From: an uncultured bacterium | GTDB taxonomy: Bacteria > Bacillota_I > Bacilli_A > RFN20 > CAG-826 | Length of the DNA: 64,000 bases | Reading direction: 5' to 3' | Assembly: GCA_949295325.1 (NCBI GenBank) | Contig: CASFKG010000002.1 | Coordinates: 264,047-328,046, forward strand | Program-made: the position numbers and the translations under genes | In this document: positions 1 through 64,000 of the stretch, one piece after another | Numbering within the stretch: position 1 is the first letter of the stretch | Layout of the letters: each line of letters starts with the position of its first letter | The notes under the pieces: generated by a model | The model's input: the letters and a program-made list of their open reading frames with translations, nothing else | What the model was told of the DNA's origin: nothing | Database searches by the model: none

Positions 1-971
1 TATGGCAGGTAGCGGGAATTGGTCTCGGGGTCGAAATAGGTCAGGTCTTCCCCGGAATGTTCCTGGTGGCGCTTGAGGTCGTAGTCGGTCCGGTCGGCGA
101 CGCCGAGAATCTCTCCCCAGCCTAGGCCCGGGAAATCGTATTCGACGTCGGTGGTGGCTTTGCTATAGAAAGCCAGTTCGGCGGGCTCGTGGTCCCGGTA
201 GCGGAGGTTTTCCGGCTTCACGCCGAGGCTCCTGACGAATTTGAGGGCATAGTCCTTCCAGTAGGCAAACCAGTCCAAATCGGTGCCGGGCTTGCAGAAA
301 AACTCAAGTTCCAGCTGTTCGAACTCGCGGGTGCGGAAGGTGAAGTTCCCGGGGGTGATCTCGTTCCGGAAGCTCTTGCCGGAATTGCAGATGCCGAAAG
401 GGAGCTTCTTGCGGGAGGTGCGCATGACGTTCTTGAAGTTCACGAAGACGCCTTGGGCGGTCTCGGGCCGCAGGTAGACGGTCGATTCGCTGCCTTCGGT
501 GACGCCGATATGGGTCTTGAACATCATGTTGAACTTGCGGATGGAGGTAAACTGGGATTTTCCGCATTCGGGGCAAACGATCTGGTGCTCCCTTATGAAC
601 GCGTCCATCTGCTCGTAGGTCATGCCGTCGGTATCGGCCTCGGGATGCTCGGACTTTATGAGTTCGTCCGCCCGGAAGCGGGCCTTGCAGTACTTGCAGT
701 CCACCATCGGGTCGTTGAAGGTGGTCACGTGGCCGGTGGCCTCCCACACCTTCGGGTTCATGAGGATCGCGGAATCCAAGCCGACGTTCGTCGGGGATTC
801 CTGGACGAACCTCTTCCACCAAGCCGCCTTTATGTTGCGCTTGAGTTCGGCCCCGAGCGGCCCGTAGTCCCAGGTGTTGCTAAGGCCCCCGTAGATCTGG
901 GAACCGGGATAGACGTAACCGGTCAGCTGCAGGTGCATGACGATTTCGTCGAATGAAAACCTATTGGCCAT
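1..971 (-). CDS. glyS: Glycyl-tRNA synthetase, dimeric class II type (5' part, cut by window edge)
   Basis: Charges tRNA-Gly with glycine in the cytoplasm. About 323 codons are present, from the start ATG at 969-971 to the window edge; the C-terminal anticodon-binding part lies outside. The N-terminus carries the GlyRS signature [20 protein letters not shown], then [12 protein letters not shown] and the motif 2 region [13 protein letters not shown], as in the alpha2 enzymes of staphylococci and Mollicutes rather than the GlyQ/GlyS heterotetramer. It follows recO, a common Firmicute order, but a strong promoter in the gap gives it its own transcription. I see no T-box in the 108-base gap. Confidence 0.95.
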
Positions 972-1025
972 ATTGCCTCCGTATCGCGGTGTATTTATCT
1001 AGTAATCATCGCACAAACGCCCGTT

Positions 1026-1053
1026 ATTTTAAAAACGTGCGCCATTCTGTCAA
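1026..1053 (-). promoter_or_regulatory. Sigma-A type promoter for glyS
   Basis: On the minus strand, TTGACA (1048-1053), a 16-base spacer and TAAAAT (1026-1031) form a near-consensus promoter about 55 bases before the glyS start. A second TTGACA at 1071-1076 has no matching -10. The glyS ribosome site GGAG lies just before the ATG. Confidence 0.75.
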
Positions 1054-1079
1054 CCCTTTTTGATAGAACTTGTCAAGTC

Positions 1080-1805
1080 CTAGCCGTTGAGCAGTAGGCC
1101 GAGGGACCTTACCGTGACACCGGCCCTGTCCTTCAGGTAGTCCCTAAGTTCCTTCATGTGTTCTAGGGCATCCGCGGCCGGAAGCGGTTCGCCCGCGGCC
1201 TTCCTCGGATCGCGGTTATGGATGAATTCTATTTCCCTGAGGTACTTGAGGCCGGAGGGGACGATGTTCATCCTCTCCGCGTCCTCCTTGCAGAAATAAC
1301 CTCCTTCCAGATAGGAAAAGGCGGTTATCCCTTCCTTGGCTCCGCATACCATGCAGGCATGGGTTTCCGGGGCGACGCCCAGCAGTTTCGCGGTCCTGGC
1401 CAGAAACATGCAGGTAAGGGTGAGGGGGTCTCCCCCGTCCCGGAGGCAGGACAATACCGCCTCGAGCAGCTTATAGGCGCGTTCGGGATCGACACTCGGG
1501 GAAACCTTCGAAAGCGTTTCGGAGACCACGCTGACCAAAGCCAGAAAATTCAGGTCCTCCCTATAGGGGGCCGTCTTTATCGACTCGGCTTCCTTGAGGG
1601 AATACTTCCCGCCCTTACCGACGTTCAACTCGTAGCGGCTAAGGCCAAGTGGCAACATGGCGGCCTTGGACTTTCCGTTTCCGTAGGTCCCCCGCGCCAA
1701 AAAGGATATGAATCCCTCCCTCGAAAGCATTAGGGCCATCGCGTCCTTCTCCCTGAACGGGGAAAGCCTCAGGAGATAGCCCTCAGTCTTCCTGGTCGCG
1801 CCCAT
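1080..1805 (-). CDS. recO: DNA repair protein RecO
   Basis: RecO is the recombination mediator that helps RecR load RecA on SSB-coated single strands and anneals DNA. The 241 residues fit the family: an N-terminal OB fold beginning TEGYLLRLSPFREKD, then a helical domain with a zinc-ribbon-like CMVCG and a further cysteine in GGYFCKED. Only three of the usual four zinc cysteines are evident. The start overlaps the era stop by 23 bases, so the two are probably translationally coupled at the end of the ybeY-cdd-era-recO group. Confidence 0.93.
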   Translation of the reverse strand: MGATRKTEGYLLRLSPFREKDAMALMLSREGFISFLARGTYGNGKSKAAMLPLGLSRYELNVGKGGKYSLKEAESIKTAPYREDLNFLALVSVVSETLSKVSPSVDPERAYKLLEAVLSCLRDGGDPLTLTCMFLARTAKLLGVAPETHACMVCGAKEGITAFSYLEGGYFCKEDAERMNIVPSGLKYLREIEFIHNRDPRKAAGEPLPAADALEHMKELRDYLKDRAGVTVRSLGLLLNG

Positions 1806-2670
1806 AGCCGAGCATCGAAAGCATCTTCGGGGAACTGCGCCAGCCCTCCGATACCTTGCAGTTGAGGTAGAGGCTCACGTGACCGCGGTATTCGCTTTCG
1901 AGTTCGCGCCGGGCGGCCATGGAGATGCGCTTTATCATCTCGCCTTTCCGGCCGACGACGATGGGAAGATGGCTTTCGCGGTCGAGATAGATGGTACCTT
2001 TTATCGCGTAGCTATCGCCTTTCTTCTCGAAGGAATCGATTTTCACCGCGGAGGTATGGGGTATTTCTTCCTTGAGGAAACGCAGCATCTTCTCCCTTAC
2101 CACTTCCCGGGCCATGAACTCCTTGCTGCGGTCCGTATAGCGGTTTTCCTCGTAGAAGGAAGGGCCTTCCGGCAGAAAGCGTTCTATTTCCTCCTTTATC
2201 TCCCGGAAACCGTAGTTCTTCAGGGCGCTCAGTTCCCGGTAGGAGGCCTTCGGGAAGCGCGAAGCGAAGAATTCCTTGGCCATTATCCCCTCGGGGACGG
2301 TGACGAGGTCTATTTTGTTGTAGCCGATTATCAGGGGCACCCCGAGTTTCAGCGATTCGATGGTCTTGGCCTCGGCTTCCAGTTCGCCCCTCGTCGCGTC
2401 GACGAGGTAAAGGGCGCAGTCGGCCCCCTGGAGGGAGGAAAGCGCATCGCGCTTCATCTTCTTGTAGAGCCCCTCCTTGCCGTCGAAAAGCCCCGGGGTA
2501 TCGGTGAAGACGATCTCGAGGTCCTTTTCGTGGTAGATGCCGAGTATGTTTTCCCGCGTGGTCTGGGCCTTGGGCGATGTAATCGAGACGCGCTTGCTCA
2601 AAAAGGCGTTAACGAAAGTCGATTTCCCGGCGTTGGGCCGGCCGAGGACGGCGACGAACCCGCTTTTCAT
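1783..2670 (-). CDS. era: GTPase Era
   Basis: Era is an essential GTPase that binds the 3' end of 16S rRNA during 30S assembly. G1 is GRPNAGKS (residues about 10-17), G3 is DTPGLF and G4 is NKID; the C-terminus is a KH domain with the VVGRKGEMIKRI loop. The ATG at 2668-2670 gives 295 residues, the usual length, and overlaps the cdd stop as ATGA. A longer reading to 2805 lies inside cdd and was rejected. Confidence 0.96.
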   Translation of the reverse strand: MKSGFVAVLGRPNAGKSTFVNAFLSKRVSITSPKAQTTRENILGIYHEKDLEIVFTDTPGLFDGKEGLYKKMKRDALSSLQGADCALYLVDATRGELEAEAKTIESLKLGVPLIIGYNKIDLVTVPEGIMAKEFFASRFPKASYRELSALKNYGFREIKEEIERFLPEGPSFYEENRYTDRSKEFMAREVVREKMLRFLKEEIPHTSAVKIDSFEKKGDSYAIKGTIYLDRESHLPIVVGRKGEMIKRISMAARRELESEYRGHVSLYLNCKVSEGWRSSPKMLSMLGYGRDQED

Positions 2671-3080
2671 AGGTCGCTGCCGTCGAAGGCGTAAGGAAGC
2701 AGTTCCGCGATGGTCGTTTGCTCGATGTCGCCTTTCATATTCGCCATGTATATAGGTGCATCGCCGGGGAAAAGTTCGCTGAGCACCTGACGGCAGGCCC
2801 CGCATGGCGAACAGGGTCCCTCGCCGTCGGCGACGACTGCCAGGGCGAGGAGGTCATCCTTGCTTTTCCCGTCGAGATAGGCCTGGTAGATGGCGTTCCT
2901 CTCGGCGCACATGCATAGGGGGAAGGACGAGTTCTCGATGTTGGCCCCGCGGTAAACCTTCCCGTCCTTGGAAACGATGGCCGCCCCGACGGCGAAATGG
3001 CTGTAGGGACTATAGCTAAATTCCCTCGCCTTCCCGGCTTCCGAAACCAGTCCGTAAACGTCGACGTCAAAGTTTTCCAT
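2667..3080 (-). CDS. cdd: Cytidine deaminase
   Basis: Deaminates cytidine and deoxycytidine to uridine forms in pyrimidine salvage. At 137 residues it is the small tetrameric type: CAERNA supplies one zinc cysteine and the catalytic glutamate, and PCGACRQ the other two cysteines. It overlaps ybeY by 14 bases upstream and era by 4 bases downstream. The diacylglycerol kinase gene often found between ybeY and cdd in Firmicutes is absent. Confidence 0.95.
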   Translation of the reverse strand: MENFDVDVYGLVSEAGKAREFSYSPYSHFAVGAAIVSKDGKVYRGANIENSSFPLCMCAERNAIYQAYLDGKSKDDLLALAVVADGEGPCSPCGACRQVLSELFPGDAPIYMANMKGDIEQTTIAELLPYAFDGSDL

Positions 3081-3534
3081 ATCTTTCCTCGTATGCGCCC
3101 ATTATCCGCGCCTGCAGGGGGAACATCCTTTCCTCGTCTTCCTTGCTCATGTGGTCGTAGCCGAGCAGATGGAGCAGGCCGTGGACGAAAAGGAAACAGA
3201 GTTCGCGGTCCGGGGACTGCCCTATTTCCCGGGCCTGTTCCTTGGCCCGGTCGACGCAGATTATGATGTTTCCCAGCATGATGTCCCCCTCGAAAGGATT
3301 GATCCGGTCCCTGGGGTCCTTGTCGTCCAGGAAGGCGAACGAAATGACGTCCGTCGGGGCGTCCTTTCCGCGGTAATCGCGGTTTATCTCCCTTATCCCC
3401 TCTAAGTCCATGAAGGAAACGTCGACTTCGTAATCGACTTGGATACCGAGCAGCTCGGCGGTTATATCGGCCAAGCGCCCGTAGGCGGTATCCGCTATCC
3501 CGGGATAGCCTTCTTCCGGCAATGTAACGTGCAT
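3067..3534 (-). CDS. ybeY: Endoribonuclease YbeY
   Basis: YbeY is a zinc-dependent RNase in 16S rRNA 3'-end processing and ribosome quality control. The metal motif HGLLHLLGYDH (H-x3-H-x5-H) is intact near the C-terminus, and the 155-residue length is typical. The ATG has no Shine-Dalgarno; TATAAT (minus strand, 3541-3546) lies six bases upstream, so the mRNA probably begins at or next to the start codon. It is the first gene of the ybeY-cdd-era-recO unit. Confidence 0.94.
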   Translation of the reverse strand: MHVTLPEEGYPGIADTAYGRLADITAELLGIQVDYEVDVSFMDLEGIREINRDYRGKDAPTDVISFAFLDDKDPRDRINPFEGDIMLGNIIICVDRAKEQAREIGQSPDRELCFLFVHGLLHLLGYDHMSKEDEERMFPLQARIMGAYEERYGKL

Positions 3535-3540
3535 CGGCTT

Positions 3541-3546
3541 ATTATA
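3541..3546 (-). promoter_or_regulatory. -10 element (TATAAT) of ybeY, leaderless arrangement
   Basis: TATAAT on the minus strand is followed by six bases and then the ybeY ATG. The transcription start would fall at the A of the start codon. No good -35 is visible. Confidence 0.6.
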
Positions 3547-3559
3547 GCAAGGATGCGGG

Positions 3560-4804
3560 CTATTTCACCTCCCCGCCTTTTTGGCGGTACCTCCTTAGGA
3601 AGGCAGCGGTCCTCGCCTCGTGGATGGGTCCGTCGGCAATGTCGCCGAAGGCGCTTCCCAAGGTCAGGCGGATGGCATGGAAGCCCAGTACCGCGAAAAG
3701 GAAGTAGTTCAGGCTCGGCGTGGCGCTGAGGGCGGTCGCCAGGAGGGCGAGGGCGCATTCGAGGAAGGTGGACAGGGTCCGTTTGAGCGAAATCAGGCGC
3801 CCTAACGCCGCGCTTTCGTCCCGCACTTCCGAGAGTAACCCCCGCCGCTTTTCCCCGTCATTCTCCCCGAAGGCCCGGGCTTCCAAGGCTTCGAGGGCCC
3901 CGGCCCTCCTATTGACGTAGGGCCTTAGGAAAAGCGTGTCCGCGGCCAATAGAAGCATCTGGAGCAATAAAGGAACGATGTAAGAACGTTCGTTGAGGAG
4001 CAATAAAGCGAACAGGAACCCGCCCGCCAGCACGTTCCCGCAAAGACGCAGGGGACGGGAATAGAAAGCGGCCTTGTAGGCGCAATAGGAGCGGAAGTTG
4101 GCGGCGAGGTCTCCCCCGTTTCCGTCGATTCCCCCCAAATACTCCTCGTCGAACCGCCTCAGTTTCCTATCGAGATAGGCTTCCAAAAGGATCTGCAGCA
4201 GGGCAAAGCCCGAAAGGGCCAGCACCGGGTAGAGGAAATTCCCGCCGGTTCCGACGAAATGCAAAGCCAAAAGGAAAAGGCCCTGCAAAAGCAGGGAAAT
4301 CAAGGCGGCAGGGAGCCGCCCGTCGTTTCTTTGCTTTTCCGGCAATACCCCCGAATACGGATGGGGGTCCGTCCCTTCGACGGCGAGGAACTGTCCGGTC
4401 CAGAGGTCGCAAAGCCGCCCGTAACGCAGGTATCTCCGGCCGGAATCGGGATCCCGGAGCGAGGCCATTCCGAGGAAACTCCTGTCGTAGACGACCGCGT
4501 GGGTACCGGACTTGCCGTTGAGAATGAGGATGAGCGGCCCCTTTTCCTCCCTCAGTTCCTCCTTTCTGGGCGCGGCATAGGCCTTCAGGACAAGCCCTTC
4601 CGCCTCCCCGGCCCGGATGATCTCTTCGAGACTCAGCCCGCCCTCCCTTCCCGGGGAATAGTAGACGTAGTTTTTGTCCTTCGCGAAGTCGGCGAGCAGC
4701 ATTCGCAGGCAGGTAAGCCCGCAGGCGTTCTCGCTAGCGCCTAGGAAAACGTGTTTCTTCACTAACAAGGATAGGGCCGAAAACGTCAATCGGTCCCGCC
4801 GCAT
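3560..4804 (-). CDS. C39 peptidase-like membrane protein without an ATPase domain
   Basis: The N-terminal part (about residues 15-135) resembles the C39 peptidase of bacteriocin-maturing ABC transporters: Cys28 in ACGLTCLRML, His102 in GTHAVVYD and Asp in SLRDPDSG give a Cys-His-Asp set. The glutamine six residues before the cysteine, which forms the oxyanion hole in active enzymes, is replaced by Gly22. The remaining 270 residues hold five or six hydrophobic segments like an ABC-exporter membrane domain. No Walker A, signature or Walker B motif follows; the protein ends at 414 residues. The start is unsure: the ATG directly follows the rpmA terminator and lacks a ribosome site, and a GTG at about residue 15 is an alternative. 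Substrate unknown. Confidence 0.7.
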   Translation of the reverse strand: MRRDRLTFSALSLLVKKHVFLGASENACGLTCLRMLLADFAKDKNYVYYSPGREGGLSLEEIIRAGEAEGLVLKAYAAPRKEELREEKGPLILILNGKSGTHAVVYDRSFLGMASLRDPDSGRRYLRYGRLCDLWTGQFLAVEGTDPHPYSGVLPEKQRNDGRLPAALISLLLQGLFLLALHFVGTGGNFLYPVLALSGFALLQILLEAYLDRKLRRFDEEYLGGIDGNGGDLAANFRSYCAYKAAFYSRPLRLCGNVLAGGFLFALLLLNERSYIVPLLLQMLLLAADTLFLRPYVNRRAGALEALEARAFGENDGEKRRGLLSEVRDESAALGRLISLKRTLSTFLECALALLATALSATPSLNYFLFAVLGFHAIRLTLGSAFGDIADGPIHEARTAAFLRRYRQKGGEVK

Positions 4805-4807
4805 ACG

Positions 4808-4832
4808 AAAAAAGGGGCACGCGAAGTGCCCC
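4808..4832 (-). terminator. Intrinsic terminator after rpmA
   Basis: A perfect hairpin GGGGCACTTCGCGTGCCCC on the minus strand is followed by six T, 18 bases after the rpmA stop. It separates rplU-prp-rpmA from the C39-like gene. Confidence 0.88.
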
Positions 4833-4849
4833 GTTTGGGTCGGTTCCGG

Positions 4850-5140
4850 TTACTTTCCTTCGGCGTAGACCGAGACCTTGGTGCCGCGGCGGCCGAAGCG
4901 CTCGTAGCGGACGATGCCGCTCACGGTGGCGAAAATGGTATCGTCCCCGCCCATCATGGCTCCGGTCCCGGGATGGACCTTGGTGCCGCGCTGGCGGTAG
5001 AGGATGCTTCCGGCCGAGGCGAACTGCCCGTCTCCCTTCTTGGCGCCCAAGCGGCGTCCGGCGGAGTCGCGGCCGTTTTTGGTCGAGCTCACGCCCTTCT
5101 TGGAAGCGAAGAGCTGCAGGTCAATGCGTTTTAGGAACAT
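4850..5140 (-). CDS. rpmA: Ribosomal protein bL27 with cleavable N-terminus
   Basis: bL27 reaches into the peptidyl-transferase centre of the 50S subunit. The 96 residues include the Firmicute extension [11 protein letters not shown] before ASKKG. In Staphylococcus aureus this extension is removed by the protease Prp, and prp lies directly upstream here, so cleavage between Phe11 and Ala12 is expected. A ribosome site of the AAGGAAG type precedes the ATG. Third gene of rplU-prp-rpmA. Confidence 0.96.
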
Positions 5141-5145
5141 TTGGC

Positions 5146-5451
5146 TTACTTCCTTTCTAGCCTCGCGTATCGCGGATAGGATACGGCGACGCTTTCTATC
5201 TGGGCGATCATCGTTTCGATGACTGTCTGGTCGTGCGGCGAGACTTTTTCCTTGCTTTCGACCGAGTAATCCCCGGGTTCCACCCTTATTTCGAAGGAAT
5301 CCGGCGACTCCAAGGCGTTGAGGCCGCCTTGGGCGATCGCGCTTACCGCCGCGCAGACGAGGTCTTTTCCCTTTTCCCCGTAGCCGGCATGCCCAGTTAT
5401 CGTCAGGGACTTGAACTCCCCGCCGACGTAGCTAGCCCGGGCAACGACCAT
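5146..5451 (-). CDS. prp: Ribosomal-processing cysteine protease Prp
   Basis: Prp (YsxB) removes the N-terminal extension of bL27 in Firmicutes and is essential where that extension exists. The catalytic His is in [11 protein letters not shown] and the Cys in LVCAAVSA; 101 residues is normal. It sits between rplU and rpmA with 1 and 5 bases of spacing, the standard order. Known from family work; no other function is suggested. Confidence 0.93.
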
Positions 5452-5452
5452 A

Positions 5453-5761
5453 TCAGGCGTTGATGGCTTCGACGACGAGGCAGGTATAGGGCTGGCGGTG
5501 TCCTATCTTCTTGCGCTCGTTGGTCTTGGCCTTGTACTTGTAGACGGTGACCTTCTGGGAAAGTCCCTGTTTTTCGACCTTGGCGAGAACGCTGGCTCCC
5601 TTGACGTAGGGGTTGCCGACGCTGGTTTTTTCGCCGCCGATGTAAAGGACCTTGTCGAGGGTGACTTCTTTTCCGGCTTCGGCGTCGAGCTTTTCGACGT
5701 AGACCTTGTCGCCGACGGCGACTTTGACCTGCTTGCCGCCGGTTTCGAGAATGGCGTACAT
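5453..5761 (-). CDS. rplU: Ribosomal protein bL21
   Basis: bL21 is a 50S protein binding 23S rRNA. It begins [14 protein letters not shown] and ends in the conserved [10 protein letters not shown] region; 102 residues is standard. AGGAGG lies eight bases before the ATG. It heads the rplU-prp-rpmA operon and has a structured leader of about 100 bases. Confidence 0.96.
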
Positions 5762-5764
5762 GCT

Positions 5765-5873
5765 TATGTCCTCCTATTGACTAAGTACTCGCTCCCACGG
5801 CGGGCTCCTCAAAGCCGCTTTGAGGCCGTTTCGATGCGGTTGTAGCGCTAGGGCTTCAACGTGCGTGATTCTA
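5765..5873 (-). promoter_or_regulatory. rplU promoter and structured leader
   Basis: TAGAAT (minus strand, 5868-5873) is a -10 candidate without a good -35. The leader that follows contains a perfect 8-bp stem CCTCAAAG/CTTTGAGG and a GC-rich block before the ribosome site. Firmicute rplU mRNAs often carry an autoregulatory L21 leader; I infer the same role here but did not match a defined consensus. Confidence 0.5.
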
Positions 5874-5918
5874 CACGAAACCGTCCGGATAAAAAAGAGG
5901 CAAACGCAAAATCGCCGT

Positions 5919-6578
5919 TTAAAACGGAATCCCCTCCCCGCTAAACGAGAAATACCGCCGTCCCGCGACGACCAGGTGGTCGAGAAGCACGGTGCCTACC
6001 GCCTTCAGCCGCGCCCCGAGTTCCCTGGTGGAAGCGATGTCCTCGGGACTCGGCAGCGCGATCCCGCTCGGGTGCACGTGGACAGCCACCGCGTACTTGG
6101 CTCCCCTTTTCGCCGCTTCGCGGGCCGCGAGGTCGAGCCTGAAGGAAAGCCTTTCGCCCCGGGAGAGCATCCGGTCGGCGGCCAGCTCCCTCCGGCCGTT
6201 GAGCAGGACGAGGCGGAATTCCTCGTTTTCCCTATCCCCGTAGCGGGCCGCCAGTTCCTTGGGTCCGACGGCCTTGCCCGGCCCTGACATTTCGCTCCTT
6301 CTGGCGATTTCGTAGGCCGCGGCGATCCGCAGGGCCTTCGCCCCCTTGATTCCGCGTTCGGAGAAAAGCCCCTCCCCGGCTGCTTCCCGGAGACCGCGGA
6401 ACCCGCCGTTTTCGTATAGCAGCCGCTCGCTTAGCTCCAGGGCGTCTTCGCCCCGGCTGCCGGTCGAAAGCAAAAGCGCGAGAACCTCGGGATCGCCCAG
6501 CGATTCCATCCCTTCCCGCAGGGCCTTTTCCCTGGGCCTCAGCGCTTCGGGCAGGCCTAAAAGGCGCCCTACTGCCAC
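5919..6578 (-). CDS. radC: RadC/JAB family DNA repair-associated protein
   Basis: RadC proteins combine a helix-hairpin-helix-like N-terminal part with a JAMM metalloprotease fold; their exact role is unsettled. The JAMM set is present as HVHPSG...PSPEDI (about residue 166). The conserved N-terminus (LPEALRPREKALREGMESLGD) requires a start upstream of the ATG at 6509; the GTG at 6576-6578 gives 219 residues and overlaps the end of the upstream membrane-peptide gene, which suggests translational coupling. A longer reading to 6812 lies mostly in another frame of that peptide gene. Confidence 0.88.
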   Translation of the reverse strand: MAVGRLLGLPEALRPREKALREGMESLGDPEVLALLLSTGSRGEDALELSERLLYENGGFRGLREAAGEGLFSERGIKGAKALRIAAAYEIARRSEMSGPGKAVGPKELAARYGDRENEEFRLVLLNGRRELAADRMLSRGERLSFRLDLAAREAAKRGAKYAVAVHVHPSGIALPSPEDIASTRELGARLKAVGTVLLDHLVVAGRRYFSFSGEGIPF

Positions 6579-6751
6579 TCGAAGGTGAAGCCGCCCGGAA
6601 GCTTGACGCTCCCCTCGTTCGTCTTGAAAAGGTTGTAGGCGACCACCACCACGATCCCGATGGCAAGTATCGCCATTATGGCCCCGAGGCTCAACGCCTC
6701 GCCGGGCCTCACGCCTTCGAGGCTTGCCTGTCTTAACGGTATTCTCTGCAT
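6569..6751 (-). CDS. Small single-span membrane peptide ending in GG-FTFEWQ
   Basis: This 60-residue peptide has a short polar N-terminus (MQRIPLRQASLEGVRPGEAL), one hydrophobic segment at about residues 21-41 and a C-terminal tail KLPGGFTFEWQ. GAGGAGGG lies seven bases before the ATG at 6749-6751, the strongest ribosome site in this part of the window, so it is a real gene. It overlaps the radC start by 10 bases. I do not recognise the family. The double glycine before an aromatic hexapeptide resembles a processing site, but that is inference. Confidence 0.72.
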   Translation of the reverse strand: MQRIPLRQASLEGVRPGEALSLGAIMAILAIGIVVVVAYNLFKTNEGSVKLPGGFTFEWQ

Positions 6752-6823
6752 GTGTTCCCTCCTCAGCCAAAAGTAGGAAGGATTTTCCCCGGGCGTCCCC
6801 AAAAGCGCCCAACCTTTACATTC

Positions 6824-6853
6824 AAAAAGGGCACCGGGCCTTCCCGGTACCCT
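6824..6853 (-). terminator. Intrinsic terminator after valS
   Basis: Minus-strand hairpin GGGTACCGGG-AAGG-CCCGGTGCCC (one G-T pair) followed by five T, directly after the valS stop. It isolates valS from the membrane-peptide/radC pair. Confidence 0.88.
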
Positions 6854-6861
6854 GCTTCCCT

Positions 6862-9417
6862 TTAGAAGGAAGAAAGCTTCTCGGTTACTTCCTTGAGCAT
6901 CGACTCGTTTCGCCTAAGCTTTTCCCTTTCGGTCTCGACCTTGGCGGCGGGGGCCTTGCTGACGAAGCCGGGGTTGCCAAGCATCTTCGAGCTCCGGGCG
7001 ATTTCGAACTCGAGGCGCTCCTTCTGCCTGCCCAGTTCCTCGAGGGCCTTGGCCTTGTCCATAATCCTTTCCAGGGCCACGGAATAGCCGTAGTAGCGTA
7101 GCGATCCGCGCGGTTGCTCGTCCACGACCCGGACCTCCTTGGCGAAAAGGAAGCGGCTAAGGAGGGCACCGGCTTCCGTAAAGGGAAGCTTCGGGTAGAT
7201 GCTGAGCACCGCCTTTTCGTTCGGGGAAATGCCTTCCTTGGACTTGAGGTTCCTAAGATCGGTCAGCATGGTCTGGTAGAGACCGTAGAGCCGGCTCGAT
7301 TCCTCGTCGCCGAGCCCGGTCTTCTCCGGGAAGGCCTCGAGCATGATGGAGTCCTTGTGGCCGGGAAGCGAGAGGTAGATTTCCTCCGAGATGAACGGGG
7401 CGAAGGGGTAGATGAGGAGGGTTATCGCCCTCATAACCGCGAACAGGACGTCCCTCGTGGCCGGGCTTTGTTCCAGGCAAACCTTGCTGGACTCCAGGTA
7501 GGAGGAGCAGAAATCGTCGTAGACGAAGTCGTAGAGTTTGACCGAGGCCGCGCCGAACTCGTATTTTTCCAGAAGCTTGTCCATCTCCCCGATCAGGTTG
7601 TCCAGGCGGTAGAGGATGGCCCGGTCCGGGGTCGTCAGTTCCCCTTTCTTCGGAAGCGAGGGGACATAGTCCTCCCCGAGCGTCATTTCGACGTAGCGGG
7701 CGGCGTTCCAGATCTTGTTCAGGTAGTTGGCGGCGGAGTTGATCTTCTCTTCGCTGTAGCGCATGTCTTGCCCCGGCGTGGAGTTGGTGGAAATGAAGTA
7801 GCGCAGGGCATCGGTACCGTACTTCTCGATGACGTCGATGGGGTCGATGCCGTTGCCCAAGGACTTGGACATCTTCCGGCCCTGCTCGTCGCGGATGAGC
7901 CCGTGGATGACGCAGTCCCTGAAAGGCGCCTTTCCGGTGAAGTGGAGCCCTTGGAAGACCATGCGGGACACCCAGAAGAAGATGATGTCGTAGCCGGTCA
8001 CCAGGACCGAGGTCGGATAGTAGCGTTCGTAGTCGTCCGTCTTCTCGGGCCAGCCTAGGGTCGCGAAGGGCCATAGGCCGCTCGAGAACCAGGTGTCGAG
8101 GACGTCTTCGTCCTGCGTGTAATCCTTGCCCGGATCGGTTTCGGAAACGAGGACTTCCCCGGTCTTCTTGTTATAGTAGGCCGGAATGCGGTGGCCCCAC
8201 CAAAGCTGGCGGGAAATGCACCAGTCGTCGACGTTTTCCATCCACTGGGCCAGTACTTTGGAAAAGCGTTCCGGGAAGAAAGACACCGCGCCTTCGCCCC
8301 TTTGGCATTCGAGGACCTTCTCGGCCAGGGGCTTCATCTTCACGAACCACTGCTTGCTGACCATCGGCTCGACGATGGCACCGCTGCGCTCGCTATGCGG
8401 GGTGCTGTGCTTTATCTTCTCTATCTTGAGCAGGTGGCCGCTTCTTTCGATGTCTTCGACGAGCCGCTTGCGGCATTCGAAGCGGTCGAGGCCGGCGTAC
8501 TTGCCGCCCAGGGCGGTGATCCTGGCGGTTTCGTCGAGGGCCTTCAATAGCGGGAAGCCGTACTTCTTGGCCAAGGCGAAGTCGTTTTGGTCGTGGGCCG
8601 GGGTGCACTTCATGGCGCCCGTGCCGAAGGACATGTCGACGTAGGGGTCGGCCATGAGGGGAAGCTTCTCCCCGTTGGCCGGATTGACGACGCACTTCCC
8701 GACCAGATCCTTGTAGCGCTCGTCCTTGGGGTTTACGAAGACGGCAGTGTCGCCGAACATCGTTTCCGGACGGGTGGTCGCGACCACTATCTGCCGGTTG
8801 CTATCCGCCACGTCGTAGAGGAAATAGAAGAAATCCCCTTCTTCCTCCCTATGTTCGACCTCGATGTTGCTAAGGGCGGTCCGGAGTTCGGGATCCCAGT
8901 TGATGATCCTCTCGCCCCGGTAGATGAGCCCTTCGTTATAAAGGGTGACGAAGACCTTCTTAACGGCTTTCTGCAGCCCTTCGTCGAGGGTGAAGCGCTC
9001 CCGCGAATAATCGACGGAAAGCCCGAGTTTGGCCCACTGCGCGTGGATGGTCTTGGAATATTCGTCTTTCCAGGCGAAGGCTTCCTTGAGGAAGGCCTCG
9101 CGGCCCAAGTCGTAGCGGCTTAGCCCCTGCTTCCTGAGCCTTTCCTCGACCTTGGCCTGGGTGGCGATGCCGGCATGGTCGCAGCCCGGCACCCAGAGGA
9201 CATCGTAACCCTTCATCTTCTTGTAACGGACGATGATGTCGTCCGGGACGGTGTCCATCACGTGTCCGAGATGCAGCTTCCCGGTTACGTTCGGGGGCGG
9301 GATGACGAGGCTGAAGGCCGGCTTGCTCTTGTCCCCGGCCTTGAAATAGCCCTTTTCCACCCAGTTCTGGTATTTTCCTTCTTCGACGGCCTTGTGGTCG
9401 TAGCGTTTCCCTAACAT
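6862..9417 (-). CDS. valS: Valyl-tRNA synthetase
   Basis: Class I synthetase charging tRNA-Val, with an editing domain for threonine. HLGH in KLHLGHVMDTVPDD (about residue 45) and KMSKSLGNGIDP (about 516) are the ATP-binding motifs; the C-terminus is the family's coiled coil (LEFEIARSSKML region). The ATG at 9415-9417 gives 851 residues with GGAGG seven bases upstream; a longer reading runs into the T-box. Expression is probably controlled by uncharged tRNA-Val through that leader. Confidence 0.96.
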   Translation of the reverse strand: MLGKRYDHKAVEEGKYQNWVEKGYFKAGDKSKPAFSLVIPPPNVTGKLHLGHVMDTVPDDIIVRYKKMKGYDVLWVPGCDHAGIATQAKVEERLRKQGLSRYDLGREAFLKEAFAWKDEYSKTIHAQWAKLGLSVDYSRERFTLDEGLQKAVKKVFVTLYNEGLIYRGERIINWDPELRTALSNIEVEHREEEGDFFYFLYDVADSNRQIVVATTRPETMFGDTAVFVNPKDERYKDLVGKCVVNPANGEKLPLMADPYVDMSFGTGAMKCTPAHDQNDFALAKKYGFPLLKALDETARITALGGKYAGLDRFECRKRLVEDIERSGHLLKIEKIKHSTPHSERSGAIVEPMVSKQWFVKMKPLAEKVLECQRGEGAVSFFPERFSKVLAQWMENVDDWCISRQLWWGHRIPAYYNKKTGEVLVSETDPGKDYTQDEDVLDTWFSSGLWPFATLGWPEKTDDYERYYPTSVLVTGYDIIFFWVSRMVFQGLHFTGKAPFRDCVIHGLIRDEQGRKMSKSLGNGIDPIDVIEKYGTDALRYFISTNSTPGQDMRYSEEKINSAANYLNKIWNAARYVEMTLGEDYVPSLPKKGELTTPDRAILYRLDNLIGEMDKLLEKYEFGAASVKLYDFVYDDFCSSYLESSKVCLEQSPATRDVLFAVMRAITLLIYPFAPFISEEIYLSLPGHKDSIMLEAFPEKTGLGDEESSRLYGLYQTMLTDLRNLKSKEGISPNEKAVLSIYPKLPFTEAGALLSRFLFAKEVRVVDEQPRGSLRYYGYSVALERIMDKAKALEELGRQKERLEFEIARSSKMLGNPGFVSKAPAAKVETEREKLRRNESMLKEVTEKLSSF

Positions 9418-9423
9418 AAAAAA

Positions 9424-9597
9424 CCTCCGTAGGGCCAACTTCCGGGGCGCTTGGCGGCGCGGTACCACCCGGATTCCCCCTTGCGGGGCTTCGTCTTTTG
9501 TTTCGTCTCTGGGGGCGACTCGCGGTTATCCGGCATCCCTTTCCACCTCGCGGGACTCTCTAGCGCCGGCTTGGCCGTTCCCTCCCCCGTCTTCGAC
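9424..9597 (-). promoter_or_regulatory. T-box leader of valS
   Basis: The minus-strand leader contains the T-box core GGGTGGTACCGCG. Its antiterminator is perfect: CCGGG pairs with CCCGG around the TGGTACC bulge, and GCG with CGC. An upstream AGAGAG...GGTGGAA block matches distal stem I. A GTC in GCGAGTCGCC is a candidate valine specifier (low certainty). The competing helix CCGCCAA/TTGG plus CGG ends in GG and six T placed directly before the start codon. The leader is short, about 175 bases. Confidence 0.85.
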
Positions 9598-9603
9598 GGG
9601 CCT

Positions 9604-9631
9604 ATTATGCCACGCCGGAAGCGATATGTAA
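9604..9631 (-). promoter_or_regulatory. Promoter of the valS T-box transcript
   Basis: Minus strand: TTACAT (9626-9631), 16 bases, CATAAT (9604-9609). It lies right after the stop of the phosphodiesterase-like gene, so the transcript would start near 9597 with the CCCGTCGAAGACGGG hairpin. Confidence 0.55.
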
Positions 9632-9632
9632 G

Positions 9633-10745
9633 TCAGTTGAAGGCAAGTAGGCTTATTTGCTTTTCCGCGGCGCTTATCCCGGCGTGGTGCCCCTTCAGGA
9701 CGTGGAAGGCCGCGGGATAGCGCGAGTCGGCGAGGAAAGCCCCGCCCTTGGCTATGGCGACGAAGTCCCCGAGGAAACCCTTCGCCAGGTGGTTTTCCCG
9801 GCCGGTCCCGAAATAGCCCGAGGCCAGCAGTTCCCCGGAGTCGACGAGGTAGAAGTCGCTGCCGAAATGTGTTTCGAAAATCTTCCTGAAATTTTCCTTC
9901 TGGCCTTCGTTTACGTATATCACCCGGGTACGGCCCTCTAGGCAAAGCGGGAGCCTTAGCAGGCGGGTCAAGTCCTTAATTGCGGCGATATCGCGGTAGT
10001 AAACGTCGATTTGGCCGTGGTCGGCCACCACCATGAAGTAGACATCGGGCAGGGATTTCGCCAACCGGGTGATCGAGCGGAGGCAATTGTCGATTTCCCT
10101 TTTGACCTTCCGCGAGCCGGGTCCGTAGCGGTGCGCGAGGGCATCGACCTCGTCATAGTATAGATAGAGGAAGCCGTCGCCCTCCGCAAAATACTCCCGG
10201 GCTTTATTTTCCATTTCGCCAAGCGTCGAGAAGGAATTCTCCGTGATGGGCGAACGGAGCAATAGCTTCGCCCTTATCCCGGCTTCCGCCAGCCTTGAGT
10301 CGATGGTCCGGAGCGGACAGATCCTCTCCATCAGGTTTTTCTGCGCCAGGGGTTTGCCGGTCAGCGATTCCCGGTTGGGGAAAACGTCCACCGGCCCTAT
10401 GCCCTCCATGTAGATTGACCAGCCGAGCCACCCGGTTTCCATCGGGAAATTCCCGGTTAGCAGCGAGATGGTCGCCGCGGCGGTCGTCGCCGGGTTGACC
10501 GAGGCGATCTTCTTGACCTCGTGTTCCCTGATCGCCTTGCGCCCGAGGCGGGTCTTTTTCAGCAGGGCCGTTGCCATTCCGTCTATCAGAATGAGACAGA
10601 CCTTCCGGCGCCCTTTCAAGAGTTCGGTTACTTCCTTTATGTCCCCGTGGGGCGCTTCCGCCCCCATCGCCTTGAGTATGGAACAGCCGAGGTTCGCCAA
10701 ACTGGTCTCGTTGTCTATCGCTCCCAGAACTTCCTTCTCCAGCAT
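9633..10745 (-). CDS. Alkaline phosphatase superfamily phosphodiesterase/pyrophosphatase-like protein
   Basis: The 370 residues carry the metal-binding pattern of nucleotide pyrophosphatase/phosphodiesterase (NPP)-type enzymes: Asp in LILIDGMATALL, a nucleophile-type Thr in NPATTAAAT, Asp and His in YYDEVDALAHRYGP, Asp-His in ADHGQ and a last His in GHHAGI. No signal peptide is seen, so it probably acts in the cytoplasm on a phosphodiester or nucleotide; the substrate is not deducible. It is a single gene between two promoters. Its own promoter overlaps a perfect cre-like operator, which ties it to sugar control, and the -10 lies eight bases before the ATG. Confidence 0.82.
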   Translation of the reverse strand: MLEKEVLGAIDNETSLANLGCSILKAMGAEAPHGDIKEVTELLKGRRKVCLILIDGMATALLKKTRLGRKAIREHEVKKIASVNPATTAAATISLLTGNFPMETGWLGWSIYMEGIGPVDVFPNRESLTGKPLAQKNLMERICPLRTIDSRLAEAGIRAKLLLRSPITENSFSTLGEMENKAREYFAEGDGFLYLYYDEVDALAHRYGPGSRKVKREIDNCLRSITRLAKSLPDVYFMVVADHGQIDVYYRDIAAIKDLTRLLRLPLCLEGRTRVIYVNEGQKENFRKIFETHFGSDFYLVDSGELLASGYFGTGRENHLAKGFLGDFVAIAKGGAFLADSRYPAAFHVLKGHHAGISAAEKQISLLAFN

Positions 10746-10753
10746 AACCCGCT

Positions 10754-10781
10754 ATTATACATCCGTTGAAAGCGCTTACAA
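10754..10781 (-). promoter_or_regulatory. Promoter with overlapping cre/LacI-type operator
   Basis: Minus strand: TTGTAA (10776-10781), 16-base spacer, TATAAT (10754-10759). The sequence TGAAAGCGCTTACA (plus strand, 10767-10780) fits the CcpA/LacI-family consensus TGWAANCGNTNWCA at every position and covers the -35 and spacer, so binding should repress. The same arrangement recurs at 45876-45903 and 59912-59939. Confidence 0.75.
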
Positions 10782-10862
10782 GTTCCCTGCAAGGCCTTTT
10801 TCGGAAGATGAAGGAGGATTGCCGCTAAGCCGAAAGGGCCGGGCGGAGTCGGATGCTTCTTC

Positions 10863-12092
10863 CTATAGATCCGAGATGTCCTTCCAGCCCGCGACGATGG
10901 ATTTGACTTTTTCCTTCAGCGGGGCGAGGCCGCCGCCCTTCAGGGCCCGGTCGATGACCGTGGCTATTTCCACCGCGTTTTCCGCGGTGCAGCCCCGGGT
11001 GGTCGCCGCGGCGAAACCGATCCTCAATCCCGAGCAGCGGCTCGGCGGGAGGCTATCGCCGTGGATCATGTTCTTGTTCGTGGTGATCCCGATGGATTCA
11101 AGCAGGTTCTGGGCCTCTTTCCCGTCCAGGCGGTAGGAAGCCAGGACGTTTAAAAGGAAGAGGTGGTTTTCCGTGCCGCTCGTCTTCGCCCCGAGCCTTT
11201 TAAGGGTCAGGCAGGCCGCGAGGGTATTCTCCTTGACCTTCTTTATGTATTCCCGGAACGAGGGCTGCATGGCTTCGAGGAAGCAGACCGCCTTCGCGGC
11301 GATCACGTGTTCGAGGGGGCCGCCTTGGGAGTAAGGGAAAACCGCGCTATCGAGTTTCCTGGCGAGGTCCAGCCTCCGGCTCAGGATCAGACCGCCCCTA
11401 GGACCCCGGAGGGTCTTGTGGGTAGTCGAGGTGACGACGTCCGCGTAGGGCAAAGGCGACATGTGTTCGCGCGCGGCCACGAGGCCGGCGATATGGGCCA
11501 TGTCCACCATGAAAAGCAGGGGTTTCCCCGTCTTGGCGCCCTGCTCGTCGCATATTTCCTTCAGTTTTGCGAAGTCGATTTCGAAGGGATAGGCCGAGAA
11601 CCCGGCGAGAAGGAGGTCGGGTTTGTTCTCGTCGATGGCCTTCCTGATGGAATCGTAAGCCAGCCTGCCGTCGTTTCCAAGGGCATAGTGGGAGAAGGAA
11701 TAAAGGTGGCTCGAGAAGCTGACGGGCGAACCATGGGTCAGGTGGCCACCGTCGTTTAGGTCGAGGGATAGGATCCTCCCCCCGCCGGGAAGAAGGGCCC
11801 GGTAGGCGGCGAAGTTGGCCTGGGAGCCCGAGTGCGGCTGCACGTTCGCGTATTCCGCGCCGAACACTTCCTTGGCCCGGCTAATCGCCAAGCCTTCCAC
11901 TTGGTCGACTATTTCGCAGCCGCCGTAGTACCTTTTCCCGGGATAGCCCTCCGCGTATTTGGCCGTGAGGATGCTCCCCTGGGCCTTCATTACCTCCTTG
12001 GATGGGTAGTTTTCGCTCGCGATTAGCTCGATCCCGGAATTCTGGCGTTCGAGTTCCTTTTCTATTAGGCTTTCTATTTCCTTATCCAACAT
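10863..12092 (-). CDS. glyA: Serine hydroxymethyltransferase
   Basis: PLP enzyme converting serine and tetrahydrofolate to glycine and 5,10-methylene-THF. The PLP lysine is in STTHKTLRGPRGG (about residue 225); the N-terminus has GIELIASENYPS and GKRYYGG. At 409 residues it is full length. It starts inside the last codons of engB (11-base overlap) and is probably co-transcribed with it. Confidence 0.96.
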   Translation of the reverse strand: MLDKEIESLIEKELERQNSGIELIASENYPSKEVMKAQGSILTAKYAEGYPGKRYYGGCEIVDQVEGLAISRAKEVFGAEYANVQPHSGSQANFAAYRALLPGGGRILSLDLNDGGHLTHGSPVSFSSHLYSFSHYALGNDGRLAYDSIRKAIDENKPDLLLAGFSAYPFEIDFAKLKEICDEQGAKTGKPLLFMVDMAHIAGLVAAREHMSPLPYADVVTSTTHKTLRGPRGGLILSRRLDLARKLDSAVFPYSQGGPLEHVIAAKAVCFLEAMQPSFREYIKKVKENTLAACLTLKRLGAKTSGTENHLFLLNVLASYRLDGKEAQNLLESIGITTNKNMIHGDSLPPSRCSGLRIGFAAATTRGCTAENAVEIATVIDRALKGGGLAPLKEKVKSIVAGWKDISDL

Positions 12093-12654
12093 CCCCTAAC
12101 CTCCTTGCGATATATCCCCTGATTTCGGGGACGCTCCTTCTGTCCTTGTAGGAATAAAGGACGTCGCTTTCGCCTAGTTCCAAGGCTTCTTTCCTCAATC
12201 TATATAGGTCCTGCTGCCTAAGCGTATCGGCCTTCGTGTAGATGACCGCGCTGACCATCTTTTCCTCCTCGAAGAGGGAAAGCAGGTCCCTTTCCTCTTC
12301 CCTTATTCCGCGCCGGCCGTCGACCAGTAGCAGGGCCATGCCCTTGCGGTCGCTTTCGAAATAGCCTTCCATCATTTCCGAAAAGGAATCGTCTTCCCGA
12401 CTCCCGTAACTTGTGTATCCGTAGCCGGGGCTATCGACCAGATAGAAGGATCCGTCGACCAGGAAGTAGTTGAGGAACATCGTCTTCCCCGCCTTCTTGC
12501 TCCTATAGGCCAGTTCCTGCCCGGTCAGGGCATTCAGCAAGGAGGACTTGCCGACGTTACTCCGCCCCAATAACAGGACTTCCTTCCTTCTTTCGCCTGG
12601 GGCCTCGCGGACGGACGGGGCGCTTTTAACGAAAACGGTCCTGCGGAAATCCAT
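12082..12654 (-). CDS. engB: Ribosome biogenesis GTPase EngB/YsxC
   Basis: Circularly ordered TrmE-Era family GTPase needed for 50S assembly. G1 is GRSNVGKSSLLN, G3 is DSPGYGY and G4-like TKAD follows. The 190-residue length is normal. It follows lon, the usual Bacillus order (lon-ysxC), but a terminator and a new promoter intervene. TATAAT lies seven bases before the ATG with no Shine-Dalgarno. Confidence 0.95.
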   Translation of the reverse strand: MDFRRTVFVKSAPSVREAPGERRKEVLLLGRSNVGKSSLLNALTGQELAYRSKKAGKTMFLNYFLVDGSFYLVDSPGYGYTSYGSREDDSFSEMMEGYFESDRKGMALLLVDGRRGIREEERDLLSLFEEEKMVSAVIYTKADTLRQQDLYRLRKEALELGESDVLYSYKDRRSVPEIRGYIARRLGDVG

Positions 12655-12661
12655 TGGCCTG

Positions 12662-12667
12662 ATTATA
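12662..12667 (-). promoter_or_regulatory. Extended -10 of engB-glyA
   Basis: Minus strand TGCTATAAT (extended -10), seven bases before the engB ATG. The predicted transcript is leaderless. Confidence 0.65.
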
Positions 12668-12690
12668 GCAAAGTAACCCCTTTAGCCTAA

Positions 12691-12720
12691 GGAAAAGCGG
12701 CTCCCCTGAGGGAACCGCTT
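12691..12720 (-). terminator. Intrinsic terminator after lon
   Basis: Minus-strand hairpin AAGCGGTTCCC...GGGAGCCGCTT followed by TTTTCC, ten bases beyond the lon stop. Confidence 0.82.
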
Positions 12721-12732
12721 GGCAGATCTTTT

Positions 12733-15069
12733 TCAATCCTTGATCTCGAGGTCGGGAATGGCGACCTTCACCGCGTCGTCGACCTTGGACATGTAGACGA
12801 TCCGGAGGTTGTCCTTGACTTCGCTAGGAAGTTCGGAGACGTCCTTCTTGTTGTCCTTGGGGACTATTATCGTCTTGAGGCCGCTTCGGAGGGCGGCCAG
12901 CGATTTCTCGCGGAGCCCGCCGATGGGAAGCGCGTTGCCCCGGAGGGTGACTTCCCCGGTCATCGCGACGTTGTTGTCGACCTTCTTGCCGGTCAGGCAG
13001 GAGATTATGGCAGTCGACATCGCCACGCCGGCGGACGGTCCGTCCTTGGGGACGGCCCCTTCGGGGACGTGGATATGGATGTCGTTTTTCGCGAATATCT
13101 CGGAGTCGATGCCGTATCGGTCGGCGTTGGCCCGGACGTAGTCTAAGGCGATGGTCGCCGATTCCTTCATGACGTCGCCGAGCTTGCCGGTCAGAACCAG
13201 TTGGCCCTTCCCGGGGAAATAGGTAACCTCGATCGGAAGGATGTCGCCCCCGAACTCGGTATAGGCCAAGCCGGTCACGACGCCGACCTGCTTTTCCTTT
13301 TCCTTCTTGGTTTCCTCGAATATCTCGACGCCCAGGAGCTCCTTGACCTTCTTGTCGTCGACGACGACGGGGCGCGGGGTTTCCGGGTTCTTGAGCAGCT
13401 CCACCACGACCTTGCGGCAAATCGAGGCGATCAGGCGTTCGAGTTCGCGGACGCCAGCTTCCCGGGTATAGAACTCGATGATCTCGCGGTAGGCCGATTC
13501 CTCGAAGCGGACGTCGCCTTCCTTGAGGCCGTTGGCCTTGGACTGCTTGCCTAACAGGAACCCCTCGGCGATCTTGATCTTCTCGATTTCCGTGTAGCTG
13601 GGGACCTCGATGAGTTCGAGCCTATCCCGAAGGGGGGCCGGAACGTTCTCGAGGTAGTTCGCGGTCGCGATGAAAAGCACGTTGGAAAGGTCGTAGGGTT
13701 CTTCTAGGTAGTTGTCGTTGAAGGCGGTGTTCTGCTCGGGATCGAGGACCTCGAGCAAAGCCGAGGAGGGATCCCCCTTGTAGGAGTTGGAGCCCACCTT
13801 GTCGATTTCGTCGAGCAGGAAGAGAGGATTCACGGTCCCCGCCTTGGTCATGCCCTGGATTATGCGGCCCGGCATCGAGCCGACGTAGGTCCGCCTGTGG
13901 CCGCGGATTTCGGCTTCGTCGCTGACGCCGCCGAGGCTGGACTTGATGAACTTGCGGCCGAGGGCCCGGGCGATGCTCCGGGCCAAAGACGTCTTGCCGC
14001 AGCCCGGGGGTCCGTAAAAGCAGAGGATAGGGGCCTTGAGGTTCCCCGTCATCTTCTTCACGGCGATGTACTCGATGATCCTTTTCTTGACCTTCTCGAG
14101 CCCGTAATGGTCCTCGTCGAGGATTTTCTTGACGTTATCGAGGTCGTCGTTGTCCTCGGTCTTCTGGTACCAGGGGACGTCCATGAGGACGTCGATGTAG
14201 TTCATGATGAGGCTGGCCTCGAGCGAGCTTTCCGGCATCATCTCGAAGCGGCGGAGCTCGGAATTGACCTTGTCCTTGACGTTTTGGGGATAGGGGTTCT
14301 TCTCGAGCTTTTCGCGGATCCCCTCCTCGCTGTTGCCGCCGGCCCCTTCGCCCAGTTCGTCCTTTATGGCCTTCATCTTTTCCCGGAGGTAGTACTCCTT
14401 CTGGTTCTTTTCGGCCCTTTCGCGGACGGTGTCGGCCAGCTGCTGGTCGATTTCGGCGTTGGTCTTCAGGCCGTCGATGTCCTTGAGTATCAGTTCGAGA
14501 CGTCCCAAAACGTCCGGGGACTCGAGTATTTCCTGCTTTTCGGCCTGGGTGAACGGCAGGAAGTTGGCGAGCGAATCGGCGAGTTCGGAACTGTTGCCGC
14601 TACGGCCCAGTTGGTTGAGTATGGCCCGCGGCAGGTCCCGGGCGATGGCCGGGGAACGCTCCAGCGAGACGGCGATTTCCTGAAGCAGGGCGGCTTCCTT
14701 GACGGCATCGCCCTCCCCGTCTTCCAGCACCTCGGCGGTCGCGACGTAGCTGCCGTTTTCCTCGCGGATGTCCGTGAGCTTCACGCGGCGGCTGCCGATT
14801 ATCCTGACGCGGTAGGAAGAAGAGTCGTCCCGGAAGGCGACGATGCGGCTGAGGCAGCCGGTGGCAAATATGTCTTCCGGCGTGACGTCGTCCTTGTCGT
14901 CGGCCTTCTGGGTGACGATGAGTATGAGGTTATTGGTATCCCGGCGGGCCATTTCGATGGCCGCCATGGAAAAGGCCCTGGAGGCCTCTATGGATTCGGT
15001 CGTGCCCGGGAAAACCACGAGGCCCCGGGTGATCAATAGGGGAAGGTTCAGTATCTTGTCTTGATCCAT
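12733..15069 (-). CDS. lon: ATP-dependent protease Lon
   Basis: Cytoplasmic AAA+ serine protease for misfolded and regulatory proteins. At 778 residues it has the N-terminal LON domain, Walker A GPPGCGKTS (about residue 350), Walker B FLLDEIDK, and the Ser-Lys dyad in KDGPSAGV and LPIGGLREKSLAAL. AAGGAG five bases upstream supports the ATG. It lies downstream of tig with a 29-base gap and ends at a terminator, so tig-lon is probably one transcript. Confidence 0.97.
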   Translation of the reverse strand: MDQDKILNLPLLITRGLVVFPGTTESIEASRAFSMAAIEMARRDTNNLILIVTQKADDKDDVTPEDIFATGCLSRIVAFRDDSSSYRVRIIGSRRVKLTDIREENGSYVATAEVLEDGEGDAVKEAALLQEIAVSLERSPAIARDLPRAILNQLGRSGNSSELADSLANFLPFTQAEKQEILESPDVLGRLELILKDIDGLKTNAEIDQQLADTVRERAEKNQKEYYLREKMKAIKDELGEGAGGNSEEGIREKLEKNPYPQNVKDKVNSELRRFEMMPESSLEASLIMNYIDVLMDVPWYQKTEDNDDLDNVKKILDEDHYGLEKVKKRIIEYIAVKKMTGNLKAPILCFYGPPGCGKTSLARSIARALGRKFIKSSLGGVSDEAEIRGHRRTYVGSMPGRIIQGMTKAGTVNPLFLLDEIDKVGSNSYKGDPSSALLEVLDPEQNTAFNDNYLEEPYDLSNVLFIATANYLENVPAPLRDRLELIEVPSYTEIEKIKIAEGFLLGKQSKANGLKEGDVRFEESAYREIIEFYTREAGVRELERLIASICRKVVVELLKNPETPRPVVVDDKKVKELLGVEIFEETKKEKEKQVGVVTGLAYTEFGGDILPIEVTYFPGKGQLVLTGKLGDVMKESATIALDYVRANADRYGIDSEIFAKNDIHIHVPEGAVPKDGPSAGVAMSTAIISCLTGKKVDNNVAMTGEVTLRGNALPIGGLREKSLAALRSGLKTIIVPKDNKKDVSELPSEVKDNLRIVYMSKVDDAVKVAIPDLEIKD

Positions 15070-15098
15070 TTTTCTCCTTCCGCCCGGGGAAGGCGTCC

Positions 15099-16388
15099 CT
15101 AGGCGTTTTCCTTTTCGAGGAAGGCGAGGAGCTTGCGCGTTTCGGCGCTCCTGACCACGTCCTCTTCCCGGCCCTTGAGCTGGGATTTGGCTTCCTCGGC
15201 GCTCAGATGGTACTGGCGGCCGATTTCCTCGTATTCGCGGTCGATGTCGGATTGTTCCGCCTTGATGTTCTCCTTCTTGGCGATTTCGGCATAGACCAGC
15301 ATGTTCTCGATGTTGCGGACGCCCTCTTCGCGGTAGGCCTTGAGCAGGTCTTCTTCCTTGCTTCCGGTCACCTCGAGGTACTGCTCGTAGGTAAGCCCCC
15401 TCTGGGCGATGCTCTTCTTGAAGTTCTCGAGCCGCGCCCTGGCTTCGTTGTCGTAGATTTCGTCGGCGACGGTGAACTTGCTGCCTTCGCGGATCTTCTT
15501 GAGCAGTTCGTCGAAGAAGGTGTCCTTGGCGGCGTTTTCCTTGCGGCGTTCGATGGTCCCCCGCTCATAGGCCTTGAGTTCCTCGAGGGTATTGACGTCC
15601 TTGAGGCCGAGGGCCTTGGCGGATTCGTCGTTGGCCTCCGGTATCCGGCGTTCCTTGACTTCGTGGATATGGCAGTGAAACCTGGCCTTCTTGCCGGCCA
15701 GGGACTTGACGTAGGTTTCCGGGAAGGTGACTTCGATGTCCTTTTCCTCTTCCGGCTTGCTGCCGACCAGGGCTTCCTCGAAGCCCGGGACGAAGGTATG
15801 GGAGCCCAGGCGCAGGGAGTAGTTTTCCGCTTCCCCACCTTCGAAGGCCTCTTCCTTGCCTTCTTCGTTGGCGGTGTAGCCCTTGAAGTCGAGGACGACC
15901 GTGTCGCCTTCCTTGGCCTCGCGTTCGACGGCGACGAGGTCGGCATTGCCCTCGAGGGCTTCCTTTATGGCCTTGTCGACGTCTTCGCCGGTGACCTTCG
16001 CCTCTTCCTTCTTGACCCCGAGGTTCTTGTACTCCCCGAGTTCGACGGTCGGGACGAGGACGAAGTCGAACTTGAGTTCGAGTTCCTCGTTCGAGACCTT
16101 GGTGACGTTCACCGCGGGACGCGTGAAGGGTTCCAGCCCGGTTTCCTTCAGCACTTCGGCGAAGGCCGGGGTCAAAGAGGCGCTCACCGCCTCTTCGATG
16201 ACGCTTCCGGGATTGACCCTTTCGCGGAGCAGCGCTTCCGGGGCCTTGCCGGGACGGAAGCCCGGGACCGATACCTTGGCGCTCAGCTTGCGGAAGGCCT
16301 TTTCCTGTTCGGCCTTCCAGACCGTCTTGTCGAGTTCGACGGTCACGGCCGCCTTTCCGGCGGCGATTTCCTTGTTTTTGATTTCCAT
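15099..16388 (-). CDS. tig: Trigger factor
   Basis: Ribosome-associated chaperone and peptidyl-prolyl isomerase. The ribosome-binding signature is VSVPGFRPGKAPEALL; the FKBP-like domain begins at about residue 150 (EGDTVVLDFKGY) and a helical C-domain follows, 429 residues in all. The order tig-lon-engB is found in many Firmicutes (often with clpX between tig and lon, which is missing here). Its promoter is well formed. Confidence 0.96.
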   Translation of the reverse strand: MEIKNKEIAAGKAAVTVELDKTVWKAEQEKAFRKLSAKVSVPGFRPGKAPEALLRERVNPGSVIEEAVSASLTPAFAEVLKETGLEPFTRPAVNVTKVSNEELELKFDFVLVPTVELGEYKNLGVKKEEAKVTGEDVDKAIKEALEGNADLVAVEREAKEGDTVVLDFKGYTANEEGKEEAFEGGEAENYSLRLGSHTFVPGFEEALVGSKPEEEKDIEVTFPETYVKSLAGKKARFHCHIHEVKERRIPEANDESAKALGLKDVNTLEELKAYERGTIERRKENAAKDTFFDELLKKIREGSKFTVADEIYDNEARARLENFKKSIAQRGLTYEQYLEVTGSKEEDLLKAYREEGVRNIENMLVYAEIAKKENIKAEQSDIDREYEEIGRQYHLSAEEAKSQLKGREEDVVRSAETRKLLAFLEKENA

Positions 16389-16406
16389 AATTAGAATTCC
16401 TTACGA

Positions 16407-16435
16407 AATATACGCTTATCTAAAGATAAGGGCAA
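16407..16435 (-). promoter_or_regulatory. Promoter of tig-lon
   Basis: Minus strand: TTGCCC (16430-16435), 17 bases, TATATT (16407-16412). AAGG precedes the tig ATG. No CIRCE or CtsR box is visible. Confidence 0.65.
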
Positions 16436-16445
16436 ATGAAAAGCC

Positions 16446-17357
16446 TTAGGGAAGGGGCTTCATGAGGGCTTCGATCTCGTTGGCCTTGCTTTCGACGCGC
16501 GGCAGGTCGAGCCCGTAGGCCAAACAGAGGGCGGATAGGTCCGACTCGGCCTTGAGATAGCGGCAGGAAAGCAAGAGGAAGGCGAGTTCGTAGAGCCTTA
16601 CTTCCTCCGGCTTGAAGGGTTCTTCCGGATAGACGAAGGTCACGTAGGTCGCGGCCAAGGTGGTGGCCACCTTGCCGGCGAAAGGCGAATCGGCGTCCTT
16701 CTCGAGCGCCTTGGCCAGGAAGGGGAAGTCCCCGCCCGTGTAGGGCACGGGCAGATCCTTCGGCACCACCCTGAATATCCTGTCGCCCCGGTAATAGTCG
16801 ACCGGGAGGTTGTATTTGGATATCGAAAGCAGGGACAGGGCGAGGAAACGCGCCTGCTGGGGCGCCTTCCGGCTCGTGAGGATGCCCTTGAGCTCCTCGA
16901 GGTCCTCCGGTGTCCGCTCTTTGGTCGATAGCTCCGCCACCCTCGAGAGGATTTCCTCGGGGCTTTCCCCGCCGGTCAGCGGCTTGCTTTCCTTTTTGGG
17001 CCGGGGCAGGGCCGCGGCCGCGAAGCCGCTGATCTCCTTTTCCGCCGCCTGCATGTATTCCTCGCACTGCTGCGAAACGTATGGCCGGTTCTTGAAGTCG
17101 TTTAGGTCCCGGTAGGCCCCCACGGGATCGTTCAGGGCGAGCCTCGCCCCGATGGTCCCCCGCATGGTGGCCAGGGCGTTAAAGCCGAAAAGGCCGTCCC
17201 GGTTTTCCAGCAAAACGGCCAAAGCCTCGTCGGGCTTATTCAGGGCCATGAAGGCGGAAGAACGGTAAAGCAGGTCCTCGGGGGACTTGCTGCCTTCGGT
17301 GAGATCGATCAGGGCCTTGAATTGCCCCTTCTCGAAAAGGGTCTTCAGATTGTCCAT
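16446..17357 (-). CDS. Helical-repeat (TPR-like) cytoplasmic protein, function unknown
   Basis: The 303 residues begin MDNLKTLFEKGQFKALIDL and show TPR-like helix pairs (DLLYRSSAFMALNKPDEALAVL). A proline/lysine-rich linker at about 120-130 separates this from a second helical domain with a YYRGDRIFRVVP stretch. There is no signal peptide or membrane segment. I cannot name the family with confidence; uncharacterised proteins of this layout occur in Mollicutes-related genomes. A TAATAT -10 candidate overlaps the stop of the upstream TetR gene, seven bases before the ATG, so it may have a leaderless transcript of its own. Confidence 0.75.
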   Translation of the reverse strand: MDNLKTLFEKGQFKALIDLTEGSKSPEDLLYRSSAFMALNKPDEALAVLLENRDGLFGFNALATMRGTIGARLALNDPVGAYRDLNDFKNRPYVSQQCEEYMQAAEKEISGFAAAALPRPKKESKPLTGGESPEEILSRVAELSTKERTPEDLEELKGILTSRKAPQQARFLALSLLSISKYNLPVDYYRGDRIFRVVPKDLPVPYTGGDFPFLAKALEKDADSPFAGKVATTLAATYVTFVYPEEPFKPEEVRLYELAFLLLSCRYLKAESDLSALCLAYGLDLPRVESKANEIEALMKPLP

Positions 17358-17367
17358 CGGCAATATA

Positions 17368-17919
17368 TTAACCTATGCGGTCGAGCCTGCTATTGAAGAA
17401 TGCGATGAAATCGCGGACCAGGCGCCTGACGTCTTCCTCGGTGGGTTCGAGATTGCTCCGGAAGAAGGCGGCGACGGTGCCGATGCTGCCGTCGAGTAAA
17501 AAGGTGATGATCAGTTTTTCCTCTTCCGGTCCCGCCCCGCCCGCGGAGGTATAGGGCGAGGAACCGATGAGCGGGATGAGCACGGTTTCGAGCTTCCTCT
17601 GGAAATGGGCGTAGCTCGAGGCCAGGACTACCCGGATGGGAACGGCAAGCGGCACGATGCCGGAGGCCAGGTTGTAGATGTACTCCTCGAAGCGGATGAC
17701 CGGGGCGCTGGCCATTTCGATCACCTTTTTGACCAAATCGTCCTCGATGTCGTAAAGGACGGCGTCGAGGGACTGGTAATGGAGATAGAAGGTCGAGCGG
17801 TTTATCCCGGCCAGCTGGGCAACTTCGGTCGCGGTGACGTTGGCAAAGCCCTTTTTGTTGACGAGGTCGCAGAGGGCCTTCTTTATGGCGGAACGCGACT
17901 TCGCGACGCGGCGGTCCAT
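17368..17919 (-). CDS. TetR-family regulator
   Basis: The N-terminal helix-turn-helix is clear (TATEVAQLAGINRSTFYLHYQSLDAV, about residues 27-52) and 183 residues is a standard length; the ligand domain is not recognisable. Its ATG overlaps the stop of the HEPN-CBS gene as TAATG, so the two are translated together. It may regulate this small operon; I see no clear palindrome upstream of the operon. Confidence 0.85.
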   Translation of the reverse strand: MDRRVAKSRSAIKKALCDLVNKKGFANVTATEVAQLAGINRSTFYLHYQSLDAVLYDIEDDLVKKVIEMASAPVIRFEEYIYNLASGIVPLAVPIRVVLASSYAHFQRKLETVLIPLIGSSPYTSAGGAGPEEEKLIITFLLDGSIGTVAAFFRSNLEPTEEDVRRLVRDFIAFFNSRLDRIG

Positions 17920-18632
17920 TATTCGAGGCCTCCCACGGCCGCGGCGGCCAGGAGCTTCTCTTTTCTATTGCCGGATTCGGTTATCAGGAAGAGGCCGAGC
18001 CTTTTCCCGGTTTCGGCTTTGCTATGCATATAGACCCTCAGGGCGTCCTCGAGGAGGTAATCCTTCGCCACGAACTCGTAACGTTCCGCCCGGTCGGGCG
18101 AGAAATAGACGTACTCCCCGAGGTCGGAAATGACGAGTTTTTCCAGGGGCGCGTCGGGGTAGTCGGAGAGAAACGAGCAGAAGGCCGACTCGCTGAAGAC
18201 GCCGATGCAGCGCTTGCCGTCGAGCAGAGGCACGTGGCTAATCCCCCGCGCGGACATGGTCCTTATGAGGCTGAGGACCTTCGTATCGCTATAGCAATAC
18301 AAAAGGCGTTCATAGGGTATGGCCTTTTCGATGAGCAAAGGCGGATCTTCCAAATAGGAAAGCACGCCGCCGAGGGCTTCCAAAGCGGCCCCGCTTACCT
18401 CGAAGGGCTCTTCCCCGCCGATGCGTACCATGTGGACAAGAGAGTTCCTAAGCTCCCTGAGGGCATCGAGGGTTTCCGCGGTTTCGAGGGCCCTTTTCCC
18501 GCCGGTTTTGCGGAGTTTCCCGATGTAGAAATTGATCGCGCTATAGGAGGTATTCCCCTGCGAGTACTTGGTCCTTATCGCCTCGTCGAGTTCGTTGTAC
18601 AAGGCGATGAAGCGGTCATTTGCTTCCGGCAT
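17919..18632 (-). CDS. CBS-pair protein with HEPN-like N-terminal domain
   Basis: About residues 1-95 are helical and contain LRELRNSLVHMV, an R-N-x3-H motif (Arg62, His67) of the kind that marks HEPN RNases and minimal nucleotidyltransferase partners. From about residue 100 two CBS modules follow (TKVLSLIRTMSARGISHVPL... and ...FVAKDYLLEDALRVYM), which usually sense adenosine nucleotides. It overlaps the small upstream gene and the TetR gene. The HEPN call rests on the motif and helical context only; it could be a CBS protein with an unrelated helical domain. Confidence 0.65.
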   Translation of the reverse strand: MPEANDRFIALYNELDEAIRTKYSQGNTSYSAINFYIGKLRKTGGKRALETAETLDALRELRNSLVHMVRIGGEEPFEVSGAALEALGGVLSYLEDPPLLIEKAIPYERLLYCYSDTKVLSLIRTMSARGISHVPLLDGKRCIGVFSESAFCSFLSDYPDAPLEKLVISDLGEYVYFSPDRAERYEFVAKDYLLEDALRVYMHSKAETGKRLGLFLITESGNRKEKLLAAAAVGGLE

Positions 18633-18816
18633 GGCCTACCTCCAGCAGTGACCGCAGCTCCCTGACCTGTTCTTCCACCGCGTCAAGGCAAGTTTCCAGC
18701 TTGCCGATGTCGAGGTTGCTCTCGTCCCATTGGAAAAGCTCGAGCAACCGGCCGGAACGGTAGCAAAGACGCGAGGCCAGCACTTCCCCCTCTAAGAAAG
18801 TTTTGTCCTTATCCAT
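18616..18816 (-). CDS. Small acidic helical protein, unknown
   Basis: A 66-residue protein (MDKDKTFLEGEVLASRLCYR...) predicted to be all helix, with a heptad-like C-terminal part (LDAVEEQVRELRSLLEV). It overlaps the start of the HEPN-CBS gene by 17 bases, which suggests coupling and a partner role in that three-gene set. The longer reading from 18852 has no better start. No known family recognised. Confidence 0.55.
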   Translation of the reverse strand: MDKDKTFLEGEVLASRLCYRSGRLLELFQWDESNLDIGKLETCLDAVEEQVRELRSLLEVGHAGSK

Positions 18817-18852
18817 TGACACGATAGTTGCAAAGAATCCGGGACCTTTCAA

Positions 18853-19002
18853 GAAATTTCATCAAATCCGGGTCCATCGGCCGCTTTTGGGCCTACATTG
18901 TCGTGGGGGACTTTCCGGAAAGCGGCGGCGGCCGGGACTCCCCCTTGCCTCGGGGACGCCGGAACTGCTCTTTTGCCGGCTCCCCTTCGTCCTTCCGCAT
19001 TG
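18853..19002. other. Intergenic stretch with no visible feature
   Basis: Between the small helical-protein gene and the tRNA terminator. The promoter for the three-gene TetR/CBS unit should lie here, but no convincing -35/-10 pair stands out. Confidence 0.4.
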
Positions 19003-19028
19003 GAAAAGCCCCGCGTAAACGGGGCCAT
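19003..19028 (-). terminator. Intrinsic terminator after tRNA-Arg
   Basis: Minus-strand hairpin GCCCCGTTTACGCGGGGC followed by TTTTCC, 14 bases past the tRNA 3' end. Confidence 0.85.
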
Positions 19029-19039
19029 TTTTCGAATGT

Positions 19040-19116
19040 TGGCACGCCCGAGGCGATTCGAACGCCTGACCCACAGCTTAGAAGGCTGTTGCTCTATCCG
19101 ACTGAGCTACGGGCGT
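19040..19116 (-). tRNA. tRNA-Arg, anticodon TCT
   Basis: A full cloverleaf reads on the minus strand: acceptor ACGCCCG/CGGGCGT, D arm GCTC...GAGC, anticodon stem ACAGC/GCTGT with loop CTTCTAA (anticodon TCT), T arm AGGCG-TTCGAAT-CGCCT. The discriminator G and the CCA end are encoded. It decodes AGA (and AGG by wobble). Confidence 0.96.
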
Positions 19117-19158
19117 AGCCGGGCCTTACTATAGACCCGAAAGGGCCGCTTTCCTAGT

Positions 19159-19734
19159 TTATTTGCGTTCCTTGCCCTTTTCGAGGAAGGCGCGGCAGAA
19201 GGCGCTTACGAAGCCTTCGGCCTCGGATTTCCCTATCTTCTCGCCCGAGAGCACCCGGACGATCAGGGCATGGGCGAAGTCGCTATAGAAGCGGCAGGCC
19301 GTCTCGAAGGGGGAAAACACCACGACCTTCCGCTCCTCGAGTTTCTTCAAAAAGGCGGTTATGGCCTTTAGCCTCCTTTCGCCTTCGGCGGCATAGACCT
19401 TCGCGGCGTCTTCGCTATAGAGGTGGCTGCCTTCGATGACCCGGAAGATCTTCCTGCCCTCCCCCTTGGCGCACTGTTCGACGTAGCCGCCCAACAGTTC
19501 GAGCAGGAGTTCCTCGGTGGGACGCCTAAAATCGATCGAAAGGGCGAAGTCCCGGCCCGGGGCGTATTTCTCGAGCATCGCGCGCAGCAGGGACTCCCGG
19601 TGGCGGTAATAGTGGTAGATCGAAGGCTTCCTTATCTCGGAGCGCTTGGCGATTTCGTCCATCGTCACCGCCTCGAGTCCCGTCTCGCTGGCGGCGTTCA
19701 GGGCGCTTCTCAGTATCTTGGTCTTGGTATCCAT
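19159..19734 (-). CDS. TetR/AcrR-family regulator
   Basis: The N-terminal helix-turn-helix (VTMDEIAKRSEIRKPSIYHYYRHRESLL, about residues 23-50) is typical; 191 residues. The rest is a ligand-binding domain of unknown specificity. A perfect inverted repeat sits between its -10 and its ATG, so it probably represses itself. The neighbouring lipoprotein gene lies upstream on the same strand and is a candidate target, but has its own -10. Confidence 0.88.
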   Translation of the reverse strand: MDTKTKILRSALNAASETGLEAVTMDEIAKRSEIRKPSIYHYYRHRESLLRAMLEKYAPGRDFALSIDFRRPTEELLLELLGGYVEQCAKGEGRKIFRVIEGSHLYSEDAAKVYAAEGERRLKAITAFLKKLEERKVVVFSPFETACRFYSDFAHALIVRVLSGEKIGKSEAEGFVSAFCRAFLEKGKERK

Positions 19735-19738
19735 TGCC

Positions 19739-19760
19739 TTGCCTTCTAGGCAATATTCTA
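19739..19760 (-). promoter_or_regulatory. Autoregulatory operator and -10 of the TetR gene
   Basis: TTGCCT-TCT-AGGCAA (19739-19753) is a perfect 6-bp inverted repeat covering the expected transcription start; TAGAAT (minus, 19755-19760) is the -10. The position suggests repression by the adjacent TetR protein. Confidence 0.6.
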
Positions 19761-19798
19761 CCTTCCTTTCGGTAGGAGGAAAGACGCCAGTTCCTAAT

Positions 19799-21337
19799 TC
19801 ATAGGGCCGAGAAGTCGGCCTTGATGGTTTCCGGGTAGGCGGTCGGGGCGGTAGTTCCCCCGCTGCTTCCGAAGCGCTTGCCCCAGCCGCCTTCGTAGTT
19901 CAGGAATTCCTGGAAGTCGGCGTAGTGGTCGTAGGTGTAGAAGACGTAGCGGTCGCCCTGATCGGCTATCTCCTTGCCGTTAAGGTAGCGGCTGTAGACA
20001 ATCCTCAGCGTTCCCCTCGTGAAGCCGGTCGCGTACCCCCGGTTGTAGGAACTGCCGCCGATGTCGATTTCGTAATAGGAGATGTTTCCCCCGTTTCCGG
20101 CGGCATCGGGCAGGGCCGGCTCGTGCGGATACTCGGTTATGTCCCCGCTGAAATAGGAATTGTTGAGCCTCAGGTACTCGTCCCAGAGCTCCCACCTCGG
20201 GTCGTCCCGGTCGACGGACTTGTCGCTGACGTAGTTGGCCGGTACTTCCCCGAAGGCCAGTATGTAGGCCCCGACCTCCTCGGGCGTCACGTAGCCGCCG
20301 CCGTAATAGACGGTGTAGGCCTCTTCCCCGTAGGCGTCGAGCACCGTGTAGGAAAGCTCGCCGTCGCCGTAGGTGTCGCTCGTGTTCCTGAGGAGCGTCC
20401 CGTTCTGGGATGGCTGGTAAGCCGAGGTTTCCGGGGCGCCGTAGCGCGGAAGCTCGATGGATCCCGACATGAAGCCGTGCCGGGTGCGGTAGAAGGTATC
20501 CTCGTAGGAGGTAGAAGGCTCGTAGTCGCGGTAGAACTCCGAGGCGCTCACCCCTTCATAGGGGTCTTCGCCCTCGGCTATTTCGAGGTAGAGGGTGTTG
20601 CTATAGAGGCTGCCGACCCGGGCCCTCACGCTGGCCTTGCCCTCGGCGACCGGGGAAAGCGTCCCGTCTTCGGAAACGGTCAGGTACTCCCCGCCCGAAA
20701 CCACTTCGTAGTTGACCCTGAAGCGGTCGGCGGAGGGATGGACCTCCGTCTCGACCCGGTAGGTGCCGCCGACTTCCAGCAGCCCGGGGGCCGATATTTC
20801 CAGGGAATCGGGCGTGGTCGAAAAGGGCAACACCTCGATTTCCGAAACGTTGCTGAGCATTCCGTCATAGTAGGCGACGGCCTTCACCGTCCCCATGTCG
20901 ACCCCTTCGGCGGTAAAACCTTCGAAGGCGATCCGGTTTTCGCCTTCGAGGATCCTTATTTCGGTATCCGCCGCGGTGCCTTCCGAGACGTAGACCGCGT
21001 CGGTGCTAAGCACCTGCAGTCCTTCCGGAAGGGCAAAAGAGAGTTCTGGCGAGGGGTTCTCGGTCACGGTCAGGACGATGTCGGAGGTCTTATTGCCCGA
21101 GGAAAGGGTAACCGTGGCCTCTCCTGCCTTTACGGCGAGGAAGCCCGCCCCGTAGGGTTTCACCGCGTCGCCCGTGTAGGCGACCGCGACGTTTCCTTCG
21201 AATTCCGGTACGAATACCTCGCCGAGGTAGAGGTCCTCCGCGGTGCTCGCCCCGAAACTGGCGGTCACGAAAAACGAACAAGAGGAAAGCCCCGTGGCGA
21301 GGAGGGGCAAAAGCAGCAATTTCGATAAGCCTTCCAT
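19799..21337 (-). CDS. Secreted lipoprotein with Ig-like (Big2-type) region
   Basis: A lipoprotein signal peptide ends in LSSC (Cys20). Repeating beta-rich segments follow; the part around residues 175-250 (VGGTYRVETEVHPSADRF...TLSPVAEGKASVRARVG) reads as a bacterial Ig-like type 2 domain. The C-terminal 230 residues are Tyr/Gly/Ser-rich with no family recognised. It is probably surface-exposed and binds a ligand or partner. TAGAAT lies nine bases before the ATG with no Shine-Dalgarno. The transcript may be separate from the TetR gene downstream. Confidence 0.75.
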   Translation of the reverse strand: MEGLSKLLLLPLLATGLSSCSFFVTASFGASTAEDLYLGEVFVPEFEGNVAVAYTGDAVKPYGAGFLAVKAGEATVTLSSGNKTSDIVLTVTENPSPELSFALPEGLQVLSTDAVYVSEGTAADTEIRILEGENRIAFEGFTAEGVDMGTVKAVAYYDGMLSNVSEIEVLPFSTTPDSLEISAPGLLEVGGTYRVETEVHPSADRFRVNYEVVSGGEYLTVSEDGTLSPVAEGKASVRARVGSLYSNTLYLEIAEGEDPYEGVSASEFYRDYEPSTSYEDTFYRTRHGFMSGSIELPRYGAPETSAYQPSQNGTLLRNTSDTYGDGELSYTVLDAYGEEAYTVYYGGGYVTPEEVGAYILAFGEVPANYVSDKSVDRDDPRWELWDEYLRLNNSYFSGDITEYPHEPALPDAAGNGGNISYYEIDIGGSSYNRGYATGFTRGTLRIVYSRYLNGKEIADQGDRYVFYTYDHYADFQEFLNYEGGWGKRFGSSGGTTAPTAYPETIKADFSAL

Positions 21338-21356
21338 AGGCCGCCCATTCTAACCT

Positions 21357-23117
21357 TCAGGAGTGGAGTTTTTCAAATAGCCTTTCCGCGACATCGGGGG
21401 GAAGGAACTGCGAAAGCTCTTCCTTCGAGGCCGAAAGGAGCCCGTCGAGGGAGGCATAATGCCTCCTGAGCGTTTCCTGTCTGACCGGCCCGAGCCCCTT
21501 GATGTCGGAAAAGATGTCCTTGGCCATGGCCTTGCTGCGGCGTTCCCGGTGGAAGGAGATGGCGTAGCGGTGGACTTCGTCCTGCATCCGCATGAGCAGG
21601 AAGAAGAGCGGCGAGGACTTGTCGAGCGGGTACTCCTTCCCGTCCCTACCCACGAGGCCGCTAGTTTCGTGGCGGCCGTTTTTGAACAGTCCGAAGCACG
21701 GGATGGCGACCCCGGCGGCCTTGAGGCCTTCCAGGGCCGCGTGGACCTGCGCCAGGCCGCCGTCTAGCAGCAGAAGGTCCGGCATTTCCTGGTTTTCCTC
21801 TTTGAGACGGGCGTAGCGGCGGCCTACCGCTTCCGCCATCGAATGGTAGTCGTCCCCCGCGTCTTCCGGGCGCAATACGAACTTGCGGTAGTTCTTCTTG
21901 GCCGGTTCGGCGTTGACGTAGCAGACCTCGGCGGCGACGGCTTCCTGCCCCTGCAGGTGCGAGTTGTCGAATAGCTCGATCCGGTAGGGGGTCGCTATGC
22001 CCAGTAGTTTCCCGAGCTCCTCCAAAAGGGCGAGCGAGTCGTCGTGGAGCCGGGCGCTCGCGAAGTGGGCGTCCAGGCCCTCGCGGGCATTGAAGGCCGC
22101 CATCTCGATTTCGCCGAGCAGTATGCCTTCCTTGGGCATGCTTACCGCGACGTTTTCCAGTAGCGGCTCGAGCTCCTCCTTCAATCCGGGGAAGGAAAGG
22201 ACGATTTCGCGCGGTGGTTCCCTCCGCAGGTAATATTCGGCGAGCCTCTCGGCCACCTCTTCGGCGTCCCCGTCCTGGAAGGCCCCGTAGACCATGCTTT
22301 CCTTGCCGAGGAGGCGGCCTCCCCGGTAAAGCAATACGGCGATGCAGAAATACCCTTCCCTCTTGGAATAGCCGATGACGTCGTAGTCCTTCTTGGCGCT
22401 TCCCCCTTCGACGGCCTGCGCCTCGGCGGTGGACTTCAGGGCCAAGTACATCTTTTTGTACTCCTCGGCTTCTTCGAAGAGGCATTCTTCCGAGGCCTTC
22501 AGCATCTTCTTCTTGCACTCGGCGATGGCTTCCTTCTTGTCCCCGCTCAAAAAAGCCCTTACCTCTTCGTAAAGCTTCCTTGAATCCTCTTCGCCTAAGG
22601 GCTTTATGCAGGGGGCGAGGCACTCTCCCATATGGTAATAGAGGCAGGGTTTCTTGCCCAAGGTCCGGCATTTCCTCGTCGGGAATATCTTGTTGGCGAT
22701 ATCTATCGTCTGGTAGGCCCCGGAACTAGACGGATAGGGGCCGAAATAGACATAACGCTTGTCTCCGGTCTTCCGCGATATGGTCAAAACCGCGTCCTTT
22801 TTCCTTAAGGCGATGTAGGGATAGTGGCTATCGTCCACCATGAGGATGTTATAACGGGGCAGGTGCTCCTTTATCATGTTCATCTCGAGGATGAAGGCTT
22901 CCTTTTCGCTTTTGACGGCGATGGTCTCGAAGCTAAAAACGTGGCTTACCATCGCCGCGACCTTCCCGGTCTGGGGGCGCAGGAAATACTGGCTGACCCT
23001 TTTCTTCAGGTTCTTGGCCTTCCCGATATAGATGATCTTCCCCGTTTCGTCCTTCATCTGGTAGACGCCCGGGTGGTCGGGAAGAAGGGCTATCTGCCTT
23101 TTGAGTAGTTCGTTCAT
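21357..23117 (-). CDS. uvrC: UvrABC system protein C
   Basis: Makes both incisions in nucleotide excision repair. N-terminal GIY-YIG nuclease (VYQMKDETGKIIYIGKAKNL), central UVR motif and RNase H-like half with FDNSHLQG, and C-terminal helix-hairpin-helix (IKGLGPVRQETLRRHYASLDGL). At 586 residues it is full length. Its ATG overlaps the mutS2 stop as ATGA. Confidence 0.95.
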   Translation of the reverse strand: MNELLKRQIALLPDHPGVYQMKDETGKIIYIGKAKNLKKRVSQYFLRPQTGKVAAMVSHVFSFETIAVKSEKEAFILEMNMIKEHLPRYNILMVDDSHYPYIALRKKDAVLTISRKTGDKRYVYFGPYPSSSGAYQTIDIANKIFPTRKCRTLGKKPCLYYHMGECLAPCIKPLGEEDSRKLYEEVRAFLSGDKKEAIAECKKKMLKASEECLFEEAEEYKKMYLALKSTAEAQAVEGGSAKKDYDVIGYSKREGYFCIAVLLYRGGRLLGKESMVYGAFQDGDAEEVAERLAEYYLRREPPREIVLSFPGLKEELEPLLENVAVSMPKEGILLGEIEMAAFNAREGLDAHFASARLHDDSLALLEELGKLLGIATPYRIELFDNSHLQGQEAVAAEVCYVNAEPAKKNYRKFVLRPEDAGDDYHSMAEAVGRRYARLKEENQEMPDLLLLDGGLAQVHAALEGLKAAGVAIPCFGLFKNGRHETSGLVGRDGKEYPLDKSSPLFFLLMRMQDEVHRYAISFHRERRSKAMAKDIFSDIKGLGPVRQETLRRHYASLDGLLSASKEELSQFLPPDVAERLFEKLHS

Positions 23118-25417
23118 CTTAGATGGGCGATGGTCGCCCCCAATCCCCCTTCCCTTTCGCCCGCGGTTTCGAAGCCGGCGACGAATTCGGGATGGGACTT
23201 GAGGTATTCGGCGACCATGTTCCTTAGGACCCCGGAACCGAGGCCGTGGATGATGCGGACCCGCTTTATTCCCGAGACGCGGCAGGAATCGAGATAGCCC
23301 GACAAAGTGGCTTTGGCCTCGTCTAGGTGCAGGCCGATGAGGTTGATCTCCAGTTTGCCGGTCGGTTTTCTAAGCGCCGGGTCAACGCTCATGAACGGGG
23401 TCTTGAGGGTCTTTTGGACCGGTCTATTCTCCTTGCTCAGCCTTCCGGCGTCGACCTTGTAGGTAAAGCCGTCTTTCCCTTGGACGACGGCCTTCCTCCC
23501 GTTAAGGGAAACGAGGGTTCCTTTTATTCCGAGGTCCTTCACCGATACGAAGTCGTTGACCCCGAGGTCTTCGACCTTCCCGTCGTCTTGCTTTTCGTCG
23601 TCTTCCTCGAGGGCGTCGAGTTCGGCTTTCGCCGCGGTTATCTCGTGGGGTTTTACGGCCTTTCCGAGGGAAGAGGCTATTTCCCTTATGCGTTCCTTGG
23701 CTTCGTCTATCAGTTTCCGTTTGTATTGCTCCGCCTTTTCCAATATCGAGCCGCGGGATTTCCTCAGGGCCTCAAGTTTCTTGTCCAGTTCCTCGGACTT
23801 CCGTTCCTCTTCCGCCCGGAGCTTTTCGGCTTCTTCCTTCGACTTTTCCGCCTCGGCTATTTCCCTTTCCAATTTGGTGAGGCTGTCCTCAAGGCTGAAA
23901 CCGGCCTGCCCGGCCACTATTTTCTCGGCTTCCTCGACCGTTTCTTTCGGCAGTCCGTACTTGAGCGCGGCTTCCAGGGAGTAGGATTTGCCGGGCAAGC
24001 CGAGCCTCAGTTTATAGCTGGGCGTCAGGCTTCCTTCCTTGTATCCCATGGAGGCGTTGAAGGCCCCTTCGGTTTCCATCGCGTAGGCTTTGAGTCCTTC
24101 GAAATGGGAACTCACCATGACGATACACCTTTTCCTAAGAAGCGAGGAAACCACGGCGATCGCGATGGCCTCCCCTTCCCTCGGGCTCGTGCCCATGCCG
24201 AGTTCGTCGATGAGCACGAGGTCGCCTTCGCCGGCCTTCTCGATGAACCGCCCGTATTCCTCCATGTTCGCGGCGAACGTGGAGAGGCTGTTTTCGATGC
24301 TCTGGTTGTCGCCGAAGGAAAAATAGACATGCGGGAACAAACTCAGGCTGCTTCCTTCCTGACACAAAACCGGCAGGCCTTCGGAAAAGCAGATGGCCGC
24401 GAGGCCCACGGATTTCAGGGCGACCGACTTCCCGCCGGCATTGGGGCCGGAGATGACCATTGCCCTTTTTTCTTCGCTAAGCTTGAAGTCGTTTAAGACC
24501 GCGCGTTCCTTGCTCAGGCTTGGGTGGCGGAGTCCATAAAGCTCGATATGGCCTTTCCCGGCGCTAAGCGCAGGCACGCTTCCTTCTTCCTCGACCCCGT
24601 AACGGGCCTTGGCGAAAAGGAAATCGAAATACCCGAGGGTATCTTCGATATAGGAAACGTCGCTTTCCTCGCTGAGTATCCTCCTGGTCAGAGAGGAAAC
24701 GACCTTGGCTTCCTCGTTTTTCTCGATGCCCTTGACCCGCTCTAGTTCCCCGGTGGCCTCGATATTGCTGCGCGGCAAGACATAGGCGGTTTCCCCGGAG
24801 CCGCTATAGGAGACGACGAGGCCGTCGATCTTGTTCTTGTAGGAGACGTTCACGCCTAGGACGTAGCGGCCGTCCCGGTACAAAGGTTCCTTGAAGGTCA
24901 GATACTGCGAATACCTGAGGGCGGTTGCCCTTGCTAGGCCTAATAGCGACCCCTCTAGCTCGGATCTACGGCGCCTTATGGCCAATAGCGATGCGCTTGC
25001 CCCGTCCAAGATCCTCCCGTCTTCCCCGAAGCTTCTTTCGATTTGGCCGAGTAGCCCCTTGGGCTGCTTTAGTCCCGATAGGGATTCCTTGAGGGAGAAA
25101 TAGCCCTCCAGGGAATCGATCTGTTTCTTGAGGGAGAAAAGGAAGTTCGAATCCGAAAGGAATTGCCTGGCCGTAAGGGGCTCGATTCCCCGGCCTTTCT
25201 TGAGGCCAGCGATAACCGCGCGGAAATCGGGGCTTTCGGGGAAAGAGGGATTATATAGCGATAGGTAATCCATGGCCTCCTTCAGGCGGTCGAGTTCTTC
25301 CTTGAGGCGGAAGGCACTGGTAAAGGGGGCGATATCCGCCATGAGCGATTTGCCTAGGGCGGTCCGGGGCCGCCGAATCAGGCTATTTAATAACGAATTG
25401 TGGCCGAGATCTCCCAT
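23114..25417 (-). CDS. mutS2: MutS2/RqcU ATPase
   Basis: MutS2 dimers suppress recombination in some bacteria and, in Bacillus, split collided ribosomes. Walker A is GPNAGGKSVALKSVG, Walker B LVLIDELGMGTSPREGEAI; a charged coiled coil spans about 500-600 and a C-terminal Smr domain has IGLHLDEA and HGLGSG. The ATG at 25415-25417 gives 767 residues; TATAAT lies seven bases upstream. Translationally coupled to uvrC. Confidence 0.94.
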   Translation of the reverse strand: MGDLGHNSLLNSLIRRPRTALGKSLMADIAPFTSAFRLKEELDRLKEAMDYLSLYNPSFPESPDFRAVIAGLKKGRGIEPLTARQFLSDSNFLFSLKKQIDSLEGYFSLKESLSGLKQPKGLLGQIERSFGEDGRILDGASASLLAIRRRRSELEGSLLGLARATALRYSQYLTFKEPLYRDGRYVLGVNVSYKNKIDGLVVSYSGSGETAYVLPRSNIEATGELERVKGIEKNEEAKVVSSLTRRILSEESDVSYIEDTLGYFDFLFAKARYGVEEEGSVPALSAGKGHIELYGLRHPSLSKERAVLNDFKLSEEKRAMVISGPNAGGKSVALKSVGLAAICFSEGLPVLCQEGSSLSLFPHVYFSFGDNQSIENSLSTFAANMEEYGRFIEKAGEGDLVLIDELGMGTSPREGEAIAIAVVSSLLRKRCIVMVSSHFEGLKAYAMETEGAFNASMGYKEGSLTPSYKLRLGLPGKSYSLEAALKYGLPKETVEEAEKIVAGQAGFSLEDSLTKLEREIAEAEKSKEEAEKLRAEEERKSEELDKKLEALRKSRGSILEKAEQYKRKLIDEAKERIREIASSLGKAVKPHEITAAKAELDALEEDDEKQDDGKVEDLGVNDFVSVKDLGIKGTLVSLNGRKAVVQGKDGFTYKVDAGRLSKENRPVQKTLKTPFMSVDPALRKPTGKLEINLIGLHLDEAKATLSGYLDSCRVSGIKRVRIIHGLGSGVLRNMVAEYLKSHPEFVAGFETAGEREGGLGATIAHLR

Positions 25418-25424
25418 CGCGGCG

Positions 25425-25472
25425 ATTATACACCAAAGGGGCACTAACCTAGTTAGGCGTATGTATTACAAT
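25425..25472. promoter_or_regulatory. Divergent -10 elements of mutS2 and rnhC
   Basis: Minus strand: TGTATAAT with TATAAT at 25425-25430, seven bases before the mutS2 ATG. Plus strand: TACAAT at 25467-25472, six bases before the chosen rnhC ATG. No Shine-Dalgarno on either side, so both transcripts look leaderless. Confidence 0.6.
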
Positions 25473-25478
25473 ATGCGC

Positions 25479-26390
25479 ATGTCCGTAACCCTCAAGGCGC
25501 CCCTGGAGTTGCTGGGGAAAATAGAATCCTTCTACATCGGCCAGAAGGCGGAATCCCCCTCCGAGTACATCGCCGCCTACTACAAGGGCGAAGGCTATAA
25601 CCTTTCGGTCTATAAGAAAGAAGACGGCCTCACTTTGCTCTTCCAAGGAAAAAACGCTAAGAAGGAAGCCGCGATATGGTTGCCCTTCGATGGAATCGAG
25701 GAAAAGGAAAAGAAGGAAACCAAAGACGTGTCATGTAAAATCGTCTACCCGATGATAGGCAGCGACGAAGTGGGGAACGGCTCCTTCTTCGGCGGCATGG
25801 CGGTGGCCGCGGCCTATGTCGAAAGAAAGGACATACCCTTCCTAAAAAGCCTCGGCGTCAGGGACAGCAAGAAGGCTCAGGACGCCCTCATCCTCGAAGC
25901 GGTGCCGAAGCTCATAGGAAGAATCGACTACTCCTATCTCTACCTAGATCCTAGGAAATACAACGAATCGCGCCTTGTTAAGGGGCTGAACCTCAACTCC
26001 ATGAAGGCCCTGATGCATAACGCGGTGCTCCTGAATCTCCAAAAAAGGCATCCCATGACCCGGGCCTACGTCGACCAGTTCTGCTCCCCGAAGGCCTATT
26101 TCTCCTATCTCCGGGATGCCCCGGAAGTCGTAAGGGAGATCACCTTCGAGACGAAGGGCGAGGAAAAGTTCTACGCGGTCGCCGCGGGAAGCTTCATCGC
26201 CCGTTACGGTTTCCTGAAGGAAATGGAAAAGATGGGCCGCAAATACGGGGTCGCCTTCCCCCAAGGGGCGAGTTCGGAGGTCGAAGACTTCGCGGTCGGA
26301 TTCCTAAAAGGCCGCCCGGAGGCGGCCGATTTCACCTGCAAGAAGGATTTTTCTACCTATTCGCGGATCTTAGATCGTCTAGGACTTTGA
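25479..26390 (+). CDS. rnhC: Ribonuclease HIII
   Basis: Removes RNA from RNA-DNA hybrids. The N-terminal TBP-like substrate-binding domain is followed by the catalytic core with GSDEVGNGSFFGG (DEG motif) and conserved acids in SLGVRDSKK and YVDQF. With the ATG at 25479 it has 303 residues, normal for the family; ATGs at 25461 and 25473 are too close to the -10. It converges on the rluD-type gene and shares its last 38 bases with it on the other strand. Confidence 0.93.
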   Translation: MSVTLKAPLELLGKIESFYIGQKAESPSEYIAAYYKGEGYNLSVYKKEDGLTLLFQGKNAKKEAAIWLPFDGIEEKEKKETKDVSCKIVYPMIGSDEVGNGSFFGGMAVAAAYVERKDIPFLKSLGVRDSKKAQDALILEAVPKLIGRIDYSYLYLDPRKYNESRLVKGLNLNSMKALMHNAVLLNLQKRHPMTRAYVDQFCSPKAYFSYLRDAPEVVREITFETKGEEKFYAVAAGSFIARYGFLKEMEKMGRKYGVAFPQGASSEVEDFAVGFLKGRPEAADFTCKKDFSTYSRILDRLGL

Positions 26391-27252
26391 CGAAATAGTC
26401 CGGAAGCGGGGCGGTGAATTCCATTTCCCGGTTGTCCGCGGGATGGCGGAGAATGAGTTTCTCCGCGTGGAGCAACTGCCCGTTTTTGTATATTTTCCGG
26501 TTCCCCGAGCCGTAGAGGGGATCGCCTTCCACCGGGTGGCCGATGTAGTCGAGATGGACCCGGATCTGGTGGGTCCTCCCCGTGAATAGGCGGCAACGGA
26601 TGAGCGTGTAGCCGCTATAGCGTTCCACGACATCGAAGTAGGTTACGGCTTCCTTTCCGCCTTCCCCGACGACCTTGTACTTCAAGGGATTCGCGGGGTC
26701 CCTGGCAATGGGCGCGTCTATCTTGGCTTCGTCTTCGGGAATCCTGCCTTTGACCAAGGCGAGATAGACGCGGTGCATGCTATGGTCGGAAAGCTGGCCG
26801 CGCAAAGAGGCATAGGCCCTTTCGGACTTGGCGACCGCGAGCAAACCGGAGGTATCCTTGTCGATCCGGTGGACGAGACCCGGCCGGGTAGCTTCGCCCG
26901 CAAGTTTGCCTTCCCGGTAAAGGAGGGCATTGGCAAGGGTACCGTCGGGATGGCCGTTCCCGGGATGGACGATTAAGCCCTGTGGCTTATTGATCACCAG
27001 GATATCGTCATCCTCGTAGACGACGTCCAAAGGGATGTCCTCGGGGATGAGTTCGGACTTCTTTATTTCCGGCTCTTCGTATTCGATTTCGTCGCCCTTT
27101 GAAACGCTCTTGCTCGGTTTGGCTATTACTTCCCCGTTTATTTTGACAAGTCCTTCCTTGATGGCCCGCTTGGCCTTCTCGCGGGGCCAGCCGGCCCCTT
27201 TGGAAAGAACCTCGTCTAGCCTCTTGCCGCCTTCGAGTTCACTTAGAAGCAT
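26353..27252 (-). CDS. rluD: RluD-family 23S rRNA pseudouridine synthase
   Basis: An S4 RNA-binding domain (residues about 10-70) precedes the synthase core with the catalytic HRIDKDTSGLL (Asp) and the GRTHQIRVHLDYIGHP motif; 299 residues. Exact target uridines cannot be told from sequence (RluD/YlyB group). It overlaps lspA by 14 bases; lspA-ylyB adjacency is standard in Firmicutes. Last gene of ftsA-ftsZ-ileS-lspA-rluD. Confidence 0.92.
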   Translation of the reverse strand: MLLSELEGGKRLDEVLSKGAGWPREKAKRAIKEGLVKINGEVIAKPSKSVSKGDEIEYEEPEIKKSELIPEDIPLDVVYEDDDILVINKPQGLIVHPGNGHPDGTLANALLYREGKLAGEATRPGLVHRIDKDTSGLLAVAKSERAYASLRGQLSDHSMHRVYLALVKGRIPEDEAKIDAPIARDPANPLKYKVVGEGGKEAVTYFDVVERYSGYTLIRCRLFTGRTHQIRVHLDYIGHPVEGDPLYGSGNRKIYKNGQLLHAEKLILRHPADNREMEFTAPLPDYFVKVLDDLRSANR

Positions 27253-27862
27253 TTTCGGAGTGCTCCTTTTTATGCTCCTCCTGCCTATCCTCGTCTTTCT
27301 TCGAGAAGAAGAGGATGTAGACGATGAAGAGGATGACCCCGACGGTCAGGCACATGTCGGCGACGTTGAAGACCGGGAAAGGCGAAAGCCAGTTGACGCT
27401 AGGACCGTTCGGACCGCCCTGCAGATAGAACATGAGGAAATCGATAACCCCGGTAAATCCCGTGGTTTCGGGCCAATAGAAGGTTCTGTCTATCAGGTTG
27501 CCGATCGCCCCGGCAAGGCACAATGACACGATGAAGTTCAAAAACCTCTCGTTCTTCTTCCTTATATGGAAAAGCCAGAAGCCGAAGAAAATCGACATGA
27601 TCCAGGATATGAGGATGAAGACGACCCTCATCGCCGTCGAGGAAGAGCCGAGCCCCCCGGCGCTCCCGGTATTGTAGACCAGGGTAAGGTAGAAGAAGTT
27701 CTCGATGACCGGGACGCTATCCCCGGGTTTGAGGTTCAGCTGTACCGCCCACTTGGTCCCCTGGTCGACCGCGACCAAAAGGGGGACGATCCAGACGAAG
27801 CTGAGGAATATTCCCTTTAAAATCGTCTTGGCCTTGGGCGGAAGCTCAAACTTATTTTCCAT
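27239..27862 (-). CDS. lspA: Prolipoprotein signal peptidase
   Basis: Membrane aspartyl peptidase that cuts the signal peptides of lipoproteins, several of which are encoded in this window. Four hydrophobic segments; the Asp pair is in GNLIDRTFYW and FPVFNVADM, and LVYNTGSAGG fits the conserved NTG block. At 207 residues it is longer than usual because of an N-terminal stretch and a charged C-terminal tail (KKDEDRQEEHKKEH). It begins within the last ileS codons. Confidence 0.93.
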   Translation of the reverse strand: MENKFELPPKAKTILKGIFLSFVWIVPLLVAVDQGTKWAVQLNLKPGDSVPVIENFFYLTLVYNTGSAGGLGSSSTAMRVVFILISWIMSIFFGFWLFHIRKKNERFLNFIVSLCLAGAIGNLIDRTFYWPETTGFTGVIDFLMFYLQGGPNGPSVNWLSPFPVFNVADMCLTVGVILFIVYILFFSKKDEDRQEEHKKEHSENASK

Positions 27863-30548
27863 GGCAGCGGGGGCATAGCCCGTCGATCAAGGCATCGCTT
27901 AGCTTGCGGCAGCGGGAGCATTCGCAGCCCGCCGCGGCCCTAGACGAATACTTATTCGAGATTTCGGCTTGGTGCACGCCGTATAGACGCGCGGTCTCCT
28001 CTTCCCCGGCCTCCTTCAAGGCCGCGAGGAGTTCCGGCTTGCCGCTTAAATCGATGGTCAGATCGGCATTGGCGAAGGACCCGTAAAGTCCTTCGGCGCG
28101 TCCCTTTTCGAGAACCCTGTTGGCCTCTTCGCGCGAATCCACGAACTGCTTATAGACGGTTTCGAGTTTGCTCGTGTCGATCCCGTAGTCGCCTTCCGGC
28201 AGGGATTCGAGTTGAATGGAAGCCTTCTTGCCCGCTTTCGGAAGATAGGAATAAACCTCTTCCATCGTGAAGGGCAAAATCGGATTCAGGAGCCGGGAAA
28301 GGTCGTAGCAGGCCCTGTAGAGGACGTCCTGCACCGCCTTGCGGCGCGGCGAATCGGCTTTGTCGCAATAAAGGATGTCCTTGGAAATGTCGAGGTAGAA
28401 GTTGGACAAATCCCCGACGAGACAAGAGACGACCGCGTCCTTGGCCCCGCTGAAGTCGTTACCTTCGTAGCGGCGAAGCGCTTCCCTGACCGTCTTGCTC
28501 AAGCGGTACAAAGCCAATTTGTCGGCCAAGGAGTGTCCGTACTCCTTCTCTTCGTGGACATATTGGGTTGCCCCGTCATTGAGGTTGCCTAGGAGGAAGC
28601 GGAAGGTGTTGCGGATCTTGCGGTAGGAATCGCTGACCGCCTTCATTACCTTCTCGCCCATCTTCACGTCGCTGCGGAAGTCGACGCTCGCGGCGAAGAG
28701 TCTCAGCAAGTCGGCGCCCATTTCGTTTGCGACCTTGCTGGGGTCGACGCCGTTGCCCTTGCTCTTGCTCATCTTCTGCCAGTTCTCGTCCATGACCCAA
28801 CCGTGGGTCAGGCATTCCCGGAAGCTCGGGATCCCGGTCACCGCGGTCGAAAGGGTCAACGAGGCGTTGAACCAGCCGCGGTACTGGTCGTTGCCTTCCA
28901 GATAGAGGTCGGCGGGGTATTTCAGCCCGCGCTCGCGCAAAACCGCGTTCCAACTGGAGCCCGAGTCGAACCAGACGTCCATGATGTCGGTTTCCTTGGC
29001 GAAGCGGCCGCTTGGCGAAGCGGGATTGGAATAGCCTTCGGGCAATAACTCCTTGGCTTCGAGTTCGTACCAGATGCCGGAACCGCGTTGCCGGACCAAG
29101 GAGGCGATGTGGTCGAAGACCGCCTTTTCCAAAATGGGGCTACCGTCTTCGTTGTAGATGATGGGGATGGGGACGCCCCAGGCCCTTTGGCGCGAGATGC
29201 ACCAGTCGCTCCGGTCCTTGATCATGTTGGCCATCTTGGACCGGCCCCAGGCGGGATCCCATTTGATGGAATCGACGGCCTTCAGGAGCTCGTCCCGGAT
29301 GGGGGCGATCGAGCAGAACCACTGGGGGGTAGCCCGGAAAATGAGGGGCTTCCCGGTCCGCCAGTCGTGGGGATAGCTGTGGATTAGTTCCTTCAAAGCG
29401 ACGAGCGCGCCTTTTCCTTCCAGTTCGGCGATGACGGCATCGTTGGCCTTTTCGTAGAAAAGACCGTCGATATTCGGGTCTTCGGGCATGTGGATGACGC
29501 CCCGGGCATCGACCGGGCAGAAGGGTTTTATGCCGTAGCGGAAGCAGACGTTGAAGTCGTCGACGCCGTGGTCGGGGGCGGTATGGACGAGGCCGGTGCC
29601 GCTATCCTCGGTGACGAAGTCGGCTAGCAAAAACGGCGAATCGCGGCCGTAAAGCGGGTGGCTGGCCACCACGCCTTCCAGTTCCCGGCCCTTGTAGGAG
29701 GCGATTAATTCGGCCTTTTTTAGGCCGAGTTCCCCCATCAGCCGGTCCCTGAGGGCGAGCAGGAAGACGAACTTCCCCTTGTCGGTATCGAAGAGCCCGT
29801 ACTCGAAGCGGGGATTGAGCGTGATCGCGAGGTTGCTCGGGATGGTCCACGGGGTCGTGGTCCAGATGAGCGCGGAGGCATCCGCCGGCAGTTTCCCTTT
29901 CCCGTCCTTTATCGGGAAGGCGACGTAAAGGGTCTTGACCGGGACGTCCTTGTAGTCGATTTCGGCCTCGGCCAGCGCCGATTCGCTCGAAGGGGACCAA
30001 TAGACGGGCTTGACGCCCTTGTAGATCAGGCCCTTGAGGGCCATTTCCCCGAAAACCTCGATTTCCCGGGCCTCGAAAGCCGGCTCCAGGGTCAGGTAGG
30101 GATGCCGGTAGTCGCCCAAAACGCCCAAGCGCCTGATCTGGGCTAATTGCCTTTCCACCTGGGAGCGGGCGTATTCCTCGCATTTTTGGCGGAATTCGAC
30201 CACCCCCATCTTCTTGCGGTCGACGCCCTTCTTCGAAAGCATGACCTCGATCGGGAGGCCGTGGGTGTCGAAACCGAAAACGAAGGGGGTGTTGTACCCC
30301 TTCATGTTGCGGTACCTCACGACGAAGTCCTTGAGGAGGCGGTTGAGCATGTGGCCGCAGTGGATGTCGCCGTTGGCGTAGGGTGGGCCGTCGTGGAGGA
30401 CATAGTCCTCCGCCCCTTCTTTCCCGTTCATGAGGGAGTAGAGGTCCATCTCCTCCCACTTCTCCAAGAGGATGGGTTCCTTCTTCGGGAGGTTGCCCCG
30501 CATCTCGAAGCCCGTCACGGGCAAAAGCAGGTCGTTATTGTCGTTCAT
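27852..30548 (-). CDS. ileS: Isoleucyl-tRNA synthetase
   Basis: Charges tRNA-Ile. HIGH appears as HCGH (DIHCGHMLNRLLKDF, about residue 64) and KMSKS as KMSKSKGNGVDPS (about 594); the C-terminal zinc site is CECSRC...CPRC. At 898 residues it is the bacterial type. Unlike valS and pheST it has no T-box; it follows ftsZ by 12 bases. A TAGAAT nine bases before the ATG may be an internal promoter. The order ileS-lspA is common in Bacteria. Confidence 0.96.
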   Translation of the reverse strand: MNDNNDLLLPVTGFEMRGNLPKKEPILLEKWEEMDLYSLMNGKEGAEDYVLHDGPPYANGDIHCGHMLNRLLKDFVVRYRNMKGYNTPFVFGFDTHGLPIEVMLSKKGVDRKKMGVVEFRQKCEEYARSQVERQLAQIRRLGVLGDYRHPYLTLEPAFEAREIEVFGEMALKGLIYKGVKPVYWSPSSESALAEAEIDYKDVPVKTLYVAFPIKDGKGKLPADASALIWTTTPWTIPSNLAITLNPRFEYGLFDTDKGKFVFLLALRDRLMGELGLKKAELIASYKGRELEGVVASHPLYGRDSPFLLADFVTEDSGTGLVHTAPDHGVDDFNVCFRYGIKPFCPVDARGVIHMPEDPNIDGLFYEKANDAVIAELEGKGALVALKELIHSYPHDWRTGKPLIFRATPQWFCSIAPIRDELLKAVDSIKWDPAWGRSKMANMIKDRSDWCISRQRAWGVPIPIIYNEDGSPILEKAVFDHIASLVRQRGSGIWYELEAKELLPEGYSNPASPSGRFAKETDIMDVWFDSGSSWNAVLRERGLKYPADLYLEGNDQYRGWFNASLTLSTAVTGIPSFRECLTHGWVMDENWQKMSKSKGNGVDPSKVANEMGADLLRLFAASVDFRSDVKMGEKVMKAVSDSYRKIRNTFRFLLGNLNDGATQYVHEEKEYGHSLADKLALYRLSKTVREALRRYEGNDFSGAKDAVVSCLVGDLSNFYLDISKDILYCDKADSPRRKAVQDVLYRACYDLSRLLNPILPFTMEEVYSYLPKAGKKASIQLESLPEGDYGIDTSKLETVYKQFVDSREEANRVLEKGRAEGLYGSFANADLTIDLSGKPELLAALKEAGEEETARLYGVHQAEISNKYSSRAAAGCECSRCRKLSDALIDGLCPRCHGK

Positions 30549-30560
30549 AGGTTTTCAATT

Positions 30561-31652
30561 CTAATCGTTGCTGAGGAAGTTCGGCAGAATGTCCTCGACG
30601 ATGTCCTCGGCCCCGCTCCCGTGGTCTTCTTCCGCGGGCTTGGCGGGTTCGGGACGCCTCAGTCCCGGTTCGATGGGCTTCAGCAGGTCGCGGCCCCCGT
30701 TTTCGAAGCGGGAAGCGATGACCGAGACGATTATCGTGTCCTCGAGCTTGTTGTTGATCGAAACCGCGAACTTCATGTCGAGTTCCCCGCCGGCCATGGC
30801 CTTGATGCGGGTCACGCAGTCCTGCGTTTCGTAGAGGGTGACCCCGGAACCGCAGGTAACCGCGCAGATGGCGGACTTGGCGCCCGTGATCTTGGCCTCG
30901 AGCAAGGGGTTGTTGAGGGCGTTGTCGGCAGCCATTTCGGCCTTCTTGGGCCCGTTTCCCTGGCCGAAGCCGATGAGGGAAATGCCGGCGCCCTTGAGAA
31001 TGTTGCGGACGTCACGGAAATCGCTGTTGATGAGGCCAGGGAGCAAAACGAGGTCCGCCACGGTCCTGACCGACTGGGCAAGGACCGCGTCGGAGACGCT
31101 GAAGGCCTGCGAAATGGGCGCGTTGCCGTTTGTTATGAGCAGGTTGTCGTTGCTTACCACTATTATGGCGTCGGCGCTGTCCATCAGGTTGGAAAGGCCT
31201 TCGACCGACTGGGCGATCCTCTTTTCCCCCTCGAAGCCGAAGGGACGGGTGACGATGGCCACGGCTAGCGCCCCGCATTCCCGGGCTATGGAGGCGATCA
31301 CGGGGGCGGCACCGGTCCCGGTGCCCCCGCCCATCCCGGCGGCGATGAACACCATGTCGGCGCCCCGGACGATTTCCTTTATCTCCTCGGTGGAGGCCTC
31401 TGCGGCCTCCTTGCCGACCTTGGGGTCGCCGCCGGCACCCAGCCCCTGGGTTATCTTCTCGCCCAAAACCAGGCGGTTCGGCGACTTCGAGGTCGAAAGG
31501 GCCTGCTTGTCGGTGTTGGCCACCCAGAACTCGACGTTCTGTATTTCCTCGTCGATCATGCGGTTCACGGCGTTGTTGCCGGCCCCGCCGACCCCGATCA
31601 CCACCATTTTGGCGACCGGTTCGAAACTATCCAGATCTTCTTCCATGAGCAT
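30561..31652 (-). CDS. ftsZ: Cell division protein FtsZ
   Basis: Tubulin-like GTPase forming the division ring. N-terminal GVGGAGNNAVNRM and the signature GGGTGTGAAP (about residue 109) are intact; the C-terminal peptide DILPNFLSND keeps the usual partner-binding tail after a linker of about 30 residues. 363 residues. AGGAGG precedes two possible ATGs (31652 and 31646). It follows ftsA by eight bases. Confidence 0.97.
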   Translation of the reverse strand: MLMEEDLDSFEPVAKMVVIGVGGAGNNAVNRMIDEEIQNVEFWVANTDKQALSTSKSPNRLVLGEKITQGLGAGGDPKVGKEAAEASTEEIKEIVRGADMVFIAAGMGGGTGTGAAPVIASIARECGALAVAIVTRPFGFEGEKRIAQSVEGLSNLMDSADAIIVVSNDNLLITNGNAPISQAFSVSDAVLAQSVRTVADLVLLPGLINSDFRDVRNILKGAGISLIGFGQGNGPKKAEMAADNALNNPLLEAKITGAKSAICAVTCGSGVTLYETQDCVTRIKAMAGGELDMKFAVSINNKLEDTIIVSVIASRFENGGRDLLKPIEPGLRRPEPAKPAEEDHGSGAEDIVEDILPNFLSND

Positions 31653-31660
31653 AAGCCCTC

Positions 31661-32860
31661 CTAATTGTCCCGGCTAAGGGTGGAGACGCGCTGTCCGTCG
31701 TCCCATAGCGACCCGCGGTACGTTCCGGAAACCAGTATCATCCCGAGCAGGGCCGTCATGGAGGGGTCGCTCCCCCCGACGGCCCGCGGCACGTAGCGCA
31801 CCACGTTCCGCGCCCCGAGGCTCGGCCTCAGGAGTTCGGCAAGCCCGTAGAGGTCGGCCCCGCCGCCCCCCACCACGAGCGGAAGCCCGAGGAGGTCGCC
31901 GGCGGAATCCTGGCCCTGCTTGTCGCTCAGCGTCTTTATGGCGTTGCCGACGTAGGCGCCGAAATCGGCGAAATACGATTTTATGGCGTCGTTCAGGTCG
32001 CTTTGCCTTATCGGGTTTTCCCCGCCCACCTTGCGTATATAGGGCGAATAGTCCGTGGTCCTGAGGTCGTAGCCGTAGGCTTCCTTGACGGATTTGGCGG
32101 CCTGAACCGGGATGGAAAGCCGGGCGGCGATATGTTCGGTGAGGTCGTCTCCCCCGGCCCGGAGGCAGAGCGCGGAATAGGGCGAGCCCTCCGAAAGCAG
32201 GGATACCGAGGTGACCTTGGCGCCGATATCGATGTAGAAACAGCTTTTCGGCATGTCGGGCGCCAGACTCAGCATCTGGGCGTCGAGATAGCTGGATACC
32301 GATAGCCTCCTCACCCGGAAGCCGGCCTTGGCCGCCGCCCTCTTGTAGCTTGCCGTGAGTTCGCCGGGCAGCGCGTGGACCTTGGCCTGAATGGCGATCG
32401 AATTGGCCTTCTGACCGAGGGGCGGGTCCTTGTAGTGTTCCGCGGAGTCGATCGTGAAGAAGTCCGGCACGATGTCGATGATCGACAGGTTTCCCGGGAT
32501 CTTCTCGCGGTTGAGCAGGCTCAGGACGTTGTTGATGTCGAGGACCTGGACGTTGTCGCTTATGGTCTGGCTCGATTTGACCGACTGGTAGACCGAGAGC
32601 CCGACGGGCGGCAGCACCAGCGAGGCGGAATCGGCGTTCACCTTGACCCGGAGGGCCTCGTCGTCGATGCTCCGGAAGGCCGAAAGCACCTTGGCGACCG
32701 CCTCCTCGTCTTTTATCTCGCCGCCCGACACGGCGCCGGCGGGCATCGGCTGCTCGTCGTAATAGAGCACCTCGACTCCCTTGCCGCGCGATTGGCCTAT
32801 GAGGAACTTGGCCTTGTCGTCGGCGATCTCGATGGCGGCCGCGGGTTTGGTTATATCCAT
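31661..32860 (-). CDS. ftsA: FtsA-like actin-fold division protein
   Basis: Anchors FtsZ filaments. The actin-fold phosphate motif is YIDIGAKVTSVSL (about residue 190) and the adenosine motif VVGGGGADLYGLAELL (about 340); position next to ftsZ supports the call. The sequence is divergent and the C-terminus (GQRVSTLSRDN) lacks the basic amphipathic membrane helix normal for FtsA, so membrane attachment is unclear. The ATG at 32858-32860 lies six bases after TAGAAT. 399 residues. Confidence 0.83.
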   Translation of the reverse strand: MDITKPAAAIEIADDKAKFLIGQSRGKGVEVLYYDEQPMPAGAVSGGEIKDEEAVAKVLSAFRSIDDEALRVKVNADSASLVLPPVGLSVYQSVKSSQTISDNVQVLDINNVLSLLNREKIPGNLSIIDIVPDFFTIDSAEHYKDPPLGQKANSIAIQAKVHALPGELTASYKRAAAKAGFRVRRLSVSSYLDAQMLSLAPDMPKSCFYIDIGAKVTSVSLLSEGSPYSALCLRAGGDDLTEHIAARLSIPVQAAKSVKEAYGYDLRTTDYSPYIRKVGGENPIRQSDLNDAIKSYFADFGAYVGNAIKTLSDKQGQDSAGDLLGLPLVVGGGGADLYGLAELLRPSLGARNVVRYVPRAVGGSDPSMTALLGMILVSGTYRGSLWDDGQRVSTLSRDN

Positions 32861-32866
32861 GGGCAA

Positions 32867-32895
32867 ATTCTAATCTAGGCTATGCCTAAAGTGAA
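32867..32895 (-). promoter_or_regulatory. Promoter of ftsA-ftsZ-ileS-lspA-rluD
   Basis: Minus strand: TTCACT (32890-32895), 17 bases, TAGAAT (32867-32872), then six bases to the ftsA ATG. It follows the terminator of the mraZ unit, so the division cluster is split into two transcripts. Confidence 0.62.
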
Positions 32896-32936
32896 CAAGT
32901 TACTAAGGAATTGGTAATTTTCTGGTATCGGGCAGC

Positions 32937-32966
32937 AAAAACCCGCCGGGAGGCAATTCCGGCGGG
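32937..32966 (-). terminator. Terminator of mraZ-rsmH-small membrane protein
   Basis: Minus-strand hairpin CCCGCCGG...CCGGCGGG followed by five T, 20 bases past the small membrane-protein stop. Confidence 0.88.
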
Positions 32967-32985
32967 GAAAGGAGGAATCTTCCTG

Positions 32986-33219
32986 TTACTCCAATGCGAT
33001 GCTCTCGATTGGCACTTCTTCCTCGGTTTGTCCGCTCTCTTTGCTATCGCTGTCGCTCCCGGTGCTGACGGCGGCTGCCTCTTCGGCCATGCGGTAGGAT
33101 ATCCCGACCGGGATGGAGGCGAGGGCGCCAACCGAAAGGAAGAAGCAGAAGAATATAGCGGCGCGGCGGAACGTCCTATAGGGACGGCGGTGGCCGGTCT
33201 TTTCGAGCTTGTCCTTCAT
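32986..33219 (-). CDS. Small bitopic membrane protein in the FtsL position
   Basis: A 77-residue protein with a basic N-terminus (KDKLEKTGHRRPYRTFRR), one membrane span at about 20-40 and an acidic, Ser/Glu-rich outer tail. Position after rsmH is that of ftsL, and the topology fits, but the tail is too short for FtsL's coiled coil and no leucine zipper is seen. It overlaps rsmH by four bases (ATGA). Role in division is inferred from place only. Confidence 0.65.
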   Translation of the reverse strand: MKDKLEKTGHRRPYRTFRRAAIFFCFFLSVGALASIPVGISYRMAEEAAAVSTGSDSDSKESGQTEEEVPIESIALE

Positions 33220-34136
33220 AACGCTATCCTTTCCAGCGCCCTGAGTTTGGCGCTTTTGGCGCGGGGGTTCCCGGCTTCTTCTTCGGCTGTGGGGAGTATC
33301 GGCTTTCTGGTAAGCAAACGGTATTTCGGGGCTTCCGCGGGACCGGGGTCGAACCGGCTTCCTAAGGCCACCGAGAGTTTTCGGAACCCGTCTTTGACGA
33401 GCCGGTCCTCGAGCGAATGGAAGGTGATGACCGCCATCACTCCCCCGACTTCGAGCATCCCCGGCATCTCGCCCAGCATTTTTTCCAGGCTGTCGAGTTC
33501 GCCGTTCACGGCGATCCGCAGGGCCTGGAAGGTCTGCTTGGCCGGATGGCCTTTCTTGGAGAGCTCCCTGGGGGATTTGGCGGCCTTGACGGCCTCCACC
33601 AGTTCGAAGGTGGTCTTGATGGGGCGCCTTTCGACTATCTTTCGGGCGATTCTCCTGGAATCCCTTTCTTCCCCGTAGCGGTAGATGATGTCGGCCAGTT
33701 TCCTTTCCTCGTAGCCGTTCACGATGTCGTAGGCGTTAAGCGCCTGGGTTTGGTCCATCCTCATGTCGAGGGGGCCGTCGTAGCGGTAGCTGAATCCCCT
33801 TTCCGGTTCGTCGAACTGGGGGGAGGAAACGCCGAGGTCGGCGATTATTCCCCTGAGGGAATCGATGCCCATCGACCTCAGTATGCCCGCGGCGCCGGCG
33901 TAGTTCGATTTGACCAGGGTTACCCGGCCGAGGACGCCGTGTTCGAGGAAGATGCCCCTCGATTCGCGGATCGCCTCGTCGTCAAGGTCGAAGCAGACGA
34001 GCCTGGCCCCGGGATTGCGCCTGAGCAGTTCGAGCGAATGGCCGCCGCGGCCGAGCGTCAGGTCGGCGTAGACCCCTTCCCCAGTCGGAAGCAGGTCCAG
34101 CGACCGGCCGAGCAGCACCGGCTTATGGACGCCCAT
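33216..34136 (-). CDS. rsmH: 16S rRNA m4C1402 methyltransferase RsmH
   Basis: SAM-dependent N4-methylation of C1402 in 16S rRNA. N-terminal HKPVLLGRSLDLL and ADLTLGRGGHS (SAM loop), then the RsmH motif FSYRYDGPLDMRMDQ; 306 residues. It overlaps mraZ by 14 bases and follows it as in nearly all dcw clusters. Confidence 0.95.
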   Translation of the reverse strand: MGVHKPVLLGRSLDLLPTGEGVYADLTLGRGGHSLELLRRNPGARLVCFDLDDEAIRESRGIFLEHGVLGRVTLVKSNYAGAAGILRSMGIDSLRGIIADLGVSSPQFDEPERGFSYRYDGPLDMRMDQTQALNAYDIVNGYEERKLADIIYRYGEERDSRRIARKIVERRPIKTTFELVEAVKAAKSPRELSKKGHPAKQTFQALRIAVNGELDSLEKMLGEMPGMLEVGGVMAVITFHSLEDRLVKDGFRKLSVALGSRFDPGPAEAPKYRLLTRKPILPTAEEEAGNPRAKSAKLRALERIAL

Positions 34137-34569
34137 CTCTCCCCTCCGCGGAAACCGCGTTCCCGAGTTCCTCGAGGCTTTCTCCGCTGCCCATGTAGTT
34201 TTCGTAGGCCTTGGGGTCCCATATCTCGAAATGGTCGAGGCACCCGATCAGGAGCGCTTCGCAGTCTAGCGGCGTCTTGGAGAGCAATTCCCGCCTGAGG
34301 GCAATGCGTCCGTGGGCGTCGGTTTCGAGTTTCTCGGCTTCCGCCAAGGCAAGCCTTACGAACTTGCGGGCCTTTGAATCGAAATAATCGAGTGAGGAAA
34401 GCCTTTCAAGGAGCTTTCCGAAGCGGGAGGAGGGGTAGACGCTCAGACAGTCGTCGAAGCCCCGGAGGAGGTAAAAGGGGCCTTCTTCCTCGCCAAGGAG
34501 CTTGGGAGGAAGCTGCAGGCGGCCCTTCTCGTCGATGGACCGTTTGTACGAGCCGATGAAGTTTCCCAC
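34123..34569 (-). CDS. mraZ: Transcriptional regulator MraZ
   Basis: MraZ is an AbrB-fold DNA-binding protein controlling the dcw cluster. Two MraZ half-domains are visible: FIGSYKRSIDEKGRLQLPPKL at the start and KLETDAHGRIALRRELL in the middle. The GTG at 34567-34569 puts the start two residues before the conserved core and has AGGTGG upstream; an ATG at 34599 has a Shine-Dalgarno with no spacing. 148 residues with GTG. A putative MraZ box overlaps this start. Confidence 0.9.
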   Translation of the reverse strand: MGNFIGSYKRSIDEKGRLQLPPKLLGEEEGPFYLLRGFDDCLSVYPSSRFGKLLERLSSLDYFDSKARKFVRLALAEAEKLETDAHGRIALRRELLSKTPLDCEALLIGCLDHFEIWDPKAYENYMGSGESLEELGNAVSAEGRDGRP

Positions 34570-34578
34570 TTTTTCCCA
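34564..34578 (-). promoter_or_regulatory. Putative MraZ box at the mraZ start codon
   Basis: Minus strand TGGGA-AAAAG-TGGGA: two TGGGN repeats with five-base spacing, the pattern known for MraZ sites. It overlaps the GTG start, so binding could block both elongation and, at the RNA level, nothing; autorepression is inferred. Confidence 0.55.
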
Positions 34579-34635
34579 CCTCTGCGTAAACTCTACCATC
34601 CTCCTAATCCCAGTTAAAGGGGAATCGCGCGTCCA

Positions 34636-34641
34636 ATTGTA
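34636..34641 (-). promoter_or_regulatory. Candidate -10 of mraZ
   Basis: TACAAT on the minus strand about 67 bases before the GTG, in the only AT-rich gap of the region; the -35 (TTTTTG) is weak. Confidence 0.4.
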
Positions 34642-34761
34642 AAGGTATGCCGTAAAACCAAAAATCGGGGAAATAACCTTTTATTAGTAGTTTTCCGGTA
34701 GTTTTTTAAGATAATTAAATACTTTGTATTTACTCCACTGCATTTACTGATGGCCGATAGC

Positions 34762-34787
34762 AAAAAGGGCCGCCCCGGAAGGCGGCC
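34762..34787 (-). terminator. Terminator after the YceD/DUF177 gene
   Basis: Minus-strand hairpin GGCCGCCTTCCGGGGCGGCC followed by CTTTTT. It ends the pheS-pheT-yceD transcript. Confidence 0.88.
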
Positions 34788-34799
34788 ACTGACGTTGTT

Positions 34800-35282
34800 T
34801 TATCGGAAATCCTCGTCCTTGAGGACGTCGAAGGGGGAACCGTCCGCCTCCCCCACGCCGCCTTCTTCCACTATCTCGATGATCCCGCTTCCCGAAGGCA
34901 GTTTGCTTCCTTCGCGGAGCACCTTGATCGGCAGATACGAATGGATGAAGGAAACGGCCAACAGGTCCAGGTCGATGTCCTTCCCGGGCATGATGAAGCC
35001 TTCCCCTTCCTCGTCTTCGTCCTCCATGATGTCGGCCTCGTCCTCGAGGGTTATCTCCTTGTCGAAATGGACCGCGTCGTAGCTGTCTTCCAGGGTGACC
35101 ACCGCCCTTATGGCCATCTCGACATGGGGGTACTTCCCGTCGTTATAGGCCTTCCCCGTGTATTCGAGCGACTTGATGCCCACGATGGGGTAAGGCATCT
35201 CGCGGCTGCCTAGCGGGCAATCCTCCCGGACGAAGTTCAGGTCGAAGCCCGACTTCACGTCGGATTTGGCGATCAGGTTCAC
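34800..35282 (-). CDS. yceD: YceD/DUF177 family protein
   Basis: DUF177 proteins are linked to 23S rRNA maturation and normally precede rpmF. The family's CSREMPYPIVG-like core is present (CPLGSREMPYP) with an acidic middle (DEADIMEDEDEEGEG). The GTG at 35280-35282 overlaps the pheT stop as GTGA and gives 160 residues; a longer reading runs inside pheT. Here rpmF is not next to it but 24 kb away, at 58.8 kb. Confidence 0.8.
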   Translation of the reverse strand: MNLIAKSDVKSGFDLNFVREDCPLGSREMPYPIVGIKSLEYTGKAYNDGKYPHVEMAIRAVVTLEDSYDAVHFDKEITLEDEADIMEDEDEEGEGFIMPGKDIDLDLLAVSFIHSYLPIKVLREGSKLPSGSGIIEIVEEGGVGEADGSPFDVLKDEDFR

Positions 35283-37675
35283 GAGCGCACCTCCGCCCCT
35301 TCGCGGCCGAGGGCCCCGACTGCCTTCTTCATGGCCTCTTCGATTTCCGAGTCGACCAGGGTCCTTTCGGGCAGATAGAGCCACATCCCGATGGCAAGGC
35401 TCTTCTTCCCTTCGGGAAGGCCCTTGCCTTCGTAGACGTCGAAGACGAAGGCTTCCTTGACAAGGGACGAGGACCGGCGGACCGCTTCGAGCAGCTTTCC
35501 GGCCTCCACGTCCCTATCGACCAGGAGGCTCAGGTCGCGGCGGACCTTGGGGAAGCGCGGCGGGATGGCCGCCTTCTTGTTCCCGGCCGGCGTATCGATC
35601 AGGGTGCCGAGATCCGCCTCGAAGCCGAAGCACGGGGCCCTGAGGCCGTATTTGCCGGCGGCTTTGGGATGGAGTTCGCCGAAGACGGCGACGACTTGCC
35701 TTCCGAGCTTGACTTTGACGCTGCGGTAGGGATGGTACTCCTCCCCGGCTTCCTCGAGGCTCAGCCTTTCGGCCTTGAAGCGCGAGGGAACAAGGCCCAA
35801 TTCGGCCAAGACGGCTTCGAAGAGGCCCTTGGCGTAGTAGAAGCCGTAGGGACGTAGGGACATTTCCCCCTCGAGGTGCTCGTGTCCGACGCCTACCACG
35901 GCGAGCCTTTCGCCCTTGTAGCCGACGTAGTCCACGTCGCTGACCTCGTATAGGCAGAAGTCGCCGTTCTGGCGGCTGACGTTATAGCCGGCCGCGGCGA
36001 GCAGGCTCGGCAATACGGATTTGCGCACGAAGGCCCGCTCGGGGGTAAGGGGATTGGCGAGTTCGTAGCATTCCCCGCCGGCGCTTAGGTAGGCAAACGC
36101 GTCCTTTTCTTCCCGCGGGACCAAGGTGTAGGTCAGGCATTCGTATAGTCCCCGCGAGGAGAGCAGTTTCCTTATTCCCCTCCTCTTTTCCTGGTGCGGG
36201 GTAAGCCCGCCGAGGCTGATGGGGGCTTCGGGGACGTGGGAAGCGATCGCGTCGTAGCCAAGTAGCCTTATCACCTCTTCGCTCAGGTCGCATTGTTCGA
36301 GCAAATCGAGGCGGTAGCTCGGGATTTTCGCGACGTAGCTGCCGTCCTTGCCTTCGATAAAGAGATGGTCGCGGGTCAAGATGGAGACTATTTCCCCGTC
36401 GCTCAAGGCGGTTCCGAGCCGCTTGTTTATGTAGGCGGTAGTGAAAGGAATCTCCTTCTTCGGAAAATCCTTTCCGCCGTAAACCCTGATGTTGCTGACT
36501 TCCTTGGCCCCGCAGATGGATCTGAGGAGGCCGGAAACGACGGCCAGGGTTTCCGTATCGGCCTCGGGGTTGACCCCGTGGGCGAAGCGCGAGGAGGAAT
36601 CGCTGGTTAAGCCGAGCCGGGCCGAGGTCCTTCTGACGCATGGCCCGAAGAACTCCGCGCATTCGACGAGGACGTCCTCGGTGTCGTCCTTGACCCTATA
36701 CTCGTCGCTCGTCATGATGCCGGCAAGGCAGGCAACGGAGTCGCCGTCGTAGATGGCGATGTCGCCTTCTTTCAAGGCGTAGTCGTTGCCGTCCATGGCC
36801 CGGAAAACCGAAGGGGCGGCCTTCCTCGCGGAGAGGACCTTGCCCTTCATCTTCCCGGCGTCGTACATGTTCAAAGGACGTCCGGTGAGCAGCATCGCGT
36901 AGTTGCCGATGTCGACGACCGCGTCGATGGGACGGATGTCGGAAGCGATGAGCCTTTCCTTCAGCCACTTGGGCGAAGGACGGTTGGAGATGCCCCTGGC
37001 CTCGATAAGCGAGAACCGCGGGCAATCCTCCGTTTCGGAAGCGGGGGAGAAAACGGTGTCGAAGGAACCGGAATACCGGGGTTCCCCGTATTTCATCTTC
37101 CGCGAATAGATCGCGCAGAGCTCCCGGGCGATCCCCAGGGCGCTCAATATATCGGGCCGGCTCGGCAAGACCTCCAGTTCGAGGACGTAGTCGTCTAGGC
37201 CCAGATACTTCAGGACGTCTTCTTCCCCCAAGGGGGCGTCGCCGGGCAATTCCTCGATGCCGCCTATCTGCTTGTCGCTGAGGAATTTCCGGTCCACCCC
37301 GATTTCGAGAAGCGAACAGCACATGCCGCTACTAACGACGCCGCGGATCTTCCCGGCCTCGATCTTCCCGCCCGGGAGGCTCGCCCCGGGACGGGCGACT
37401 ATGACCTTGAGGCCGACCCGGGCATTGGGCGCGCCGCAGACTATCTGGGCAAGGCCGTACTTGGGGCCTTCGTCGACTTCCAGTACGTGGAGGTGGTCGC
37501 TGCCCTCCATCTTCTCGCACGCCGTTATCCGGCCTATCACGAGCCCCGAGGCTTCGGCGAGCCTATATACGCCGTCGCACTCGACCCCCGCGTCGGTCAG
37601 TTTCTCGCCGGCCTCCCTTGGATCGATGCCGCCGAGGTCGGCGAGTTCGTTAAGCCAATTCCATGAAATCCTCAT
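35279..37675 (-). CDS. pheT: Phenylalanyl-tRNA synthetase beta chain
   Basis: Forms the alpha2beta2 enzyme with PheS and edits Tyr-tRNA-Phe. N-terminal tRNA-binding OB domain (VIGRITACEKMEGSDHLHVLEVD), B3/B4 editing domain, B5, and C-terminal FDX-ACB domain (FPKVRRDLSLLVDRDV). 798 residues. It starts one base after the pheS stop and overlaps yceD. Confidence 0.96.
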   Translation of the reverse strand: MRISWNWLNELADLGGIDPREAGEKLTDAGVECDGVYRLAEASGLVIGRITACEKMEGSDHLHVLEVDEGPKYGLAQIVCGAPNARVGLKVIVARPGASLPGGKIEAGKIRGVVSSGMCCSLLEIGVDRKFLSDKQIGGIEELPGDAPLGEEDVLKYLGLDDYVLELEVLPSRPDILSALGIARELCAIYSRKMKYGEPRYSGSFDTVFSPASETEDCPRFSLIEARGISNRPSPKWLKERLIASDIRPIDAVVDIGNYAMLLTGRPLNMYDAGKMKGKVLSARKAAPSVFRAMDGNDYALKEGDIAIYDGDSVACLAGIMTSDEYRVKDDTEDVLVECAEFFGPCVRRTSARLGLTSDSSSRFAHGVNPEADTETLAVVSGLLRSICGAKEVSNIRVYGGKDFPKKEIPFTTAYINKRLGTALSDGEIVSILTRDHLFIEGKDGSYVAKIPSYRLDLLEQCDLSEEVIRLLGYDAIASHVPEAPISLGGLTPHQEKRRGIRKLLSSRGLYECLTYTLVPREEKDAFAYLSAGGECYELANPLTPERAFVRKSVLPSLLAAAGYNVSRQNGDFCLYEVSDVDYVGYKGERLAVVGVGHEHLEGEMSLRPYGFYYAKGLFEAVLAELGLVPSRFKAERLSLEEAGEEYHPYRSVKVKLGRQVVAVFGELHPKAAGKYGLRAPCFGFEADLGTLIDTPAGNKKAAIPPRFPKVRRDLSLLVDRDVEAGKLLEAVRRSSSLVKEAFVFDVYEGKGLPEGKKSLAIGMWLYLPERTLVDSEIEEAMKKAVGALGREGAEVRS

Positions 37676-37676
37676 A

Positions 37677-38696
37677 TCAGAACCCCTTCAGGAAACGGAT
37701 GTCGTTTTGGTAGAAACGCCGGATGTCGTCGATGCCGTAGCGGAGCATCGCCACGCGCTCGATGCCGACGCCGAAGGCGAATCCCGAGTACTTCTCGGGG
37801 TCGTAGCCGCCGTATCTAAGGACGCTTGGATGCACTTCCCCGGCGCCGAGTATCTCGATGTAGCCGGTGCCCTTGCACATCGAACAGCCCTTCCCGCCGC
37901 ATTTGCTGCAGGTGACGTCGACCTCGACGCTCGGCTCCGTGAAAGGGAAATAGGAGCTGCGGAACCTGATTTTCCGCTTCTCCCCGAACATCCGCTTCAC
38001 GAACAGTTCGAGGGTGCCCTTCAAATCGCTCAGGGATATGTCCTTCCCGACCATCAGCCCCTCGATCTGGCCGAACTGGTGGCTGTGGGTGGGATCGTCG
38101 TCGTCGCGCCGGTAGGTCTTGCCGGGACAGATGATCCGGAGTTCGCCCTTATCGGCGTTTTCCTCGAGGGCATGGGCCTGCTCGGCGCTCGTCTGGGTGC
38201 GGAGCAAGAGCCCCTGCCTGAGGTAGAAGGTATCCTGCATCTCCCTGGCCGGATGGTCGGCCGGGACGTTAAGGTAGGTGAAGTTGTAGTCTTCCGTTTC
38301 GATGTCGCGCCCTTCCATGACCTTGAAGCCGAGGTCGGAGAATATCTCCGTCACCTCGTCGACGATCAGGTGGTAAGGGTGGCCCGGGGCGCTTTTCAGC
38401 TCGTAGCCGTCGAGCGAGAGGTCGAGCGATTCGGCCTTCAGTTTCTCGTCCAGGGCCTTTTTGAGCAGTTCGGCGCGCCTTGCTTCGTATAGTTCCTCGA
38501 TCTTCGCCCTCAGGGCGTTGACCTTGGCCCCGTAGGCCGCCCTTTCGGCCGGCTCCATCTCCCTAAGCTTCGAAAGCAAGGAGGGAACGACCCCCTTCTT
38601 CGAAAGATAGGAAACCCTGAAGGCCTCCAGTTCCTGTTGGCCGGAAGCGGCCCTTAGGGCTTTTACGGCCCCGGTCTCGATTTCCGATATATCCAT
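37677..38696 (-). CDS. pheS: Phenylalanyl-tRNA synthetase alpha chain
   Basis: Catalytic subunit. A coiled-coil N-terminus (EAFRVSYLSKKGVVPSLLSKLREM) precedes motif 2 (HSHQFGQIEGLMV) and motif 3 (GFAFGVGIERVAMLRYGI); the CSKCGGKGCSMCKGTGY segment is the usual cysteine insert. The ATG at 38694-38696 gives 339 residues; a longer reading runs through the T-box. Controlled by the leader upstream. Confidence 0.96.
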   Translation of the reverse strand: MDISEIETGAVKALRAASGQQELEAFRVSYLSKKGVVPSLLSKLREMEPAERAAYGAKVNALRAKIEELYEARRAELLKKALDEKLKAESLDLSLDGYELKSAPGHPYHLIVDEVTEIFSDLGFKVMEGRDIETEDYNFTYLNVPADHPAREMQDTFYLRQGLLLRTQTSAEQAHALEENADKGELRIICPGKTYRRDDDDPTHSHQFGQIEGLMVGKDISLSDLKGTLELFVKRMFGEKRKIRFRSSYFPFTEPSVEVDVTCSKCGGKGCSMCKGTGYIEILGAGEVHPSVLRYGGYDPEKYSGFAFGVGIERVAMLRYGIDDIRRFYQNDIRFLKGF

Positions 38697-38699
38697 AAT

Positions 38700-38880
38700 C
38701 CCTCTCCCCGCCAAATAAAAAGGCGGTCCCCAGGAACGGAATATTCCGCGGTACCATCCTGCTTCCCCTTTGTGAATAGGGGCACTCGATTCCGCCTTAA
38801 CGCGGCTCACGCCGGACATTGCTCCGGATCCTCCCGGGCGAACGTTTCGCCGGCGCGGCGGGGACGGTTCCACTATCCGC
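38700..38880 (-). promoter_or_regulatory. T-box leader of pheST
   Basis: Minus strand carries AGGATGGTACCGCGG. The antiterminator pairs AGGA with TCCT around the TGGTACC bulge and CGGAAT with ATTCCG. A stem CCCC-TATTCACAAA-GGGG precedes it, and GACCGCCTTTTTATTT follows with a T-run. I could not place the specifier codon or an own promoter; it may read through from the upstream methylase gene. Confidence 0.85.
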
Positions 38881-38933
38881 CCCTCCCTATGCGCCCCTGC
38901 CGGTTACTTTTCCCGTTCCTTGGACACCAAATG

Positions 38934-39671
38934 TTACTTCCTATTGGGGAAGTTTTCCACACCGCGGTAAGCGTACATGATGATGCCGCCGGCGACCGCG
39001 ACGTTCAGCGAGTCGAGATTGTCCATCTCGATGCGGACCCGGAGGCCGCTTCTCTCCAGCAGGCTTCGGCTAATGCCCCGGCCTTCGTTTCCGAGGACGA
39101 CCGCGAGCCTGCCTATGTCCCGCGGGGCTTCGGAGAAAGGCTCCCCGTTCAGTTCGGCGGAAAGGAGCGTACGGCCCTCGAGCAGATCGAGGGCCCTCTC
39201 TTCGCTTAGCCCTTCCACGATGTTGAGGTGGAAGCAGGCCCCTTGGCTCGCCATGAGGGCTTTGCCGGAAAAGGCCTTGGCGGTCCCTTCGATGGCAAGG
39301 ACGTCCATGAACCCGAAGGAAAGCGCGGTCCTGATTAGAGTCCCGAGGTTGCCGGGATCCTGCACCCGGTCGAGCAGCAGGACCCTATCGGAGGCCACGG
39401 GTTTGGCGACGGGCTTATCGGCCAAGGCGAATATCCCTTCCGGGGTCTTCGAGCGGCAGACCTTCCTAAGGACGCCCTCCGATACCGCGGTAAAAGGCAG
39501 GGAAGTCCGGTAATCCTTGACGGAATAAATTCGCTTGGCCAGTCCGGCCCTGACGGCTTCCTCTACCATGTGGTAGCCTTCGACCACTATCTCGTCCGAG
39601 GGATTGCCGGCAATCTTGGCCAAGGTTTTTATCTCTTCGTTATTGACCGAGGTGATTATTTTGTTTCCCAT
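38934..39671 (-). CDS. SpoU-family RNA 2'-O-ribose methyltransferase
   Basis: SPOUT methylase acting on rRNA or tRNA ribose; target not deducible (YsgA group in Bacillus, which also lies upstream of pheS). Motif 1 is VQDPGNLGTLIRTA, motif 2 LGNEGRGIS, motif 3 DSLNVAVAGGI; the N-terminal substrate-binding part begins at IITSVNNEEIK. 245 residues. It overlaps the YgjP-like gene by 32 bases. Confidence 0.93.
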   Translation of the reverse strand: MGNKIITSVNNEEIKTLAKIAGNPSDEIVVEGYHMVEEAVRAGLAKRIYSVKDYRTSLPFTAVSEGVLRKVCRSKTPEGIFALADKPVAKPVASDRVLLLDRVQDPGNLGTLIRTALSFGFMDVLAIEGTAKAFSGKALMASQGACFHLNIVEGLSEERALDLLEGRTLLSAELNGEPFSEAPRDIGRLAVVLGNEGRGISRSLLERSGLRVRIEMDNLDSLNVAVAGGIIMYAYRGVENFPNRK

Positions 39672-40230
39672 ATTCGAAGTCGCCCTCCACGATGGACCGG
39701 CGGCAGTTGCGGTAGTCCGGGAACAGCTTCAGCAAATGCCTATAGAAGTACTTCCCGTGCGAGAGGTAGGCGAAGTGGCTTATCTCGTGGGCCACCACCG
39801 AGTCTATTACTTCCTTCGAGAAGGAAGAAAGGCTCAAAGAGAACGTGAGTTTCCGCTTCGCCACGTTGTTGGTGCCGAGTCTAGTCTTCATGTCGCGGAC
39901 GAAGACGGATACCGGGAAGGCTATGCGGTCCTTCTGCACGTACCTTCTTACCGAATCCGCCAAATACTCCCCGTATGCCTTCCGGCGGTACCCGGCGTCT
40001 ACCGGGGCCGCGTGCCTTTCGCCGAAGAGGTAGTAGTCCCCCTCTTTCCGCTTCAAGGCGCGTTTCCGCATATTGCCGAGGGCCCTTCCGTGCTTGCGAA
40101 TTTCCCTTTCGAACTCCCCTTGGCTCAGTTCCAGGGGGATGGAGGCCGTGAAGACGTCGCGGCTAGAGTCGTAGGTAATCCGGTAGCCCCTCCTTTTGCT
40201 TCTGACCAGTTCGAATACGAATCCGTCCAT
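39640..40230 (-). CDS. YgjP-like zinc metallopeptidase (M48-related)
   Basis: Residues about 150-165 carry VVAHEISHFAYLSHGKYF, the HExxH zinc motif followed by a further His, as in the YgjP-like/DUF45 family; function in the cell unknown, soluble. ATG at 40228-40230 gives 196 residues. TATCAT lies seven bases upstream with no Shine-Dalgarno. Confidence 0.88.
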   Translation of the reverse strand: MDGFVFELVRSKRRGYRITYDSSRDVFTASIPLELSQGEFEREIRKHGRALGNMRKRALKRKEGDYYLFGERHAAPVDAGYRRKAYGEYLADSVRRYVQKDRIAFPVSVFVRDMKTRLGTNNVAKRKLTFSLSLSSFSKEVIDSVVAHEISHFAYLSHGKYFYRHLLKLFPDYRNCRRSIVEGDFEYGKQNNHLGQ

Positions 40231-40237
40231 TCCCAAA

Positions 40238-40270
40238 ATGATAGCAAAAGGAAACCGCAGGCGTTAATAT
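40238..40270. promoter_or_regulatory. Divergent -10 elements of the YgjP-like and DUF523 genes
   Basis: Minus: TATCAT (40238-40243), seven bases before the YgjP-like ATG. Plus: TAATAT (40265-40270), nine bases before the DUF523 ATG. The whole intergenic gap is 49 bases, so both mRNAs must be leaderless or nearly so if these are the promoters. Confidence 0.55.
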
Positions 40271-40279
40271 CCCTAAAGT

Positions 40280-40840
40280 ATGGAAAAGATACTCGTCTCG
40301 GCTTGCCTCTTCGGCGTGAAATGCCGCTATGACGGCGGCGACAACCCGCTGCCGCTTTTAGATAGCCTCAAGGAGCACTACGAAATCGTGGCCTATTGCC
40401 CCGAAGTGGAAGGCGGCCTTCCGATCCCCCGCGAAAAATCCGAAATCAGGGGCGACAAGGTCGTTTCCGAGTCTGAGAAGGACGTCACGGCGCAATACGA
40501 ACTCGGCGCCGAAAAGGCGCTCGCCCTATGCCGGTATTTCGGGATAAAGACCGCGATACTCAAGGAAGGCAGCCCGGCCTGCGGCCCCCGCAAGATCCAC
40601 GACGGGAACTTCAACGGGAACAAAATAGACGGGATGGGCGTTACCGCCAAACTGCTGGTCGATAACGGAATCCGCGTCTATAGCGACGAGGATGCCATCG
40701 GCTTCCTCCTCCCCGAGGAACGCAAGGGCAAAATGCTGAAAGAAGGGGCCTACGTGAGTTCGGCCGCCCCCAGGAAGAAGGCTTTCGGCCCCAAGGGCAA
40801 GGCACATGGCAGGTCGCTTGGCAAAAGCCGCGGGAAATAG
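40280..40840 (+). CDS. DUF523 family protein
   Basis: The family's marks are LVSACLFGVKCRYDGG at the start and SPACGPRKIHDGNFNG, IDGMGVTAKLL in the middle; the conserved cysteines suggest a metal or sulfur site, but no function is established. 186 residues with a basic C-terminal tail. It overlaps the ECF S-component gene by 35 bases. Confidence 0.85.
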   Translation: MEKILVSACLFGVKCRYDGGDNPLPLLDSLKEHYEIVAYCPEVEGGLPIPREKSEIRGDKVVSESEKDVTAQYELGAEKALALCRYFGIKTAILKEGSPACGPRKIHDGNFNGNKIDGMGVTAKLLVDNGIRVYSDEDAIGFLLPEERKGKMLKEGAYVSSAAPRKKAFGPKGKAHGRSLGKSRGK

Positions 40841-41411
40841 GACCCTTAGGATCGCAGCGGCAGCCCTGCTGGCTGCCTTTTCCTACGCCTTAACGGCTTT
40901 CCTCCCGATCCCCTATCCGGGCGGCGCGGGGTATTTCAACTTCTCCGATGCCGTCAACCTGTTCGGGGCGCTCCTCCTTGGCCCCTATTTCGGCGCCGTC
41001 GCCGCGATGGCCGCGGGGGCCCTCTCCGACCTTACCGCCGGCTACGCGGCCTTCGTCCCCTTTACGGTGCTCTCCAAGGGCCTCTGCTGCGCCGCCGCCG
41101 GGCTCTTCTTCCATAAACTAAGGGGCCATAAGGTGCTCCGCTACATGGGATTGCCCGTCGGGGCGGCCGCGGAAGTCGCCGTCTACTTCTTCGCCTACCT
41201 CGGCCTCTACGGGCCCGCCGGTCTCTACTCCTCGCTTTTCGACCTCGTCCAGGCCTTCGGCGGGGCGGCACTATCCCTTTTCCTCTACCTTGCAGTCGAA
41301 AAAACCGGGCTCCTAGCCCGGTTTGGATGCCTAGAATATCCCCGCCTGCTCGAGAAAGTAGATGACAAGCAGGGCCAAGACGAACATAAGGACGTAACCG
41401 AGGACCATTAG
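40806..41411 (+). CDS. ECF transporter S component
   Basis: Substrate-binding membrane subunit of an energy-coupling-factor importer, which shares EcfAA'T encoded elsewhere. About six hydrophobic segments and the loop YFNFSDAVNLFGALLLGPYFGA typical of the vitamin-type S components (HmpT/ThiW-like group); substrate not deducible. The last 27 codons run past a bidirectional hairpin and overlap the minus-strand gene 41331-41564. Confidence 0.85.
   Translation: MAGRLAKAAGNRTLRIAAAALLAAFSYALTAFLPIPYPGGAGYFNFSDAVNLFGALLLGPYFGAVAAMAAGALSDLTAGYAAFVPFTVLSKGLCCAAAGLFFHKLRGHKVLRYMGLPVGAAAEVAVYFFAYLGLYGPAGLYSSLFDLVQAFGGAALSLFLYLAVEKTGLLARFGCLEYPRLLEKVDDKQGQDEHKDVTEDH
41299..41324. terminator. Bidirectional hairpin between converging genes
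   Basis: CCGGGCTCCTAGCCCGG (41305-41321) is flanked by six A on the left and three T on the right, so it terminates well on the minus strand (after the gene ending at 41331) and weakly on plus. It lies inside the 3' part of the ECF S gene. Confidence 0.75.
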
Positions 41412-41564
41412 GGCCTTCTCCCAGCCCTTGAGGCGGCCTGCCTCCTGGGTTTCCTTCTTCCTCAGCTGCCCTTCCTTGGAATAGGCCGAGACGATTTTGC
41501 TTCCGTCCCGGTTTTCCTTTTCCTCTTTCTTCTTTTCGGCGCCGCTTTTGCCTAGCCTGGCCAT
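41331..41564 (-). CDS. Small C-tail-anchored membrane protein, unknown
   Basis: 77 residues: a strongly charged N-terminal part (KSGAEKKKEEKENRDGSK...) and one C-terminal span (ALMVLGYVLMFVLALLVIYFLEQ). It follows the 41568-41819 gene by three bases and is followed by a terminator hairpin, which supports it as a gene. No family recognised. Confidence 0.6.
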   Translation of the reverse strand: MARLGKSGAEKKKEEKENRDGSKIVSAYSKEGQLRKKETQEAGRLKGWEKALMVLGYVLMFVLALLVIYFLEQAGIF

Positions 41565-41567
41565 TGC

Positions 41568-41819
41568 CTAATGGGGCAAGATGCCGGGTCCTTTGTCGCG
41601 GGCCAGTCTCCCGTGCCAGACGGCCCCGGCCCAGGCGGTAACGGCAAGCAGCACCACCCATACCGGTATCAGGCAGGCACCCGGTACCAGAAGGTCTTCG
41701 CGGCCGTAAAGGGGGCCGCAGAGCAAAACGACCGAGACGCAGAGAACCGCGACGAAGGCGAAGAAGGCGGCGGAGCTTACGAGGCTATAGGGCCGATAGG
41801 CGTTCTTGTTTTCTTCCAT
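41568..41819 (-). CDS. Small two-span membrane protein, unknown
   Basis: 83 residues with two hydrophobic spans (about 15-37 and 45-66) and short polar ends. ATG at 41817-41819; a -10-like TAATCT lies six bases upstream and there is no Shine-Dalgarno. Probably co-transcribed with the small anchored protein downstream. Confidence 0.6.
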   Translation of the reverse strand: MEENKNAYRPYSLVSSAAFFAFVAVLCVSVVLLCGPLYGREDLLVPGACLIPVWVVLLAVTAWAGAVWHGRLARDKGPGILPH

Positions 41820-41845
41820 GGCCATAGATTAAGGCTTCGGCGGCA

Positions 41846-41873
41846 AAAAGAAAAGGCCGCCCGCGGGGCGGCC
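41846..41873 (-). terminator. Terminator of the starch-locus amylase gene
   Basis: Minus-strand hairpin GGCCGCCCCGCGGGCGGCC followed by TTTTCTTTTT, 15 bases past the amylase stop. Confidence 0.9.
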
Positions 41874-41888
41874 AGGCCGGAATGCGGT

Positions 41889-44546
41889 TTACTCCTTGAT
41901 GAGGACGGCGCTATGGCTGGGAAGGGTGCGGTTGGTTCCGCTGGATTGGCCGGCCCCGTTAAAGGAGGCCACCACTTCCCCGGCGGTGCCGAACAGGGCA
42001 TCGCTGTTGGAGAGGTTGACGAAGACGTGGAAGGTATCGTTGCCGAGGATCCTCTGGAAATTGAGGATGTAGTCGTTGCCGTTCCAGCCCCAGGGCACGA
42101 AATTGCCGCGGATAAGGGCCGGTTCGGAGTTCTTGGCGGTAGCGAAGGCCTTGATGGCGCTATAGTGGCTAGCGGGATCGGCCTGCTGCGTCTCGGCCGG
42201 GGCGACCAGGTCGCTTCCGTTGATGTCGTCCATCGAAACGCCGAAGGAAGAACCGTTCACGTTGTAGTGGGTGATGGTGTTTTCGTCTTCCCACTTCATC
42301 GGCTGGCGGTAATAGAGGTCGGCGTAGTCGGTGTCTTCGTCGGCTCCGGCCGGGAAATTGCCGGTCATCCCGAGTTCGTCCCCGTAATAAATCCAGGTAA
42401 GGCCCGGGAGCATGAGCTGGGCGATCTGCACGCAGGTCGCGAGTTCGTCCATTTCGGCGTAATTAACGGTGGTGACGTTCCCTTGGGCGGTCAGGCCGTC
42501 GCCATTGAAGGAAGTACCGGCAATCCGGTTGATGGAACGGGCGATGTCGTGGTTGCTCGTGAAGCTGCCCACTATCGCCGAGTACTCGGCCGCGCCGGTC
42601 TTCGGCATGGCGCTATCGCCCCGGTACTGGTTGTAGGCGGACATGACGCTGCGGAGGTTCCAATAGCCGCCGTGCGAAATGGAGGCACCGACGTTGCCGT
42701 CGAGCGTGGCATCGCTATCGGCACTATAGGGAGAGCCGTTATCGGTGGCGCCGAGATAGGCGGAAGCGGTACCGCTATAGGCACCGGAGGAACCGTTCAG
42801 GCGGCCCCTTGCCGCGAGGCTAGTGAGGTTGAAGTAGGAATAGAAGTCGAACATCGAGTCGAAGCCTTCGTAATAGGGGGCGACGTGGTAGGCGTGCCCG
42901 TCGAAGTTCTCGCCGACGATGAAGGCATTTGGGTACTGCGACTTGATCGCGTAGTTCAGTTCGCGCCAGAAATGGAGGTTCCTGGTAAGGTCGCTGGAGT
43001 AGTTCTCCCCTTCCGCGGTCACGTCCTTGATGAAGGTGTCGCTCTTCTTGATTTGAGCGAGGGAATCGGAATCCTGGGCGACCTCGTCTTCCATGTAGAT
43101 GTGCTTGACCGCATCCATGCGGAAGCCGTCGACCCCGAATTCGCACCAGTTGAGGGCGATGGCCTCGACGGCCTGGCGGGTTCCGGTATAGGAATAGTTG
43201 AGTTCGGGCATCGAGGAGCCGAACTTGGCGTAGTAGCTATAGACGGTTTCGCCGTAGGGATACCAGCAGTGCTCGATGTCGATGCCGTCTCCGGTATCGT
43301 GGTTGGCCCAGCGGTAGTAGCCGCGCAGGGTCTCGTCGAGCTGGGCCCCGTCCACGAACCACTTGTTGCCCGTGGAAGTATGGTTGATGACGAGGTCCAT
43401 GATGACGGCCATGCCGCGCGCATGGGCTTCGTCGATGAGTTCCTTGTAGTCGGCCTTGGCGGTGTCGGAAGTAACCATCCCGTAGACATCTTTGGAAGCC
43501 GTGGACATGGAAGAGCCGAATTTCTCGTCGATGCTAAGGTAGTCGGTTATGTCGTAGCCGTGGTAGGAATCGGATTTCTGGACCGGGGTGAGCCAGAGGA
43601 CGTTGACCCCGAGGTCCTTCAGGTAATCGAGTTTCTGGGTAATCCCGTAGATGTCGCCGAAACCGTCGCCGTCGCTGTCGGCGAAGGAAGACACCATGAT
43701 CTGGTAGCCGACGCCGGCGCCCTCGGAGAGTATGTCCCCGCCCTTCAGGAAGTCCGGGCTCGTATCCATGACCGGGGAAAGTTTGCCGTAGTCGACGTCG
43801 TTATAGGCGGGATTGTTGTAGGTTTCGTTGGTTCCGTCGTCGTCTTCGAAGGGATCGACGGGGTTGACCGCCGGGGTGGCGGCGACCGACTGGACCATGC
43901 CTTCGGTCACGAACGCGTGGTAGGAGGTCACTCCCCTTTCTTCGTCGGTCAGGGCGTAGTCGGCGACCTTGACATAGAGGTTGCTCCCGTCGTTGGTCCA
44001 GAAGCCGGAATCGGCCCTGGTGGAGGTCTTGACTATCTGCAGGCCGATGCGTTCCTCGTCGGCGTTTTCGGCGGTATGGTTGACGCCGAAGTTAACCGGG
44101 GTCCCCCCGATTACCTTCTCCGTATTGTCCCAGCCGCCGTCGTAGTCGGTCTTGGTAAGATCAATATCGATACAGGCATAGCCGAATTCGTCGACCGTGG
44201 CGTTGCCGCTCGCGGTCTTCAAGGCATCGCTCCCCTGGCTACGGCCGACCCAGTCGAACTTGGCGCCCTGGCCTTCGGTCGGGCGGTAGGGCCAGACCCA
44301 GACGTCCCAGTTGTTGTAGTTCAGCGGATTGCTGTCGTAGCGGAGGTAGTGATAGTAGAAATGATCGGCCTCCGAAGTCGTCTTCAGCCTCTCCATGTAG
44401 GCATCGACTTCGTCTTGGTTGTGTCCGCCCGGCTTGGAAGCGCTGGTCTCGCTGTAGGACTGGCCGCCGCCTCCGCAGGCCGATAGGGTCACGCCGAGGA
44501 AGGCAGCGGCCCCGAGCACGAAGGCCCTGAGTAGGTTCTTTTTCAT
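41889..44546 (-). CDS. Surface lipoprotein alpha-amylase (GH13) with CBM41-like module
   Basis: Endo-acting starch hydrolase, lipid-anchored: signal peptide ends in LSAC. Residues about 40-90 (HYLRYDSNPLNYNNWDVWVW) resemble CBM41, an alpha-glucan-binding module. The GH13 barrel runs from about 280: GVNVLWLTPV, the nucleophile in GFRMDAVKH (about 480), the acid/base in VGENFDGH (about 547) and NHD (about 667). GGAGG precedes the ATG at 44544-44546. 885 residues. It follows the surface-protein gene by 65 bases and probably shares its transcript. Confidence 0.92.
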   Translation of the reverse strand: MKKNLLRAFVLGAAAFLGVTLSACGGGGQSYSETSASKPGGHNQDEVDAYMERLKTTSEADHFYYHYLRYDSNPLNYNNWDVWVWPYRPTEGQGAKFDWVGRSQGSDALKTASGNATVDEFGYACIDIDLTKTDYDGGWDNTEKVIGGTPVNFGVNHTAENADEERIGLQIVKTSTRADSGFWTNDGSNLYVKVADYALTDEERGVTSYHAFVTEGMVQSVAATPAVNPVDPFEDDDGTNETYNNPAYNDVDYGKLSPVMDTSPDFLKGGDILSEGAGVGYQIMVSSFADSDGDGFGDIYGITQKLDYLKDLGVNVLWLTPVQKSDSYHGYDITDYLSIDEKFGSSMSTASKDVYGMVTSDTAKADYKELIDEAHARGMAVIMDLVINHTSTGNKWFVDGAQLDETLRGYYRWANHDTGDGIDIEHCWYPYGETVYSYYAKFGSSMPELNYSYTGTRQAVEAIALNWCEFGVDGFRMDAVKHIYMEDEVAQDSDSLAQIKKSDTFIKDVTAEGENYSSDLTRNLHFWRELNYAIKSQYPNAFIVGENFDGHAYHVAPYYEGFDSMFDFYSYFNLTSLAARGRLNGSSGAYSGTASAYLGATDNGSPYSADSDATLDGNVGASISHGGYWNLRSVMSAYNQYRGDSAMPKTGAAEYSAIVGSFTSNHDIARSINRIAGTSFNGDGLTAQGNVTTVNYAEMDELATCVQIAQLMLPGLTWIYYGDELGMTGNFPAGADEDTDYADLYYRQPMKWEDENTITHYNVNGSSFGVSMDDINGSDLVAPAETQQADPASHYSAIKAFATAKNSEPALIRGNFVPWGWNGNDYILNFQRILGNDTFHVFVNLSNSDALFGTAGEVVASFNGAGQSSGTNRTLPSHSAVLIKE

Positions 44547-44611
44547 AAATTCCTCCAAATATGCACGCAAAAAGGGGGACGGCTCAAATGCCCTCCCCCG
44601 GATTCATGGTT

Positions 44612-45826
44612 CTAGCGGCTTTTCCCCTGGCGGCGGGAACGGACGAGCATGGCCGCGGCGGCCGCGATGCCGACCGCAATGACGGCTATTCCGCCGGCCA
44701 TGACGGCGTTGCTGCCATCTTCGGAGCTGAAGAAGGCAGACAGGCCGTTAGCTTGAGTATTACTATTCAAAAGATTCTCCACAAACATCCTGTTGATTTT
44801 ATCCCAAGCCGATGTTTTGCTGATTTGCCCACCGGAATAGGAAGTATCCATCGAATCAAAGTCGTTAATCTCAATAGAAGACAATCTGTTTTGAAGCGCT
44901 TCGATCGAGGACTGGTCCGTAAAATCGGAAATGCCAAACCATGTATCCAAAAGGGTTTCTACGGACCCGTGTCCATTGTCCAAATCGGAAGAACAAGTCA
45001 AATAAGGTTCAAGAACGGTCGGCACCGCCTCATCTTTAAGTTCACCATCCAGGTCGGTAAGCGAAACGGCCGGATAATCAAAACGAAACACCTTGGCATT
45101 GTCGCCGGCATTATAAACATATTCACTAGAAGCAGCTTCAAAGGAATAAGAAGTATCGTTATATATCTTCAACTGCCAATTATTACCTACGACATCCTTG
45201 GGAAGATCAAAGTACGGGAAATAGGTGCCGCCGGAAACATCGACGTATCCCGTAGGCAAATATTCTTCATCTACACCATTGCCCCAGAAATGGAACACAT
45301 AGGAATAACCTTGCTCATCATAATGAGAATTACGATTGACCCAAACGCGCAGATTGTCTTCTCCGATAACGGGTTCAACCACCTGGTAGGTCCATGTCAG
45401 AGAATTCCAGCCTCCCAAATTACCGACCGGAACGTAATTTCCGATTTTGCGAGATAATTCCGGAAAAACGAGATTACCCGTCTGATTTCCATTGCCGTTG
45501 TGGACAATTATATTCTCATAAGGGTAGTACGGGATGGAAAAATCAGCTTCACCGTTTATGATCGGAGAAGAAATGTCATTGAAGTCACCAGATTTTACAC
45601 TGCCGCTCCACAAATATACGTAGCAATTGCCATTCGGAAAGTCATTTGGCCATTGAATCTCAATTTTAAATCTCAGTGTTTCGCTATCAGTAAGAAGCGT
45701 AGTTCCGGCAGCCTCGGCGGGAACGTATTCGGTATCCATGTAGCCCTGGGCCACTACCCCGGCTCCCAAAGCGGCCGCGCAGGCCACCATTCCCCCGATG
45801 AGGGACAAAGACATCCTCTTGTTCAT
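44612..45826 (-). CDS. Membrane-anchored surface protein, probable starch-locus binding protein
   Basis: 404 residues: signal peptide (LIGGMVACAAALGAGVVA), beta-rich extracellular region with tryptophan-rich stretches (DNLRVWVNRNSHYDE, VFHFWGNG), and a C-terminal span plus basic end (VMAGGIAVIAVGIAAAAAMLVRSRRQ). No LPXTG. The aromatic pattern is like carbohydrate-binding modules, but I cannot assign one. The middle (about 44.75-45.7 kb) is clearly more AT-rich than its neighbours. AGGAGG seven bases upstream; operator-controlled promoter. Confidence 0.78.
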   Translation of the reverse strand: MNKRMSLSLIGGMVACAAALGAGVVAQGYMDTEYVPAEAAGTTLLTDSETLRFKIEIQWPNDFPNGNCYVYLWSGSVKSGDFNDISSPIINGEADFSIPYYPYENIIVHNGNGNQTGNLVFPELSRKIGNYVPVGNLGGWNSLTWTYQVVEPVIGEDNLRVWVNRNSHYDEQGYSYVFHFWGNGVDEEYLPTGYVDVSGGTYFPYFDLPKDVVGNNWQLKIYNDTSYSFEAASSEYVYNAGDNAKVFRFDYPAVSLTDLDGELKDEAVPTVLEPYLTCSSDLDNGHGSVETLLDTWFGISDFTDQSSIEALQNRLSSIEINDFDSMDTSYSGGQISKTSAWDKINRMFVENLLNSNTQANGLSAFFSSEDGSNAVMAGGIAVIAVGIAAAAAMLVRSRRQGKSR

Positions 45827-45875
45827 GCTGAGATCCTCCTAAACGGAAACAAAGGGCCGCGCCCTTCTTGGGCAT

Positions 45876-45903
45876 ATTTTAACGACATGGAAAGCGCTTT
45901 CAA
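45876..45903 (-). promoter_or_regulatory. Promoter with LacI-type operator for surface protein-amylase
   Basis: Minus strand: TTGAAA (45898-45903), 16 bases, TAAAAT (45876-45881). GGAAAGCGCTTTCA (45889-45902, plus) is a near-perfect palindrome covering -35 and spacer and differs from the cre consensus at one end position. Confidence 0.72.
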
Positions 45904-45945
45904 GCAAATTGGCGCTTTTTCGGCCGGAAAACGGCCTTTCCACGG

Positions 45946-45971
45946 AAAAAGGGACCGCAGCGGGCGGTCCC
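45946..45971 (-). terminator. Terminator of the pullulanase gene
   Basis: Minus-strand hairpin GGGACCGCCCGCTGCGGTCCC followed by five T, 15 bases past the stop. A second hairpin (45922-45936) lies just beyond it. Confidence 0.88.
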
Positions 45972-45985
45972 CTTTCCTCGATTAA

Positions 45986-48900
45986 TCAAAGAGCCTTGAG
46001 CAGGAGCAGTTCGAAGCGGCCGACGCCGATTGAGCCGTTAGATATCGAGAAGGTCGTCCCTTCCTCGTGGTAGTCCGAGCTCGAGTAGACGACTTCGACG
46101 CTTTGGTTGCTGATGGCGAGGTTGCTTGTTTCGCCTTCGCTCCGGCCGCCGAGCATAACGTAGTAATGTTCCCCGGAAGCGCTGCGGAAGTTGGCGGCGA
46201 TGGCCGTGTAGTCGTTGGGGTACTTGCCGAGGTTGCCCCAGGACCAGGCATCGGGGTCGCTGCCCTCGATGTTCTCGGCGTACTGCATCCCGAAGAGGTC
46301 CCCCATCATCTCGGCGCGGTAATGGATGGCCTCGATGGTCTTGAGGTACTCGTCGTAGTACTTGACCTTGCGGTCCCACTTGAAGGAGTTGCACTCGTCG
46401 CCGTAGTTGTAGGAGTTGCGCACCAGCATGTTGCCGTCTTCGAGCATGATGGCGTCGGTGTTGGTCGGATCGTCTTCCTGCAACGACTCGATCAATGCGA
46501 AGTAGGGATCCTCCGGCGTCAGTATCTTCTGGCGGAAGATCTCGTCGCCGCCGTTAAGGAAGGCGATGCCTTGGCTCATCATCACCGCGGCGTTGAGGGC
46601 GACGGTGGCGGCGATGGCCTCGGGCCTATCCTCGGCGGTCGGGCCCTCGTCGTAGCCGAATACCCAGTTCAGCTGGTCGTAGAGCGTGTAGTTGTCGTGG
46701 CAGGCCACGTAGTTCACCGTCTGGGCGGGGTTGGCTCCCGGGGCCCGGTAGTTGGCCCCGAGGAACTGCCCGACCGAATCGGTCAGGTACTGGTTGGTGT
46801 TCCCGTTGCCGTCGGGGGCGAGGTCGTTGGCCCCCTTGCTGATGAATCCCCAGTCCGGCTTCCCGCCGTCCCACTGGGTATTGCCCTTCAGGCCGTCGCG
46901 GCCGGCGTCGTTGAAGCAGCCCACTCCGCCCTTGCCGACGTCGTAGAGCTGGCTATAGACGTTGGAGTTGTTCGCGGAAAGGTAGGGTTCCTTGAGTCCG
47001 TTGCCGTCGGGATTGCCGAAGCTGCCGTCCCAGCCTTCGCCGTAGACGACGATCTGGGGGTCGACTTCGTAGAGGGCGTCCTTGACCGCCCTCATGGTTT
47101 CGGTATCCAGGCAGCCCATGAGGTCGAAGCGGAAGCCCTTGATTCCGTATTGCTCGGCCCAGAAGACGACCGAGTCGACGATGTACTTGCGGACCATCGG
47201 GCGCTGGCTCGCCGTGACGTTCCCGGTACCGGAGCCGTCGATGTAGCCGCCCTCGGCGTTCTTGCGGAAGAAGTAGTCGGGGATGACCTTGTTGAAGCAG
47301 TTGTTGCCGACCGAGGCCAGGTGGTTGTAGACGACGTCCATGATGATCCTTATGCCCTTGTCGGCAAAGGCCTTGATGAGGGTCTTGTACTCGAGGATGC
47401 GGGTCACGGGTTCGAAGGGGTCGCTCGAATAGCTGCCCTCGACCACGTTGTAGTTGAGGGGGTTGTAGCCCCAGTTGTAGGAAGGCGAACTGACGACGTT
47501 TCCTTCCCCGTCGGTGATTGTGCGCTCGTCGTTATCCTGGTCGAAGACCGGCAAAAGCTGCACGGCGTTGACCCCGGTTTCCACGATGTGGTCGAAACCG
47601 GTTTTGACGCTCGCGCCGCCTTCCGCGTACGTGGTCCCCGATTCGGAAAAGGCCAAATAGGTGCCCGGCTTGTTTTCGCCCCTCCACGTGTCGTCCATCG
47701 TGAGGTCCCGGATATGGGCCTCGTAGACCGAAAGTTCGTTCGGGGCGCTTATCGCGTAGTCGGTCGAAAGCTTGGCGATGGATTCGTCGAAGCCCAGCGG
47801 TTCGGCGTCCTCGGAGGCCCAGGTCGCGTCGTTCATGACGTAGCCCCTGATGCCGTTGATGCCGGCGGCATGGGCGTAGGGATCGATGGTTTCCTGGCTG
47901 CCGTCGCTCGTGGTGACGTAATAGGTGTAGAAGCGCCGGCTTGGCAGGGTCCTGTCCTCCGTGTAGGTCCAGACGCCCTTCTCCTCGCGGGTCATTTCGC
48001 GGGTCTGGTGGTTGTTCAAGGTATTGTCGACCACCCCAAGGTGGTTGACCTCCGTCGTTTCGCCCAGTACATAGGTGAATAGCTGTACCCGGCTCGCGGT
48101 CGGGGCCCAGAGCTTGTACTGCGATTTCCCCTCCGGTGTCACGGTATAGCCGAGATCGTTTCCGTCATAGACGTATTCGTCTTGGAACTTATCGGTGTCA
48201 TAGAGGTTGACGAAACTGGCCGAGCGCGTCCTGAAACGTCCCGTGTTCTGCGCGAAATTGCACTCGAGCGTGTAATTAAGTCCCGGGTCAACCTCACCGC
48301 TTAACTTAATCTCGAAGGAATTGGAATTCGCGGTACCGGAGGCCACAAGGTAGTCGGCTGGATCGTAGGGGCGCTCGTTTTCCACCAGGAAGTAGTAGTG
48401 GCCGTCGTAGGCATAAAGCCTCCAGTCGACGACCCGGCCGATTTCTTCAGCTGGACGGGTTCCATCGTCATTGCCGGCGCCTTTGACAACGAGGGTCTCC
48501 CAGTCCTCGAAGTAAAGCGAACCGATGCGGTCGCCCAAGGCCTCGTTGCGGGTGGCGTAACACTCGATGTTGCCGCCGTTGCCCTGAATGCCGTATACGG
48601 TCAGACGCTGCCGGCCGTTTCCGATGTCCTCTATATAGTTTTCGTAGCCGGCGAAGGGAACAAGAGTATCGTTGCTTTGCCCGGCCCAGGTTCCGGCTTC
48701 CTTGACGATGAAGGAAATGGAAGCAAGTTCTACGCCGGCGAAGGGGCCGGTTTGGAGATCGAGGTCGTAGTAGATGCCGTAGCTATCGGGGGAAGACTGG
48801 TTGGTGAATGGAGTTTCACCCATCACGTTGCCGTCGACGCCGTTGGCCCAGATCCACAGCCTCTTGCTGGCGTAGTCGTTCTGGTCGTTATGGTAGTAAA

Positions 48901-49111
48901 TGCGGACGATGCCGTCAAAGGCGAGCGAATACCCGGGATCGGAGACGATTCCGCCTCCACCGCCGGCGTCATCGCTGGTTTCCGAGGAGGTTAGGTCCCC
49001 TCCCCCGGTGCTATGGTCGGACGAGGTGCCGCCGGAGTCTCCGGTACCACAGCCGGTTAGGGCCATGACGGCCCCGATGGTCAAAAGCAGGAGCGATTTG
49101 TTATTTTTCAT
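45986..49111 (-). CDS. pulA: Type I pullulanase, lipoprotein
   Basis: Cuts alpha-1,6 branches of pullulan and starch. Lipobox LTGC; residues about 65-110 (IVRIYYHNDQNDYASKRLWIW) are a CBM41 module; about 330-420 is CBM48-like (YKLWAPTASRVQLF). The type I motif YNWGYNP (usually YNWGYDP) is at about 547, nucleophile in GFRFDLMGC (about 665), acid/base in YGEGWDG (about 691), HDN at about 807. 1041 residues. The last Asp-to-Asn change in the motif is noted. Surface debranching should feed linear chains to the amylases and importer. Confidence 0.94.
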   Translation of the reverse strand: MKNNKSLLLLTIGAVMALTGCGTGDSGGTSSDHSTGGGDLTSSETSDDAGGGGGIVSDPGYSLAFDGIVRIYYHNDQNDYASKRLWIWANGVDGNVMGETPFTNQSSPDSYGIYYDLDLQTGPFAGVELASISFIVKEAGTWAGQSNDTLVPFAGYENYIEDIGNGRQRLTVYGIQGNGGNIECYATRNEALGDRIGSLYFEDWETLVVKGAGNDDGTRPAEEIGRVVDWRLYAYDGHYYFLVENERPYDPADYLVASGTANSNSFEIKLSGEVDPGLNYTLECNFAQNTGRFRTRSASFVNLYDTDKFQDEYVYDGNDLGYTVTPEGKSQYKLWAPTASRVQLFTYVLGETTEVNHLGVVDNTLNNHQTREMTREEKGVWTYTEDRTLPSRRFYTYYVTTSDGSQETIDPYAHAAGINGIRGYVMNDATWASEDAEPLGFDESIAKLSTDYAISAPNELSVYEAHIRDLTMDDTWRGENKPGTYLAFSESGTTYAEGGASVKTGFDHIVETGVNAVQLLPVFDQDNDERTITDGEGNVVSSPSYNWGYNPLNYNVVEGSYSSDPFEPVTRILEYKTLIKAFADKGIRIIMDVVYNHLASVGNNCFNKVIPDYFFRKNAEGGYIDGSGTGNVTASQRPMVRKYIVDSVVFWAEQYGIKGFRFDLMGCLDTETMRAVKDALYEVDPQIVVYGEGWDGSFGNPDGNGLKEPYLSANNSNVYSQLYDVGKGGVGCFNDAGRDGLKGNTQWDGGKPDWGFISKGANDLAPDGNGNTNQYLTDSVGQFLGANYRAPGANPAQTVNYVACHDNYTLYDQLNWVFGYDEGPTAEDRPEAIAATVALNAAVMMSQGIAFLNGGDEIFRQKILTPEDPYFALIESLQEDDPTNTDAIMLEDGNMLVRNSYNYGDECNSFKWDRKVKYYDEYLKTIEAIHYRAEMMGDLFGMQYAENIEGSDPDAWSWGNLGKYPNDYTAIAANFRSASGEHYYVMLGGRSEGETSNLAISNQSVEVVYSSSDYHEEGTTFSISNGSIGVGRFELLLLKAL

Positions 49112-49149
49112 GTTTTTCCTTTCCTGGTCCTTGGCTACTGAATTGTGTC

Positions 49150-50766
49150 TCAGACGGCCTTCAGAAGGACGCTATTGAAAGCCGGGATGGCAATGGAGGT
49201 TCCCTCGAGTATGGAGGAACTCCGGGAAGTCGTTATCTCCCCGACGACCGAGGCGGCGATAGGCAACGCCACCTCCGCCTCGCCGGAGACCGTATTGTGG
49301 ACGAGGTAGTAAACGCCGTCTTGGGCGGTAATCTTAAATCCGGGATAGGCCCTGGCATTTCCAAGGTTTTCCCAGATCGCATTCATGGTGAAGACACTCG
49401 GGAAGGAATTGCGGAGGTCGATGACCTTCCGATAATGGTTAAGAAGGCTATAGGGCTCCCCAAGGAGGTCGTAGGCCCCCTTCTCCGTCTGGTAAGGCGA
49501 GTCGTCGAAGCCTTCGGGGTTGCGGGCCCTTGGGTATCCTTTCCCCCATACCATCGCGGTCCTCCGCGGTGAATCGCTGTTGGCCCCGCCTTTTACGCCC
49601 CACATGTCGATTTCCTCGCCGTAGTACATCCAAGGCGTACCGGGAGTAAGTATATACATGCTCGCGAGCATCTTCTTCTTGTTTTCCTGTTCTTCGCCGG
49701 AATTAGCGAAGTAGCCGCTGAGCCGGTCGGTATCGTGGTTTCCTACGAACATGGCGAGATTGCCGTCGGGATCAGCCTCCTTTATGCCCTCGATGGTCGA
49801 ACAGAGGGAACTCGGGAAATAGCCGAGTTTCGAGGCGACGCTCAACCCGGCCCCGGGGCCGGACCCGTTCAACTCGCTCATCGGGAAGTTGAAGAAGGTC
49901 ATGCCGCTTTCCTCGTAGGGTCGCAAGGCAGAAGCCGAGTTAAGCCAGGCCTCGGCGACGAGGTAGCAGTCCGGATCGATACTTCGGCAGACGCCCTTAA
50001 GCCAGTTCAGGAACTCAACGTTTCTCTGCTCGTTCAGGTAGTAGAAATAGATGGCTGCATCGAAGCGGAAACCATCGACTTTGTGGTCTTCGAGCCAGAA
50101 GCGCACAATGTCGGAGAACTGTTCCCGCACGTCCTGATTGTCGCAGTTGAATTCCGGCATGGAAGGCGAGAAATTGCTTTCGTAATAGGCATCGGCGACG
50201 GGCGAATAGGTATAACCCGCTCCCCCGTTTTCCGACCAGACGTACCAGTCGGCCTTGCTGTCCTCGGAGGTATCGCCGTTCCTATGGTCTTCCGCGGATT
50301 GAAGGAACCACGGATTGGCATTCGAGGAATGGTTAAGCACGAGGTCGATTATCACCTCTATCCCCGCCTCGTGGCAGGTTTCCACGAGAACGTCGAAGTC
50401 CTGGAGCGTCCCGTACTCGGCCCGGACGCCGTAATAGTCGTTCACGTCGTAGCCGTGGTAGGAGTTGGATGGATAGAAAGGCGTGAGCCAGATCCTTCTT
50501 ATTCCCAGGAGCTCGAGATAGGGAACCTTTTGCGTGATCCCGATGAGATCCCCCTGCCCGTCGCCGTTCCCGTCGGAAAACGAACCGGTGAAAATCTCGT
50601 AGCCCACGCCCTCGTAGGGTGCCTCGGCCCCGCTTATCCCGTAGCCGGGGTCGACTATTATCTCCTGCGGCCCGCAGGAAGAAAGGCTTATCGGCAGGCT
50701 AAGCAAAAGGGCAAGGCAGGCAAGCCTGCCAAGCCCCTTCCCGCCCTTGTAGCAAGGTACGGGCAT
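49150..50766 (-). CDS. GH13 amylase/glucosidase lipoprotein
   Basis: Signal peptide with lipobox LSSC, then a compact GH13 barrel: IRRIWLTPFYPS, nucleophile in VDGFRFDAAIYF (about 236), acid/base in LVAEAW (about 270), GNHDTDR (about 344), and a short C-terminal beta domain. 538 residues. Specificity (alpha-amylase, maltogenic or oligo-1,6) cannot be settled. The ATG at 50764-50766 starts one base after the malG stop, so it is the last sugar gene of the malE-malF-malG transcript before pulA. Confidence 0.9.
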   Translation of the reverse strand: MPVPCYKGGKGLGRLACLALLLSLPISLSSCGPQEIIVDPGYGISGAEAPYEGVGYEIFTGSFSDGNGDGQGDLIGITQKVPYLELLGIRRIWLTPFYPSNSYHGYDVNDYYGVRAEYGTLQDFDVLVETCHEAGIEVIIDLVLNHSSNANPWFLQSAEDHRNGDTSEDSKADWYVWSENGGAGYTYSPVADAYYESNFSPSMPEFNCDNQDVREQFSDIVRFWLEDHKVDGFRFDAAIYFYYLNEQRNVEFLNWLKGVCRSIDPDCYLVAEAWLNSASALRPYEESGMTFFNFPMSELNGSGPGAGLSVASKLGYFPSSLCSTIEGIKEADPDGNLAMFVGNHDTDRLSGYFANSGEEQENKKKMLASMYILTPGTPWMYYGEEIDMWGVKGGANSDSPRRTAMVWGKGYPRARNPEGFDDSPYQTEKGAYDLLGEPYSLLNHYRKVIDLRNSFPSVFTMNAIWENLGNARAYPGFKITAQDGVYYLVHNTVSGEAEVALPIAASVVGEITTSRSSSILEGTSIAIPAFNSVLLKAV

Positions 50767-50767
50767 A

Positions 50768-51694
50768 TTAGCCTTTGACCGCTCCACCGGTGACGCCGGA
50801 AACGTAGTAGCGCTGCATGCACATGAAGAGTATGGCTACCGGGACCGCAACCAGCACCGCGCCGGCGCAGAACTGTCCCCAATAGCGTCCCCTCGTGCCG
50901 TCGGTGACGGAGAGCATGGCATTAAGCATGATGGCAACCGTCCAGTTGTCCTTGGTGTTATTGAGGGTTGTGCCAAGGATGTAGGAGGAGGTAATGTATT
51001 CACCCCAAGGCGCCATGAAGGCCGTTAGGGCCGTGTAGACGACGATCGGCTTGGATAGCGGCATGATAATCTTGTAGAAAATCTGGAAACGGGTCGCCCC
51101 GTCAACCATGGCCGCTTCATCGATTTGCTTGGAAATTGTGTCGAAGAAGCCTTTCGAGATGTAGTAGTTCATGCCGGCGCCGCCGGAATAGATGATGATC
51201 ATCGACCAGATCGTCTGGCGGATGCCGATGGTTTCCATGAACCAGTACATGATGATGAGGGAGAGGAAGCCCGGGAACATCCCGAGGATCAGGATCACCC
51301 TCATGAAACCCGGACGGGCCTTGAATCTCAGACGGCTGAAAGCATAGGCGGTGGCCAAGGTCATAAGAGTCGAGATGATCATGACGAAGAAGGCGATGAC
51401 CAAGGTGTTGATGAAGCCGCCCAAATAGAACTTCCCGCCGGCAACGTAGCCAAAGAAGTTGTAGTCGCTAGCCACCCAGGATTTCGAGCCGAATTCGTAC
51501 CTCATGTTGGTGACTAGGCCCTGGTAGTTGCCGAGCCAGTAGGAGTTCGGGGCGAAAAGGGCCGCCGAATTGACACCTGGATCGGCACTGAAACTCTGCA
51601 AAACCAGCCAGACAATGGGCGAAATCCAAATGATGGAAAGTAGCGTCAATATGATGTAGACGAAGACATCGCCTACTATTCTCCTGCTTTTCAT
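50768..51694 (-). CDS. malG: Maltodextrin ABC transporter permease MalG
   Basis: Membrane subunit of a carbohydrate (CUT1) importer. About six spans; the cytoplasmic EAA loop that docks the ATPase is EAAMVDGATRFQIFYKIIMPLSKP (about 190-215, shown in part). 308 residues, ATG overlapping the malF stop by one base. The ATPase gene is not in the window; a shared MsmX-type ATPase elsewhere is likely. Confidence 0.93.
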   Translation of the reverse strand: MKSRRIVGDVFVYIILTLLSIIWISPIVWLVLQSFSADPGVNSAALFAPNSYWLGNYQGLVTNMRYEFGSKSWVASDYNFFGYVAGGKFYLGGFINTLVIAFFVMIISTLMTLATAYAFSRLRFKARPGFMRVILILGMFPGFLSLIIMYWFMETIGIRQTIWSMIIIYSGGAGMNYYISKGFFDTISKQIDEAAMVDGATRFQIFYKIIMPLSKPIVVYTALTAFMAPWGEYITSSYILGTTLNNTKDNWTVAIMLNAMLSVTDGTRGRYWGQFCAGAVLVAVPVAILFMCMQRYYVSGVTGGAVKG

Positions 51695-54369
51695 TATTGG
51701 AAAGCCTCCTCGTTCTTGACGCTGCCCATGCGGTTATAGACCACGAGCGAGAGGAAGGCGCAGACCGCGAAGATCGCGATACCGATAACGGACGCGATGT
51801 TGAAGTCCTTGTCCGCTCCCGTGCAAAGGTTATAGAGCCAGTTGATGAGCAAGTCCGTGTCGGAGGCGCTCGAAACGAAGCCGTTGACGCCTTTGTTCGG
51901 TCCGTCGACGCCGACAAGGAAGTAGATGACGTTGAAGTTGTTGATGTTCCCGACGAAAGTCGTGATGAGGCTGGGACCGGTGACAAAGAGGACGTAGGGC
52001 ATCGTAATGGATACCAACTGTTTGAACGGCCCCGCGCCATCGATTCTCGCGGATTCGTAAAGGTCCTCGGGAATGTTCATCAGAATACCGGATACCGATA
52101 GCATGGTATACGGCACACCGATCCACATGTTTACGACTATACACGTGATCTTCGGGATAAGGGCGCTGTTGGTGGCGCTGCCGAGATAGTCGATGGTGAA
52201 ACCAAGGTACTGCGAAGTGAATGTGTTGATCGGCCCAGAGTCGGCCAATAGCTGGTTGATGGTAAGCAAGGTAATGAATTGCGGGATGGCAATCGATACC
52301 ACGAAGAGCGTGCGATAGAGGCTCTTGAGCTTGATCGTCTTGCGGTTGATGAGCAAGGCCAGCAAGATTCCCGCGAAGTAGTTGGTAAAAGTTGCGAAGA
52401 TGGCCCAGATTATGGTCCAGCCAAGCAGTTTGACAAAAGTATAGGAATAGGATTCTGAACCGCCGGTGATGCCGAACATATCGAACACCTTGCCGAACGC
52501 CGATATATCCCAAGTAAAGAAGTACCGGGTGTGGTTAGCATCCCAATTGGTGAAGGCAACCGCAATCGAGCATATCAAAGGCAGTACGGTGACGATCAGA
52601 CATCCCAACGTCGGAATGGTCATGACGGTGACGGCGAACTTCTCGTCGGCGAATTCCTTTACGCGCTTAAATCCGCCGGTAGGCTTGCCGTGGAACGGCA
52701 TCTTCTTGAGGCCGGCGGCATACTCGCGGTAGCGTGTCTCGCGGGCCTCGAGCATCTTGATGGATTCCATTTCGTCATCCCCGCTTGCGGCGATTACCCT
52801 TCTATAATCCTCATAGACGATGCAGGCTTCCTTCTCGTCGAGATTGTAGACGTCGACTAATGCGTTGACGAAAACCTTCTTTCCTTCGTCATAGAAAGCA
52901 CGTAGCTTAAGGTAGTCGCCGTAGGCATCGGCCATCGCGATGGCATGGCTGACGGGTTTCTCGCCAAATTTATCGGCGAACGCCCTTATTTGTTCCTGGT
53001 GTTTGGAAGCCAGCTTGGAGAAGGTGTCGACCGCATAGGACCTGACCGCCTCTTCGCTGCCCTGGGTCTTCATTCCTTCGGAAATGACCTTGATGGCGGT
53101 ATAGGCCACCCGCCGGGCGGATGAAAGGGGGATTTCGAAGGCACCGACAACGCGGGAGACGACAGCTCCCCTGTTGAGTTTCGTGCCGAATTCAATCGGC
53201 TCGACGCCGTTGCTCCTCGAAACGGAATCCCGGGCATATACCGCATCGTAGAGCGTTTTGCCCTGCGAATAGACACCGGCAAAAATCCTGTGATCCCTTA
53301 AATAGCTGTGGAAGTCGTTGTACTTGTCGAATTTGTGGTGGAAAACCGTGTTCTGCCTTTTCTGCTTTTGAAGAAGATAGGAGATACCGCCTTTGACGGT
53401 CAATTCCGGCTTCTTGGGCTCGAGGAAACGGTCGAGCGGACTGGCCCAGGACCGGGCCTTTAGCCAAAGGGCCTTGCCTTTGTACCAATCATAGACCTTT
53501 GTACGGAAACGGTACCACGCAGTGGCGATTTTTCCGGCAGTGACCTTATTGGCCTTCCTCCATTCGACGTAGCTGATGTAGCGTGCGCTTCTCTTGCAAT
53601 AGCCCCACTTTGTGAGCATCAGTCGATAGACCTTGCCAGCCGACAGGTCGGCGAGATAGAGGCGTTTTCCGTTTTCGTCGACATAGAAATCGTCATAATG
53701 TTCGATCACATAGGCAGCGTCGGCCCGGGCCCTCGAATATTCGGAAGCATGGGCGATCTGGTGCGTATCGTACATCGAGCGGAAGCCGAGTACGAAAACG
53801 ACGGCGTAGGCAATGACGACGAACACGGAGACGAAACCGAGCATCAAGGTGACTTGGTTGCTGCCCTGTGGATAGAAAGTCTGGCCGTTTGGCAACTGCA
53901 TCGGATGCTCTACGTCGCTAAGAACAATCAGATTGGCAATAGATCCTGAGCCAATCAGAACCATAAAGGCGACAAAGGCTATTTCCATGAAAAGGAAGAC
54001 GAAGCCGTCTAGCCACTGTTTGGCTTTGAGATTTCCGGCACCTTGGACTATGAAGCCGATTCTGGATGGCCAATCTACATCCCTCCAGATACGGACGAGC
54101 TTTCGCCCAAGGAGATAAATCCCGACGAAGAGACCGACTATGGCTTTGAAAACGAAAGCCACTATCTTGAATAGTCCCAAAAAAATATCGATGAGGAATC
54201 CAATGACCCAGAATAGGCACTTGAGCAAAACGTCCTTAAGCCCGCAGAAGAAGGATACGTACCAAGGTTCGGGCATGAATTCTTCTTCGGCGAGCCCGGT
54301 CAGGGCGCTGTAATCCGCTACCTCGGCAACTTCGGAAACCTCTTTCTCTTGGTTTTCGTTTTCAACCAT
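51694..54369 (-). CDS. malF: MalF-type permease with a large cytoplasmic insert
   Basis: CUT1 importer subunit. At 891 residues it is about twice the usual Firmicute MalF (430-450). The N-terminal region has hydrophobic stretches at about 45-90, 121-150 and 174-197, matching the extra N-terminal spans of Firmicute MalF; the permease core starts at about 577 (TIPTLGCLIVTVLPLI) with the EAA loop ESARIDGAGPFKQLVSITMP near 780. Between 205 and 575 lies a Lys/Arg/Tyr-rich soluble segment, predicted cytoplasmic by charge. I know no function for it. AAGGAG precedes the ATG. Confidence 0.9.
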   Translation of the reverse strand: MVENENQEKEVSEVAEVADYSALTGLAEEEFMPEPWYVSFFCGLKDVLLKCLFWVIGFLIDIFLGLFKIVAFVFKAIVGLFVGIYLLGRKLVRIWRDVDWPSRIGFIVQGAGNLKAKQWLDGFVFLFMEIAFVAFMVLIGSGSIANLIVLSDVEHPMQLPNGQTFYPQGSNQVTLMLGFVSVFVVIAYAVVFVLGFRSMYDTHQIAHASEYSRARADAAYVIEHYDDFYVDENGKRLYLADLSAGKVYRLMLTKWGYCKRSARYISYVEWRKANKVTAGKIATAWYRFRTKVYDWYKGKALWLKARSWASPLDRFLEPKKPELTVKGGISYLLQKQKRQNTVFHHKFDKYNDFHSYLRDHRIFAGVYSQGKTLYDAVYARDSVSRSNGVEPIEFGTKLNRGAVVSRVVGAFEIPLSSARRVAYTAIKVISEGMKTQGSEEAVRSYAVDTFSKLASKHQEQIRAFADKFGEKPVSHAIAMADAYGDYLKLRAFYDEGKKVFVNALVDVYNLDEKEACIVYEDYRRVIAASGDDEMESIKMLEARETRYREYAAGLKKMPFHGKPTGGFKRVKEFADEKFAVTVMTIPTLGCLIVTVLPLICSIAVAFTNWDANHTRYFFTWDISAFGKVFDMFGITGGSESYSYTFVKLLGWTIIWAIFATFTNYFAGILLALLINRKTIKLKSLYRTLFVVSIAIPQFITLLTINQLLADSGPINTFTSQYLGFTIDYLGSATNSALIPKITCIVVNMWIGVPYTMLSVSGILMNIPEDLYESARIDGAGPFKQLVSITMPYVLFVTGPSLITTFVGNINNFNVIYFLVGVDGPNKGVNGFVSSASDTDLLINWLYNLCTGADKDFNIASVIGIAIFAVCAFLSLVVYNRMGSVKNEEAFQ

Positions 54370-54418
54370 ATTGCGAATTCTCCTTTTTGAAACTGATGAG
54401 GTACTAGAAATCTAGGAA

Positions 54419-54447
54419 AATGCTGGGGCGGCAGAACCGCCCCAGCA
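54419..54447 (-). terminator. Hairpin between malE and malF
   Basis: Minus-strand GCTGGGGCGG-TTCTG-CCGCCCCAGC followed by ATTTTCC, 15 bases past the malE stop. The weak T-run suggests partial termination or mRNA protection, giving more binding protein than permease, as in other mal operons. Confidence 0.75.
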
Positions 54448-54461
54448 CTAACGAATGTCTG

Positions 54462-55913
54462 CTATTCGGTAACGGATTCCCATCCTTCAGTGAAGATAAT
54501 CTGCTGGATGGCTTCCTTGGCGTTGCGGTAGGTGCCCCACTGGTTCGCGGTCTTGGCATTGTTGACTATCTGCATGCCGAAGGCCTTGATCGGATCCCAG
54601 AAGGCTTGGGTGACGTTGGCGCCCTGCGGGACGGTGTCGCCGCTCGCAACCATGTCGTTGAGTGCTGCAAGGAACTCGTTGTTGGCGACGTCCGCACTTT
54701 GATTAAGCGAAGTGTCGGCAGGTCCATATCCCTTGTCCTCAAGGAACTTCTTCTGGCTGGATTCACTGGTGATGAAGCGGGCGAATTCAAAGGCCAGGTT
54801 GTAACGATCGAGAGTTTCGTACTCAGTGATGACACGGCTATTGACGGCAACGGCCTTGTAGCCAAGGAAGGTATTTAGAGCCTTGTCCTGGCCTCCGACC
54901 TTGAGGGTCGGAAGGGCGGTCGCGTGGATATTTGCGGCAGTCCTGGTATCGGGATTGGCGGTATCGGCGGTCGCTTCGGCGTGGGCCTCGACGTTATCCT
55001 GTATGGAAGCGAGGTCGTTCCAAATGATGACGGCACCGGCGGTTCCGTTGTAGAAGCCGTTTTCGACGGTGCTTTGGGCATTGTCGGCAACGAAGCCACC
55101 GGTGGTGCCGGCGACGGTCACACCGTATTCCTTATATAGGTCGCTCAGGGCCTGGGCAGCAGCAGCAACACCGTCGCTGTCGAAGTTGCTCGCGAGGGTG
55201 ATGACGCCGTTTTGGTCCATCGATGGACGGAAGAACCCGTCATTGGCCCAAAGGAAGCTCGGTGTGTACCAAGAATCCTGGATGTTGTAGAAGAAGTCTA
55301 CTTTTTCGCGTCTGCAGGCGGCCAAAATACCCTCGATGCTCTTGGCTTCGTCCGCGCTTATTTTCGTATCGTCGTAGATTAGGACATAGCCGTTGTCGTT
55401 GCGGTAGGGGAAGCCCCAAGAGTTGTTCTGCAGGTGTTCTTCCCCTTGTGCCGGATTGTCAACGTAGACGTCAAGCGTGACAGATTCGAGACCGGCTTCT
55501 CCGGATTGGGCCAAGACGGCGGCCTTGTCATCTTCCCCTAACGGCAAGATGGCGCCGGCTTCGGCGGCAGTGCGCAGGTTGTCGTCGGCCATGAACAATA
55601 TGTCGGCGGCGGCGGCGGCGTTCTTTTCGAGTTCGCTGCCGACGTTGCCTTCGGCAATCGTGCCGGAAACACCGATATTGAGGTTGGCGTACTTCGGATC
55701 GCTGTCCTTGAAATCCTGAATGAGTTTATTCAGGGTATTGGTGGCGCCGTTGTAATCTGCCGGCGCCCAGATGGCGAGGTCGTACTTTGAGGCATCGACG
55801 TAGGTGAAGGTCGAAGTCTGGCCGGGGTCATCTCCCTCTTCGCCACCGCAGCCGACAAGGGCCAAAAGTCCCACTCCGGCCAAAACAGCGAGTCCCGCTA
55901 TTTTCTTTGACAT
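54462..55913 (-). CDS. malE: Maltodextrin-binding lipoprotein (family 1 extracellular solute-binding protein)
   Basis: Lipid-anchored receptor of the importer: signal peptide with lipobox ALVGC, then a two-lobe SBP fold starting KYDLAIWAPADYNGATNTLNKL and ending in the helical region QIIFTEGWESVTE. ATG at 55911-55913 with AAGGAG nine bases upstream gives 483 residues; a longer start has no ribosome site. First gene of malE-malF-malG-GH13. Substrate is inferred from context (maltodextrin). Confidence 0.92.
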   Translation of the reverse strand: MSKKIAGLAVLAGVGLLALVGCGGEEGDDPGQTSTFTYVDASKYDLAIWAPADYNGATNTLNKLIQDFKDSDPKYANLNIGVSGTIAEGNVGSELEKNAAAAADILFMADDNLRTAAEAGAILPLGEDDKAAVLAQSGEAGLESVTLDVYVDNPAQGEEHLQNNSWGFPYRNDNGYVLIYDDTKISADEAKSIEGILAACRREKVDFFYNIQDSWYTPSFLWANDGFFRPSMDQNGVITLASNFDSDGVAAAAQALSDLYKEYGVTVAGTTGGFVADNAQSTVENGFYNGTAGAVIIWNDLASIQDNVEAHAEATADTANPDTRTAANIHATALPTLKVGGQDKALNTFLGYKAVAVNSRVITEYETLDRYNLAFEFARFITSESSQKKFLEDKGYGPADTSLNQSADVANNEFLAALNDMVASGDTVPQGANVTQAFWDPIKAFGMQIVNNAKTANQWGTYRNAKEAIQQIIFTEGWESVTE

Positions 55914-55998
55914 TAAATTAGCTCCTTTCCAAATTGACTTTGGGGAATGCTCCGGAAAGAGTCGTTCTCCCAATCCAATTTAATATCAACATGGCTAT

Positions 55999-56026
55999 AT
56001 TCTAACGAGCGATTTACGCGCTGCAA
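55999..56026 (-). promoter_or_regulatory. malE promoter
   Basis: Minus strand: TTGCAG (56021-56026), 16 bases, TAGAAT (55999-56004). The -35 region reads TTGCAGCGCGTAAA, a degenerate form of the operator found at other promoters of this set. The leader to malE is about 80 bases. Confidence 0.65.
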
Positions 56027-56047
56027 TAGCAAAAAGTAAGCGGTTTC

Positions 56048-56061
56048 AGAAAGCGCTATCA
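56048..56061. promoter_or_regulatory. LacI/CcpA-type operator upstream of malE
   Basis: AGAAAGCGCTATCA on plus fits TGWAANCGNTNWCA except at the first base. It lies 22 bases upstream of the malE -35, the only site of the four not directly on the -35. Confidence 0.6.
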
Positions 56062-56180
56062 TTGTTTGCCCGCGAACGTTCGGATTTCCGAAAACAATAG
56101 GCCCGGCCTAACCTAATCCGCGTCGGCGCCAGCCTGGGCTCCTCCGTTTGCCGGCCCGCGGGTTTTTGTAAAGGGAAACG

Positions 56181-56208
56181 GGGAAAAGAAAACCGCCCCG
56201 GGGGGCGG
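56181..56208 (-). terminator. Terminator after rpsU
   Basis: Minus-strand hairpin CCGCCCCCCGGGGCGG followed by TTTTCTTTTCCCC, six bases past the rpsU stop. Confidence 0.85.
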
Positions 56209-56213
56209 ATTCC

Positions 56214-56390
56214 TTACCACTTCTTGCGGCGGGCGAGTTCGCTTTTCATCTTCCGCCTGAGGGCGGTCTTGAGATAGAACTCGCGCTTGCGGGTCTCGAG
56301 AAGGACACCCGACTTGTTGACCGAGCGCTTCCAGCGGCGAAGCGCCTCGTCGAGGGTCTCGCCCTCGCGGACGGTCGTCTTGACACTCAT
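56214..56390 (-). CDS. rpsU: Ribosomal protein bS21
   Basis: 30S protein that helps mRNA base-pair with the anti-Shine-Dalgarno. 58 residues: [20 protein letters not shown]...[20 protein letters not shown], the standard bS21 length and pattern. AGGTGA lies ten bases before the ATG. Single-gene unit with its own terminator, divergent from deoC. Confidence 0.95.
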
Positions 56391-56427
56391 TGCTTGCTAT
56401 TCACCTGACCTTTGCTTTCCGGCGGTG

Positions 56428-56481
56428 ATTATACATAACCTCTCCCCCGCTTTAAACGCTTTTTTGCTAGAATTCCACCAT
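56428..56481. promoter_or_regulatory. Divergent promoters of rpsU and deoC
   Basis: Minus: TATAAT (56428-56433) for rpsU, about 38 bases before its ATG. Plus: extended -10 TGCTAGAAT (TAGAAT about 56468-56473) for deoC, with AGAGG before the ATG. Good -35 boxes are not evident. Confidence 0.55.
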
Positions 56482-56496
56482 AAAGAGGTAAAAAGC

Positions 56497-57147
56497 ATGC
56501 ACAGGGAACTAGCCAAATACATCGACCATACCCTTCTGAAGGCGGAAGCCAGGAAGGAAGACATAGAAAGGCTCTGCCGGGAAGCCCTCGAGCACGGTTT
56601 CCACTCCGTCTGCGTGAACCCCGACTTCGTCCCCCTCGCCCATGCCATTCTCGAAGGCAGCGGGGTCAAGGTCTGCACGGTCGTGGGATTCCCCCTCGGG
56701 GCCAACGAGCCCGCGGTGAAGGCCTACGAGGCCGCCTTGGCGGTCAAGGAAGGGGCCGAGGAAGTCGACATGGTGATAAACGTCTCGCAGGCCCTGGACG
56801 GCGACTTCGAATATCTGGAAAGGGAAATCGCCGAAGTGAGGAAGGCCGTGCCTAATGCCCTGCTCAAGGTAATCATCGAAACCTGCTATCTCGACGACAG
56901 GCAAAAGGAAGCGGCCTGCCTGGCCGCCAAGCGGGCCAAGGCCGACTTCGTCAAGACCTCGACCGGGTTCGGCAAAGGCGGGGCGACCAAGGAAGACGTG
57001 GCATTGATGCGGAAAACCGTGGGTCCGGAAATGGGGGTCAAGGCCTCCGGCGGCATCCATAGCGCCGCGGAAGCCCTCGACATGATAAAGGCCGGGGCCA
57101 CCCGCCTGGGCACCTCGGCTTCCCTAAAGATCGTGGACGGCGACTAG
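56497..57147 (+). CDS. deoC: Deoxyribose-phosphate aldolase
   Basis: Splits deoxyribose-5-phosphate to glyceraldehyde-3-phosphate and acetaldehyde in deoxynucleoside breakdown. N-terminal YIDHTLLKAEA, EVDMVINVS, Schiff-base lysine in FVKTSTGFGKGGAT (about 151) and second lysine in GVKASGGIH (about 180). ATG at 56497 gives 216 residues with AGAGG eight bases upstream. With cdd in this window it fits nucleoside salvage. Its stop overlaps that of the convergent glycosyltransferase. Confidence 0.95.
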   Translation: MHRELAKYIDHTLLKAEARKEDIERLCREALEHGFHSVCVNPDFVPLAHAILEGSGVKVCTVVGFPLGANEPAVKAYEAALAVKEGAEEVDMVINVSQALDGDFEYLEREIAEVRKAVPNALLKVIIETCYLDDRQKEAACLAAKRAKADFVKTSTGFGKGGATKEDVALMRKTVGPEMGVKASGGIHSAAEALDMIKAGATRLGTSASLKIVDGD

Positions 57148-58088
57148 AAGGACACCTCCACCAATACGTCTTCGAGACCCCGCTCGCCGAAGAGGCTCTT
57201 CGGCCCGAAGGGGCCTTTTTTGACGAAGCGCCGGAATTCCGCCCGGACTTTGCTGCGATAGAGCTTGTAGGGGTTTAGCCCCGCCCTCCTGTCCCGCGCG
57301 AAGTCGCTTTCCATCGTCAGTTCGTAGCGTCCGATGGCGTCCATCAGGGCCCTAAGGCCTTCCGGGGAACGTTCCCGGAGGTAGCTGGCGGCGTATTCCT
57401 CGCAAAGAAGGCGCCCGTAGGCCCGGTTCCGGTGTTCCTTTCCCCGCGAAAGCCCGTATTGGCTATGCCGGTAGTGGTAGTACATTTCCTTGGTCGCCAC
57501 TACCTTCCTGCACCTCAGAAGCGGCGCGAGCAAAAACAAAAAGGATTCCCCGGACGGCGGGAAAATCCCGGGCGGCAGGACGAGTAGGTCGCCGCGCAGG
57601 ACGTCCTTCCTGAACAATTTGTTCCACAGAACGGGACGGAGTTCGTACTCGGCGAAGAGCTTGCGGAGCGCCCCGTACCCGTCGAAGGTCCCCTCGAGGC
57701 CGTACTTCCCCGGATAGTTCTTGCCGCCTTTGTAGTCGTAGTAGCCGTAAACGAGGCAGTCGGCGTCCCCGATGGCCTTTTCGGCGAAACTGAAAAGGTC
57801 GAGCGACATGTAGTCGTCGCAGTCGGCGAAAAGGACGTGGCTCTTGCTCGAGGCGGCCAAGCCGATGTAGCGGCTGTAGCTCAGTCCCATCCTTTTCTTG
57901 TTTTCTATGACCCGGAAGCGCTTGTCCGCGGTTTCGAAGGACCTGGCGATTTCAAGCGTGGCGTCGTCGGAAGGATCGACGACGACGATGGCTTCGAAAT
58001 CCCCGTGCATCTGCTTCTGGACGCTTAGCAGGAATATTTTTTCGTAGCGGGCGGCGTTTCGGGCCGGCACGATGAGGGAAATGCCCAT
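57144..58088 (-). CDS. Family 2 glycosyltransferase
   Basis: GT-A fold: ISLIVPARNAARYEKIFLLSV at the start, VVVDPSDDAT and the DxD-type metal site FADCDDYMSL. 314 residues, no clear membrane span, so a soluble or peripheral enzyme; donor and acceptor unknown (glycolipid or surface polysaccharide likely). Its ATG overlaps the stop of the DeoC-like gene (TAATG), so the two are coupled. Confidence 0.88.
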   Translation of the reverse strand: MGISLIVPARNAARYEKIFLLSVQKQMHGDFEAIVVVDPSDDATLEIARSFETADKRFRVIENKKRMGLSYSRYIGLAASSKSHVLFADCDDYMSLDLFSFAEKAIGDADCLVYGYYDYKGGKNYPGKYGLEGTFDGYGALRKLFAEYELRPVLWNKLFRKDVLRGDLLVLPPGIFPPSGESFLFLLAPLLRCRKVVATKEMYYHYRHSQYGLSRGKEHRNRAYGRLLCEEYAASYLRERSPEGLRALMDAIGRYELTMESDFARDRRAGLNPYKLYRSKVRAEFRRFVKKGPFGPKSLFGERGLEDVLVEVSF

Positions 58089-58732
58089 TATAGTTCGAAT
58101 AGCAGCCCCGGACGGGAGGTCGAGACGGCACTGGCCCCGGCCGAAAGCAGGATCTTGGCCTGGCTTAGGTCCCTGATCCCCCCGCTGGCCTTGACGAAGA
58201 AGCCGGGTCCGAGCACTTTCCTCAACAGCCGCACCTCGGGTTCCTTGACGCCCTTTTTGCCGTAGGCGGTGCCGGTCACGATGCCGCTAGCCCCGCCTTC
58301 CTGGACGGCCACGGCGCTCAAGGCGATCTCCTCGGGGGAAAGCAGGCTGGTTTCGATCACGGCCCGGATTTCCGCGGAAGGACCGAGGGTCTTCCGGATG
58401 AGGGAGAATTCCCTGCGGAGGTAGTCGTAGTCGTGTTCCTTGATCATGGGGATATTGGCCATGACCTCGACCCCTTCCGCCCCGATGCGGTAGGCTTCCC
58501 GGGCGGCGAAGGCCTTGGACGAGGGGGTCGTCTGGCCGAGCGGGAAATCGATGCAGGCATAGGTAAGGACCGGCGACTCCTGGAGAAGCAGGCGCGAAAG
58601 CTTGGCGTAAAAGGGCGTGACGCTCACGGCGGCGATGCGACAATTGGCCGCCTCGAGGAGGAAATTCCTGATTTCGGAAATCCCGGCGTCGGCATACAGA
58701 TAGGTGCCTTCCACGCATCTTTCGAGTTTCAT
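58088..58732 (-). CDS. DeoC-like protein lacking the Schiff-base lysine
   Basis: 214 residues aligning along DeoC: SVTPFYAKLSRLLL, IDFPLGQTTPSSKAFAAREA, GVEVMANIP, VIETSLLSPEE. At the Schiff-base position (FVKTSTGFG in DeoC) it reads GIVTGTAYG, so the lysine is valine, and EVD(M) is EVMA. The second lysine survives in FVKASGGIRD. Normal aldolase chemistry is therefore unlikely. TAAGAT lies six bases before the ATG. Coupled to the glycosyltransferase. Function unknown. Confidence 0.8.
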   Translation of the reverse strand: MKLERCVEGTYLYADAGISEIRNFLLEAANCRIAAVSVTPFYAKLSRLLLQESPVLTYACIDFPLGQTTPSSKAFAAREAYRIGAEGVEVMANIPMIKEHDYDYLRREFSLIRKTLGPSAEIRAVIETSLLSPEEIALSAVAVQEGGASGIVTGTAYGKKGVKEPEVRLLRKVLGPGFFVKASGGIRDLSQAKILLSAGASAVSTSRPGLLFEL

Positions 58733-58761
58733 GGGCTAATCTTACAATGGCACGGCCAAAC

Positions 58762-58782
58762 AAAAAAGGGGCTTGGCCCCTT
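58762..58782 (-). terminator. Terminator after rpmF
   Basis: Minus-strand hairpin AAGGGGC-CAA-GCCCCTT followed by TTTTG, seven bases past the rpmF stop. Confidence 0.82.
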
Positions 58783-58788
58783 GCCGGT

Positions 58789-58974
58789 TCATTCGCCCTT
58801 CTTCAGATGGAGGACGTCTTCGCTTCCGTAATACCCGCATTCCGGGCAGACGCGGTGGCTCTTGATGGTGGCCCCGCAGTGCGGGCACTTGGTGAGACCC
58901 TCGGCGCTCAGTTTGAAGTGGGTCCGGCGCATCCTCTTGGCGGTCTTGCCGGTTCTCCTGAATGGAACTGCCAT
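58789..58974 (-). CDS. rpmF: Ribosomal protein bL32
   Basis: 50S protein. [22 protein letters not shown] is the conserved start; CPHC and CPEC form a zinc site, so it is the zinc-containing (C+) form. 61 residues, GGGGAG seven bases upstream of the ATG at 58972-58974. It stands alone, apart from the yceD gene it usually follows. Confidence 0.95.
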
Positions 58975-59022
58975 TTGTTCTCTCCCCTTTCTTTTTCCGT
59001 GACGGATTAAAACAAAAGAAAA

Positions 59023-59058
59023 GGACACCGTCAACGCAGTGCGTTAGACAATGTCCAA
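59023..59058 (-). terminator. Terminator after the 59.1-59.9 kb membrane-protein gene
   Basis: Minus-strand long hairpin GGACATTGTC...GACGGTGTCC with inner AACGC/GCGTT, followed by TTTTCTTTTG. It ends the operator-controlled gene and separates it from rpmF. Confidence 0.85.
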
Positions 59059-59080
59059 ATAATTCCTGATTCCTTAGATA

Positions 59081-59896
59081 TCAGGCCTTGCGGCGCCCGA
59101 CCCAGATGACCCTCCGGACCGGTGTGGCGGGGACTTCGGGATTCTCGGCCACGACCTGTTGGACGACCTCGACCTTCTTCAGGGTATCGACGTTGCTGCC
59201 GCGGTCGAGGAACCTCATGCCCATGGAAGCGATGGCGACGGAGAGGAAGACGACGCCGGAAAGGAAGGCGGCAAGCTGGAGGATGGCGAGCAGATCGACC
59301 GTCCCGCCGTAGAGGGTGACGGCGGCCCCGATTCCCTTAACGACCTGGGGATAGACGGCGAGGAAAAGCGCCGGCAAAATGCCGAGGGCGGCCAGAACGA
59401 AGCGGAACAGGGCAAGCCCAAGGGACTTGGACTTGTTGAGGGTAAGGATGAAGGCGATAAGCGTAAGAAGCAATCCGGCGGAGAGCAAGGCCAGAAGGAC
59501 TATATTCTCCGCGTCGATTCCGCTGAAATCGGGGAAAAACGGGATGGCCTGCCTGGCGGAAACGTAGGCGACCAGGCCGAAGGCGCCGAGATAATAGATC
59601 GCGTTGACGGCGCGGCGGCAGCCGGAAAGGGCCAAGACGATCAGGGCTATCGAGAAGACGACGGTGACGCAGTAGGCGCAGAACGCGGCCAGGTTGAGCG
59701 GGGTCCCGAAAATCGATTCGAACCCGACCGAGATTATCATCTTCGCGAGCATGCAGCCGCTCAGTATCAAAAGGAAGAGCGCGGCCACGAAATCGAGCGC
59801 CTTTATCTTCGAGCGGACCTTGGCCTTGTCGGCCACCAAAAATTCGACTGGGGTTTCCGGGATTTCCGGAGCGACGACATTAGATTCCTTGTCCAT
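59081..59896 (-). CDS. Multispan membrane protein under the starch-type operator, unknown
   Basis: 271 residues with about seven hydrophobic spans between 35 and 235, a short N-terminal and a longer C-terminal cytoplasmic tail (VDTLKKVEVVQQVVAENPE...RRVIWVGRRK). No transporter signature found. AGAGG lies nine bases before the ATG. Its promoter carries the same operator as the starch locus, so expression probably follows sugar supply. Single-gene unit. Confidence 0.7.
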   Translation of the reverse strand: MDKESNVVAPEIPETPVEFLVADKAKVRSKIKALDFVAALFLLILSGCMLAKMIISVGFESIFGTPLNLAAFCAYCVTVVFSIALIVLALSGCRRAVNAIYYLGAFGLVAYVSARQAIPFFPDFSGIDAENIVLLALLSAGLLLTLIAFILTLNKSKSLGLALFRFVLAALGILPALFLAVYPQVVKGIGAAVTLYGGTVDLLAILQLAAFLSGVVFLSVAIASMGMRFLDRGSNVDTLKKVEVVQQVVAENPEVPATPVRRVIWVGRRKA

Positions 59897-59911
59897 AAAT
59901 TTTGCCTCTTT

Positions 59912-59939
59912 TGTTAAATTATCGGGAAAGCGCTATCAA
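59912..59939 (-). promoter_or_regulatory. Promoter with LacI-type operator
   Basis: Minus strand: TTGATA (59934-59939), 16 bases, TTAACA (59912-59917, weak). GGAAAGCGCTATCA (plus, 59925-59938) is the operator and sits at the same place relative to the -35 as at 10767 and 45889. Confidence 0.65.
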
Positions 59940-59956
59940 AAAGAAAGGGGAAACTA

Positions 59957-61240
59957 TCATTGTTTCGGCTTGAATACCGTCAGATTCCGGCCGTAAATGC
60001 CGTTTTCGAGCTTTCCGCGGACAAGGTGCCCACCCTTGACGGCGCAGTAGGCAAAGCGGCCGCTATGGCCGTAGCCGACCCCGTCGGCGATCTTTTCCAC
60101 GAGCACGGAATCCCCCAGGCCATCTAAGGACGAGAGGTACTCTTCCGTCAGTTCATCCCCCACCCTGATGGCCTCCTTCGTCCGTTCCTTCCTCGTCGCG
60201 GCCGGAACCTGTCCGGGCATAACGGCGGCCCGGGTGCCGGGGCGGGGCGAATACGGGAAGGCGTGGAGGAAGGAAATCTTGGCCTTTTTGACGAAATCCA
60301 GTGAATTTTTAAAGTCATCGTCGGTCTCCCCTGGGAAGCCGGCGATGAAATCGGCGGCGATCGCGGCGCCCGGGAAGGCCGCGCGGATGAGTTCGGCTTT
60401 CTTCAGATACTCGACGGCCGGATAAGGGCGTCCCATCCGCAGAAGCGTCTTTTCCGATCCGGACTGCAGGGGCATATGGAAATGGGGGCAGAGCCTCCCT
60501 TCCCCGTTTTTGAGAGAAGAAAGGATCCCTTCGTCGACCTCGCTGCTTTCGAGGCTCCCGAGCCGGATGCGGGCATCGGCGGGCAGAGCCTCCAGAAGAT
60601 CCTCGACTAGTCCCCCGAGGCCCTTCTCCCCACGGTCTTTCCCGTAAAGGCCGAGGTGGATGCCGGTAAGGACGATTTCCCGGTAGCCCTGTCCGTAGAG
60701 GGCGCCGGCCTCCTTCAAGACGAGCGCCTTTTCGCGGCTGCGGACCGGGCCCCGCAGATAGGGTACGAGGCAATAGGCGCAGAAGGCGTCGCAGCCGTCT
60801 TCGATCTTAAGATAGGCCCTCGCCCGGTCGCCGCAAACGGCGTGGCCCGCCTCCTCGTAAACGTGGTAATCGCGCGGTTTTCCTACCAAAATGACCGGTT
60901 TCTGCGGCCTTCTCCCGTCCAACCGGTCCAAAAAAGCGTACTTCGGATAGGTCCCGTAGACATAGTCGGCGCCGAGCTCGGCGAACTTCTCCGGTTCGTC
61001 TTGGCTAGCGCATCCCGCGACGACCAAAACGGCATCGGGGCAAACTCTTCTCAGCGAAGCGGCTTTCTGTCTCGACTTCCTTTCGCCTTCGCTAGTCACC
61101 GCGCAGGTATTGAGATAGACGAGGTCGGCCTCTTCCGGCCTTTCGGCTATTTCGTAGCCCCGGTCCCTCAGGAGCCTACGGGCCGCGCTTTCCTCGTAGG
61201 AATTGACCTTGCAGCCAAGGGAAAACAGATAGGCCTTCAT
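59957..61240 (-). CDS. mtaB: tRNA t6A37 methylthiotransferase MtaB
   Basis: Radical-SAM enzyme converting t6A37 to ms2t6A37. N-terminal UPF0004 domain with cysteines in SLGCKVN and NTCAV, radical-SAM motif CDAFCAYC (about 155), and a C-terminal TRAM domain. ATG at 61238-61240 gives 427 residues; a longer reading lies inside the upstream gene. Probably last in a long unit from the guanine-deaminase-like gene through rsmE. Confidence 0.93.
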   Translation of the reverse strand: MKAYLFSLGCKVNSYEESAARRLLRDRGYEIAERPEEADLVYLNTCAVTSEGERKSRQKAASLRRVCPDAVLVVAGCASQDEPEKFAELGADYVYGTYPKYAFLDRLDGRRPQKPVILVGKPRDYHVYEEAGHAVCGDRARAYLKIEDGCDAFCAYCLVPYLRGPVRSREKALVLKEAGALYGQGYREIVLTGIHLGLYGKDRGEKGLGGLVEDLLEALPADARIRLGSLESSEVDEGILSSLKNGEGRLCPHFHMPLQSGSEKTLLRMGRPYPAVEYLKKAELIRAAFPGAAIAADFIAGFPGETDDDFKNSLDFVKKAKISFLHAFPYSPRPGTRAAVMPGQVPAATRKERTKEAIRVGDELTEEYLSSLDGLGDSVLVEKIADGVGYGHSGRFAYCAVKGGHLVRGKLENGIYGRNLTVFKPKQ

Positions 61241-61241
61241 T

Positions 61242-62009
61242 TTACCTCCTCCCCTCTTTTTCCAACCGGGAGAGCAGATAGGCGGATACCAGTTTCCCGC
61301 CCGAGAGGGCGCGTAGCAAAGCCCGTTTGTCGCCGGCGTAATAGCCCTCGGCCACGGGTAGCGAACGGACAAGGACACCCGTCTTCGAAACGCTGCGCAT
61401 GTATTTGTCGAAATAGCATAGCATCGCGTCCAGACGGCCTTGCGAATTGACAAAATAAAGCCTTTCGGCATCGAAATCGTAAAAAGCCATACCGCCCGAC
61501 CTTGCATCCTCGTAGACCGGGGTAAGACGCGTGAACAGAGAAGCATAGAGCCTTGGCCCGTAGGACTCGAAGGGATCGATGAGGAGGCCCTCGAATTTCC
61601 TAAGCAGGGAATCGTAGGGTGCCTTTTCCAATAGCGACATGTCTCCCCCGTATAGGCGGTTCACGCTGCCGGCGAAGAAGGGGATGTAGATTACCTCGCT
61701 TCCCCTTTCGAAATAGGGCAGTCCGCTTCTCACCTTGTCAAGGGCCGCCTTGACGTCGAAGGAGGGATCCTTCTTTTTTGCCGACAAGGCGGTTTTGTAG
61801 GCGGACTCCAACTTCCTCTTGGCAAAATACCCCCTGATGACCACGTTGGCCCGGACGACGTCGAAGGTGTCCTCCGGCTTGAGCAGGAATTCGAAGCCGG
61901 GAAGGGAGGAAAGAACGGGGCTGTTGGCCGCGTAATAAGCCCATTCCTCGCTGTCGTAGTAACGGGTCTTGGCCTGGCATTTCCTGAGCGTTTCGTATAG
62001 GCCCATCAT
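61242..62009 (-). CDS. Conserved hypothetical protein between rsmE and mtaB
   Basis: About 255 residues (start ATG at 62009 or 62006; both overlap the rsmE stop, ATGATG). Mixed alpha/beta, no signal or span. Distinct stretches are RYYDSEEWAYYAANSPVL, EVIYIPFFAGSVNRLYGG and FYDFDAERLYFVNSQGRLDAM. No family recognised. Tight coupling to rsmE and mtaB suggests an RNA-modification or housekeeping link, which is inference only. Confidence 0.7.
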   Translation of the reverse strand: MMGLYETLRKCQAKTRYYDSEEWAYYAANSPVLSSLPGFEFLLKPEDTFDVVRANVVIRGYFAKRKLESAYKTALSAKKKDPSFDVKAALDKVRSGLPYFERGSEVIYIPFFAGSVNRLYGGDMSLLEKAPYDSLLRKFEGLLIDPFESYGPRLYASLFTRLTPVYEDARSGGMAFYDFDAERLYFVNSQGRLDAMLCYFDKYMRSVSKTGVLVRSLPVAEGYYAGDKRALLRALSGGKLVSAYLLSRLEKEGRR

Positions 62010-62725
62010 CCTTCCTCCAACGCGGCGAACAAGGAGCAACAGTAGATGGCCGCCGTCTCGGCCCGGAGGATGTTCTTCCCGAGGCTTACCGCCTCGAAGC
62101 CGCTATCGACTGCCTTCTCGACTTCGTAGCGTTCGAATCCCCCTTCGGGCCCGATGAGTACCAGAAGATCGTTCCCCTTATGGGAGCTTAGGTAACCGAG
62201 CAAGGTTGATGGTTCTCCCCTTAGCCCCTCGTCGGCGATGATCCTGTTTCCGTCAAAAGGCCGTCCCACGAGTTCGTCGAAGGCCAGGGGTTCGTGGACA
62301 ATGGGCAAATCGTCGCGCCGGCACTGTTCGAGAGACGAGGCGACGATCTTTTCCATCCGCTGCCGGCGCTGGCTTTCCTCCCCTTTGGAAAACCTCACCA
62401 CCGAACGGTGGCTGACGAACGGGTAGAAACCCTTGGCCCCGAGCTCGGTGCCTTTTTGCAGAATGAAGTCGTGGCGGTTGCCGCGAAGCAAGCTGAAAGC
62501 CACGTAAATACCCGGCAAAGCAGGCTTTTCCCGGCCGATTTCGCCAATCATCCGGGCTTTTAGGGGATCAAGGGAAACCGCTTCGGCCAAGTAGGCGCGG
62601 TCCCCGAAGACCGCTTCCATCTTGTCGCCTATTTTACCGCGCCTTACCACGCCGAAATGGCGGGAGGCGTCCCCGTCGAAAACGAAAACGCCATCGGTTA
62701 GGGAAAAGGCGACGTATCTTTCCAT
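62006..62725 (-). CDS. rsmE: 16S rRNA m3U1498 methyltransferase RsmE
   Basis: SPOUT methylase for U1498 in 16S rRNA. LIGPEGGFERYEVEKA and LGKNILRAETA are the SAM-knot motifs; the N-terminal PUA-like domain begins RHFGVVRRGKIGD. 239 residues. Start overlaps the TM2 gene stop (TGATG) and its stop overlaps the next gene. Confidence 0.94.
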   Translation of the reverse strand: MERYVAFSLTDGVFVFDGDASRHFGVVRRGKIGDKMEAVFGDRAYLAEAVSLDPLKARMIGEIGREKPALPGIYVAFSLLRGNRHDFILQKGTELGAKGFYPFVSHRSVVRFSKGEESQRRQRMEKIVASSLEQCRRDDLPIVHEPLAFDELVGRPFDGNRIIADEGLRGEPSTLLGYLSSHKGNDLLVLIGPEGGFERYEVEKAVDSGFEAVSLGKNILRAETAAIYCCSLFAALEEG

Positions 62726-63159
62726 CAGCGCATGAACTCCCCGCGGGAGTCCTTGGTTTGAGGGTTGACCAGATATCGGATGCCTAGCGCGGCGTTGACC
62801 GCGAAATCGGCAAGGAAGGGTATGAGGTACCCCCAGGCGCCCAAGGAGCCCGCGAGGAAATAGAGCAAGGAGCCCGCTCCCCCGATTAGCACGATGGTTA
62901 CGGAAAGGACGACGATCCCCCTCTTAGAGTACCCGCGGTAGAAATGATCCGCGCCGAAAATTCCAAGGAACAGGGCGAGGAAAAACGCCAAAAGGCGGCT
63001 CTTGGTCCGGTAGAGTTTGTATTCCCCTTTCAGGGTATCGATATGGCCGGTCATGTCCATGGTCGAGAAGTCGACCAGGGGGTTCTTCGCCCCGCAATAG
63101 GGACACATGTCGCGATCGAGGAGCGGTATGTCCCGGCCGCAGTTACGGCACTTCGGCAT
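62725..63159 (-). CDS. Zinc-ribbon TM2-domain membrane protein
   Basis: 144 residues: an N-terminal zinc ribbon (CRNCG...CPYCG), a linker, then a TM2 domain (LAFFLALFLGIFGADHFYRGYSKRGI) and two more hydrophobic spans. TM2 proteins are poorly characterised. The start overlaps the stop of the deaminase gene (TAATG). Confidence 0.82.
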   Translation of the reverse strand: MPKCRNCGRDIPLLDRDMCPYCGAKNPLVDFSTMDMTGHIDTLKGEYKLYRTKSRLLAFFLALFLGIFGADHFYRGYSKRGIVVLSVTIVLIGGAGSLLYFLAGSLGAWGYLIPFLADFAVNAALGIRYLVNPQTKDSRGEFMR

Positions 63160-63620
63160 TAATAGGAAGTCCTTCCCTTCTTGCGGAGATAGTCCCGGTA
63201 GAGATAGAGGCACTGGCTCCGGTCGAGGCAGTTCATGAACTCCTGCTTGGCTTCGGGAGAGGAGGATATTTCGTAGAACTTCTCGTCCCTGAAGCCGATG
63301 TTCGCTGTGTCCTTGACGTCGCAGCCGTAATAGACCTTCCCGATATTGGCCCAGAGGATGGCCCCGAGGCACATCGGGCAGGGCTCGCCGGTCGTGTAGA
63401 TGACCGATCCCGAAAGATCGAAGCTGCCGACGTTCCGGCAGGCGTCTCTGATCGCCTGCATCTCGCCGTGGCAGGTCGGGTCGCCGTTTTTGACGACCTC
63501 GTTATGGCCGCGGCCGATTATCTCCCCCCGGCGGACGATGACGGCCCCGAAGGGTCCCCCGTCCCCGCTATCGATGCCCTTATAGGCTTCCTTGAGGGCT
63601 TCGTACATGAACTTATCCAT
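63159..63620 (-). CDS. guaD: Guanine deaminase-like nucleoside/base deaminase
   Basis: Cytidine-deaminase superfamily; the GuaD group converts guanine to xanthine. Zinc motif CHGEMQAIRDAC (H-G-E instead of the usual H-A-E) and EPCPMCLGAI; the C-terminal DTANIGFRDEKF block matches Bacillus GuaD rather than TadA. 153 residues, GGAGG eight bases upstream. It overlaps the upstream gene by eight bases. Confidence 0.82.
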   Translation of the reverse strand: MDKFMYEALKEAYKGIDSGDGGPFGAVIVRRGEIIGRGHNEVVKNGDPTCHGEMQAIRDACRNVGSFDLSGSVIYTTGEPCPMCLGAILWANIGKVYYGCDVKDTANIGFRDEKFYEISSSPEAKQEFMNCLDRSQCLYLYRDYLRKKGRTSY

Positions 63621-64000
63621 TGTTTTCCTCCTTCAAAAAAGGGATCCTGTCGACCAGGTATCTTAGGGAATAGGCCAGCCCGGGCGCAATGCCTAAGGCC
63701 CCCGGTATGACGTAGCCTTCCCCCGGAAGCAGCATGTAGCCCTCGGAGACCGGGATCTCGAAATGGGCGAAGAGGAACAACAGTCCCGAAAGCATTCCCC
63801 CAAGGCAGGAAAAAAGCAAAACGACCCCGCTTCTCTTCTTTTTTCCTTCCTGCACCGCGTAGCTCAGGGCGACGAAGAAGCCGAAGAAGGAGATCAAATA
63901 CAGCACGAAGGCGATTTTCGGCAAGACGAAGCCGGTTTCGGTATAGGGGGCGCTATTGCCGAAGGCCAGGTAGATGGCCCTATAGGCATAGACCGCGGTG
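63613..64000 (-). CDS. Membrane protein, unknown (5' end cut by window edge)
   Basis: The frame stays open to the window edge, so the N-terminus is missing. The visible 128 residues hold about four hydrophobic stretches (FVLYLISFFGFFVALSYAV; VVLLFSCLGGMLSGLLFLFAHF; IPGALGIAPGLAYSLRYL). No family recognised. It overlaps the deaminase start by eight bases and is its operon partner. Confidence 0.65.
   Translation of the reverse strand, partial: TAVYAYRAIYLAFGNSAPYTETGFVLPKIAFVLYLISFFGFFVALSYAVQEGKKKRSGVVLLFSCLGGMLSGLLFLFAHFEIPVSEGYMLLPGEGYVIPGALGIAPGLAYSLRYLVDRIPFLKEENNG

Follow-up and report, generated by a model that had tools for sequence, protein, structure and literature searches.

The window analysed here, a 64,000-nt stretch of DNA from an uncultured bacterium, carries on its minus strand an ORF (3560–4804, 414 aa in the long reading) that the initial annotation described as half of a C39-type exporter, ending without its ATPase and placed among translation genes. 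Peptidase-containing ABC exporters (PCATs) such as PCAT1 and ComA consist of a C39 peptidase domain, a transmembrane domain (TMD) and a nucleotide-binding domain (NBD), and the locus raises the question of what such a protein is, and what it is kept for, when the last of these parts is missing. The likely answer, for which we argue here, is a PCAT without its ATPase, kept as a membrane-anchored C39 peptidase that trims a leader from a conserved membrane peptide of 60 residues.

The C39 gene and its surroundings

The genes around the ORF run in the order rpmA (4850–5140), C39 gene, ybeY, cdd, era and recO (Table 1), and the window's is the single C39 protein detected in the 1.10-Mb genome. The GTG at 4760–4762 is probably the true start of the gene, since in the close relative L033 an in-frame stop comes two codons ahead of the corresponding GTG and since the structural model shows residues 1–13 of the long reading as disordered (pLDDT below 50). 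A terminator-like hairpin cuts the gene off from rpmA, so it is probably the first in the next transcript. A promoter-like GTGAAA-16-TATAAT is also present at 3541–3568 (minus strand), where the C39 gene reaches its 3′ end and shortly ahead of the ybeY start, and ybeY may have a promoter of its own in addition. PADLOC gave no match, and no link to defence was found.

Table 1. Features of the C39 gene, its neighbours and the candidate peptide in the window
Feature	Position	Strand	Basis or remark
C39 peptidase / ABC-exporter membrane-domain protein without ATPase	3560..4762	(-)	~400 aa; readable from 4804
C39 peptidase domain, residues 16–146 (414-aa reading)	4367..4759	(-)	PF03412, structural match
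Catalytic Cys28	4721..4723	(-)	invariant 45/45
Catalytic His102	4499..4501	(-)	invariant 45/45
Catalytic Asp118	4451..4453	(-)	invariant 45/45
Gly22 at the oxyanion-hole Gln position (-6 from Cys)	4739..4741	(-)	alignment
Six-helix ABC-exporter membrane domain, residues 160–410, short ICL1/ICL2	3575..4327	(-)	model, alignment to PCAT1
ybeY, conserved neighbour downstream of the C39 gene	3067..3534	(-)	Pfam YbeY and synteny
Terminator-like hairpin, rpmA / C39 gene interval	4814..4832	(-)	
Small membrane peptide, 60 aa, candidate substrate	6569..6751	(-)	leader, one membrane helix, PGG-F-F-W tail
Double-glycine-type leader MQRIPLRQASLEGVRPG, predicted cleavage after Gly17	6701..6751	(-)	leader statistics, leaderless forms without C39
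Predicted mature peptide EALSLGAIMAILAIGIVVVVAYNLFKTNEGSVKLPGGFTFEWQ	6572..6700	(-)	

Fold and loss of the nucleotide-binding domain

Pfam matched the window protein to Peptidase_C39 (PF03412; residues 20–143, 2.5e-10, 40.7 bits against a cut-off of 22) and to nothing else of weight, ABC_tran (PF00005) being unmatched. An AlphaFold2 model (pLDDT 90.4, pTM 0.84) showed a C39 domain and six long helices, and VIA-align placed residues 15–410 of the model onto residues 8–467 of PCAT1 with a Z of 23.6 over 394 residues. When the C39 part was compared alone, Z was 17–18 against the peptidase domains of PCAT and ComA (18.1 to 6mpz and 17.6 to ComA 3k8u), so the C39 fold proposed from the sequence is present; the membrane part alone gave Z 14–17 against TAP, TmrAB and other exporters. 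Comparing the PDB sequences with the single window sequence returned nothing useful, and a profile search of the same sequences recovered PCAT1 and ComA. The protein stops after helix 6, where the ATPase would start, and the model, the PCAT1 alignment and Pfam thus bear out the earlier description of an exporter-like membrane domain followed by a stop without an NBD.

The same architecture is found among its relatives, as none of 45 aligned homologues matched ABC_tran or ABC_membrane, though all 45 matched Peptidase_C39; a relative from family f8 passes the PF00664 cut-off (families are given here by anonymous codes: f2, f4, f8, f11, f17, f20, f22, f25 and f29). The loops that couple the membrane domain to the NBD are shortened, with medians of 46 residues for ICL1 and 41 for ICL2 versus 59 for each in full-length homologues. 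No separate exporter-type ATPase was found among the best matches in the window genome, the top seven lying in frames of 575–728 aa, a size that suits fused exporters and leaves room for membrane domains of their own. With the ATPase absent, the coupling loops shortened and no orphan exporter-type ATPase among these best matches, ATP-driven transport by the window protein is unlikely. It has neither a C-terminal NBD with a Walker A motif nor full-length coupling loops, and therefore we class it not as a PCAT but only as a PCAT descendant.

Active site

Cys28, His102 and Asp118 stand in the order of C39 peptidases, as had been read from the single sequence, and are the sole invariant columns in the alignment of 45 homologues. 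The glutamine of the oxyanion hole is present in 42 of these; the window protein has Gly at this position, its two sister species G029 and G004 have Ser, and the three form a clade with 100/100 support. The Gly noted in the initial annotation is therefore correct for the window protein but does not describe the family, and the missing glutamine reads as a local loss within a three-species clade of a family that otherwise has a full C39 active site. An inactive domain across the whole family was considered and ruled out by the invariance of Cys, His and Asp. Judged by these residues and by the Gln in 42/45, the family looks like an active peptidase, a statement that covers the family and not the window protein. 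In the window's own species, the change of Gln to Gly together with a weaker leader on the candidate substrate (no Glu at -8) suggests that cleavage is reduced or altered. The bare C39 proteins of f4 also lack the glutamine and keep equivalents of Cys, His and Asp. That the triad is invariant across the family after loss of the ATPase argues that selection keeps proteolysis and not transport.

Distribution and the ybeY locus

When 97 related genomes were searched at the protein level, 55 proved to have homologues, their frames clustering at 380–430 aa and nearly all of them ATPase-free. Counting the 52 ATPase-free homologues with ybeY inside the fetched stretch, ybeY lies on the same strand in every case and 48 of the homologues are positioned at most 400 bp 5′ of it; the genes upstream of ATPase-free homologues vary (rpsU, dnaJ, valS or rpmA, as named from sequence). 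Such a distribution at a single syntenic locus is far beyond chance, and the ATPase-free proteins form one monophyletic group (100/99). The close relatives thus also lack the ATPase, which upholds the view of a stripped exporter as opposed to a simple truncation, while an ATPase is fused in more distant ybeY-adjacent relatives. The suggestion that the placement among translation genes carries meaning did not hold up, as it looks like inherited gene order and no tie to translation was found. We found no description of the ATPase-free form or of the peptide discussed below in the open-licence literature.

Other C39 proteins were seen in some of these genomes. An additional, separate full-length C39 exporter (~723–729 aa) is encoded elsewhere in six of them (G040:C20, G043:C36, G058:C12, G088:C65, G166:C15 and G186:C32), the second C39 frame of G088 being 443 aa. 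Five genomes of the window's genus (G006:C22:2605, G008:C75:20848, G019:C9:4291, G020:C200:7747 and G031:C1:11701) encode C39-like proteins of ~228–246 aa on contigs other than that of the ybeY-linked gene.

Possible stepwise loss of the motor

In other orders the ybeY-adjacent locus holds C39-TMD-NBD exporters, including degenerate forms. Full-length or degenerate exporters lie next to ybeY in 12/13 cases in f20, 11/11 in f22, 8/8 in f11 and 1/1 in f29, the last three being mollicute-type families (TGA=Trp); the P-loop regex used in this survey missed some P-loop variants that were visible on inspection of the sequences. Since these more distant relatives at the same locus carry the ATPase, the ancestor of the window protein was a normal peptidase-containing exporter.

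The degenerate forms are five f11 proteins from TGA=Trp genomes (L129, L159, L162, L163 and L165), all next to ybeY, whose ATPase has no Walker A motif; PF00005 was unmatched in the four that were scanned. They keep Cys, His and Asp in those read, their coupling loops are partly shortened (51 and 52 residues), and they group together (99/93), nested with full-length relatives. This group is separate from the ATPase-free group, so, by the phylogeny, at least two independent events have removed or disabled the ATPase at the ybeY locus. In f22, f11 and f29 a single-helix ORF of 118–167 aa usually sits between an intact exporter and ybeY. This ORF is absent from the five degenerate f11 loci and from the ATPase-free family, where the gap to ybeY is too short for it. 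Further reduced proteins are found in f2, where the C39 protein is ~170 aa, consists of the C39 domain and one C-terminal helix and lies directly before ybeY, and in f4, where it is 120–127 aa and the C39 domain stands alone.

A candidate substrate beside radC

The ORF at 6569–6751 encodes MQRIPLRQASLEGVRPGEALSLGAIMAILAIGIVVVVAYNLFKTNEGSVKLPGGFTFEWQ, a small membrane peptide that is, from its sequence and distribution, the likely and best substrate candidate of the C39 protein. Its gene lies just before radC and, in the loci read, usually just after valS. In a class sample the peptide was present in 56/56 genomes of the order, usually as a single copy, giving a concrete candidate substrate in essentially every genome of the order. 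Among 35 distinct peptides the leader has L at -12 in 29/35, S or T at -11 in 26/35, E at -8 in 30/35 and L or M at -7 in 23/35; G at -1 is found in 35/35, a count that is anchored on that Gly. Position -2 is Pro in 19/35 and Gly in 5/35 (f20, f2, f4 and G041), and Pro is usual in the window's genus and present in the window, whose leader keeps L-12, L-7, V-4 and G-1 and is missing E-8 and S/T-11. Textbook GG leaders occur elsewhere, as in MYELTELEMQQINGG (f20), MELLSVEECRHIYGG (f4) and MRKLSDNELNEVEGG (G041).

Independent double-glycine leader models match the peptide family, with TIGR01847 above its cut-off in G041 alone, and class IIb bacteriocin and ComC models gave weak matches across the leader; no Pfam or NCBIfam family spans the whole peptide. 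A scan of 61 related genomes with TIGR01847, a model of only 15 positions, returned nothing at E 0.1, and a strict GG regex over the 836 small ORFs of the window genome returned 0 versus 0.6 expected, both being too strict for a Pro-Gly leader. The peptide's near-universality and its fixed locus by radC, in several families with mreC/mreD- or minD-like genes (named from sequence), lead us to argue for an envelope housekeeping role rather than a bacteriocin. With regard to radC itself, its ORF (5919–6812, minus strand) reads as 297 aa from a TTG with the conserved part beginning at residue 87; radC translation probably starts near 6570 instead, immediately past the peptide gene.

Synteny between the C39 gene and the peptide gene had been suggested as a check; the two are close together only in the window's clade and lie apart elsewhere. 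By a Pfam search, all but two of the 64 good genomes of the order have C39 (62/64), and families that the full-length window query did not match still have C39 in the shorter forms of f2 and f4; an objection that the peptide occurs in families without a window homologue was dropped on this ground and on recognition of the leader. In f20, peptide and exporter occur in exactly the same 16 genomes (16/16). In f25, three of the four genomes whose peptide has a leader show a C39 match (131- and 141-aa frames, with weak matches in G362), and six others (G209, G280, G418, G429, G450 and G455) have no C39 and have peptide frames of 41–45 aa, which we call leaderless as that length is too short for a leader. 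The association of leader and C39 in f25 has a Fisher p of 0.03 across three genera, hence few independent events. Of 61 relatives, 51 have C39 together with the peptide and 4 have neither, and these double absences count for little since three of those genomes are <70% complete. Co-occurrence within the order is weak evidence, as both genes are near-universal and the counts are confounded by incomplete genomes. In G041 and G375 a leadered peptide is present and C39 was undetected.

Proposed role and alternative explanations

We propose that an ancestral PCAT lost its ATPase and that what remained was conserved in the order, where it heads the ybeY-cdd-era-recO run. The C39 domain would be cytoplasmic, as in PCAT1, and would bind the leader (LSxxELxxIx-P/G-G) and cut after the invariant Gly-1. 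The cut would free a short acidic N-terminus and the single-helix peptide would settle into the membrane, with the mature form probably N-out and C-in by the positive-inside rule, given the K/R residues after the helix. Transport would have belonged to the ancestral machine and would no longer be needed, proteolysis being retained. In certain families the membrane domain has gone as well, largely or entirely, and where C39 is absent the peptide is usually encoded leaderless.

Two alternatives concern the missing ATPase. The ATPase in distant relatives could point to a recent truncation or an assembly artefact here, but this is refuted by 55 independent genomes in which the proteins are almost all 380–430 aa and ATPase-free, by their monophyly (100/99) and by the loop shortening they have in common. 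A working half-exporter that uses an ATPase in trans would fit with the full six-helix exporter fold being kept and with the separate ATPases of some ABC systems, but we regard it as highly improbable: the two ATPase-docking loops are 13 and 18 residues shorter, the top exporter-type ATPase matches lie in fused-size frames, the small accessory ORF beside the Walker-A-bearing mollicute exporters is absent here, and in related families the membrane domain is mostly or wholly lost.

The remaining alternatives concern what the C39 domain does. It could be an ATP-independent membrane peptidase acting on an unrecognised peptide, with the valS–radC peptide matured otherwise, and this would agree with the two genes being usually unlinked, with the leadered peptides of the two genomes where C39 went undetected and with the mycoplasma C39 exporters that have no recognised substrate (PMC6609329). 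We nevertheless think it unlikely, as the peptide bears the type of leader recognised by C39 enzymes, its distribution equals that of the exporter exactly in f20, it is leaderless where C39 is missing, and no other GG-leader candidate was found in the window genome. For the window's clade only, there is also some possibility, a minority one in our estimate, that the domain no longer cuts and serves as a leader-binding or chaperone module, bringing the peptide to the membrane, and this would still allow the peptidase to be active in the rest of the family. The model for such a module is the HlyB-type C39-like domain, which binds its substrate rather than cutting it and has no catalytic Cys, and binding without cutting is a possible end state for the window's clade. 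The substitution of Gln22 by Gly in the window and by Ser in both sister species, the loss of Glu-8 from the window leader and the missing Gln in the bare f4 proteins all speak for it. However, unlike HlyB-type domains, the window protein retains an invariant Cys28, and His102 and Asp118 are also kept in the clade with equivalents in f4, which would be unexpected were catalysis dispensable.

Trimming of the peptide by a membrane-anchored peptidase remains our preferred reading, and it can be extended, more tentatively and with a chance that we place somewhat short of even, to a housekeeping two-part system across several Bacilli orders, made up of a conserved one-helix membrane micropeptide and the C39 protease that matures it, in which the exporter has been pared down by stages. 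These stages would run from the exporter to a protease with a membrane domain, a protease with one helix, a bare protease and lastly a leaderless peptide with no protease. If this is true, export was never the essential step, and the locus would be a rare case of a transporter that can be traced through successive stages of reduction to an enzyme.

Relation to known systems

The window protein resembles PCAT1 and ComA in its C39 fold, in the order of Cys, His and Asp and in its six-helix exporter domain, and differs from them in having no NBD, short coupling loops and, in its clade, no oxyanion Gln. FapD and other ATPase-free C39 peptidases resemble it in having C39 without a fused ATPase, and gave weak model matches; FapD, of the Pseudomonas amyloid system, differs in having no ABC-exporter membrane domain.

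The mollicute form has the NCBIfam name NF045998 (Mbov_0121 family peptidase domain-containing ABC transporter). It shares with the window protein the ybeY-adjacent locus and a homologous C39 and membrane domain, but the mollicute proteins are ~600–690 aa and have an ATPase, which is degenerate in a clade of f11. NF045998 gave no match to the window protein, and relatives scored 67.3 and 50.6 bits versus a cut-off of 500; the adjacent accession, NF045999, covers one of the small mollicute ORFs. Gene 0401 of JCVI-syn3A is reported as a homologue of C39 exporters that lacks any identifiable double-glycine substrate and was tentatively cast as a lipoylpeptide importer (PMC6609329, eLife). As GlyRS is gene 0405 in the same organism (PMC6609329) and the mollicute-type locus L129 has the order C39, ybeY, era, recO and glyS, gene 0401 very probably corresponds to the ybeY-adjacent C39 locus. 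If the two-part system exists, the mycoplasma C39 transporters that lack a recognised substrate, gene 0401 among them, may belong to it, and the missing partner of these exporters, one of which was kept in JCVI-syn3A, could be the radC-side peptide. In f22 mollicutes the peptide profile gave weak matches (E 5e-4 to 0.03) in 70–90-aa frames (G249:C1:18669, G376:C1:130053, G424:C12:19238, G336:C1:73166, G121:C1:581600 and G311:C1:173014). They may be homologues of the peptide and the substrates so far missing for the Mbov_0121 exporters, and they are given no weight in the argument here.

Class II bacteriocin and pheromone precursors share with the peptide a leader of the LSxxELxxIxGG type. The peptide differs from them in being near-universal, usually single and radC-syntenic, in its one helix and PGG-F-F-W tail, and in a -2 position that is mostly Pro in the window's genus. 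In f17 the peptide profile also hit, via their leaders, double-glycine precursors of the ordinary two-peptide kind, and these serve as a positive control for the leader type only. In that family (L118, L119, L120, L122, L123, L124, L125 and L182–L187) full-length C39 exporters have between one and four short double-glycine peptides next to them, which follow a conserved two-peptide plan like that of class IIb, one type ending like RPLKC and the other like RR..KYC. At L119, L120 and L123 the peptides or exporters are near ComG-like ATPase or pilin-like genes.
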